DNA from: Acidipropionibacterium jensenii DSM 20535
GTDB lineage: Bacteria; Actinomycetota; Actinomycetes; Propionibacteriales; Propionibacteriaceae
Reading direction: 5' to 3'
Assembly (NCBI RefSeq): GCF_000425285.1
Contig: NZ_AUDD01000025.1
Coordinates: 1-33,758 of the forward strand
DNA: 33,758 nucleotides
Part shown: in pieces, positions 1 to 33,758 of the stretch
Layout of the letters: each line of letters begins with the position of its first letter
Numbering within the stretch: the first letter of the stretch is position 1
Made by a program: the position numbers and the translations under genes
The notes under the pieces: model-generated
Told to the model about the DNA's origin: nothing
Seen by the model: the letters and a program-made list of their open reading frames with translations, nothing else
Database searches by the model: none

Positions 1-314
1 CGGATCCGGGGGTCGGCGGTGATCCGGGAGGCCCGGAACACCTGACCCAGCCCTTGGGAGGGGGTGCGTCCCTCGGTGGTGGCCAGGAAGTCGGCCAGCG
101 GGGTGCCGGTGGTCCTCTCGGTGGCACACGAGCGGGCGACCGCGTCGGTCGCCACCGCCGCCGCGGCACTGACCCGCCCCTCCAGGGTGCGGATCCGCGT
201 CATCGCGGTGACCTTCTGGGCGTCGGTCATGGCGGCGATCCCGGTGAGGTCCAGCGCCGTGAGGGCGTCCTCGATCACCGCGATCCCTCTCCAGAATTCC
301 GACGTGTCATCCAT
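1..314 (-). CDS. DUF222 / 13E12-repeat family protein (HNH endonuclease type), N-terminal part
   Basis: The first 104 codons are visible and the gene runs off the left edge of the window. The protein starts MDDTSEFWRGIAVIEDAL and continues with an Ala-rich helix. It then has the segment TPLADFLATTEGRT followed by VFRASRI, the layout of DUF222 proteins (a discriminating segment, then a helix that starts the DUF222 core). In this family an HNH nuclease domain usually sits at the C-terminus, which lies outside the window, so nuclease function is inferred only. The ATG at 314 has no Shine-Dalgarno sequence. TATCAT lies 6 nt upstream of it (326-321), which suggests a leaderless transcript. These genes are multicopy in many actinobacteria and their role is poorly defined. 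Confidence 0.6.
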   Translation of the reverse strand, partial: MDDTSEFWRGIAVIEDALTALDLTGIAAMTDAQKVTAMTRIRTLEGRVSAAAAVATDAVARSCATERTTGTPLADFLATTEGRTPSQGLGQVFRASRITADPRI

Positions 315-326
315 GGGTCAATGATA
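315..326 (-). promoter_or_regulatory. putative leaderless -10 element of the DUF222 gene
   Basis: On the minus strand TATCAT (326-321) is followed by six bases and then the ATG at 314. That spacing places the transcription start on or next to the start codon. No purine-rich ribosome site is present. Confidence 0.4.
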
Positions 327-367
327 CGCAAACCGGCACCTGCACACCAGACAATCACGCCGATTGT

Positions 368-398
368 TTCCTGTGAAGAATCGCCGATATTCACAGGA
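368..398. repeat. inverted repeat TTCCTGTGA(A) / TTCACAGGA
   Basis: The left arm TTCCTGTGAA (368-377) and right arm TTCACAGGA (390-398) pair over 9 bp around a 12-nt spacer. It lies about 55 bp upstream of the divergently placed DUF222 start. It could be an operator; no regulator is identified. Confidence 0.35.
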
Positions 399-703
399 GA
401 AATTGTCCCACAACTCGACCAAACCCGACCGGTAAGACGGCGCGGAAGCAGTACCGGTGTCGTGTGTCGGAGGTGTGGGGCATGTTTTCCCGCGATGTTC
501 TCGTGAACACGCGACAATCATCACGAAAAACCCTGCCGACACATTGTGTCCAACACTAACAGAGACCACCGACAAGAATCGGCAAGACCGGCTCCACTCC
601 AACCGAACCCAGGCAGAGCCAGACCCACCCCAACCGAACCCAGGCAAACCCCAGTCGACCCAAGCCACCCAGGCAAACCCAGGTGAACCCAAGCCGACCC
701 GGC

Positions 704-1141
704 TCAGCTCAACCCCTCGACGACGTCAGCCAACTCGCCAACCGGTCGACATGCGTCGAGCTCGATCGACGCACCCCGGCGAAGCAGCGGCTCAACCTCC
801 GCCGCGTACTGCCGTATCTCGGCCTGCTGGTCCGCGGAGCGCCCATACGGGTTGTTCGTCCGCGTCGCAACACGCTTGATCAGAACCTCGACCGGAGCAC
901 TCAGCAGCACCACATGCTCGAACCGGCCATAGAAGCGGCCCTGGTTCTCGGCAGTCCCCGAGACGACGACATCGTCGTGGCGCGCCAGAAATGCGCTCAT
1001 CCGAGGCTCGTCCCACAACACTCCGGGCAACGTCCAGCCGTCGTAGTCGGTGTCGACGGTGAGATGTCCGCGCCGGGCAAGCTCCTGGAGCAGAGTCGAC
1101 TTCCCCGCGCCCGACATGCCGGTGACAAGGATGCGGACCAT
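704..1141 (-). CDS. small P-loop NTPase / kinase-like protein
   Basis: This 145-aa protein opens with a Walker A loop, GMSGAGKST, at residues 8-16, directly after a hydrophobic strand (MVRILVT). It has the size and layout of shikimate- or adenylate-kinase-like P-loop proteins: VDTDYDGW after the first helix, an Asp-rich strand (DDVVVSGTAEN), then an Arg-rich lid-like segment (KRVATRTNNPYGR) that probably contacts phosphates. The substrate cannot be told from the sequence. The ATG at 1141 lacks a Shine-Dalgarno sequence but has TAGGGT six bases upstream, so it is probably leaderless. It stands alone, divergent from the TfoX-like gene. Confidence 0.6.
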   Translation of the reverse strand: MVRILVTGMSGAGKSTLLQELARRGHLTVDTDYDGWTLPGVLWDEPRMSAFLARHDDVVVSGTAENQGRFYGRFEHVVLLSAPVEVLIKRVATRTNNPYGRSADQQAEIRQYAAEVEPLLRRGASIELDACRPVGELADVVEGLS

Positions 1142-1153
1142 GACCCAACCCTA
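1142..1153 (-). promoter_or_regulatory. putative leaderless -10 element of the kinase-like gene
   Basis: TAGGGT (1153-1148, minus strand), six bases, then the ATG at 1141. The arrangement matches the TANNNT-N6/7-start pattern seen at several other genes here. Confidence 0.4.
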
Positions 1154-1267
1154 TGCAGCCGCTGTTCCGAGCTACCTCCCAACGTCCTCAGATTGAGACC
1201 GCAGACCGTACTCTGGACGTCGACCGTCTCCTCCGTCCCCCAGGAAGTGCCGAGACAGGAGCACGCG

Positions 1268-1609
1268 ATGACCACAGAACAGACTCACCTGGTTGAACGG
1301 CTTCGATCGCTGCTCACCGATGAGCCGGAGGTGCGCGAGGTGTCGATGTTCGGCGGCCGGTCGATCATGGTCAGCGGGAAGATGATCGCCAGCGCCCGGA
1401 AGGACGGTGGACTCCTGGTACGCGTCGACGCCGACCAGCACGACGAGCTCCTGCGCGGCCCCGGAGCCACGCAAGCGGTCATGGGCCCCGGACGCGACAT
1501 GGGACCGGGCTGGATCGAGGTCGCGGCCGAGGCAGTGAGCGACGACGAGACGCTGTCATCCTGGGTCTCCGTCGCGATGGCCTACAACCGCACAGTCACC
1601 GGGCGCTGA
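1268..1609 (+). CDS. TfoX N-terminal domain protein
   Basis: The 113-aa product matches the small TfoX/Sxy N-domain fold. The conserved core VSMFGGRSIMVSGKMIASARKDG lies at about residues 22-45, followed by GLLVRVDAD, then MGPGRDMGPGWIEV and a final helix (LSSWVSVAMAYN). TfoX N-domain proteins occur widely in bacteria without natural competence and their role there is unknown, so no competence function is claimed. The ATG at 1268 has a good ribosome site, AGGAG at 1257-1261, six bases upstream, which rules out the longer upstream reading frame. It is divergent from the kinase-like gene. Confidence 0.75.
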   Translation: MTTEQTHLVERLRSLLTDEPEVREVSMFGGRSIMVSGKMIASARKDGGLLVRVDADQHDELLRGPGATQAVMGPGRDMGPGWIEVAAEAVSDDETLSSWVSVAMAYNRTVTGR

Positions 1610-1712
1610 CGCCGACCGCGCCTTCGACCGGACCGCTCGGTACTCCCAGGACGCGCCCGATAAGCACCGAGCAGTCCGATAGTCGAGTCCGGGAGCGGCG
1701 TTCCGCCTCCTA

Positions 1713-1725
1713 TACCGTGGGTCCT
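1713..1725 (+). promoter_or_regulatory. putative leaderless -10 element of the lipoprotein gene
   Basis: TACCGT at 1713-1718, seven bases, then GTG 1726. The same hexamer with six bases precedes the AraC gene start at 26075. Confidence 0.35.
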
Positions 1726-2148
1726 GTGAAGGCTCCTCGCCGCTTGCCCGCACTGGCCATCGCTGGTGCGTCACTCGTTGCTCTGTCAGGGTGCTCCCCC
1801 GATGGGATGCTCTGGGGTCCCCACGGCGCGCAAGTGATCAGCACGACGGAGACGCTGATCGCCGGCGCGTCGTCCGGCAGCCAGAACTCACTCGCCTGCG
1901 AGGACTCGTCCGCGGTCTTCGGGGACGCAGCGGCCTGGAGGGGACTGCGCGCAGGAGAGCCGGAGCAGGTAGAGCCCACGACGTCCGGTGATCGGCCAAT
2001 GCCGAACGCGACGTGGAGAATCAACCTCGAAGGAGCAGGTATCGCCAGAACCTCCGGCGAGAAGGTCCCGACGGATGTGTTCTACCGTGAGACCACCACC
2101 GGCATGTGCGTCGCCGATGTCATCTGGCAGACGGTGGACGTCGAGTAG
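1726..2148 (+). CDS. secreted lipoprotein of unknown function
   Basis: The 140-aa protein starts with a short basic n-region (VKAPRRLP), a hydrophobic core (ALAIAGASLVAL) and the lipobox LSGC, with the acylated Cys at residue 23. It should therefore be exported and anchored to the outer face of the membrane. The mature part is small and has two further Cys residues (ACEDSS and MCVADV) that might form a disulfide. I do not recognise the family. GTG 1726 is chosen over GTG 1717 because TACCGT (1713-1718) lies seven bases before it and no ribosome site exists, so it is likely leaderless; the signal peptide also has a more normal length from 1726. Confidence 0.65.
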   Translation: MKAPRRLPALAIAGASLVALSGCSPDGMLWGPHGAQVISTTETLIAGASSGSQNSLACEDSSAVFGDAAAWRGLRAGEPEQVEPTTSGDRPMPNATWRINLEGAGIARTSGEKVPTDVFYRETTTGMCVADVIWQTVDVE

Positions 2149-2331
2149 GTGCCACAGGTCGCAGCCTCTGGTGTCACCAACGTCACGCCCTGCAACATCT
2201 GGACTCTCCCTCCTCACAAGCCCCTCGGCCCACGGCGTCATTCGTCGCAGCCCGGGCGGCAGTCATCCCTCAGCTGTCCACCACTGCGTCCGACCCAAGG
2301 CACAACACCTGTCCGCGAAGGAGACAAGACC

Positions 2332-3552
2332 ATGACCGACGCCGCTCCCGACAAACACGATCCCACGACGGTGCGTGAAGCGACCTGGGCAGTGCACGGC
2401 GGCAACAGGCCCGACCCCGGCAGTGGAGCGCTGCGGACGCCGTTGGTGATGGCGAACTCCTACCTGTTGCCCGACGACCCCGCCAGTATCGACTGGTCGG
2501 GCACCGACAGTCTGATCTACACCCGCAACGGTGCGGTCAATCAGCAGGCTCTGGAGCGCAAGCTGGCAGCGATGGAGGGCGGTGACGCCGCCACCGTGTT
2601 CGCCACCGGGGTGGCTGCGCTGCATGCGGTGTTCTTCACCCTGTTGCGTGCAGGAGACCACGTGGTCGTCTCAGACATCACCTACGAGGCGGTGTGGCGG
2701 CTGTTCAGCGAGCTGCTGCCAGAGCGGTACGGGATCGAGGCGACCTTCGTGGACGCCTCGGACCCTGACCTCGTCGCGGCCGCGATCCGCCCCACCACAC
2801 GGCTCGTCCATGTCGAGACGATCGCCAACCCCACCACCCGAGTCGCTGACATCGCCGCGCTCGCCGGGATCGCGCACGAGCACGGCGCACTGCTGTCGGT
2901 GGACTCGACGTTCACCCCACCACCGGTGTTCCGGCCACTCGCCGCCGGGGCCGATCTGGTGATCCACTCGCTCACGAAGTACATCAACGGGCACGGCGAC
3001 GCGATGGGCGGGGCGGTGATCGGCAGCGCCGAGCTGGTGTCGCGGATCCGCGGCGATGCGCTGGTCGACGTCGGCGGAGCCATCTCGCCGTTCAATGCCT
3101 GGCTGATCCTGCGCGGTTCGGTCACCCTGCCACTGCGGTTGCGACAGCACATCAGCTCCGCCGTACGGGTCGCGGCACACCTGGACGCCGATCCCCGGGT
3201 GGCCTTCGTCGCCTATCCCGGCCTGCCCTCGCACCCGCAGCACGATCTGGCCAGCCGCCAGTTCGGCACGATCGGGCCGGGAGCGATGCTGGCTTTCGTG
3301 CTCGACGGTGACTCGGATCTGCAGGACCGGTTCGTGAACCGGCTGCAAGTCATCACCTCGGCCGTGTCACTCGGCCACGACGAGTCCCTAATCGTCCACG
3401 TCGGCCCCGATGGGCGGGGCGGAGCAGAGCACTATCCCGCGGAGTTCCGCCGCTTCGGACACCTGCGGCTGTCCGTCGGCCTGGAGGACCCGGACGATCT
3501 GATCGCCGACATCGACCAGGCCCTCGACCACGCCCTCCCACCGGTTCGCTGA
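2332..3552 (+). CDS. Cys/Met metabolism PLP-dependent enzyme (cystathionine gamma-synthase / methionine gamma-lyase superfamily)
   Basis: The 406-aa protein is a fold-type I PLP enzyme of the trans-sulfuration family. Visible family features are YTRNGAVNQQALERKLAAMEGG (about 63-84), ATGVAALHAV (phosphate-binding region), Asp191 in SVDSTF (cofactor pyridine N) and SLTKYINGHGD with the Schiff-base Lys216. The active-site Tyr is probably Tyr118 in DITYEAVW, where lyases and synthases usually show YGxT; the Glu-Ala there is unusual, and the Cys typical of methionine gamma-lyase is absent. Candidate reactions are cystathionine gamma-synthase/lyase or O-acylhomoserine sulfhydrylase; the sequence alone does not decide. 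ATG 2332 has AAGGAG at 2318-2323. It is monocistronic and convergent with the antiporter gene. Confidence 0.8.
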   Translation: MTDAAPDKHDPTTVREATWAVHGGNRPDPGSGALRTPLVMANSYLLPDDPASIDWSGTDSLIYTRNGAVNQQALERKLAAMEGGDAATVFATGVAALHAVFFTLLRAGDHVVVSDITYEAVWRLFSELLPERYGIEATFVDASDPDLVAAAIRPTTRLVHVETIANPTTRVADIAALAGIAHEHGALLSVDSTFTPPPVFRPLAAGADLVIHSLTKYINGHGDAMGGAVIGSAELVSRIRGDALVDVGGAISPFNAWLILRGSVTLPLRLRQHISSAVRVAAHLDADPRVAFVAYPGLPSHPQHDLASRQFGTIGPGAMLAFVLDGDSDLQDRFVNRLQVITSAVSLGHDESLIVHVGPDGRGGAEHYPAEFRRFGHLRLSVGLEDPDDLIADIDQALDHALPPVR

Positions 3553-3682
3553 GCGGCTCCTGGGAACCCCCGCATCCACAGGCCTCACTGGGTTACCCGA
3601 CCCCGCTCGATGAGCACCGCGTCGTGAGGTCGCCTTCGCGGGGCCGGCGCAACGGCTCCCGGGCAACGGCCGCGGCGGCGGC

Positions 3683-4972
3683 TCAGGAGAACAGACTGAT
3701 GGCGTAGAGCACGAACACGAAGAGGTGCGCGGCGCCGTGCAATGCGGTGACCCTCTGGGCGCTGAAGGTGGTCAGACTCAGCAACAGGCTCACCGCGAGC
3801 AGGAGCAGGTTCACGGGTCGCTCGGCGAGAACGACGGTCTGCCCGGTGAGCAGACCGATCGCAAGCACCACGGGAAGGGTGAGGCCGACACAGGAGACGA
3901 GTGCGCCGTGGGCAAGATTCGTGACCCGCTGCCCCTCGCCCATCCAGGCGGCGCGGATCGTGGTGATGGTCTCGGGCAGGAGCACGATCACCGCGATCAG
4001 GACCCCCGACAGCACGACCGGAGCACCGAGCCGGCCCAGCCCGTCCTCCAGGAGGACGGCCATGTGGTGCGAGAGCAGCACGATCGGGATCGCGGTGATC
4101 AGCAGCACCAGCGACCGGACGATCACCTCCGTCCCGTGCTCGTGCAGCGAGAACCCGGCCGTCCGGCGTGGCTGAGCCGGGATGGCGGAGGTCACCGGCT
4201 CAGCCACGGCCGGGCTGGACGCCACACCCCCGGACACCGCACCCTTCGACGCCGACCCCTTCGACACCGAAGTGGTGGCGCCGACCTCCTTGAAATCGCT
4301 GCTCTGCGCCCCGGTCTGCCGGTAGAGGAAGAACGCGTAGAGCAGGATCGTGAGGGTCAGGACGGGGATCGCCAGGCCGGCCGGATAAGCGCCTCCGGTG
4401 CCCATCACGGCCGGCAGTGCGAAGGCGGTGGCGAGCAGCACGACGAGCAGGGAAAGGTAACTGGAGACGCCGGTGCGGTTGACGCGCAGATCCCTGTGCC
4501 GCAACCCGCCCACCAGCAGGGCCGCCCCGATGACGAGGGTGAGGATGATCATCGTCGAGGCCATCACGGAGTCCCTGGCGATGGTGGTGTGCTCGCCGGG
4601 TCCGAGCATCACCGCAGAGATGAGGATGACCTCGATCAGCACGATCGACAGGGTCAGCACCAGCGTGCCGTAGGGGTCTCCCAGTCGGTCGGCGAGGCGC
4701 TCGGCCTGGGCGACGACCCCGCTCGAGGAGACCACGATCACCGCCACGATCGCGGCGAGCACCAGGAACAGCACCGGGCTGGGCATCTGCCCCACCGGAA
4801 GCGGCTCAGCGATCAGCAGGGCGATGAACGCGGCCCAACCCACCCCGATCCGCAAAAGCACAGCGGGAGTGAGGATGACGCGCAGGGAGGCGGCGGATGG
4901 CACGGAGATGATCTGTTCCCCGGGGTCGTCCCCGGCCCATGACTCGCGCTGTCCGGGTCGTCCCGGCAGCAC
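3683..4972 (-). CDS. chaA: ChaA-type calcium (sodium)/proton antiporter
   Basis: The protein (about 429 aa) is polytopic and follows the CaCA-family ChaA plan. The first half contains ADRLGDPYGTLVLTLSIVLIEV, the alpha-1 repeat with its acidic Glu. The second half contains LIAVIVLLPETITTIRAAW and later FSAQRVTALHGAAHL, matching the alpha-2 repeat and the conserved C-terminal end of ChaA. I count about ten to eleven hydrophobic segments. The halves are joined by a Ser/Ala/Gly-rich loop (about SVSKGSASKGAVSGGVASS), where the E. coli protein has an acidic loop. The GTG at 4972 is chosen because GGGAG lies eight bases upstream; GTG 4903 is possible. The open frame further upstream to 5227 has non-coding composition. 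Confidence 0.8.
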   Translation of the reverse strand: MLPGRPGQRESWAGDDPGEQIISVPSAASLRVILTPAVLLRIGVGWAAFIALLIAEPLPVGQMPSPVLFLVLAAIVAVIVVSSSGVVAQAERLADRLGDPYGTLVLTLSIVLIEVILISAVMLGPGEHTTIARDSVMASTMIILTLVIGAALLVGGLRHRDLRVNRTGVSSYLSLLVVLLATAFALPAVMGTGGAYPAGLAIPVLTLTILLYAFFLYRQTGAQSSDFKEVGATTSVSKGSASKGAVSGGVASSPAVAEPVTSAIPAQPRRTAGFSLHEHGTEVIVRSLVLLITAIPIVLLSHHMAVLLEDGLGRLGAPVVLSGVLIAVIVLLPETITTIRAAWMGEGQRVTNLAHGALVSCVGLTLPVVLAIGLLTGQTVVLAERPVNLLLLAVSLLLSLTTFSAQRVTALHGAAHLFVFVLYAISLFS

Positions 4973-5198
4973 CTTCCAATCTCCCGACTCTAGCCGAGCC
5001 AGCACCCCCGGCTCAGGAGTGCCGGGCTCAACGGGGACCCTCCGCCCCGCACACCAGTGGCCACCGGACCCGGGATCGGGATCACCACGGAGACGGCCAC
5101 CACAGCGATGGCCGCCACGTCGACGGACACCACGGCGCCCCGGGTGCCTCTGATGCCGTCGTCGACGACCTCCCGGATCACCCCGAAACCGCCTCTGA

Positions 5199-6440
5199 CT
5201 ACCTGTTCGTGAGGTGATGCCCGGCAAAACCCACCCGGAAACCGCGCAGGCAGTACCCGGCGACCAGATCGTCCCACTCGATCCGCGGCTCGGCCAGGAT
5301 CTGCGGCTCGAGGTCGAGCATCCGGGTCAGCAGGACGTCGGTCTCCAGCAGGGCGAGCGCCTGGCCGGGGCAACGGTGCGCCCCGTCCCCGAAACTCAGC
5401 CCGGCCGGGTGCACGTCGCGGTCCAGCGGACGCCCCGGACACAACGACAGCGGATCGGCCCCCATCACCGCCGGATCGACATTGGCCTGCCGCACCTGGA
5501 GATCGACGAGGTCGCCGCGCCCCAGGCAACGCTCGTCGGCGCCGTCGGCCACCCTCAGCGTCTCGCCGACCCGCCGGTAGATGTGCCCCACCACCGGCTC
5601 CAGACGGATGATCTCCTCGAGGACGCCGATCCGCCCATCGGCATCCGCGGCCAGATACGCCGCGCGCAGGTCCTCGTCGGTGAGCAGGTGCCACAGCGCC
5701 ATCGCGATGAACTCGCGCGTGGTCACCATCCCGGCCGTCCCATAGGTGACGCACTCCACGAGGATGTCGACGTCGGTGTACCCCTCCGCGATGAGGTGGC
5801 TGATGACGTCCTCCCCCGGCCGCCTCCGCCGCGCCCGCACAGCGGGTCTGACGTCGGCCAGGTAGAGGCTCACCACCGGTCCCAGGCCGTGCACCGCAGC
5901 GGACGCCCACTGTCTCCGGGTCCGGCCGAGATCGGGTTTGGTGATGTCGAAGGGGGGTTGGTTGAAGAACCGCACCAGGCGCCCGGCAAGGCCTTTCACC
6001 GACGAGTTGGTCAGTCCGACCACCTGACGGGTGACGTCGACGGCGTAGAGCAGCGCCAGGTCCTCGACCCGACAGCCCACCCCACCGGCCGTCCCGACGT
6101 CCCCGGCGTCATCCATCGCATCGGCCAGCAACCTCTCGGCGGCATCGACCATCAGCGGCCGATACCGCTCGCTGACCACCCTGGGCGCGAAGAACCGCCC
6201 CACCTTGCGACGCTGTTCGTCGTGCAGGGGCCCATCGGAGAACAGAATCGGGTGGTGCTTGAGCCGTCCCTTCGGCACGAACTCGGAGGTGAACCCGGCC
6301 TGAGTGGTGCAGCCGCGGGCCTGCAGGACCTCGCGCGCCACCGGGTAGGAGCCGATCCGCCACACCCCCGGCGCCTGCTCCACCGTCGACTCGTGCGGAT
6401 CTCCGGGCTGCACCGCCCGTCGCCTGTTCGGTCCGTCCAC
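5199..6440 (-). CDS. cytochrome P450, probable carotenoid ring hydroxylase
   Basis: The protein (413 aa from GTG 6440; 423 aa from GTG 6470) is a class I bacterial P450. It has the heme loop FGDGAHRCPG with the thiolate Cys at about 357, the K-helix ExxR in EEIIRLEP, and an I-helix TYGTAGMVTTREF with the Gly-Thr-Thr oxygen-activation motif. It needs a ferredoxin and reductase, which are not encoded nearby. It diverges from crtYc-crtYd-crtU. In Brevibacterium linens a P450 in the crt locus is thought to make 3,3'-dihydroxyisorenieratene, so ring hydroxylation of the aromatic carotenoid is the most likely role here (inference). AGGAG lies five bases before GTG 6440, which favours that start. 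Confidence 0.85.
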   Translation of the reverse strand: MDGPNRRRAVQPGDPHESTVEQAPGVWRIGSYPVAREVLQARGCTTQAGFTSEFVPKGRLKHHPILFSDGPLHDEQRRKVGRFFAPRVVSERYRPLMVDAAERLLADAMDDAGDVGTAGGVGCRVEDLALLYAVDVTRQVVGLTNSSVKGLAGRLVRFFNQPPFDITKPDLGRTRRQWASAAVHGLGPVVSLYLADVRPAVRARRRRPGEDVISHLIAEGYTDVDILVECVTYGTAGMVTTREFIAMALWHLLTDEDLRAAYLAADADGRIGVLEEIIRLEPVVGHIYRRVGETLRVADGADERCLGRGDLVDLQVRQANVDPAVMGADPLSLCPGRPLDRDVHPAGLSFGDGAHRCPGQALALLETDVLLTRMLDLEPQILAEPRIEWDDLVAGYCLRGFRVGFAGHHLTNR

Positions 6441-6737
6441 CGCGACTCCTCGGATCGTCGTGGTCCTCACACTGCCTCATCCACATGCTGCGCAACCATC
6501 CTGTCACGCCGGCTCGACGACGTCCCGAGCCCGATTCCAGGAAGGCGCAGCACGCCGGGCAGCCCCGAACACCGGGTGCTGGACAACCCGGCTCGACGAC
6601 GTCTCGACCCCGACAATCCCGCACAGGCTGGACTGGCCCCATACGATCGAGACATCCAGGGCGGACCCCCGGTCATCGCAGCACCTCGACCGGGCACGCG
6701 ATGGGTCACCGTCAAGCACCCCGACGAGGGAGGTCTC
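6441..6737. promoter_or_regulatory. divergent control region between the P450 and crtYc
   Basis: This 297-bp region holds no gene I can support. It contains a 16-nt exact direct repeat, CCGGCTCGACGACGTC, at 6509-6524 and 6588-6603 (period 79); the similarity extends to about 25 nt with two mismatches. A perfect 6-bp inverted repeat, CCGGGT (6572-6577) / ACCCGG (6586-6591), overlaps the second copy. TACGAT at 6641-6646 could be a -10 for the crtY genes. The repeats are placed like paired regulator sites for both directions. Confidence 0.4.
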
Positions 6738-7145
6738 GTGAACCACTGGCAGTACCTGATCGTCCTGGCGGCCTGCGTCGCCATCACCCTCCCGCTGGAA
6801 TTCCTCATCGGCGCCCGCGTCTACCGCTCCCCCCGCCGACTCCTGCTGACCCTCATCCCGATGCTGGTGATCTTCGTGGGATGGGACGTCGTCGGCATCC
6901 TGCGCCACCACTGGTGGTACGAGCCGCGGTTCATCTCCGGCATCCACCTGGGAGCGCTGCCCCTGGAGGAGTTGCTCTTCCTCACCATCATTCCGATCTG
7001 CGCGCTGCTCACCTACGAGGCGGTCGGCCGGATCCTGCTGCTGGCCCGCACCCCCGGACGCCTGCGCTACCGATGGCCCGACGGCCTGGTCCGGATCGCC
7101 GACGAGTCCGCCACCCGACCCCACGAGAGCAGTGATCATGCCTGA
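6738..7145 (+). CDS. crtYc: heterodimeric lycopene beta-cyclase, subunit CrtYc
   Basis: The 135-aa protein has three hydrophobic segments (about residues 4-24, 34-54 and 75-100) and the cyclase signature PLEELLF at 75-81. With CrtYd it forms the two-subunit cyclase of Gram-positive bacteria, which closes beta-ionone rings at the ends of lycopene in the membrane. CrtYe/f partners that act on C50 carotenoids are relatives; the neighbouring crtU points to beta-cyclisation. The GTG at 6738 follows GGGAGG (6728-6733). The C-terminal 25 residues are hydrophilic. The stop overlaps crtYd by 8 bp, so the two subunits are probably translationally coupled in equal amounts. Confidence 0.85.
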   Translation: MNHWQYLIVLAACVAITLPLEFLIGARVYRSPRRLLLTLIPMLVIFVGWDVVGILRHHWWYEPRFISGIHLGALPLEELLFLTIIPICALLTYEAVGRILLLARTPGRLRYRWPDGLVRIADESATRPHESSDHA

Positions 7146-7449
7146 GTACACGGTTCTGACGCTGATCGGCATCGTCGCGGTGGTCGTCTGGGAGCTCGCC
7201 TGGGCCAGAACCGGGATCTTCTCCTCGGCCCGCTACTGGCTGACGATGGCGATCGTCTTCTTCTTCCAGATCTGGGTGGACGGCTGGCTCACGAAACTGT
7301 CGGCGCCGATCGTGATGTACGAACCCACCGAGTTCTCCGGCATCCGATTCCCCTGGGACATCCCCATCGAGGACTTCGGCTTCGGTTTCGCCATGATCAC
7401 ATTCACGATCATCTGCTGGATCAAGTTCGGCCACAGGGAGGCACGATGA
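7138..7449 (+). CDS. crtYd: heterodimeric lycopene beta-cyclase, subunit CrtYd
   Basis: The 103-aa protein has three hydrophobic segments and the second acidic cyclase motif, PIEDFGFGF, at 76-84. That motif is equivalent to PLEE of the partner and is thought to carry the catalytic acid pair. It completes the cyclase begun by CrtYc. ATG 7138 overlaps the end of crtYc, and the crtYd stop (7447-7449) overlaps the ATG of crtU in an ATGA junction, so the three genes form a tightly coupled unit. An in-frame GTG at 7132 would add two residues. Confidence 0.85.
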   Translation: MPEYTVLTLIGIVAVVVWELAWARTGIFSSARYWLTMAIVFFFQIWVDGWLTKLSAPIVMYEPTEFSGIRFPWDIPIEDFGFGFAMITFTIICWIKFGHREAR

Positions 7450-9134
7450 GCGCGAGAAGCCCGTTCCCACGCCACCACGGCAACGCCGACCACAGCGACG
7501 CCGACAGCAACGACCACGGCGACGCCGCCCGCTCCGACCACGGCGACGCCGGCGACTCCCGACATCCTGGAGACGCCGACGACACCAGAGGATCGGCCCG
7601 CACCGACCGCCCTGGACGCGACCGCCACGCGGTCCGCCACGCCGCCCCCACCGGCCGCTACCGGATCACCGAGGACCGCCATGTCGCAGTCGTCGGCGGC
7701 GGCATCGCCGGGCTGGCGGCCGCCACCGTGCTGGCAGAGCGCGGGGTGAGGGTCACCCTTCTGGAGTCCGAACCGCGACTGGGAGGCCGGGTCGCCTCAT
7801 GGCCGATCGGCGAGGGCCGCACAATGAGTCGCGGATTCCACGCCTTCTTCCGCCAGTACTACAACCTGCGCTCCCTGCTGAAGCGGTTCGACCCCGACCT
7901 CACCAGCCTCGCCCCGGTCCCGGACTACCCGCTTCAACGCCCCGACGGCCTGCGCGACTCCTTCTCGAACATCCCGCTCACCCCGCCGTGTAGCATCCTC
8001 GGTTTCGTTCTGCGCAGCCCCACGATCACCCTGCGCTCCCTGGTCGACGTCAACGTCGCGGCGGCGCTGGAACTGGTCCGGGTCCGCTTCCCCGACACCT
8101 TCTCCGCCTACGACGGCGAGTCGGCCGCGGCATTCCTCGACCGGCTGCGGTTCCCGCCGGCCGCCAGGGACCTGGCCCTCGAGGTCTTCGCGCGCTCCTT
8201 CTTCGCCGATCCCGACGACTTCGCCGCCGGCGAGCTGGTCGCGATGTTCCACACCTACTTCCTCGGCTCCGCCGAGGGCCTGGTCTTCGACGTCCCGGTC
8301 GACGACTACGACACCACCCTGTGGGCTCCCCTCGGACGGGTCCTCGACGGATTCGGCGTCGACGTGCGCACCTCCTGCCCGGTCCGGTCCATCGACACCA
8401 CCGCGCAGGGCGCGACCCTCACCCTGGACGACGGCGTCCTGTCCGCCGACGCCGTGGTGCTGGCCACCGATCCGCGCACCGCCCGGCAGCTGGCGGCGTC
8501 GACCACCTCGCCATCCCTGGCCGGCTGGCGCCACGCCGTCGCCGCCACCCGCAACGCCCCTCCCTTCGTGGTGGTCCGGCTCTGGCTGGACGAACCGGTC
8601 GAGGCCGATCGACCGCCCTTCCTCGGCACCAGCGGATACGGTCCGCTGGACAACATCTCCGTGCTGGAGCGGTTCGAGGACGGCGCCCGGAAATGGTCAG
8701 CCCAGCACGGCGGCGCCTCGGTCGTGGAGCTGCACGGCTACGCCTGCGACCCGTCGGTGACCACCGACCCCGCCGCCCTGGACGACGTCGTCACCGAGCT
8801 GTCTCACCAGCTTCACGCGGCCCTTCCCGAGACCGCGCGGCTGGGTGTGGTGCACCGCGAGGTGCTGGCCAGGCAGGACTGCCCGGTGATCGGCCCCCGC
8901 GGCTGGACCGAGCGTCCCGGGGTGACGACCCCCTCCCCGGCCCTGGTGCTGGCCGGCGACTGGGTGGCCTGCGACCTTCCGGTCGCGCTGATGGAGCGCG
9001 CCGCCACCACCGGTTTCCTGGCAGCCAACACCCTGCTGCACCGTTGGGGAGTCCAGGGTCAGGACGTCTGGTCCACCCCGATGAGCGGCCTGCTGGCCAC
9101 ACCGCGGCAGCGCTCCTGGACGGCGCTGCCCTGA
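7446..9134 (+). CDS. crtU: isorenieratene synthase (carotene desaturase/methyltransferase) CrtU
   Basis: The 562-aa FAD-dependent carotenoid oxidoreductase has the dinucleotide motif VVGGGIAGLAAATVLAERG at about 82-100. The CrtU-typical GFHAFFRQYYNLRSLLKR follows about 30 residues later, and the C-terminal flavin motif is LVLAGDWVACDLPVALMERA. CrtU desaturates the beta-ring and shifts a methyl group to give an aromatic phi-end group, turning beta-carotene into isorenieratene. Unusual is a 70-residue N-terminal extension before the fold begins, rich in His and Asp (repeats such as DHGDA and GDADD), not expected in the family. The ATG forms an ATGA overlap with crtYd. The gene is convergent with crtR. 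Confidence 0.85.
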   Translation: MSARSPFPRHHGNADHSDADSNDHGDAARSDHGDAGDSRHPGDADDTRGSARTDRPGRDRHAVRHAAPTGRYRITEDRHVAVVGGGIAGLAAATVLAERGVRVTLLESEPRLGGRVASWPIGEGRTMSRGFHAFFRQYYNLRSLLKRFDPDLTSLAPVPDYPLQRPDGLRDSFSNIPLTPPCSILGFVLRSPTITLRSLVDVNVAAALELVRVRFPDTFSAYDGESAAAFLDRLRFPPAARDLALEVFARSFFADPDDFAAGELVAMFHTYFLGSAEGLVFDVPVDDYDTTLWAPLGRVLDGFGVDVRTSCPVRSIDTTAQGATLTLDDGVLSADAVVLATDPRTARQLAASTTSPSLAGWRHAVAATRNAPPFVVVRLWLDEPVEADRPPFLGTSGYGPLDNISVLERFEDGARKWSAQHGGASVVELHGYACDPSVTTDPAALDDVVTELSHQLHAALPETARLGVVHREVLARQDCPVIGPRGWTERPGVTTPSPALVLAGDWVACDLPVALMERAATTGFLAANTLLHRWGVQGQDVWSTPMSGLLATPRQRSWTALP

Positions 9135-9140
9135 GTCGGC

Positions 9141-9157
9141 CCCGCGATCACCGCGGG
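9141..9157. terminator. hairpin between convergent crtU and crtR
   Basis: CCCGCG (9141-9146) and CGCGGG (9152-9157) pair over 6 bp with a 5-nt loop. The hairpin starts 7 bp after the crtU stop and covers the crtR stop codon. It lacks a T-run; bidirectional termination is plausible. Confidence 0.4.
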
Positions 9158-9720
9158 TGGCGCGGCAGATCCGCGGCCCACGGGGCGTGGAACAGTGAGA
9201 GTTCCTGGGCGGTGTCGTCGAGGAAGCCGATGACGACGTCGCGCTCGGCCGGGGTGAGCCGGGCCGCGGCGTTGAACCGGCGGGCCTGCTGGCGTCCCAC
9301 GGTCGACGCGGCGGCCTCGCGGGTCTCCGGGGTGATGCTGATCACCAGCGCCCGCCGGTCGCTGGGGTGGGGCCGGCGGGTGATGTGGCCACCGCGCTCC
9401 AGCCGGTCGAGAAGCTTGGTCGTCGAGGCACTGGAGATGCCCAGTTGGGCCGCGATGACGCTGGGAGTGACCAGCTCCCCGCGACGCCCGCTCACCATCA
9501 GGAAGTGCAGCGCCCGCATGTCGGTGCGGTTGAGCTTCATGTAGGCGTCGGAGGCCTCGACCAGCTCCTCCTCGACCTGCCGCAACCGCGCGAAGGCGCC
9601 CATCAGGGTGTTGATCTGGGCGATGTCGGGGTCCGACAGCGAGGACCGGTCCACCAGGTCACTTGACTCGACGTCGTAGAGACTGAGGCGACTCGTCTGC
9701 GCATCGCGGTCTTCACTCAC
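9148..9720 (-). CDS. crtR: MarR-family regulator, CrtR-like
   Basis: The 190-aa protein has a MarR winged helix: LNRTDMRALHFLM (helix 1-2), TPSVIAAQLGISSASTTKLLDRLERGGHITR (helix-turn-helix, about 88-118) and the wing RRPHPSDRRALVISITPETR. A 30-residue hydrophilic N-terminus precedes it. It lies between the two crt units and diverges from crtE. In Corynebacterium glutamicum the MarR protein CrtR occupies the same divergent position, represses crtE and is released by geranylgeranyl diphosphate. The same role is likely here by position and family. The GTG at 9720 has no ribosome site and TAATCT lies six bases upstream, so the transcript is probably leaderless. Confidence 0.8.
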   Translation of the reverse strand: MSEDRDAQTSRLSLYDVESSDLVDRSSLSDPDIAQINTLMGAFARLRQVEEELVEASDAYMKLNRTDMRALHFLMVSGRRGELVTPSVIAAQLGISSASTTKLLDRLERGGHITRRPHPSDRRALVISITPETREAAASTVGRQQARRFNAAARLTPAERDVVIGFLDDTAQELSLFHAPWAADLPRHPR

Positions 9721-9734
9721 GGGGAAAGATTATC
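9721..9734 (-). promoter_or_regulatory. crtR promoter -10, leaderless
   Basis: On the minus strand GATAATCT (9734-9727) supplies either GATAAT or TAATCT as -10, followed by TTCCCC and the GTG at 9720. No Shine-Dalgarno sequence is present. Confidence 0.45.
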
Positions 9735-9753
9735 AGCACAGTCAGATACATCC

Positions 9754-9780
9754 TTTACATATTGCTAGCCTGGCTATTAA
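9754..9780 (+). promoter_or_regulatory. crtE promoter with overlapping palindromic operator candidate
   Basis: TTTACA (9754-9759) and TATTAA (9775-9780) form a -35/-10 pair with a 15-nt spacer. The perfect palindrome TAGCC-T-GGCTA (9766-9776) fills the spacer and covers the first two bases of the -10, a typical repressor position. A direct repeat of TACAT (9747-9751 and 9756-9760) lies just upstream. The adjacent crtR product is the obvious candidate ligand (inference). Confidence 0.5.
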
Positions 9781-9818
9781 AGTCTCAAGGAAGCCACTTA
9801 CTTCTGGAGGGATCACTG

Positions 9819-9878
9819 ATGAACGACAGTCTCACAGCTGCCCAGTCGTCACTCCCACGCACTGCGGGGCAGCGATGA
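9819..9878 (+). CDS. 19-aa leader peptide ORF coupled to crtE
   Basis: ATG 9819 has the strongest ribosome site of this operon, GGAGGG at 9806-9811, seven bases upstream. It opens a 19-codon frame encoding MNDSLTAAQSSLPRTAGQR. Its TGA (9876-9878) overlaps the ATG of crtE (9875-9877) as ATGA, in another frame. crtE itself has no good ribosome site directly upstream, so crtE is probably translated by ribosomes that finish this leader. The peptide is hydrophilic without a run of any single residue, so amino-acid attenuation is not suggested. The alternative is that crtE uses the upstream site poorly and the small frame is fortuitous. Confidence 0.5.
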   Translation: MNDSLTAAQSSLPRTAGQR

Positions 9879-10978
9879 CAGCGCCCATCTGCACCGACGA
9901 GGCCGCGACCCGCGCCCACCTCCAGACCCTCATCTCAGAGTTCTTCGAGGGCGGTACCGGTCGGGCCGCCGGCTACGGCAGCCACTTCCAGAAGCTCTGG
10001 CAGATCGCCGGCCGATCGGTGGCCGGCGGCAAGCTGATGCGGCCCCTGCTGCTCATGAACTGCCACGACGCGCTGAGCTCCGATCGCGAATCGCGCCACC
10101 ACGGCCACCGCGCCGCCAACGACCCGGTCTCCAACCTGGCGGTCGCGGTGGAGCTGCTGCACTACTCCTTCCTCCTCCACGACGACGTCATCGACGGCGA
10201 CCTGCTGCGCCGGGGCCGACCCAATCTCATCGGTTCGATGGTCAACGACGACGCCACCGCCGACCACGACGTCGCCCGGGTGATGCACTGGGCGCAGACC
10301 TGCGGGATCCTGATGGGCGATCTGCTGCTGTCGGCCAGCCACCAGATCTTCGCCCGCGCCGCCGTCGGCGAGTTGCAACGGATCCGCCTGCTCGACCTCC
10401 TCGACGAGACGATCGAGGACTCGATCGCCGGTGAGCAGATCGACGTCGGACTGAGCGACGCGATCATCTCGCCGGAGCTGCACACCATCCTCGACATGAC
10501 CGCCCGCAAGACCGCCACCTACAGTTTCGAGCTGCCGATGCGGATGGCGGCGGTGCTCACCGGGGCACCGCGCTGCGTGGAGGACCGGATGGGCACGATC
10601 GGACGCCATCTGGGGCTGGGGTTCCAGCTCCAGGACGACCTGCTGGGCGCCTTCGGCGACCCGGCCGCCCACGGCAAGGACCACCTCTCCGATCTGCGCG
10701 AGGGCAAGCAGACCGCGATCATCGCCGCGGCCCGCACCACCCCGGCCTGGCCCGACATCGAGGGTCTCCTCGAGATGGCGGCGCTCTCCCAGCACGAGGC
10801 GGCGCGGCTGTCCGCGATGCTGGCCGAGTGCGGCGCCCAGGACCGGGTCGCCGACCTCGCCGAGCAGGAGCTGCGATCGGCCACCATGCTCATCGACACC
10901 TCGGGCGAGGACCTCCCCCAGCCGGTCCGCACGGTCCTCATCGACCTCATCGAGAAGCTCTGGGGACGATCCTCATGA
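9875..10978 (+). CDS. crtE: geranylgeranyl diphosphate synthase CrtE
   Basis: The 367-aa protein is an E-isoprenyl diphosphate synthase. The first Asp-rich motif DDVID is at 103-107 (context LLHDDVIDGD), the RRGRPN substrate-contact segment follows at about 112-117, and the second Asp-rich motif DDLLGAFGD is at 254-262 (context GFQLQDDLL). It condenses isopentenyl diphosphate onto allylic diphosphates to make C20 GGPP, the entry substrate of the carotenoid pathway and the likely signal read by CrtR. It is the first gene of crtE-crtB-crtI-ferrochelatase. Its stop overlaps the crtB start as ATGA. Confidence 0.9.
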   Translation: MTAPICTDEAATRAHLQTLISEFFEGGTGRAAGYGSHFQKLWQIAGRSVAGGKLMRPLLLMNCHDALSSDRESRHHGHRAANDPVSNLAVAVELLHYSFLLHDDVIDGDLLRRGRPNLIGSMVNDDATADHDVARVMHWAQTCGILMGDLLLSASHQIFARAAVGELQRIRLLDLLDETIEDSIAGEQIDVGLSDAIISPELHTILDMTARKTATYSFELPMRMAAVLTGAPRCVEDRMGTIGRHLGLGFQLQDDLLGAFGDPAAHGKDHLSDLREGKQTAIIAAARTTPAWPDIEGLLEMAALSQHEAARLSAMLAECGAQDRVADLAEQELRSATMLIDTSGEDLPQPVRTVLIDLIEKLWGRSS

Positions 10979-11928
10979 CCTCCCCGCACCTTGCCTCCCC
11001 GCACCTGGACGGACCGGCTCCCACCTCACCGTCCGCACCGGAACCGACTCCCACCGGATCGGCCCTGCGCACCTACACTCGCACCGCCGAGCGGGCCTCG
11101 GCCGAGGTGATCTCCTGCTACTCGACCTCCTTCGGCGCGGCCACCAGGCTGCTGGGAGCGCGACACCGCCAGCACGTCCGCAACGTCTACGCCCTGGTCC
11201 GGGTGGCCGACGAGATCGTCGACGGCGTCTGCCAGCAGGCGGGCCTCGACACCGCCGCGCAGGAGGACGTCCTGGAGCGGTTCATCGCCGAGACCCACCG
11301 CGGTCTGGACACCGGTTACAGCAGCAACCTGGTCGTCCACGCCTTCGCCCACACCGCCCGGGCGGCCGGTTTCGGACGCGATCTGGTCGATCCCTTCTTC
11401 GCCTCGATGCGTTCGGACCTCCATCACGACGACGCCGCCGGGCTCGACGAGCAGGCCCACGACTCCTATGTGCATGGTTCTGCGGAGGTGGTGGGGCTGA
11501 TGTGCCTGGCCGTCTTCGTCCGCGAGGAGCACCTCGATCCGGCCACCCGCTCCCGACTGGAGCACGGTGCCGCCCGACTCGGCGCGGCCTTCCAGGACGT
11601 CAACTTCCTGCGCGACCTCGCCGACGACACCGACCGCCTAGGCCGCTCCTACCTGGGGCCCGCCCACCGGCTGACCGACGCCGACCGCGACCGGATCGTC
11701 TCGCGGATCCGCGACCAGCTCGCCGACGCCGAAGCGGTGATCGGGCTGCTGCCCATCGACTCCAGGTCCGCGGTGCGCAGCGCCGCCGGACTGTTCGCCG
11801 CGCTGGCCGACCGGCTGTCACGCACACCGGTCGAGGACCTCTACCGACGCCGGGTGAGGGTCCCCGATCTCAGGAAGGCCGCCATCATCGCCGAGGCCGT
11901 GGGCCGGACATGGAGGGAACGCCGATGA
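10975..11928 (+). CDS. crtB: phytoene synthase CrtB
   Basis: The 317-aa squalene/phytoene synthase family protein joins two GGPP molecules head to head into phytoene. The first Mg-binding motif is DEIVD at 79-83 (context YALVRVADEIVDG) and the second is QDVNFLRDLADD at 207-218. CYSTSFG at about 48-54 is the conserved substrate-binding start. The first 28 residues are Pro/Ser-rich and outside the fold. ATG 10975 overlaps the crtE stop, and the crtB stop overlaps the ATG of crtI (ATGA again), so all three enzymes are translationally linked. Confidence 0.9.
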   Translation: MTSPHLASPHLDGPAPTSPSAPEPTPTGSALRTYTRTAERASAEVISCYSTSFGAATRLLGARHRQHVRNVYALVRVADEIVDGVCQQAGLDTAAQEDVLERFIAETHRGLDTGYSSNLVVHAFAHTARAAGFGRDLVDPFFASMRSDLHHDDAAGLDEQAHDSYVHGSAEVVGLMCLAVFVREEHLDPATRSRLEHGAARLGAAFQDVNFLRDLADDTDRLGRSYLGPAHRLTDADRDRIVSRIRDQLADAEAVIGLLPIDSRSAVRSAAGLFAALADRLSRTPVEDLYRRRVRVPDLRKAAIIAEAVGRTWRERR

Positions 11929-13769
11929 GTCGGGTCGTCATCATCGGGGCAGGGGTGGCCGGACTCGCCACCGCCGCCCTGCTGGCCCATCAGGGTCACG
12001 AGGTCGAGGTGCTCGAGGGGCGCGACGACGTCGGCGGCCGGGCCGGCAGCCTCACCCGCGACGGGTTCCGGTTCGACACCGGCCCCTCCTGGTACCTGAT
12101 GCCCGAGGTCTTCGAGCACTTCTTCGAGCTGCTGGGCACCTCGAGCGCCGAACAGCTGGACCTGCGCACCCTGGATCCGGGCTACGCGGTGTTCAGCGAA
12201 CCCGATCCTGGCGCGCCGGCGTCTCCCCCGGTCATCATTCCCCGTGGTCAGGACGCCGTCGAGAGGGTCTTCGAGAGCCGCGAGCCCGGCTCCAGCACGG
12301 CCCTCCGGAGCTACCTGGACTCCGCCGCCAGGACCTCGCGGCTGGCCCAGGAGTACTTCCTCTACAACCCGTACACCCGGTTGCGGCCGATCCTCACCCC
12401 CGAGATCACGCGCAGCCTGCCCGACCTCGCCGGCCTGCTCACCCAGTCCCTCGCCGACCACATCTCACGCCGGTTCCGCGACCCCGTGCTGAGGCAGGTG
12501 CTGGGCTACCCCGCGGTCTTCCTAGGCACCAGCCCCGACCGGGCACCGGCGATGTACCACCTGATGAGCGCCTTCGACCTGGCCGAGGGGGTCCAGTACC
12601 CGATCGGCGGATTCTGGGAGCTGGTCCGCCGCATCGAGGATCTGGCGCGGGCCGAAGGGGTGCGGATCACCACCGGCGCACGGGTGACGCAGATCACCAC
12701 CGATGCGCGGACCACCGGGCCCGGCAGTCGGGAGGTCCCGGGGAGCACCGATTCACGGGACGCGGGGAGCGCCGCTGCGCGAGACGCCGGGAGCGCGACG
12801 TCCCCGGGTGACCGCCGTCCCCATCCTCTCGGCCGCCTCCTCCGACGTCCCCGCCCGCGCCGGGTGACCGGAGTCTCCTGGCGATCGGCCGACGGCCGCG
12901 ACCGGCACACCGAGGCCGAGATCGTCGTCTCGGCGGCCGACCTGCACCACACCGAGACCCGGCTGCTGGCCCCGAACGCCCGCAGCTATCCGGAACGATG
13001 GTGGCGCCGCCGGGTGAGCGGCCCGGGAGCGGTCCTGGTGATGCTCGGGGTCCGCGGCCGGCTGCCCGAGCTGCCGCACCACTCGCTGTTCTTCACTCGG
13101 GACTGGGACACCAACTTCGCCGCGATCTTCGGTGACGCACCCCGCATCCCCGACCCGGCGTCGATCTACCTGTGCAAGCCGAGCCAGACCGACGACACCG
13201 TCGCCCCCGAGGGGGACGAGAACCTCTTCGTGCTGGTTCCGGTCCCGGCAGATCCCGGCCTGGGCCACGGCGGCCCCGACGGCACCGGCTCGCCGACGAT
13301 CGAGCGGACCGCCGACGCGGCCATCGACCAGATCAGCCGTTGGGCCGGGATTCCCGACCTGGCGAGTCGGATCCTGGTGCGCCACACCGTCGGCCCCCAG
13401 GACTTCGCCGACCAGTACCACTCCTGGCACGGCGGCATGCTCGGGCCGGGGCACATCCTGCGGCAGAGCGCGATGTTCCGGGCCCAGAACCAGTCCCGCC
13501 GGGTAGACGGCCTCTACTACGCCGGCGCGACGACCGCCCCCGGCGTCGGGGTGCCGATGTGCCTCATCAGCGCCGAGCTGGTCCTCAAGCGGATCACCGG
13601 GGACCACAGCGCCGGGCCCACCGCACCCCACCCGTCACCGACGACTCGCACCTCCCCGGTCCCGCCCCCGGCGTCGTCCGTTCGGACGTCGTCACCACAC
13701 CCGTTCCCCGCCGATCCATCAGCCAGCGACCCATCACCCACCCATGCCGCCTCGAAGGAGACCCCGTGA
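11925..13769 (+). CDS. crtI: phytoene desaturase CrtI
   Basis: The 614-aa FAD enzyme introduces the double bonds that turn phytoene into lycopene. It begins with the dinucleotide fold VVIIGAGVAGLATAALL and RDDVGGRAG, followed by DTGPSWYLMPEVFE. It ends with the carotenoid-desaturase signature DGLYYAGATTAPGVGVPMCL. It is longer than the usual 490-550 residues for two reasons. A low-complexity insertion of about 45 residues near 265-310 carries a repeated DAGSA/RDAGSAT unit and an Arg/Pro-rich end. A Pro/Ser/Thr-rich tail of about 50 residues follows the last helix. Both lie outside conserved motifs, so activity is probably kept. ATG 11925 overlaps crtB; the stop overlaps the GTG of the ferrochelatase. 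Confidence 0.9.
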   Translation: MSRVVIIGAGVAGLATAALLAHQGHEVEVLEGRDDVGGRAGSLTRDGFRFDTGPSWYLMPEVFEHFFELLGTSSAEQLDLRTLDPGYAVFSEPDPGAPASPPVIIPRGQDAVERVFESREPGSSTALRSYLDSAARTSRLAQEYFLYNPYTRLRPILTPEITRSLPDLAGLLTQSLADHISRRFRDPVLRQVLGYPAVFLGTSPDRAPAMYHLMSAFDLAEGVQYPIGGFWELVRRIEDLARAEGVRITTGARVTQITTDARTTGPGSREVPGSTDSRDAGSAAARDAGSATSPGDRRPHPLGRLLRRPRPRRVTGVSWRSADGRDRHTEAEIVVSAADLHHTETRLLAPNARSYPERWWRRRVSGPGAVLVMLGVRGRLPELPHHSLFFTRDWDTNFAAIFGDAPRIPDPASIYLCKPSQTDDTVAPEGDENLFVLVPVPADPGLGHGGPDGTGSPTIERTADAAIDQISRWAGIPDLASRILVRHTVGPQDFADQYHSWHGGMLGPGHILRQSAMFRAQNQSRRVDGLYYAGATTAPGVGVPMCLISAELVLKRITGDHSAGPTAPHPSPTTRTSPVPPPASSVRTSSPHPFPADPSASDPSPTHAASKETP

Positions 13770-14983
13770 CCACGCTGCCCGCCCAGCCGTGCCACCGCAC
13801 AAGCAAGCCGCCCAGGGCCCGAGGCGTCCATCTCGAACCCGGCGCCAGGGTCGCCTCGGCCACCGAGCCCGCCCAGTCCGGTCCCGCCCACGTCACCCGG
13901 CCGGTCGCTTACGACGCGATCCTGCTGTCGGGATTCGGCGGCCCGGAGGGGCCCGACGACGTCATGCCCTTCCTGCGCAATGTCACCCGCGGCCGAGGAA
14001 TCCCCGACGAGAGACTCGAGGAGGTCGCCCACCACTACCTCGCCTTCGGCGGCGCCAGCCCCATCAACGAGCAGAACCGGCAGTTGCGCGGCCTGCTCGA
14101 GGCCGCGCTGGCCACGGCCGGCATCGACCTGCCGGTCTACTGGGGAAACCGAAACTGGGAGCCCTATCTCGACGAGGCCTTGGCCCGGGCGGCCGCCGAC
14201 GGGGTGCACCGGATCCTCGCCATCCCGACGAGCGCCTACTCCTCCTACTCCTCGTGCCGGCAGTACCGCGAGGACTGGGCCGACGCCCTGGAGAGTGCAG
14301 GCCTGCAGGACCGACTGCAGATCGACAAGGTGCGACAGTTCTTCTCCCACCCCGGGTTCGTCCAGCCCTTCATCGACGGGGTGCGCGAGGCGATCGCCGC
14401 CGCCGAGCAGGACGGCCACCCCCGCTCCGAGATCGAGGTGCTCTTCTCCACCCACAGCATCCCCTCGGCCGACGCCGCCCTGTCGGGTGCCGGCCAGTTC
14501 GACGGGAGGCAGGGTGGGGCCTATGTCGGTCAGCACCTGGCCGTCGCCGAGCACGTGATGGCCGCCGTCGCCCCCGAGGTGTCCTGGCAGCTGGTCTTCC
14601 AGTCGCGCTCCGGAGCCCCCTCGACGCCGTGGCTGGAACCCGACATCAACGACGCGATCGGGGCCCTGTCCGACCGCACGGCGGTGATCATCGTGCCCTC
14701 CGGTTTCGTCAGCGATCACCTCGAGGTGCTGTGGGATCTGGACCGCGAGGCCTGCCAGACGGCCCGGGACGCCGGTCTGTGGGTGCGGCGCACCCCCACT
14801 CCCGGCACCAGCCCGGAGTTCGTCGACGCCCTGGTCGACCTGGTGCGGGAGCGCCTGGCCGGCACCCCGGCAGCCGAGCGCGCCAACGTCACCTCGGTGG
14901 GCCCGTGGTTCGACGTGTGCCGTCGGGGCTGCTGCGCGAAGTCGACCGGCCCCTGCCACCCGGCGATCGCCGGGCTGATCTGA
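13766..14983 (+). CDS. hemH: ferrochelatase (actinobacterial coproporphyrin ferrochelatase type)
   Basis: The 405-aa protein carries ferrochelatase motifs in order: LLSGFGGPEGPDDVMPFL (about 53-70), NVTRGRGIP, GNRNWEPYL, FSTHSIPSAD with the metal-site His, FQSRSGAPSTPWLEPDI, and VPSGFVSDHLEVLWDLD. It inserts Fe2+ into a porphyrin; in actinobacteria the substrate is coproporphyrin III (CpfC), so cpfC is an alternative symbol. Cys164 and four C-terminal Cys (385, 389, 390, 397) resemble the [2Fe-2S] ligand set described for Mycobacterium ferrochelatase. The first 45 residues are an extra, disordered-looking segment. GTG 13766 has AAGGAG (13755-13760) and a GTGA overlap with crtI. Location in a carotenoid operon is unusual. 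Confidence 0.88.
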   Translation: MTTLPAQPCHRTSKPPRARGVHLEPGARVASATEPAQSGPAHVTRPVAYDAILLSGFGGPEGPDDVMPFLRNVTRGRGIPDERLEEVAHHYLAFGGASPINEQNRQLRGLLEAALATAGIDLPVYWGNRNWEPYLDEALARAAADGVHRILAIPTSAYSSYSSCRQYREDWADALESAGLQDRLQIDKVRQFFSHPGFVQPFIDGVREAIAAAEQDGHPRSEIEVLFSTHSIPSADAALSGAGQFDGRQGGAYVGQHLAVAEHVMAAVAPEVSWQLVFQSRSGAPSTPWLEPDINDAIGALSDRTAVIIVPSGFVSDHLEVLWDLDREACQTARDAGLWVRRTPTPGTSPEFVDALVDLVRERLAGTPAAERANVTSVGPWFDVCRRGCCAKSTGPCHPAIAGLI

Positions 14984-15022
14984 CCCCCCGACACGCGGTT
15001 CGGCCCGATGAGAGGAGCCCCG

Positions 15023-16537
15023 ATGGCCATCTTCGAGTACCACAGCCACCTGCCCCAGCCACGCACCGAGGTCTTCGACTGGTTCTCCCGCCCCGGCGCG
15101 ATCGTGCGACTCTGGCCGCCCTTCGGGGGCCGGGTGCGCCGCCCGCCCAGCGACGGACTGAACCCCGGTTCGCAGACCCTGCTGTCGGTGGGTCTGCCCG
15201 GCCGGGCCGGGCTGGCCGGCACCGCTCTGTCGGCCGTCGTGGGGTCCAGGATCCCGGGATCGCCGCGGGCCGAGGTGCCCTGGCGGGCCCGGCACACCCA
15301 GTTGGACCCCGGGCGCTCCTTCACCGACGTGATGGAGTCGGGGCCACTGGCCTCCTGGCGCCACCACCACTCCTTCAGCGATGAGGGCCCGGGCTGCCAG
15401 ATGCGCGACACCGTCGAGTACTCGCTGCCCGCACCCCTGGCCAACCGGTGCGCCGCACGTGCCCTCGACGTCCCGGCCGAGTTGTCGCGGATCTTCGACT
15501 ACCGGACGGCGCAGCTGAAGGACGACCTCGCCCTCCACCACACCTTCCGCGACGTCGCGCCCCTCACGGTGGCGGTCACCGGGGCCACCGGGCTGATCGG
15601 GACCCAGCTCTGCGCGCTGTTGGAGAGCGGCGGGCACCGGGTCCTGAGGATGGTGCGGCACCGGCCCCGCCACGACGGTGAGATTCAGTGGGACCCGGCC
15701 TCCGGAACCCTGAACCCCGAGGACCTGGCCGGCTGCGACGCCGTCGTCCACCTCGCCGGGCACCCGATCGGCGGCCGCTTCACCGAGGAGAACAAGCGCA
15801 AGATCCTCGAGAGCCGCCGCACCGGCACCGACCTGGTCGCCCGCACCTTGGCCGAACTCGCCTCCGACGGCCGGACCCGCACCCTGGTCTCGGCCTCCGC
15901 GATCGGCTACTACGGCGCCCACCCGCACCACCCGAACCCTTCCCGGGACGCACACGATCCCCAGGGCGGGCCGGACTCCCAGGGCTCCGGCGACGGCCTG
16001 CCGCGACCGTTGACCGAGCAGGACTCCCCCGGCGACGACTTCCTCGCGCAGGTCACCCGGGTCTGGGAGGAGGCCTGCCGGCCGGCCTCGGATGCCGGCG
16101 TCCGGGTGGTCAATGTGCGCACCGGACTGGTCCTCACCCCCGCCGGCGGGCTTCTGGCGCAGTTCCTGCCGCTCTACCTGGCAGGTGTGGGCGGTCCGCT
16201 GGGGGACCGGGAGCAGCAGAGCTGGATCGGGATCGACGACATCGTCTCCATCTACGCCTTCGCCCTGCTCAACGACCGCGTCGAGGGGCCGGTCAACGCG
16301 GTGGCGCCCGAACCGGTGAGCGCCCGCCAGTTCGCCACCGCCCTCGGACGGGTCCTGCACCGACCCTCCCTGGTCCCGGTGCCCTCCCTCGGACCGGCCC
16401 TACTGCTCGGCCCCGAGGGGGCCCGCGAGATCGCGCAGGCCGATCAGCGGGTCTCCTCGGCCCACCTCGAGAGCTTCGGCTACCAGTTCCGCCACCGGGA
16501 TCTCGAGTCTCAGCTGCGCCACGTCCTCGGACGATGA
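15023..16537 (+). CDS. SRPBCC-like domain fused to a TIGR01777 (SDR39U1-type) epimerase
   Basis: The 504-aa protein has two parts. Residues 1 to about 165 resemble a polyketide-cyclase/START-like ligand-binding domain (FEYHSHLPQPRTEVFDWFSRPGAIVRLWPPF). From about 170 an extended SDR follows: VAVTGATGLIGTQLCALL (NAD(P)-binding), HLAGHPIGGRFTEENKRKILESRRTGTDL, SASAIGYYG with the catalytic Tyr, then VVNVRTGLVL and the C-terminal DUF1731-like part ending in a predicted substrate pocket. The substrate is unknown for the family. ATG 15023 has AGGAG at 15012-15016. It begins 39 bp after the ferrochelatase, so it is probably the last gene of the crt operon. A role in carotenoid or porphyrin modification is inference only. 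Confidence 0.8.
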   Translation: MAIFEYHSHLPQPRTEVFDWFSRPGAIVRLWPPFGGRVRRPPSDGLNPGSQTLLSVGLPGRAGLAGTALSAVVGSRIPGSPRAEVPWRARHTQLDPGRSFTDVMESGPLASWRHHHSFSDEGPGCQMRDTVEYSLPAPLANRCAARALDVPAELSRIFDYRTAQLKDDLALHHTFRDVAPLTVAVTGATGLIGTQLCALLESGGHRVLRMVRHRPRHDGEIQWDPASGTLNPEDLAGCDAVVHLAGHPIGGRFTEENKRKILESRRTGTDLVARTLAELASDGRTRTLVSASAIGYYGAHPHHPNPSRDAHDPQGGPDSQGSGDGLPRPLTEQDSPGDDFLAQVTRVWEEACRPASDAGVRVVNVRTGLVLTPAGGLLAQFLPLYLAGVGGPLGDREQQSWIGIDDIVSIYAFALLNDRVEGPVNAVAPEPVSARQFATALGRVLHRPSLVPVPSLGPALLLGPEGAREIAQADQRVSSAHLESFGYQFRHRDLESQLRHVLGR

Positions 16538-16836
16538 CGTCGCCCGCCCCGGGGTGCCGGGGGACACCCGGTCCCAGGGGATGACGTCGACCACCTCGAC
16601 CGCCGGGCTCGCCCCTCCCGGGAAGGATCGGGTTCCGGGAGCGATCTGACCTTCTGGGCGCCTACAGTGCCGCATCGCTCGCACGATCTGCAGCGACGCG
16701 GCCGTCGACACCGCAGGAACGCTGCTGTCGTCACTGCATCCGGCACGGCACTCGACGCTGCTTCTCACACTGCTTTTCACATGGGCCGCCGCGGCTCCCC
16801 CGTACAGCTGCTGGGAGTTCGAGAAGGGTCAAGATC
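16538..16836. other. intergenic region after the crt operon
   Basis: No gene is supported. An imperfect GC hairpin, GGGTG (16552-16556) / CACCC (16565-16569), extendable with a bulge, lies about 15 bp after the SDR stop and may act as a terminator without a T-run. GATGACGTCG occurs twice, flanking the hairpin. TACAGT at 16663-16668 could be a -10 for the next gene, with a leader of about 165 nt. Confidence 0.35.
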
Positions 16837-17298
16837 ATGGGGAAGTACCTGGCTGGACTGTGGCTCACGATCGTCGCGCCGTTCATCGGCATGATCGTCA
16901 TCGGCGGCCCCGACGGAGGCGTGGTGGACCACCTGGTCCTGCACATCGCGATGATCATCCTCGGGGCGATCTCGCTGTGGATTCTCGTGGGACTGCGCAG
17001 AACCGTCGCCCCCGCGGGCAGGACGCCGTCGCGGGGGATCGGCGTCACCTGCGTGATCCTGCTCGTGGTGCAGGTGCTGTTCCTGATCGGCAACGCCGGT
17101 GAGGCCGCTGCCCTCATCCGCAAGGGCGGATTCCATCTGGGCGAGGCCATCTTCCACGATCCGCTGCACTACGCCGCCGCCTGGATCACCCCCAACGCCT
17201 TCATGCTGGCCATCCTGGGGGTCCTGGTCCTGTCGGTCCAGGTGCTCGTGGTGACCCGGCGTCTGCGGGCGGTGCCGGTGACCCCCGAGGCGGACTGA
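16837..17298 (+). CDS. small integral membrane protein, unknown
   Basis: The 153-aa protein has four hydrophobic segments: about 3-23, 31-51, 67-87 and 117-140. A polar loop (RRTVAPAGRTPSRG) lies between the second and third. A longer amphipathic stretch with KGGFHLGEAIFHDPLHYAAAW lies between the third and fourth. Several His residues sit in that stretch, but no known metal motif can be named. I do not recognise the family. ATG 16837 is preceded by AAGGG (16824-16828). It appears to have its own transcript. Confidence 0.6.
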   Translation: MGKYLAGLWLTIVAPFIGMIVIGGPDGGVVDHLVLHIAMIILGAISLWILVGLRRTVAPAGRTPSRGIGVTCVILLVVQVLFLIGNAGEAAALIRKGGFHLGEAIFHDPLHYAAAWITPNAFMLAILGVLVLSVQVLVVTRRLRAVPVTPEAD

Positions 17299-17335
17299 CC
17301 GGCGCGCTGCCCCGCCAGCGGACTCCGCGGCTGGC

Positions 17336-18558
17336 ATGCTCTTGCCCCATGGCCATCCCGACTCAACGGCCCCGTCGCGACCGGCCGCCAGACTCTCCCC
17401 GATGCGCGCCCGCGACCCGCACGAACCGCATCGCGCCGCCTCGAGTCTTGAACTGTTCTTCGACCTGGTTTCGTGGTGGCGGTGAGCGTGGCCTCCTCCC
17501 AGCTGCACCACCAGCTGGCCGACAGGGAGGTGCTCAACGGCGTCCTCATCTATGCCGTGGCCTTCTTCGGCATCTGGTGGGCGTGGATGAACTTCACCTG
17601 GTTCGCGACCTCCTTCGCGGTCGACGACTGGCTCTACCGGGTCGTCACCATCGTCCAGATGGGCGGCGTCCTGGTGCTCGCCGCGGGCATCGAGCCGGCC
17701 TTCGAGCACCACGACTTCCGGCTGCTGGTGTGGGCCTATGTGGTGATGCGCGTGGCGATGGTGGTGCAGTGGGTGCGCGCGGCCGTCTCGGACCGGGCGT
17801 TGCGCACCACCACGATCAGCTATGCGTTGGGCATCGCGATCACCCAGGCACTCTGGATCGTGATGCTGGGGCTGCCCGGCAAGGCGATTCCGGTGGCCAT
17901 CCCGGTGCTCATCCTCGCCGAGCTCGCGGTTCCGGTGATCGCCGAACGACACCACGCGACCTCCTGGCACCCTCATCACATCACCGAGCGGTACGGCCTG
18001 TTCACCCTCATCGTGCTCGGCGAGAGCGTGCTGGCCTCGGCCAATGCCATCATCGAGGCCCTTCACACCTCCCGCGAGCACGCCGAGGCCGCGGCCCACG
18101 CCGACCTGCTGGGCTCCCTGGTGGGCCTGTCGGCACTCACCCTGATCACCTCGGCGGCACTCTGGTGGATCTACTTCTGGCCGCCCCACCACGGGCTGAT
18201 CGGGACGCTGCGCGAGTCCCTGCGCTACGGCTACGTGCACTACGTGGTGTTCGCCGCCGCGGCGGCCTTCTCGGCCGGGATCGAGGTGCACATCGACGCC
18301 CTCACCGGGGAGTCGGAGCTGTCGCGGGTCGCCGTCGGCTACACCGTGAGCATCCCGGTCGCGGTCTTCGTCCTGGCGATCTGGTGGATCGCGCTGAGTC
18401 GGTTCGGGGACCGGCTGGTCAACACGACGCTGCCGCTGGGTGCCGCGGTGATCCTCCTCAGCCCGCTACTTCCCTTCGACGTCGCGGCCACCGCGGTCGT
18501 GCTCGTCCTGATCGTCGTGGTGCTGGTCTGGCGGCGTCCCGTCGAGCGCAACCGGTGA
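17336..18558 (+). pseudogene. ltrA: low temperature requirement protein A (LtrA), frameshifted
   Basis: The N-terminal part reads MRARDPHEPHRAASSLELFFDLV from ATG 17402 (or from ATG 17336 in the same frame), then ends at TGA within WWR-stop. The rest (VVAVSVASSQLHHQ, about 360 residues, many TM helices, TERYGLFTLIVLGESVLA) continues in another frame from 17473. The family has ELFFDLVFVVAVS; adding one T to the TTT run at 17469-17471 restores exactly that, giving about 385-407 aa. So a single-base deletion splits the gene. LtrA-family proteins are integral membrane proteins of unknown biochemistry. A sequencing error cannot be excluded. The last 93 bp overlap the 3' end of the minus-strand neighbour. 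Confidence 0.8.
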
Positions 18559-19650
18559 GGGCCCAGCTGAGGCCGCGGCGGCCGGCGTCGGGACCTCGTC
18601 GGGAACCGAGCCCCAGCCGTAGCGGCGCACCCGGGCGACCGCGAACAGGATCGACGAGGCCACCGCCCAGATGCCCAGCACGACGAAGGGTTCGGCGTGC
18701 ACGGCGTCGGGGAAGTAGGTGACATCTCTCATCGCGCGCACGGTGGCGCCGGTGGGCAGCCATCGCCCCATGAACTCGTAGAAGGCCGGCAGCAGTTCGG
18801 GGGCGACCGCCCCTCCCGATGACGGGTTGGCGATGATGACGAAGGTGATCCAGGTGGGCAGCAGCGCCCACTTGCCGCCGATCGTCACCCGCCAGAAGCT
18901 GTACACCGACCCGGCGATGAACATCGTCACCGCCAGAATCAGCCAGACCGGCAGCACGGGCAGCGCCTCAAGGCCGAGCACCGGGCCGATGACCAGGGTC
19001 ATCGTGAGCGCCACCCCCAGCGATCGCGCGATGTCCCAGCTGAAGTCGGCGACCAGGGACATGTCCTTGGCGTTGACCCTGGTCTGGATGGCGCCGACGA
19101 ATCCGAGGATCGTGCCACCCAGCGCCAGGTAGAACAGCACCAGGCCGTTCGGGTCGTGCGGGGCCAGCGGATGGGCGTCAACGAACTTGAGGTCGGTGCC
19201 GACCACCGCGCTGAGGGCCTGCCTGTGCTGGGTGAGCAGTTGGCCCACCGATGCCCCGGAGGCGGTCGAGATCCAGACCGTCGCGGGGGTCACCGAGGAG
19301 TCGATGATGGCGTAGATCTGCTGGCGCTCCAGGGCCTTCTGGGCGGCCGGCAGCGAGGGGTACTCGCCCACCTCGAACAGTTCCGACCCGGTGTCGTCGA
19401 GGGTGTGGGAGATCGCGGTGGCATCCATTGAGGAGCCGACCACGCCGATCGGCACGTTGCGCGGCGAGGGATCGCCCATCGCCAGGCTGTAGGACGCCAC
19501 GAAGACCGGCCCGATGATGGTGACGATGAGGGCGACCACCAGCGCAGGAAGGTGCGTCCTGGGCAGTCCCCACGGTATCCGGCGGGTCCATCTGGAGATC
19601 CTCGTACCGATCACTTCTGGAACGCCTTCCGCATATGGGTGAATCCTCAT
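18466..19650 (-). CDS. DUF3533 / ABC-2-like membrane protein
   Basis: The protein has one N-terminal TM helix (LPALVVALIVTIIGPVFVASYSLAM). An outside domain of about 110 residues follows, with NVPIGVVGSSMDATAISHTL and QQIYAIIDSSV. Four to five C-terminal TM helices contain the segment IANPSSGGAVAPELLPAF and GRWLPTGATVRAMRDVTYF. This is the layout of DUF3533/YhgE-Pip-type proteins and the permease part of ABC-2 exporters, although no ATPase gene is adjacent. Function is unknown, possibly export of a lipid or drug. The C-terminus is rich in His/Asp (DQHHDDQDEHDRGG). The start is uncertain: ATG 19650 is used; GTG 19614 with an upstream GGAAGG is also good. The 3' end overlaps ltrA tail to tail. 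Confidence 0.65.
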   Translation of the reverse strand: MRIHPYAEGVPEVIGTRISRWTRRIPWGLPRTHLPALVVALIVTIIGPVFVASYSLAMGDPSPRNVPIGVVGSSMDATAISHTLDDTGSELFEVGEYPSLPAAQKALERQQIYAIIDSSVTPATVWISTASGASVGQLLTQHRQALSAVVGTDLKFVDAHPLAPHDPNGLVLFYLALGGTILGFVGAIQTRVNAKDMSLVADFSWDIARSLGVALTMTLVIGPVLGLEALPVLPVWLILAVTMFIAGSVYSFWRVTIGGKWALLPTWITFVIIANPSSGGAVAPELLPAFYEFMGRWLPTGATVRAMRDVTYFPDAVHAEPFVVLGIWAVASSILFAVARVRRYGWGSVPDEVPTPAAAASAGPSPVALDGTPPDQHHDDQDEHDRGGRDVEGK

Positions 19651-19775
19651 CTCCCTGTCGACATCAGGGGCCGCTGACCGCGATCTCCCGGCCCGAGCTC
19701 CCCCCGCCGGACCCGGACTCGGTGCACGCACCGGTCCCGCCTCGCGTCGGCCCCCGGGACAGACTACGTGCCGGG

Positions 19776-20930
19776 TCAGCGCTTCGAGACCCTGCGCACC
19801 GCCATCTTCGTGACGACGGCGACGACACTGGGCCTGAACTGTCCGACGGCGTCGGCGACCCTGGCCGGATCCACCTTGCCGGTGTGGACCTGCTCGCAGA
19901 GCCGCAGCCAGCCCTCCCCCGCGGCCGCGGTGATCGCCGAGGCGACGGCCGCGTTGATCACACTGCCGGCCACCGGGACGAGCTTGATGAAGCTGCGGGC
20001 CAGGGCCTGCCCGGTGACCTGGGCCCCCAGTTGGGCCAGCGCCGAGGTGGACAGCATCGTGGTCATCTCGAGGTCGTAGATGGCCGCGATCCTGCCCATC
20101 ATCGTCATCTGGATCGGCGCCAGGGCGGCCGCATCCGCAACCGGGATGGGGACGGCGGCAGCAGCTGCCGCCGCAGCCGCCCCAGTGGCGATGATGGGTC
20201 GCGCCATCTCCCGCTTCCAGGGGAGGTTGAGTCGCTGGGCGATGCGAAACGCGTCCTGCTCGGTCCTGGGAGACAGTTCCAGGGTGGCCTCCACGAGCTC
20301 ACCGAGTCCGTGCCCCGTGCCCTTTCCGTGCTCGTCGTGGGAGGCGGTGAGGATGACCCGCCGGATCGGGAGGTGGATCGGGGTGCCGTGCTCGTCGACC
20401 GGGTGCTCGAGCCAGTCGACGAAGTCAGAGGTGTCCTTCGGGGCGCTGTACCTGCCGGTGACCGTGTTCCTGGTCCAGTGCACCTTCGTGAGCACCAGGA
20501 TCACCGGCAGCCCGCGGGCGTCCAGCTCACGGATCCGGTCGATGTCGAACCGGGTGAGCCGGTCGGCCTGGGAGAGCACGCAGTACCAGACGACGGCGAT
20601 CTGCTCGTCGGCCGGCCGCCTCGAGACGGTCTCCAGGTGCTGCCTGAGGGACTGCGCCGGGGACACCGCCGACCCGACCTCGAACCCCTCGAAGTCCCAG
20701 ATCCCCAGCGACTCGTCGTGGTAGTAGTTGACCCCGCTGGTCACCGGAAGACCCTTGCCGACCGCCGCGTAGTCGCGGCCGAAGACCGCGTTGACCAGGG
20801 AGGACTTGCCCACCCCGGTCTCCCCGACGATCGCCAGGTTGAACCGTCCGTAGCGGCTCCTCGCCTGGGAGGTGGCGTCGATGAACGGCCGGTCGTCGAC
20901 CTTGGGGGCGTCCTGGTGCTCTGCTGCCAT
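19776..20930 (-). CDS. P-loop GTPase with C-terminal DUF697-like membrane-associated domain
   Basis: The 384-aa protein has GTPase motifs in order: G1 GETGVGKSSLVNAVFG (about 35-50), G2 Thr in PVTSGVNYY, G3 in WDFEGFEVG, and G4 TKVH. In G3 the usual DxxG is DFEG. The C-terminal half contains an Ala-rich hydrophobic segment (ATGAAAAAAAAVPIPVADAAALAPIQ) and two further helices, including FIKLVPVAGSVINAAVASAITAAAG. This resembles the DUF697 region of YcjF/Era-like proteins and suggests membrane association. The target is unknown. ATG 20930 has AGAGG about 12 bases upstream. A TATAGT -10 lies at 21007-21002. Confidence 0.7.
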   Translation of the reverse strand: MAAEHQDAPKVDDRPFIDATSQARSRYGRFNLAIVGETGVGKSSLVNAVFGRDYAAVGKGLPVTSGVNYYHDESLGIWDFEGFEVGSAVSPAQSLRQHLETVSRRPADEQIAVVWYCVLSQADRLTRFDIDRIRELDARGLPVILVLTKVHWTRNTVTGRYSAPKDTSDFVDWLEHPVDEHGTPIHLPIRRVILTASHDEHGKGTGHGLGELVEATLELSPRTEQDAFRIAQRLNLPWKREMARPIIATGAAAAAAAAAVPIPVADAAALAPIQMTMMGRIAAIYDLEMTTMLSTSALAQLGAQVTGQALARSFIKLVPVAGSVINAAVASAITAAAGEGWLRLCEQVHTGKVDPARVADAVGQFRPSVVAVVTKMAVRRVSKR

Positions 20931-21001
20931 GTCGTGCTCGGTCCTCTCAGCAACCGCTGCCGGTGATCTCCGGGCGGATCGACGCGGACGGGTGGATGCT
21001 C

Positions 21002-21027
21002 ACTATAGGGTGCGTCGCGGCGCACCC
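21002..21027 (-). promoter_or_regulatory. promoter element and stem-loop upstream of the GTPase gene
   Basis: On the minus strand TATAGT (21007-21002) is a near-consensus -10, about 70 bp before ATG 20930. Directly upstream, GGGTGCG (21008-21014) pairs with CGCACCC (21021-21027) around a 6-nt loop. The hairpin lies 20 bp after the exonuclease stop, so it may end that transcript or serve as an operator. Confidence 0.4.
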
Positions 21028-21046
21028 GGGGACGCTCATCGAGGGC

Positions 21047-21760
21047 TCATTCCTGGGGCCAGGCGCGGCTGATGTCGTCGACCCTGCCCTTGGAGGCGAG
21101 CCAGGATCCGAAGTTGTCGGCCCACTTGCGGTGCTCCTCGACCTGGAACTGGTGCAGCGCCCCGGCGTCCACCCCGGCGATCCGCGGATACCGGACGGCC
21201 ATCTCCTGGAGCACCCCGAGCATCATCGAGACGTCGACCTGGGCGGTATGGGCGTCCTCCTGAAGGGTCACCCCGTAGACCGACGTCATCGCCGACAGGG
21301 TGCGTTTCCCGCGCCGGTAGCGGTCCAGGCTGTGGTCCAGCACCAGCGGGTCGATGACCGGGGCGGTCTCGGCGCCGAGGCGCTCCTCGAGGGATCCCAG
21401 ATCGTGGCGGCGCAGCTCGGCGTTGATGAGGGTGATGTCGAAGGGGGCGTTGAAGACCACCACGGGAAGCCCCTGCTGCCAGTGCTCGACCAGGGCGGTG
21501 GCCAGCTCGTCGAGCACCTCGACGACCGGGCGGCCGCGATCGCGAGCAGTGGCGGTGGTGATCCCGTGGATCGCGGAGGCGGCGGCCGGGATGGGGATCC
21601 CGGGATCGGCCAGCCAGGTGCGCACCCGATCGGGTTGGGCGGGGGTCCCCGCGCCGGCGGGGCGCAGCACCAGGGCGGCCGTGACCAGCCTGTCGGTGGC
21701 CGGATCGGCCCCGGTGGTCTCGGTGTCCAGTCCCAGCCATGGGACGTCGGTCCAGTTCAC
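21047..21760 (-). CDS. DEDDh 3'-5' exonuclease (DnaQ-like)
   Basis: The 237-aa protein is a DnaQ-family exonuclease. LGLDTETTG gives the first acidic pair Asp12 and Glu14. IHGIT is the conserved loop. FNAPFDITLINAEL supplies the third Asp. HTAQVD supplies the catalytic His and last Asp (H-x4-D). It should remove nucleotides from 3' ends of DNA or RNA. It lacks polymerase or BRCT domains, so it is a stand-alone nuclease rather than the replicative epsilon subunit for certain. GTG 21760 has GAGGG a few bases upstream. It diverges from the GNAT gene. Confidence 0.85.
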   Translation of the reverse strand: MNWTDVPWLGLDTETTGADPATDRLVTAALVLRPAGAGTPAQPDRVRTWLADPGIPIPAAASAIHGITTATARDRGRPVVEVLDELATALVEHWQQGLPVVVFNAPFDITLINAELRRHDLGSLEERLGAETAPVIDPLVLDHSLDRYRRGKRTLSAMTSVYGVTLQEDAHTAQVDVSMMLGVLQEMAVRYPRIAGVDAGALHQFQVEEHRKWADNFGSWLASKGRVDDISRAWPQE

Positions 21761-21847
21761 GATCCCTCTTTCGTCGAGTGCTCCTACTGTGCATCACGGC
21801 ACTGACAGTTCTGGACGCCGGGACCTGCGGGCGCATACTTGTACGCC

Positions 21848-22381
21848 GTGAGTCCTGCCAGCACACCACACTTCTCCTTCGCCACCCTCGCCGACGCCGA
21901 CCGCATCCACACCATCGTCGAGGCCGCCTACCGGGCCACCGGCGATGCGGCGGGATGGACCACCGAGTCCCAGATTCTCGACGGCCAGCGCACCGATCTG
22001 GACGAGATCACTAGCCTCATCGACCAGCCGGCAGGAGGCCTTCTCACCGCCCGGCAGGACGGCAAGATCCTCGGCTGCTGCCAGCTGGAGCGCCGCAGCG
22101 ACCACGCCTACTTCGGGATGTTCGCCGTCGACCCGACCCTGCAGGCCCAGGGGCTGGGTAAGCAGCTGCTGGCCGAGGCCGAGCGGGTCGCCCGGGAGGA
22201 CTGGGGTCTCGACGAGATGCGGCTCACCGTGATCACCGCCCGCACCGACCTCATCGCCTGGTACCGGCGCCGCGGATTCCGGCCGACCGGCGTCTCCTCC
22301 CCCTTCCCCTACGGCAACGAGCGGTTCGGCCTGCCGAAGGTGGAGGGGCTGCACTTCGACGAGTTCTCCAAGAGCCTCTGA
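21848..22381 (+). CDS. GNAT family N-acetyltransferase
   Basis: The 177-aa protein has the GNAT core: GCCQLERRSDHAYFGMFAVDPTLQAQGLGKQLLAEAERVAR, with the acetyl-CoA loop Q/R-x-x-G-x-G/A represented by QAQGLGK. Then come RLTVITARTDLIAWYRRRGFRPTG and a C-terminal substrate region (PFPYGNERFGLPKVEGLHFDEF). It transfers an acetyl group to an amine; the substrate is unknown. GTG 21848 is chosen because CATACT (21834-21839) lies eight bases upstream without a ribosome site. TTG 21839 would add three residues. Confidence 0.75.
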   Translation: MSPASTPHFSFATLADADRIHTIVEAAYRATGDAAGWTTESQILDGQRTDLDEITSLIDQPAGGLLTARQDGKILGCCQLERRSDHAYFGMFAVDPTLQAQGLGKQLLAEAERVAREDWGLDEMRLTVITARTDLIAWYRRRGFRPTGVSSPFPYGNERFGLPKVEGLHFDEFSKSL

Positions 22382-22428
22382 ATCCCGGTCCCACCACGGG
22401 AGATCCCCTTCGCGGCCGTGCTCTGAGC

Positions 22429-22470
22429 ACCGCCGGATCGCGGCTGCGCCTTGAATACCGCCGGATCGCG
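22429..22470. repeat. 14-nt direct repeat upstream of csbD
   Basis: ACCGCCGGATCGCG occurs at 22429-22442 and again at 22457-22470 (28-bp period, close to three helical turns). It lies 45-85 bp upstream of the csbD start. Two sites on the same DNA face suggest regulator binding; no regulator is named. Confidence 0.35.
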
Positions 22471-22514
22471 TGCGAGGGTCGACAGTGCAACCGATCCACT
22501 GAGAAGGAGCACAT

Positions 22515-22727
22515 ATGACTGACAGCGATGCCACCCGAGACAAGCTCCAGGGCAAGCTCAAGGAGACCGCGGGCAAGCTCACCGGGGACAAGGACGCCGA
22601 GGCCGAGGGCCGGCAGCAGAACGCGGAGGGCCAGCTCAAGGACCAGGTCGAGGACGCCAAGGCCGGCCTCAAGGCGGCCGGGGAGCGCGTCAAGGACGCC
22701 CTCGGCGACAAGAAGGACAACCAGTAG
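22515..22727 (+). CDS. CsbD-like stress protein
   Basis: The 70-aa protein is very hydrophilic and rich in Lys, Asp, Ala and Gly. It has the CsbD pattern of short helical repeats (DKLQGKLKETAGKLTGDKD, then AEGQLKDQVEDAKAG and AGERVKDALGDKK). CsbD proteins are induced in general stress (sigma-B in Bacillus); their biochemical role is unclear. ATG 22515 follows a good ribosome site, AAGGAG at 22503-22508. The gene is followed by two hairpins and appears monocistronic. Confidence 0.8.
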   Translation: MTDSDATRDKLQGKLKETAGKLTGDKDAEAEGRQQNAEGQLKDQVEDAKAGLKAAGERVKDALGDKKDNQ

Positions 22728-22729
22728 GC

Positions 22730-22751
22730 GATGCCCGACAGACAGGGCATC
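22730..22751 (+). repeat. small hairpin directly after csbD
   Basis: GATGCCC (22730-22736) pairs with GGGCATC (22745-22751) around an 8-nt loop. It starts 2 bp after the csbD stop and may protect the 3' end or assist termination. Confidence 0.4.
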
Positions 22752-22782
22752 TGAGGCGAGTGCCAGCCGCACCCGCCCGCCG

Positions 22783-22819
22783 CTGTGGCGGCGTCCCCCT
22801 CCCGGGGACGCCGCCACAG
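22783..22819 (+). terminator. 16-bp perfect hairpin after csbD
   Basis: CTGTGGCGGCGTCCCC (22783-22798) pairs perfectly with 22804-22819 around a 5-nt loop. It has no T-run, as is common for actinobacterial terminators. Confidence 0.65.
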
Positions 22820-22883
22820 GCGTCTCCGGGGCCTGGGCCGTCTCCGGGAGGGGGCACCGACGACCCTCTGACAAGGAGTGTTG

Positions 22884-22961
22884 GTGAAATCCAAGAAAGT
22901 TGAGTCTTTTCGGCTCAACTATGGAATAACCATGGCCCCCCTGTGGTTCTGCTGTATGTGA
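22884..22961 (+). CDS. possible 25-aa ORF overlapping the hsp20 operator
   Basis: GTG 22884 has AAGGAG (22873-22878) five bases upstream and opens 25 codons that start VKSKKVESFRLNYGITMAP and end in WFCCM. The frame runs through the HAIR-like operator and the probable hsp20 promoter. It may be a genuine micropeptide at the end of the csbD region or a chance frame; nothing in the peptide is recognisable. Confidence 0.25.
   Translation: MKSKKVESFRLNYGITMAPLWFCCM
22898..22929 (+). promoter_or_regulatory. HAIR-like HspR operator and promoter of hsp20
   Basis: AGTTGAG (22898-22904) and CTCAACT (22914-22920) form a perfect inverted repeat with a 9-nt spacer. It is close to the HAIR consensus CTTGAGT-N7-ACTCAAG bound by HspR in actinobacteria (seen here as GTTGAGT-N7-GCTCAAC). 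TTGAGT (22900-22905) in the left arm could be the -35, with GAATAA (22924-22929) as -10 at 18 bp. A bound repressor would then block the promoter. The leader to hsp20 is about 145 nt. Confidence 0.6.
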
Positions 22962-23080
22962 CGGCGAGGAGGCCGGCGGGGCAGCGAGATGTTCCGCAGG
23001 TGTCTCGACGTCGTCACCGAAAAATGCATGCTTCCGAGTTCCGGAGACTCCGGGACTCACCCGTCAGAAGGGGGAAAACA

Positions 23081-23599
23081 ATGGCTCTCGTTGAAGCCAA
23101 TCCGTTCCGTGGTCTTGATCGTTTCTTCGATCAGTTCGCCCAGCTGGCAACCGGCGACGCCAAGCTGATGCCGATGGATGTCTATCGCGATGCCGACAAC
23201 TACGTCGCCAAGATGGACCTGCCGGGAGTTGATCCCGACAGCATCGATATCGACGTCAACGACAACGTTCTGACCGTCCGCGCTGAGCGCACCGCTCAGG
23301 ATGTCAAGCACGACGAGCACTCCGGCTGGGTGTCTCGTGAGCGCAGCTACGGGTCCTTCGCCCGCCAGCTGTCCCTGGACTCCGGTCTGGACGCCAGCAG
23401 GATCTCCGCCGACTACACCAACGGCGAACTGGTCATCACCATCCCGGTGGCCGACCAGGCCAAGCCGCAGAAGATTCAGGTGACCCACGGCCAGCAGCAG
23501 GTGGGCACCGGAAGCTCGAAGGGCAGTGCCGTTGACAGCGGCACCGACTCAGCCAAAGCCAGCACAACCGACGCCGACAAGCAGCGTCAGCACGCCTGA
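23081..23599 (+). CDS. small heat shock protein, Hsp20/alpha-crystallin family
   Basis: The 172-aa chaperone has a short N-terminal arm (NPFRGLDRFFDQFAQLA). The alpha-crystallin domain spans about 30-140: MDVYRDADNYVAKMDLPGVDPDSIDIDVNDNVLTVRAER, then GSFARQLSLDSGLDASRISADYTNGELVITIPV. A short KIQV motif follows, which may dock neighbouring subunits, and then a Ser/Thr/Gly-rich disordered tail. It holds unfolded proteins as oligomers during heat stress without ATP. ATG 23081 has AAGGGGG (23068-23074) upstream. Control by HspR through the HAIR-like site is likely. Confidence 0.9.
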   Translation: MALVEANPFRGLDRFFDQFAQLATGDAKLMPMDVYRDADNYVAKMDLPGVDPDSIDIDVNDNVLTVRAERTAQDVKHDEHSGWVSRERSYGSFARQLSLDSGLDASRISADYTNGELVITIPVADQAKPQKIQVTHGQQQVGTGSSKGSAVDSGTDSAKASTTDADKQRQHA

Positions 23600-23644
23600 G
23601 CCGATCGGCCCATATCGCGCTGAACAGGCACCGCAGGTCGACGA

Positions 23645-23678
23645 TCAGCACCGGCGGATCCGTGTGGTCCGGTGCTGA
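23645..23678 (+). repeat. 10-bp hairpin downstream of hsp20
   Basis: TCAGCACCGG (23645-23654) pairs perfectly with CCGGTGCTGA (23669-23678) around a 14-nt loop, 45 bp after the hsp20 stop. Possible first terminator or 3'-end stabiliser. Confidence 0.4.
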
Positions 23679-23715
23679 ACGCCCTGCAGCCCTGCATCTG
23701 TGAGGTTCTCACCTG

Positions 23716-23755
23716 GCCACGGCCCCTCCACCTATTTCGGTGGAGGGGCCGTGGC
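23716..23755 (+). terminator. 17-bp perfect hairpin terminator after hsp20
   Basis: GCCACGGCCCCTCCACC (23716-23732) pairs perfectly with 23739-23755 around the loop TATTTC. No T-run follows. It ends the hsp20 transcript before the dehydrogenase gene. Confidence 0.7.
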
Positions 23756-23874
23756 ATGTCCGGAGTCATCGACCGGCAGGGATGGTCGGCCCGGAGCCGG
23801 TGACCGGGACGGAGTGCCCGTCCGCCGGTGGCGGATGCCCCGCGGACGGGGTCCCGCCGGAGCGACGGTCGGGA

Positions 23875-23887
23875 TAGCCTCCATCCC
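23875..23887 (+). promoter_or_regulatory. putative leaderless -10 element of the dehydrogenase gene
   Basis: TAGCCT (23875-23880) is followed by CCATCCC and ATG 23888. No Shine-Dalgarno sequence is present. Confidence 0.4.
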
Positions 23888-24814
23888 ATGAGCATCGTGG
23901 TCTCCCTTCCCACCCAGGAGCTGGTCGACGACGTCACGGCACGTCTGGACCCCGCCCTCGACATCGACCTCGTCCTGTGGGACGGGACCGGCGAGGCCCC
24001 CTGCGAGCACATCGACATGTACGTCCCCGCTGCGGTCGGCCCGACCCACGCGATGCCCGATCTCGGTGCGGTGGGGTGTCACTTCGTCCAGGGTTCGGCG
24101 ATCGGCTTCGACGGCGTCGAGCAGACCCTGCCGCACGGCGTCAGCTACGCCAATGCCGCCAGCGTCCACGAGACGGCGACCGCGGAACTCACCGTCGCCC
24201 TGCTGCTGGAGGCCCAGCGCCGACTCCCCGAGTTCCTCGAGCTGCAGCGGCTCGGACAGTGGCACATGATGGGCTGCCCCGGACTCGCCGACCGGCGCAT
24301 CGTCATGCTGGGCTACGGCGGGGTCGGCAAGGCGATCGCGCAGCGACTGGCCGGTTTCGAGGTCGATCTGGTCCCGGTCGCCCACACTGCCCGCGTGCAG
24401 GACGGCGTCCAGGTCCATGCGATGGAGGAGGTGCCCGACCTGCTGCCCGGTGCCGACATCCTCCTCAATGCCCTTCCCGGCGGTCCGGCGACCCATCACC
24501 TCATCGACGACGCCGTCCTGTCGGCACTGCCGGACGGCGCCCTGGTGTGCAACATCGGACGCGGGCCGACGGTGGACACCGATGCCCTGGTCGCCCATCT
24601 GCGCCGCGGCCGGATCCGGGTGGCCAGCGACGTCTGGGATCCCGAACCGCTGCCGGCCGGCCATCCGCTGTGGTCACTGGACGGGGTCATCATCACCCCG
24701 CACATCGGCGGGCTCTCGGACGCCCTCAAGCCTCGGATGACCCGGCTGCTGGTCCGGCAGGCGGAGCGGCTGGCGCGCGGCGAGGAGCCGGTCAACATCG
24801 TCCTGCAGGCCTGA
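23888..24814 (+). CDS. D-isomer specific 2-hydroxyacid dehydrogenase
   Basis: The 308-aa protein has the D-2-hydroxyacid dehydrogenase fold. The NAD-binding motif is MLGYGGVGKAIAQRL. The catalytic Arg lies in CNIGRGPTVDTDAL, the Glu in WDPEPLPAGHPLW and the catalytic His in ITPHIGGLSD. VASVHETATAELTVALLL is the conserved helix before the coenzyme domain. The exact substrate (glyoxylate, hydroxypyruvate, phosphoglycerate or another) is not determinable; no ACT domain is present, so it is not a full-length SerA. ATG 23888 lacks a ribosome site; TAGCCT lies seven bases upstream, suggesting a leaderless transcript. Confidence 0.85.
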   Translation: MSIVVSLPTQELVDDVTARLDPALDIDLVLWDGTGEAPCEHIDMYVPAAVGPTHAMPDLGAVGCHFVQGSAIGFDGVEQTLPHGVSYANAASVHETATAELTVALLLEAQRRLPEFLELQRLGQWHMMGCPGLADRRIVMLGYGGVGKAIAQRLAGFEVDLVPVAHTARVQDGVQVHAMEEVPDLLPGADILLNALPGGPATHHLIDDAVLSALPDGALVCNIGRGPTVDTDALVAHLRRGRIRVASDVWDPEPLPAGHPLWSLDGVIITPHIGGLSDALKPRMTRLLVRQAERLARGEEPVNIVLQA

Positions 24815-24881
24815 TCTCCCGGCCGTGCGCTCGGCCCCACGGACCTGGGCCCCACAGATCGAGGCCCGGGTCGCTGCCTGC

Positions 24882-25091
24882 TCACTGCGGAGGCATGTCG
24901 CGGCGGACGTACTCCTCCGGCGGGACGGCTCCCCGCGTCTCATCGATGAGGTCGACGACCTCTTGGCGGGTGACCGTGCGACCCTCGCTGCGCGCGTGCT
25001 CGAGCGCCCGGGCGACCGAGTCGCTCTGCTGCGGGCTGAGCTGCTCGAACAGTTCCGGCCACCGGTTCTGGACGTCGAACTCGTCAGACAT
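24882..25091 (-). CDS. 69-aa acidic helical protein, unknown (possibly antitoxin-like)
   Basis: The protein is small and acidic: a start MSDEFDVQNRWPELFEQL, a central helix pair (SPQQSDSVARALEHARSEG, then RQEVVDLIDETRG) and the end PPEEYVRRDMPPQ. The helix-Gly-helix layout loosely recalls VbhA-type antitoxins of Fic proteins, but no Fic toxin gene is adjacent and I cannot confirm this. ATG 25091 has AGGGGA just upstream on the minus strand; longer versions start in non-coding sequence. It is alone between the dehydrogenase and the AraC gene. Confidence 0.5.
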   Translation of the reverse strand: MSDEFDVQNRWPELFEQLSPQQSDSVARALEHARSEGRTVTRQEVVDLIDETRGAVPPEEYVRRDMPPQ

Positions 25092-25199
25092 GACTTCCCC
25101 TCGGCTGGTGATGGCCGTCGGCTGTGGCGGCCGTTCCCCCAGCGTAGGTGGTGCGGCCCGTGGTCCCCGGGCCGGGATGGGCCTCACGCGCCGCCGGCC

Positions 25200-26075
25200 T
25201 CACGATGACTCGGTGCGGTAGCCGCTGGGGGTGAACCCCAGCACGGTGCGGAAATCACTGGTGAGGTGGGCGTGGTCGGCGTAGCCGAGATCGGCGGCGA
25301 TCGTCGCAAGGGAGATGTCGGGGTGCTCGCGCACCAATTGCGCGGCCTCCTGCAGTCGTCGACGCCGGATGATGGCGGCCGGTGGCAGGCCGATGTACCG
25401 GTGCGTCATACGTTGCAGTGTGCGCAGCGACACCGCGAGCCGCACGGCCGCCTCGGCGGGGGTGTTCGCGCCACCCTCGCCGATCAGCACCTCGGGCATC
25501 ATGTTCGCGTGCCGGGCGACGGACGGGATCTCGCCTGCCCGCTCGCTGAGCCATTGCGCGACGATGTCGACCGCGTGATCATGGCGATCGGCCGGGGCAT
25601 CCGCCTCATGATCAACCGCCTCCTGACCCGCCACCTGGCCTGCCACCGGCACTCCTGCCTCCGGGCCCGCCCCCGGCTCTCCCACCAACGCCTCTCCAGC
25701 CATTGCCGCGACGACCCGGGCGTGAAGAGTGGGAGCGCTGAGGGGCTGCTCGACGTCGACCAGAGAGCTCGCGTCCGATGTCAGGGCGCCCACCGCCGCG
25801 GGGCGCAGGAGTGCGCCCACCGCCCAACCGCAGCCGCGCAGCACCCGCTCGCTCATCCGCGTCGTAGCGCCCACGAGCGACACCCGGTGCGGCTCGACGA
25901 CCAGGTTCAGCGCCGGGTAGCCGAGGACCGTCTGGCGCGACACGACGCCCGGTTCGAGATCCCACTCCGGTATCCAGAACCACTGGACCAGATCCGCTGC
26001 GACCGGTGGGGGCGCATATCGATGGAACGCGGTCAGTCGCGACGGGAACAGCACCCCTCGTGACGGGTCGACCAT
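25200..26075 (-). CDS. AraC-family transcriptional regulator
   Basis: The 291-aa protein has an N-terminal sensor region (about 1-120; FHRYAPPPVAADLVQWFWIPEW, YPALNLVVEPHRVSLVGATT) like the DUF6597/AraC-type cupin of actinobacterial regulators. The C-terminal AraC HTH reads SLRTLQRMTHRYIGLPPAAIIRRRRLQEAAQLV and then DISLATIAADLGYADHAHLTSDFRTVLGFTPSGYR. Between them is a low-complexity Ala/Gly/Asp/His stretch (about 140-175). It diverges from the VOC gene 79 bp away, which is its probable target. ATG 26075 is preferred: TACCGT lies six bases upstream with no ribosome site, so it is probably leaderless. Confidence 0.8.
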   Translation of the reverse strand: MVDPSRGVLFPSRLTAFHRYAPPPVAADLVQWFWIPEWDLEPGVVSRQTVLGYPALNLVVEPHRVSLVGATTRMSERVLRGCGWAVGALLRPAAVGALTSDASSLVDVEQPLSAPTLHARVVAAMAGEALVGEPGAGPEAGVPVAGQVAGQEAVDHEADAPADRHDHAVDIVAQWLSERAGEIPSVARHANMMPEVLIGEGGANTPAEAAVRLAVSLRTLQRMTHRYIGLPPAAIIRRRRLQEAAQLVREHPDISLATIAADLGYADHAHLTSDFRTVLGFTPSGYRTESS

Positions 26076-26087
26076 GGGCCCACGGTA
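26076..26087 (-). promoter_or_regulatory. putative leaderless -10 element of the AraC gene
   Basis: On the minus strand TACCGT (26087-26082) is followed by GGGCCC and ATG 26075. Confidence 0.4.
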
Positions 26088-26153
26088 GATGAACCGACAA
26101 GGTGGCGCGCATCTCCAAGCGGCCGGACCCCTGCCCGCCGCACGATGGGCGGC

Positions 26154-26666
26154 ATGACTGAGAAGAGCACGCCGAGCCGGGGCGTCACCGGCACATTCAC
26201 GACGGACGGTCGGCCTCACGGCGTGACCACTCTGACCCCATTCCTCGCCCTGACCGATGCCGCCGGGGCGATCGAGTTCTACCGCGACGTCTTCGGCGCA
26301 CGCGTCATCGACGTCACCGAGATGAACGGCCAGGTTGCTCACGCCGACCTCGACCTCGGACTCGGACAGCTCCAGCTGGGAGTTCCCAGCCCGGACTACC
26401 GCCTTGTGCCGCCACCGGACGACGACCAGGCCTGCTACTCACTCGGGCTCTACGTGCCCGACGTCGACGACGTCGTCGCGAGAGCGGTCGCAGCCGGTGC
26501 CACCATTCGCGAAGAGCTCTCCACCTTCGTCTCGGGTGACCGCTACGCCAGCATCCGCGACCCGTTCGGCGTCCGATGGTCGGTGATGAGCCGCGTCGAG
26601 GACCTGTCCGAGGAGGAGAGTTCCCGCCGGGTCGCGGAATGGGCCGCGTCGTACTCGTCGAGCTGA
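26154..26666 (+). CDS. VOC (glyoxalase/bleomycin-resistance-like) protein
   Basis: The 170-aa protein has a single VOC module pair. LTPFLALTDAAGAIEFYRDVFGARVIDVTEMNGQVAHADLDLG is the first beta-alpha-beta unit. SLGLYVPDVDDVVARAVAAGATI, then GDRYASIRDPFGVRWSVM, is the second. This is the PhnB/YdfO-like form with a conserved RDPFG near the metal-site Glu position. A C-terminal tail (EDLSEEESSRRVAEW) is shared with proteins annotated as glyoxalase-family in actinobacteria. Substrate unknown. ATG 26154 is used; ATG 26145 in the same frame is possible. It is divergent from the AraC regulator, which may control it. Confidence 0.8.
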   Translation: MTEKSTPSRGVTGTFTTDGRPHGVTTLTPFLALTDAAGAIEFYRDVFGARVIDVTEMNGQVAHADLDLGLGQLQLGVPSPDYRLVPPPDDDQACYSLGLYVPDVDDVVARAVAAGATIREELSTFVSGDRYASIRDPFGVRWSVMSRVEDLSEEESSRRVAEWAASYSSS

Positions 26667-26691
26667 TCTCTAGAGTCCTCAAGTACCTCAA

Positions 26692-26704
26692 GGCGCACAG
26701 CGCC
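26692..26704 (+). terminator. short hairpin after the VOC gene
   Basis: GGCGC (26692-26696) pairs with GCGCC (26700-26704) around ACA, about 25 bp after the stop. The stem is short, so termination is only possible. The rest of the 270-bp gap to ald shows TACTGT near 26789, a candidate -10 with a leader of about 140 nt. Confidence 0.3.
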
Positions 26705-26936
26705 GAATAGCCCGGACGATCTCGGAGAGGGTTCGCGGGCGGTCGCCATCGTGTCTCCGGGGCATCGAATTCTGAGTGACCGGGGCACTACTGTGGTCGG
26801 TGAGCGTTGTTCCCTCGCGACTCAGCATCTCGACCGCATCCGCGGCACGACAGCTCACCGGCACCGACGCCGGATGGGCCATGATCGCCAGGACATCGCC
26901 CGTCGAAGGTTGTTGCTCGTCGAAGGAGAAGAGCAG

Positions 26937-28058
26937 ATGCGAGTCGGAGTCCCCACCGAGATCAAGAACAACGAGTTCCGGGTGGCGATCACCCCCGCCG
27001 GAGTGCACGCCCTCACCGACCACGGCCACCAGGTCCTGGTGCAGAGGGGCGCCGGACTGGGCTCGTCGATCACCGACGCCGAGTACCTGCGGGCGGGGGC
27101 GACGATCATCGACGACCCCCGCGCGGTCTGGGACGGCGCCGACATGATCCTCAAGGTCAAGGAGCCCGTCCCCGAGGAGTACGAGCTGATGCACGAGGGG
27201 ATGGTGCTGTTCACCTACCTGCACCTGGCCGCCAACCGCCCCCTCACCCAGGCCCTGCTGGACCGCAGGATCACCTCGATCGCCTACGAGACCGTCGAGA
27301 CCGACTCGCACGCTCTGCCCCTGCTCTCCCCGATGTCGGAGATCGCCGGGCGGCTGGCCACCCAGGTCGGCGCGCACTGCCTCATGCAGCCCTACGGCGG
27401 CAAGGGCACCCTGCTGGGCGGTGGCACCGGCGTCCACAAGGGCGACGTCGTCGTCCTCGGCGGCGGGGTGGTGGGGCTGTGCGCGGCCCGGGTCGCCATC
27501 GGGATGGGCGCCCGGGTGCGACTCTTCGACGTCGATGAGGAGCGGATGCGCTATATCGAGGAGGTCACCGGCGGCGCCGTGGACACCGAGTTCTCCACCT
27601 CGCTGGGAGTCGGGCAGGCCTGCACGGAGGCCGATCTGGTGATCGGATCGGTGCTGGTCCCCGGAGCCCGCACACCCCATCTGGTGAGTCACGAGATGGT
27701 CACCGCGATGTCTCCAGGCTCGGTCCTGGTCGACGTCGCCATCGACCAGGGGGGATGCTTCGCCGACTCGCACCCCACCACCCATGCCGACCCGGCCTTC
27801 CGGGTCGCCGACACGGTGTTCTACTGCGTAGCCAATATGCCCGGTGCGGTCCCCCACACCGCCACCCATGCCCTCACCAATGCCACCCTGAAGTACGCCA
27901 CCCTGCTGGCCGATGCCGGATGGCGAGAGGCGCTGGGGCGCAGGAGAGATCTGGCCCGGGGGCTATCCACCAGCGGTGGCTCGCTGTTCAGCGCCCCCGT
28001 CGGGGAGGCGCTGGGGCTGGACAGCGTGGCCTGGGGCGAGGTGCTGGCCGGGGTGTGA
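26937..28058 (+). CDS. ald: alanine dehydrogenase
   Basis: The 373-aa enzyme interconverts L-alanine and pyruvate plus ammonia with NAD. It matches the family end to end: the start MRVGVPTEIKNNEFRVAITP, Lys75 in KVKEP, His96 in YLHLAA, the NAD motif VVLGGGVVG at 172-180, and Asp270 in VDVAIDQGG, all at canonical numbers. It ends with NMPGAVPHTATHALTNATL. It acts in the cytoplasm in alanine catabolism or in redox balance under low oxygen. ATG 26937 has AAGGAG (26923-26928) eight bases upstream. Control by an Lrp/AsnC regulator is common but no such gene is adjacent. Confidence 0.93.
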   Translation: MRVGVPTEIKNNEFRVAITPAGVHALTDHGHQVLVQRGAGLGSSITDAEYLRAGATIIDDPRAVWDGADMILKVKEPVPEEYELMHEGMVLFTYLHLAANRPLTQALLDRRITSIAYETVETDSHALPLLSPMSEIAGRLATQVGAHCLMQPYGGKGTLLGGGTGVHKGDVVVLGGGVVGLCAARVAIGMGARVRLFDVDEERMRYIEEVTGGAVDTEFSTSLGVGQACTEADLVIGSVLVPGARTPHLVSHEMVTAMSPGSVLVDVAIDQGGCFADSHPTTHADPAFRVADTVFYCVANMPGAVPHTATHALTNATLKYATLLADAGWREALGRRRDLARGLSTSGGSLFSAPVGEALGLDSVAWGEVLAGV

Positions 28059-28143
28059 GGTGCGGGGCCATGATCCCGTGCCACTCGCTGGGGTGAAGAC
28101 CGAAGGGGTGCGCAGATTGCTCCCCAGACGGGGATCGGCGATT

Positions 28144-28160
28144 TCCCGACCAGTTCGGGA
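28144..28160. promoter_or_regulatory. inverted repeat upstream of the PfkB kinase
   Basis: TCCCGA (28144-28149) and TCGGGA (28155-28160) pair perfectly around CCAGT. The site is about 20 bp upstream of CACAAT (28181-28186), the likely -10 of the kinase gene, so it overlaps the -35 region as an operator might. Confidence 0.35.
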
Positions 28161-28192
28161 GGTCACGGTGGCGGTCAGGGCACAATGCGGGG

Positions 28193-29335
28193 GTGAACTA
28201 TCCCGACGCGGCGGGCCCGGCCCCAGTTGGCCCAGCGGGTCCCGCCTCCCCTGAGATGCCTGGCGCTCCTGCTGCATCCGTCCTCCCCGGTGAGTCCACT
28301 GGCTCACCGGCAGACGTGATCCTCACCGGCACCGTCTTCTGGGATCTGGTGATGACCGGCCTGCCGCGCATCCCGGCCAATGGCGAGGAGATCCGGGCCG
28401 ATCAGATGGCCACCGCCCCCGGTGGAGTGGCCAACCTCGCGGTGGCCTGCGCCCGGCTCGGACTGCGTACCGGCTTGGCGACCGTGCTGGGCCACGACAT
28501 GGCGGGCCGGTTCTGCCGGTCGGTGCTGGCGGCCGAGGCGATCGACGTCTCAGCCTGCCGGGTCCTCCCGGACTGGACCACCCCGGTCACCGTCTCGGTG
28601 AACCATGCCGGGGACCGGAGGATGTTCACCCACCAGCGACCCTGCCAGGTCTCCACCGACGAGCTGCTGGCCGGCGCCAGCCATCCACGAGCCGCCCTGG
28701 TCGATCTGGGTCAGCTCCACGCCGGGGAGGGCGCGGACTGGACCCGGGCGGCCGCCGCCGCAGGCACTGCGGTGATCGCCGATATCGGTTTCGACGAGAC
28801 CGGCCGGTGGGATCGCGGGGTGCTGGCGGAGCTGGCGGTCTGCTCCGCCTTCCTGCCCAATGCCGTGGAGGCCTGCGGGCTGACCCGTCGCGACTCGGCG
28901 CGTTCGGCGGCCCGGGCGCTGGCCGAGCTGGTGCCGGTGATCGTGGTCACCGATGGGTTGTCGGGGGCCTGGGCGGTCGACGCCGACAGCGGCGAGGAGT
29001 GCCGCGTCGGGGCGATCCCGGTCCCGGCGGACCAGGTGGTCGACGCGACCGGGGCCGGGGACGTCTTCGATGCCGCCTTCACCTGGGCGACGCTGGCCGG
29101 CTGGCCGCTGGGGAAGCGTCTGGACCTGGCCAGTCTGGCCTCCAGCCTGGCGGTGCGCGGCCTCACCGGGTCGATGGCCGCCCCCGGCTGGGCGGAGATC
29201 GGCGCCTGGTGGCAGGGCCTCGGCGACTCCTCCGACGACCAGGCGATGCGACGCCGGTTCGGCTTCCTGGCCGACTGCGCACTGGATGCGCCGGCAGTGA
29301 CGCCGGCTCCCCTGACGATCGGATGGGACCTCTGA
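28193..29335 (+). CDS. PfkB/ribokinase-family sugar kinase
   Basis: The 380-aa protein has a ribokinase fold. After a 40-residue Pro/Ala-rich N-terminus, VILTGTVFWDLVM and the GG motif region APGGVANLAVACARLG form the first PfkB signature (about 75-95). DQVVDATGAGDVFDAAFTWA is the second signature, with the catalytic Asp and anion hole (about 281-300). It phosphorylates a sugar or nucleoside-like alcohol with ATP; the substrate is not known. GTG 28193 has no ribosome site; CACAAT lies six bases upstream, so a leaderless start is possible. Confidence 0.85.
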   Translation: MNYPDAAGPAPVGPAGPASPEMPGAPAASVLPGESTGSPADVILTGTVFWDLVMTGLPRIPANGEEIRADQMATAPGGVANLAVACARLGLRTGLATVLGHDMAGRFCRSVLAAEAIDVSACRVLPDWTTPVTVSVNHAGDRRMFTHQRPCQVSTDELLAGASHPRAALVDLGQLHAGEGADWTRAAAAAGTAVIADIGFDETGRWDRGVLAELAVCSAFLPNAVEACGLTRRDSARSAARALAELVPVIVVTDGLSGAWAVDADSGEECRVGAIPVPADQVVDATGAGDVFDAAFTWATLAGWPLGKRLDLASLASSLAVRGLTGSMAAPGWAEIGAWWQGLGDSSDDQAMRRRFGFLADCALDAPAVTPAPLTIGWDL

Positions 29336-29497
29336 GGGGCTCCTTTTCCGCTGGTTGGCTGCTCGGTGCTGGTGCGGCCCTGGCCTTGGAGGGTTTCCGG
29401 ACCCGGCCTGGCTTCGACAGCGGTCCTCGCCGGCCAGGCCACACACCCCGTAGTCCCTCAGCACCCACCCTCCAGCCACTCCCCGACCCCATCCACC

Positions 29498-29549
29498 GAG
29501 GTTTGGTCGACTTTGGGGCACTACACGCACCCAAACTCGACCACACCTC
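29498..29549 (+). repeat. 52-nt palindromic repeat, copy A
   Basis: The left arm GAGGTTTGGTCGACTTTGGG and the right arm (29530-29549) are reverse complements with two mismatches over 20 bp. The central loop reads GCACTACACGCA. Copies A and B also share about 12 bp upstream (GACCCCAT-C-CACC type). Confidence 0.7.
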
Positions 29550-29671
29550 CTGCTCCACCGGCCTCCGGGCCTCACTGGGCCTCGGGGCCGGGCCCACACC
29601 GCCTCAAAGGCCACCTCGGCCGTCTGACCGCACAACCATCTGTCCGGGATTCGGGATCGACCCCATTCACC

Positions 29672-29723
29672 GAGGTTCGGTCGACTTCGGGGCCGTAGAC
29701 GCACCCAAATTCGACCACACCCC
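29672..29723 (+). repeat. 52-nt palindromic repeat, copy B
   Basis: The left arm is GAGGTTCGGTCGACTTCGGG and the loop is changed to GCCGTAGACGCA. The right arm has CCCAAATTCGACCACACCCC. It is the most diverged copy and lies 174 bp after copy A in the same orientation. Confidence 0.65.
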
Positions 29724-29863
29724 CTGCCATGCCGGGCCACAGCCCTCGCCAGCCCCCGCCGGCCCTCGCCAGCCCTCGGCGACCAGTCCACACACCCCGT
29801 GAGACCTCAGCATCAACACCGACCCCGAGCGAGATAATCAGTCCGGCCCCGAGGGAGACCATC

Positions 29864-30535
29864 ATGAGCGTTCCTCTTGATCACCTCGTCCTGCTCGTCC
29901 CCCACATCGACGACTACGTCGACGAGTTCGCCCGGGTCACCGGCGTCACCCCGGTGTTCGGCGGAAGCCACCCCGGCAGGGGCACCAAGAACTACCTGGT
30001 GCGGCTCGACGCCGAGGCCGTGAGCACTCCCGGCAACCCCTCCTACCTCGAACTGCTCGTGCTCGACGACGCCCAGCCCGACGTCGCCCCGGAAGACACC
30101 ATGTTCGGGGTGGGACGCCGTGGACCCGACCCGCGGCCGGCCCTGGTGACCTGGGCGATGCACCCCGCCGACATCGAGGCGACGACGGCCAGAGCAGCCG
30201 CCGAAGGGGTGGATGCCGGCACCGTCGAGTCGTGGTCGCGCAATGCCCCCGACGGCGCCCTGTTGCAGTGGCGGGTCGCCATGAATGCGTCCATGCCCAT
30301 GGGCGGGCTGCAGCCCTTCCTCATCGACTGGGGTTCAACGCCGCATCCCTCGACCAACCCGGCTCTGGGAACCATCGCGCTGGCCGGCCTGAGCTTCGAG
30401 TCCCCGGATCCGGACATCCTCGAACACACTCTCACCGCGCTCGGGATGACCGATCTCCCACCGATCCGGTTCGGACTGGTTCCCACCATCACGGCCGACA
30501 TCAAGACCCCCAACGGGCGCATCACGCTGCGCTGA
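29864..30535 (+). CDS. VOC family protein (glyoxalase-like domain)
   Basis: The 223-aa protein starts MSVPLDHLVLLVPHIDDYVDEFARVTGVTPVFGGSHPGRGTKNYLV, the opening of the glyoxalase-like domain type (PF13468) with the conserved first His as metal ligand. YLELLVLDD supplies the Glu-containing strand. The C-terminal half (GLQPFLIDWGSTPHPSTNPALG) is characteristic of this family. Substrate unknown. ATG 29864 has AGGGAG upstream. It lies 31 bp before proC and is probably cotranscribed with it. Confidence 0.8.
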   Translation: MSVPLDHLVLLVPHIDDYVDEFARVTGVTPVFGGSHPGRGTKNYLVRLDAEAVSTPGNPSYLELLVLDDAQPDVAPEDTMFGVGRRGPDPRPALVTWAMHPADIEATTARAAAEGVDAGTVESWSRNAPDGALLQWRVAMNASMPMGGLQPFLIDWGSTPHPSTNPALGTIALAGLSFESPDPDILEHTLTALGMTDLPPIRFGLVPTITADIKTPNGRITLR

Positions 30536-30566
30536 ACCGCTCCACCAACCTCGGAGGGACACACCC

Positions 30567-31361
30567 ATGAATTCACGTCTCGGCATCATCGGATTCGGCC
30601 AGATGGGCGGCGCGATCGGCTCCGGTCTGGTCGCCAACGGGGCCCTGGACGTCGGCCGGATCATGGCCTGGGACCTCTACGCGGCGGCCCTGCAGCACGC
30701 CACCGACGTCGGCATCGGCACTGCCGGGAGTGTCGACGAGCTGTGCTCGGGCTCCGACATCGTGCTGCTGTCGGTCAAGCCCCAGGACGCCCCGACGGTC
30801 CTTGAGCAGGCCGGTGCCGGGCTGGCGGGCAAGGCGGTCGTCTCGATCGTGGCCGGCTGGAATGCCGAGACGCTGTCCGCTCACCTGCCCGAGGACGCCC
30901 GGATTCTGCGTGTGATGCCGAACACCCCGGCTCGGGTGGCCGCAGGAGCCTTCGGGCTGTCGGAGTCGACCACGGTCACCGATGCCGAACGCTCCGAGAT
31001 CGAGGAGTGGTTCTCGGCGATCGGGCTGGTCGAGTGGGTCCCCGAGCGGCTGATGGACGCCGTCACGGGGCTGTCGGGAGGGATCCCGGCCTACGCCGCC
31101 ATCATCGTCGACGCCCTGGCCGACGGCGGGGTCCAGCAGGGGTTGAAGCGACCGGTGGCCAGGCGACTGGTGCTGCAGTCGTTGCTGGGCAGTGCGAAGC
31201 TCATGCTGGAGACCGAGCAGCACCCCGGTGACCTCAAGGACGCGGTCTGCTCCCCTGCCGGCACGACGATCGAAGGAGTCCGGGCGATGGAGAGGGCAGG
31301 CGTCCGATCGGGACTCTCCGAGGCCGTCATCGCGGCCTCGCGACGAGCCTCGGAGCTGTGA
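30567..31361 (+). CDS. proC: pyrroline-5-carboxylate reductase
   Basis: The 264-aa protein catalyses the last step of proline synthesis with NAD(P)H. LGIIGFGQMGGAIGSGL is the nucleotide-binding loop. VSIVAGWNAETL and RVMPNTPARVAAGAFGL are family-typical. The P5CR signature is TGLSGGIPAYAAIIVDALADGGVQQGL, where most homologues have SGSGPAY. The end is CSPAGTTIEGVRAMERAGVRSGLSEAVIAA. Length is normal. ATG 30567 has GGAGGG upstream. It follows the VOC gene by 31 bp; no other proline genes are nearby. Confidence 0.92.
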   Translation: MNSRLGIIGFGQMGGAIGSGLVANGALDVGRIMAWDLYAAALQHATDVGIGTAGSVDELCSGSDIVLLSVKPQDAPTVLEQAGAGLAGKAVVSIVAGWNAETLSAHLPEDARILRVMPNTPARVAAGAFGLSESTTVTDAERSEIEEWFSAIGLVEWVPERLMDAVTGLSGGIPAYAAIIVDALADGGVQQGLKRPVARRLVLQSLLGSAKLMLETEQHPGDLKDAVCSPAGTTIEGVRAMERAGVRSGLSEAVIAASRRASEL

Positions 31362-31721
31362 GGACGATCCCTCCTGTAGTCGGCGGCCTTCGTCCGCGGC
31401 CGTCAGCGGGGTGTGGCGACGGTCCCCGCCCGATCGGGACAAGGCCGCTGCAGTAGATGCGAGTACTCCCGGCCTCGACACAGCACATGGCCGCCCAGGC
31501 CCCTTGAGGTCTGGTCGAGTTGGGGGCACTACACGCACCCAAACTCGACCACACCTCCTGCTCGGTCGGCCGTAGAGCCTCGCTGAGCCTCAAAGCCCGA
31601 GGAGAGCAGGCGACGGCCACCGCCCGCGCAGAACTGTCACAGCCTTCTGACATCATCGAGGAATCAACGATGAGGAGGCCGCCGCGCCGTGGCCTCGACA
31701 ACAACTCCACAGGAGAGTCCG
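31362..31721. other. 360-bp region between proC and the unknown membrane protein
   Basis: No gene is supported. GTCCC/GGGAC arms near 31420-31440 may form a weak terminator for proC. Copy C of the 52-nt repeat lies at 31506-31557. AGGAG at 31711-31715 is the ribosome site of the next gene. Confidence 0.45.
31506..31557 (+). repeat. 52-nt palindromic repeat, copy C
   Basis: The left arm is GAGGTCTGGTCGAGTTGGGG and the loop GCACTACACGCA is identical to copy A. The right arm (31538-31557) is the same as copy A. Copies C and D share CCTTGAGG at the left edge, so they form a second subfamily. Confidence 0.7.
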
Positions 31722-32699
31722 ATGAGCGGAGCGCCCCGGCACATGAACCACACCAGTGCGGGCCAGAACCTGAGAAATGTCCCGGCCGTGCTGCCCGGTC
31801 TCGAGCAGGTCATGACGCTCATCAACTCCGACCGGGTCAAGTCGCAGTCGGGGTGGCGCACCATGACGCCCACACCATGGGGATACGTCGAAGCCGTCCA
31901 GCGGAGCAACGGCGGCTTCGACTGGCACATCGGCGTCCCGAACCGCAACCGCAGCGTCGCTGAGATTCACCAGGCCGTCGCTGCGGCGACGCAGGGGGTA
32001 TTCGCGCCGCTCAGCGACGGCGGACGGTTCACCCGGGCCCAGCTCTTCGGCATCGTGGCCGGCTCTCTCACCTGCCTTGTCGCAACGTCCATCGCCGGCG
32101 GGAACGGCCTGGGAACCATGCTAGGTCTGGCAGCTCTTGCGGCACTGTGGGGCATCCCGATGGGAGAGCGGAACAAGCGGCACCAGGCTGTGGCGGACAT
32201 GTGCACATTCATCGATCCGTCGACGTTGACCGGCCCGAGAGGACGATGCCTTACGGCCCTGGCGCACCTCGCGGAGATGCCGGGAGTCACCGAGTCCACC
32301 GCGGCGGCGATGACTCGCTGCACACAGCAGGGGCCCGCGAGCCCAGCGGCGGCGGACCTGGCCGAGGCGTCGGTCACCGTGATGTCGAGGGCGCTCGGCA
32401 GCCCTGTCGTCGATGTCACCATCGCCACCGTGATCTCGGTCCTGGATCTCGTCCCCTTCGGCGCCGAGAGAACCGTCATCGACACCACCCAGCAGATGCA
32501 CGCCCTGGCCACCAAGTTGCAGGGCTGGAAATCGACGCAGATCGCGCACATGCGCCGCGACGCGCAGCAGAACCACAACCGCCGGCAGGAGGAGGCGGAA
32601 CTCTCGTCGAGGACGTACGTGGACCAGGTCGTCACCCCCTCGATGGAGGCGATCAATCGCATTCTCGACGCGGAGGCGCGGGACGACCGCGATTGGTGA
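31722..32699 (+). CDS. membrane-anchored protein of unknown function
   Basis: The 325-aa protein is not recognised. Residues 1-105 are soluble (QNLRNVPAVLPGLEQVMTLINSDRVKSQSGWRTM, then TPWGYVEAVQRSNGGFDWHIG). A hydrophobic hairpin spans about 109-145 (FGIVAGSLTCLVATSIAGG and LAALAALWGIPMG). The C-terminal half is helical, with Thr/Ala/Gln-rich and charged segments (HMRRDAQQNHNRRQEEAEL) and probably coiled. ATG 31722 has AGGAG (31711-31715) six bases upstream; GTG 31689 would add 11 residues. The gene is bracketed by repeat copies C and D. Codon use looks less extreme in GC than its neighbours, which may suggest later acquisition. Confidence 0.55.
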   Translation: MSGAPRHMNHTSAGQNLRNVPAVLPGLEQVMTLINSDRVKSQSGWRTMTPTPWGYVEAVQRSNGGFDWHIGVPNRNRSVAEIHQAVAAATQGVFAPLSDGGRFTRAQLFGIVAGSLTCLVATSIAGGNGLGTMLGLAALAALWGIPMGERNKRHQAVADMCTFIDPSTLTGPRGRCLTALAHLAEMPGVTESTAAAMTRCTQQGPASPAAADLAEASVTVMSRALGSPVVDVTIATVISVLDLVPFGAERTVIDTTQQMHALATKLQGWKSTQIAHMRRDAQQNHNRRQEEAELSSRTYVDQVVTPSMEAINRILDAEARDDRDW

Positions 32700-32815
32700 T
32701 CGGTCGCTGCACGGCCAGCCTCCCGTCGGCCACTCCGGTCCTCGCAGATGAGAAATCGGCCGCCAGCGGGAGGACGTGCTGGTCCGGCTCCAGCCTCAGC
32801 ACCGCAGGTGCCACA

Positions 32816-32842
32816 CTCATGCTTGAGACTGAGCAGCACCGC
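32816..32842 (+). pseudogene. short proC-like fragment
   Basis: The stretch reads LMLETEQH in one frame and is nearly identical in DNA to proC codons at about 31199-31223 (CTCATGCTKGAGACYGAGCA, two substitutions). No further proC similarity follows. It may be a remnant of a duplication or a chance match; it stands 22 bp before repeat copy D. Confidence 0.3.
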
Positions 32843-32864
32843 GTAGAGGGCCCGTCCGGCCCTT

Positions 32865-32916
32865 GAGGTTCGGTCGAGTTGGGGGCACTACACGCACCCG
32901 AAGTCGACCACACCTC
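32865..32916 (+). repeat. 52-nt palindromic repeat, copy D
   Basis: The left arm is GAGGTTCGGTCGAGTTGGGG and the loop is GCACTACACGCA. The right arm (32897-32916) is CCCGAAGTCGACCACACCTC. The orientation is the same as A-C. Confidence 0.7.
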
Positions 32917-32976
32917 CAGCCCGTCGAGGCGCCAAAGCCGCACGAAACCTCGAAGTAGCCCCAGCCCGCCCGCAAG

Positions 32977-33420
32977 TCAGTCGGAACTGGGACCCGATCC
33001 GCCAGCCGAGTTCCCCTGCCCGCGACGCTTACGTTCCCGGAGCCTGTCCCACTCGGCGAGCTTCTCGCCGATGATCTGCTCGTACCCGTTACGGGTGGGC
33101 CGGTACAGCGTCGGCCGGTCCACCCCCTCGGGGAAGTAGTCGGCCCCGGAGAACCCGTCTGCGGTCTCGGGGTCGTACTGGTAGCCCTTCCCGTACCCCA
33201 GGTTCTTCATGAGTCGGGTGGGTGCGTTGAGGATGTGGGCGGGCGGGGTGAGGGAACCCGTTCTGCGCGCCAGCCGCTGGGCCTCGCCGAAGCCGCGGTA
33301 CACCGCGATCGACTTCGGCGCGGTGGCCAGGTAGACGACGGCCTGGGCGATGGCGAGCTCCCCCTCCGGGGAGCCCAGGCGCTGATAGACGTCCCATGCC
33401 GCCAGGGCCTGCTGCACCGC
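32977..33420 (-). pseudogene. rarA: rarA (mgsA) C-terminal remnant
   Basis: About 147 residues match the end of RarA, the AAA+ replication-associated recombination ATPase: AWDVYQRLGSPEGELAIAQAVVYLATAPKS, then YRGFGEAQRLARRTGSLTPPAHILNAPTRLMKNLGYGKGYQYDPETADGFSGADYFPEG, and the closing WDRLRERKR. The AAA+ core with Walker motifs is missing; the frame is abutted by a transposase at 33421. No start or ribosome site exists for the remnant. The 5' part may lie beyond the insertion element, outside the window. Loss would affect rescue of stalled forks, if no other copy exists. Confidence 0.75.
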
Positions 33421-33758
33421 CTAGGTGTACTTCCCCGTGACGTTGTGAACGCGGGCTGAGGGAGTCTGGCCGCCGATCCCGGTGTGGGGTCTGTGGTGAT
33501 TGTAGTGATGGAGCCAGGTCTCGTAGGCTGCGGCGCGCTCGGCTTCGCTGGCGTAGGGCTTCGCGTAGGCCCACTCGACGGCGAGGGTCCGGTTGAACCG
33601 CTCGACCTTGCCGTTGGTCTGCGGCCGGTATGGCCGGGTCCACTTGTGCTTCACCTCGTCGCCGAGCGCGTCAGCGAAGGCGCCTGACCGGTAGCAGGAA
33701 CCGTTGTCGGTCATCACCGCGGTGACTGTGACGCCCAGGCCTGCGAAGAACGCGTTCG
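33421..33758 (-). CDS. IS481-family transposase, C-terminal part
   Basis: The visible 112 codons continue past the right edge. The sequence carries the second and third residues of the DDE triad: VMTDNGSCYRSG (Asp) and RPYRPQTNGKVERFNRTLAVEW (Glu). It continues with the IS481-typical HHYNHHRPHTGIGGQTP and ends GKYT followed by TAG. The RNase H-like domain cuts and joins element ends. The N-terminal HTH and first Asp are outside the window. The TAG stop is in the same frame as the rarA remnant that follows. Confidence 0.85.
   Translation of the reverse strand, partial: NAFFAGLGVTVTAVMTDNGSCYRSGAFADALGDEVKHKWTRPYRPQTNGKVERFNRTLAVEWAYAKPYASEAERAAAYETWLHHYNHHRPHTGIGGQTPSARVHNVTGKYT
33421..33758 (-). 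mobile_element. IS481-like insertion sequence, one end
   Basis: The element end lies close to 33426, where the plus strand reads TGTACTTCCCCGTGACG; IS481-family ends often start with TGT. CTAG at 33421-33424 stands just outside it; Bordetella IS481 inserts at NCTAGN. The other end is outside the window, so neither the inverted repeat nor a target duplication can be confirmed. Confidence 0.65.

Follow-up and report, generated by a model that had tools for sequence, protein, structure and literature searches.

Among described systems, REPs and their RAYT proteins (REPtrons; TnpA-REP, a Y1 HUH transposase) offer the closest comparison: short palindromes dispersed between genes, copies of which flank one partner gene, with repeat and protein diverging together. 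REPs carry GTAG at the hairpin foot. Their copy number is usually >100 per genome (PMC2817692). In AbiE type IV toxin-antitoxin systems, a protein with an N-terminal AbiEi_4 winged helix is encoded near inverted repeats. DUF559 proteins, which are Vsr-like endonucleases, are marked by conservation at E, D, ELDG, and H. Finally, A. jensenii is described as carrying, in each of two strains, twelve arrays without cas and with one or two spacers; their direct repeats are 23-43 nt long, mostly intergenic, and without an assigned role (PMC6920887, section 3.3.2). Here, we describe a hairpin family of Acidipropionibacterium jensenii DSM 20535 and compare it, and the gene that it flanks, with these systems.

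Hairpin copies in the window and across the genome

The window is the whole 33,758-nt stretch that was analyzed (contig NZ_AUDD01000025.1, positions 1 to 33,758 of the forward strand). It contains four real hairpins, which the first-pass annotation had correctly placed as 52-nt repeats in a single orientation: copies A (29498..29549), B (29672..29723), C (31506..31557), and D (32865..32916), all on the plus strand. The plus-strand folds of A, C, and D are clearly more stable than those of shuffled sequences (z -8.5, -6.6, and -4.7, respectively), while copy B folds more weakly (z -2.2 on the plus strand, -4.7 on the minus strand). By gene calls, the intergenic stretch holding A and B (29336..29816) has a PfkB-type carbohydrate kinase gene on its left (28316..29335, plus strand) and a glyoxalase-like gene on its right (29864..30535, plus strand); in relatives G003 and G004, a metabolic gene block of ~7 kb is found where this stretch lies. 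Copy C begins ~145 nt past the stop of its left neighbor proC (30567..31361, plus strand), and C and D, in the same orientation, bracket an orphan gene of 325 aa (31722..32699, plus strand) with no match in Pfam or NCBIfam. No Rfam family matched the hairpins above its gathering score, the sole such match in the window being a guanidine-II riboswitch elsewhere.

A genome-wide search with the covariance model yielded 12 family copies over five contigs, copies A-D included, with E values between 3.6e-18 and 7.9e-12 for the better-scoring strand (drawn from the best 150 candidates scored). A pattern search allowing up to three mismatches found 10 places, and the reversed pattern found none. The intergenic placement noted for the first four copies extends to the whole family: composition-based gene calls put all 12 between genes. 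Additional copies, none of them within a gene, are the outcome that favors the first-pass annotation under the check it had proposed. Given a non-coding fraction of 12.7%, sampled in 380 kb, the chance of this is ~2e-11, or ~3e-5 with each contig counted once. The previously described A. jensenii arrays, whose repeat sequences are not listed in section 3.3.2 of PMC6920887, may include the present hairpins.

The REP/MITE-like form proposed in the first-pass annotation holds for REPs in that the copies are short, palindromic, intergenic, and dispersed. They differ from REPs in number (12 versus usually >100) and at the foot, which is mostly GAGG rather than GTAG; GTAG or CTAC occurs in the loop instead. 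Twelve is a low number for a mobile repeat and counts against a REP-like mobile reading. No target duplications at the 12 copies and no exact boundary of a solitary copy were seen by eye. A MITE whose arms are the ends of an IS1380-family element was also considered, as the arms of a hairpin in a relative (G004:C10) bracket part of an IS1380 transposase gene and at first resembled such ends. However, the arms are absent from all 13 full-length IS1380 copies in the genus, where the best agreement is 14 of 18 letters; six of the 13 show other inverted ends, and the 998-bp piece within the hairpin loop corresponds to an internal part of resident IS1380 copies. This reading is thus largely refuted, and we give it hardly any credence.

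The loop had been reported as better conserved than parts of the arms. For the arms as a whole this fails: measured in the 12 copies, information per position is 1.57 bits in the loop versus 1.65 and 1.61 bits in the arms. Loop conservation therefore no longer serves as a reason to invoke a recognizing protein. Copy B does have a changed loop (GCCGTAGACGCA), but others vary too (e.g., ACAGTAGACGCA and GCAGGACACGCA). The division into A/B and C/D subfamilies is likewise only partly borne out; C and D have a common 5' arm and A and B a common sequence immediately before the hairpin, yet 34 nt downstream are common to A and C. Selection on RNA, also suggested earlier, is unsupported by covariation: 82.1% of the cells pair, a level reached in 247 of 500 shuffles, and two-sided pair changes are not in excess. 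Mismatches on the plus strand (22 C.A/A.C versus 4 G.T/T.G) and the lower energy of the minus strand in 11 of 13 sequences give a weak hint of a preference for the G-rich strand. Many of the strand-mismatch changes are common by descent.

We also considered ordinary transcription terminators or mRNA 3'-end hairpins, whose sequence would be common through local duplication. Copy E (contig C8) fits this: its 20-bp palindrome is perfect, TTTTGTG comes directly after it, and four relatives each bear their own, unrelated hairpin at this position; in G004, a copy after der is followed by TGTTTT. In contrast, a T run is absent at A-D and occurs at E only among the 12 copies, and A-D are ~145-337 nt away from stops. 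Together with the control counts below, this makes terminators quite improbable as an explanation of the family.

The AbiEi_4-DUF559-like gene and its flanking hairpins

On contig C27, which holds a tandem array, a lone AbiEi_4-DUF559-like gene (about 19292-20227, minus strand) has copies of the window hairpin on both sides: H, M, and K on one, and I, known from the covariance model and 357 nt from the gene, on the other. Because the same hairpin occurs on both sides, we regard the AbiEi_4-DUF559 protein, and not a RAYT, as the candidate partner. A check for a matching transposase came back empty, since the Y1_Tnp profile (PF01797) has no match in the genome; the same profile matches in 5 of 14 genomes used as a control.

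Across nine homologues, the AbiEi_4 profile, corresponding to the N-terminal winged helix of AbiE proteins, matches eight (E up to 0.05). The DUF559 profile matches five (E up to 0.05; best, 1.7e-5), with the C27 protein itself below the cut-off (E 0.0057), and there is a weak match to the endonuclease-like 3hrl (E 0.056). E199, D228, E239, D241, and H246 are invariant across the nine and may correspond to the E, D, ELDG, and H positions of DUF559 proteins; here, however, a winged helix precedes the candidate nuclease domain in the same protein, and palindromes accompany the gene. Like AbiE, the gene has inverted repeats nearby, but no AbiEii (DUF1814) toxin gene was found among 10 neighboring genes at eight loci, the protein has an extra C-terminal nuclease-like domain, and the palindromes stand on both sides as well as elsewhere in the genome. 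Homologues are broken at L191, L193, and L228. No AbiEi_4-DUF559 relatives were found in plasmids or viral contigs.

The flanking arrangement recurs within the genus. Among the eight Acidipropionibacterium homologues fetched (all those with a match >300 nt), a strict scan found hairpins on both sides within 180 nt at six. In one fixed scan within 400 nt, run identically on control genes, at least one side was positive at 8/8 homologues versus 76/433 control genes, both sides at 5/8 versus 1/433 (Fisher 2.5e-9), and both sides matching at ≥0.5 at 4/8 versus 0/433. When close orthologues are merged, these become 4/6 for both sides and 3/6 for matching sides. The control scan credits C27 with one side only, missing the far copy I; L190 has a hairpin on one side only, the second side of L188 was found by eye only, and the two sides at L192 are less alike (0.43). 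The rarity of both-side hairpins at controls also argues against terminators. The flanking hairpins are direct-oriented, in pairs read by eye, which sets them apart from REP/RAYT systems. A DUF222-like gene beside copies F and G was set aside as chance; matching both-side hairpins occur at no control gene, seven fetched DUF222 loci included.

The pairing has exceptions. A 43-residue homologue piece in G001 (L233) has no strong hairpin within the 5 kb examined, and in G004, an 86% complete draft, no gene of the cognate type was found to go with its three window-type copies. By an independent route, the hairpin model picked up 11 sites beyond the genus, three of which adjoin a homologue (L115, L120, and L124), and G037 has hairpins on both sides of one. 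Literature searches turned up no report of a hairpin/AbiEi_4-DUF559 pairing.

As with REPs and RAYTs, repeat and protein appear to diverge together. Hairpin families differ among paralogues, and the similarity of hairpins correlates with the identity of proteins across 10 loci, each represented by one hand-picked hairpin (Mantel r 0.80; r 0.56, p 0.005 without the close orthologues L189 and L191). The two proteins nearest that of C27 (66% and 64%) have the most similar hairpins (0.27 and 0.37), with a third nearly so (0.26). When 87 strong hairpins were clustered, 29 fell into seven multi-copy families, six of them linked to AbiEi_4-DUF559 genes, although the stretches were partly chosen for these genes and a few overlap, so that this is not a test of linkage. 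In an exploratory comparison with a motif chosen post hoc, GAGTT/AACTC occurred in 29/38 hairpins of linked families versus 0/38 background hairpins, and in 12/18 without the families found via the window sequence. The motif is missing from three small families, and hairpins within a family are not independent. A separate motif at the hairpin center was patchy (5/12 in the window family) and was set aside.

Sequence alone shows that the repeats form a family, that they lie between genes, that they flank the gene, and that they diverge together with its protein. On this basis, we give about even odds (roughly 0.5) that a REP-like palindromic element accounts for the four window hairpins, as solitary and dispersed copies, with the AbiEi_4-DUF559-like protein of C27 as its most likely partner. 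The recognizing protein of the first-pass annotation would then have a candidate, on other grounds than the loop.

Regulation, recombination, or a proposed palindrome-cutting enzyme

The main rival holds that the AbiEi_4 protein is a DNA-binding regulator and the palindromes its operators, with the flanking pair serving autoregulation and the dispersed copies a small regulon. Both AbiEi and Rv2827c are autoregulators that bind to inverted repeats within their promoters (PMC7319586). Consistent with this, hairpins lie 25-173 nt upstream of the gene at six loci (L187, L189, L191, L192, L193, and L194), and the glyoxalase gene is preceded by A and B and the orphan gene by C, positions from which operators could act. 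However, hairpins also occur downstream of AbiEi_4-DUF559 genes, and four (D, E, F, and G) of the eight copies away from the C27 gene sit between convergent genes, where an operator would have little to control. The nuclease-type residues, moreover, are kept. We therefore consider operators possible, though unlikely.

Alternatively, the hairpins may be passive recombination substrates: old, fragile palindromes at which DNA breaks and copies recombine with one another, so that genes are rearranged and the AbiEi_4-DUF559 gene is carried along as a passenger. The position of A and B where relatives carry the 7-kb block, the tandem array on C27, and the one hairpin loop that captured other DNA would all fit. 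Repeated matching hairpins on both sides of one gene family, and their co-divergence with the protein, would be left unexplained, and we judge this reading very improbable.

Other origins were examined and rejected. The window had no plasmid match over 29880-32980 and one partial phage match of 7% over 29480-32980; the arm pattern had no match in viral contigs, where three loop matches lack arms. GGTCGA-armed palindromes, present in 21 stretches from other organisms, were taken to be unrelated, having other loops and, by tblastn (one of nine queries misframed), no gene homologue at those loci.

Returning to a REP-like element with an AbiEi_4-DUF559 partner, we infer palindrome binding, cutting, and resulting spread of the repeat. 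The N-terminal winged helix (AbiEi_4) would recognize the cognate palindrome, the C-terminal DUF559-like nuclease domain would nick or cut it, and repair would copy either the hairpin alone or a whole hairpin-gene-hairpin unit to another intergenic site or into an existing hairpin. A hairpin-orphan gene-hairpin arrangement is seen in G001 where G002 has one hairpin, and the outer flanks align. More tentatively, and at somewhat less than even odds, the lone AbiEi_4-DUF559 proteins of these Actinomycetota may be dedicated palindrome nucleases of a new mobile system and not antitoxins. They would cut the cognate hairpin, and repair would place hairpin-gene-hairpin cassettes at existing hairpins; the gene carried would be that of the nuclease or, as in the C-D interval, an orphan. 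Repeat and enzyme would co-evolve like REPs and RAYTs by unrelated enzymology. This predicts that each paralogue binds or cuts the hairpins beside its own gene but none beside the genes of other paralogues.

Altogether, the hairpins and the gene may form an element of a new kind, made up of repeat and enzyme. If true, a REP-like system would here rest on another enzyme than the RAYT, and it might account for the A. jensenii intergenic repeats that were flagged as CRISPR-like arrays lacking cas. On their own, AbiEi_4-DUF559 genes resemble stray antitoxins or unknown proteins; were they to serve palindromes, a class of orphan genes would gain a role.

Hairpin family in the window and in related genomes

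The four 52-nt hairpins (copies A, B, C and D, at 29498, 29672, 31506 and 32865, + strand) are present as the first-pass annotation described them. Compared with shuffled sequence, three of them form far better folds on the + strand, whereas copy B does so only weakly. The window is the entire contig C24 of a draft genome of 3,028,354 bases in 56 contigs, and a covariance model places the family at 12 sites on five of these: four on C24, four on C27, two on C4, and one each on C8 and C49. All 12 copies lie between genes as called by a simple composition-based script, which extends the intergenic placement already proposed for the window copies; the non-coding share is 12.7% of the 380 kb sampled. 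In each genome the model searches scored the top 150 or 40 candidates, so diverged copies may be missed.

The first-pass annotation had suggested selection on the RNA or on a loop-recognising protein, reasoning that the loop is better conserved than parts of the arms. Over the 12 copies, the loop carries 1.57 bits per position versus 1.65 and 1.61 for the arms and 1.90 for the inner stem, and compensatory pairing changes show no excess. The reason given therefore fails, but the proposal that a protein recognises the repeat was a useful lead.

A model search found three more copies in the draft genome of the genus relative G004. One is directly 3' of a hydantoin racemase gene, the same place as the C49 copy, and another is 3' of der. 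In the third, 998 bp of IS1380 sequence interrupt the loop, between TT and GTTAGACAG (L176:1475-2523; G004:C10:149691-150739). This piece is an internal fragment, 95% identical to resident IS1380 copies; the host arms are perfect and 20 nt long, and no target duplication is seen by eye. The insertion is DNA capture at a hairpin tip. At the window locus G003 is the closer relative (identity of 83 and 88%, vs 77 and 79% for G004); its draft genome yielded no family copies at the thresholds used. By eye, other hairpins (L079:3310-3349 and 4993-5030) lie beside its proC and glyoxalase genes, where the window carries C and A/B.

Several other features were recorded. The sole Rfam match in the window is a guanidine-II riboswitch (4921-4969, - strand; RF01068, 39.7 bits). 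At the contig end, an IS481-type transposase (33421-33756, - strand) abuts a RarA/MgsA C-terminal fragment (32977-33417, - strand). Family copies F and G adjoin a DUF222-like gene (L055:5020-6027, - strand; Pfam match below cut-off), which has many DNA relatives in the genus at about 63-72% identity. Similar palindromes with GGTCGA arms at L036, L039, L043 and L046 (three Solirubrobacterales/Solirubrobacteraceae and one Svornostia; two from one isolate) may form a separate repeat family. In A. jensenii, two strains were each described as carrying 12 small arrays of direct repeats that lack cas genes and lie mostly between genes (PMC6920887); these may include the hairpin repeats, likened here by description, as the section concerned does not give array sequences.

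Hairpins flanking AbiEi_4-DUF559-like genes

A lone gene on C27 (about 19292-20227, - strand) has copies H, M and K to one side and copy I to the other. Its 311-aa product has an AbiEi_4 winged helix and matches DUF559 below threshold. A nucleotide search with this region gave eight genus homologues with matches >300 nt, including a second gene in the window genome, on C31; all eight were fetched with about 10 kb each, leaving out shorter matches (74 and 29 nt). A strict scan (arms at least 15, at most two mismatches) found hairpins within 180 nt on both sides at six of the eight loci and on a single side at L190. It found none at L188, where a hairpin is visible by eye on each side, one of them imperfect.

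A second scan treated the homologue loci and 433 control genes, taken from 32 other stretches, with the same settings out to 400 nt. Hairpins occurred on at least one side at 8/8 loci vs 76/433 controls, on both sides at 5/8 vs 1/433 (Fisher 2.5e-9), and on both sides with a match of at least 0.5 at 4/8 vs 0/433 (L192 reached 0.43), most of these statistics resting on eight loci of one genus, orthologues included. Merging the near orthologues L187/L189 and L188/L191 gives 4/6 (4.9e-8) and 3/6 (1.4e-6) for the latter two classes; adding C27 and L059, both met through hairpins, gives 6/10 and 5/10. C27 counts as one-sided because copy I, 357 nt from the gene, is too decayed for the scan. At L059, in G004, near-identical palindromes with 31-33-bp arms (5976-6045 and 7284-7349) flank another gene type in the same layout; this gene is DUF559-like by eye, with no Pfam match above cut-off. 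The 5 kb examined with a 43-residue homologue piece in G001 (L233) contains no strong hairpin.

Protein identity correlates with hairpin similarity across 10 loci (r 0.80, p 5e-5; r 0.56, p 0.005 without L189 and L191), using one author-picked hairpin per locus and protein pieces for two broken genes. Three homologues (on C31, in G001 and in G004) adjoin what looks like one shared neighbour (alpha-amylase domain in L192), presumably treY, and their hairpins differ.

The hairpin model gave a match at E <=0.05 in 13 of 147 genomes from the taxonomic family, four of the 13 belonging to the genus. The remaining nine hold 11 distinct sites, a number of them seemingly coding or weak on inspection by eye. 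Three (L115, L120 and L124) adjoin a homologue: G037 has hairpins on both sides, G099 an array on one side, and G113 one hairpin at a broken gene plus two copies elsewhere. No homologue was found within the 3 kb examined around the other sites.

Occupied and empty sites

Between the partner homologue and a chaperonin gene, G001 (3,432,872 bases) carries a hairpin-orphan gene-hairpin unit (L189:5626-6821) where G002 (3,651,382 bases) has a single hairpin (L187:5943-5992), and the flanks left and right of the unit align to opposite sides of that hairpin. The window shows the same arrangement: a 325-aa orphan gene lies between copies C and D, which are in direct orientation. Near YbjQ and lysS, the window genome has hairpins and a partner-type gene, while G001 and G002 each carry a single hairpin from a family of their own, and the 4.5 kb examined there lacks a partner-type gene. 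The A/B position is taken in G003 and G004 by about 7 kb of metabolic genes, a block likely lost from the window genome since G003, which has it, is the nearer relative.

Candidate mechanism

DUF559 domains are Vsr-like. Across nine homologues, AbiEi_4 is matched in eight and DUF559 in five; E199, D228, ELDG at 239-242 and H246 are invariant, and the endonuclease-like 3hrl is a weak match (E 0.056). Judging by 10 neighbouring genes at eight loci, none of which matches the AbiEii toxin, this is not an AbiE toxin-antitoxin pair. The strongest alternative is that the AbiEi_4 protein is a regulator with the palindromes as its operators, for which there is precedent in AbiEi and Rv2827c, described in PMC7319586 as binding inverted repeats in their own promoters. 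In keeping with such a role, hairpins precede the partner gene and copies A, B and C precede genes on the + strand; against it, hairpins also follow the partner gene, and convergent genes flank D, E, F and G. Searches of open-licence PMC papers listed no report that connects dispersed palindromic repeats with AbiEi_4 or DUF559 proteins. The C27-type system would work in the manner of a REPtron (PMC8266576), but three features usual there are missing: a Y1 transposase, a high copy number and a GTAG foot. Judged from sequence, the AbiEi_4-DUF559 protein most likely acts on its own cognate palindrome, which it would bind and cut, and repair would then spread hairpins or hairpin-bracketed genes.
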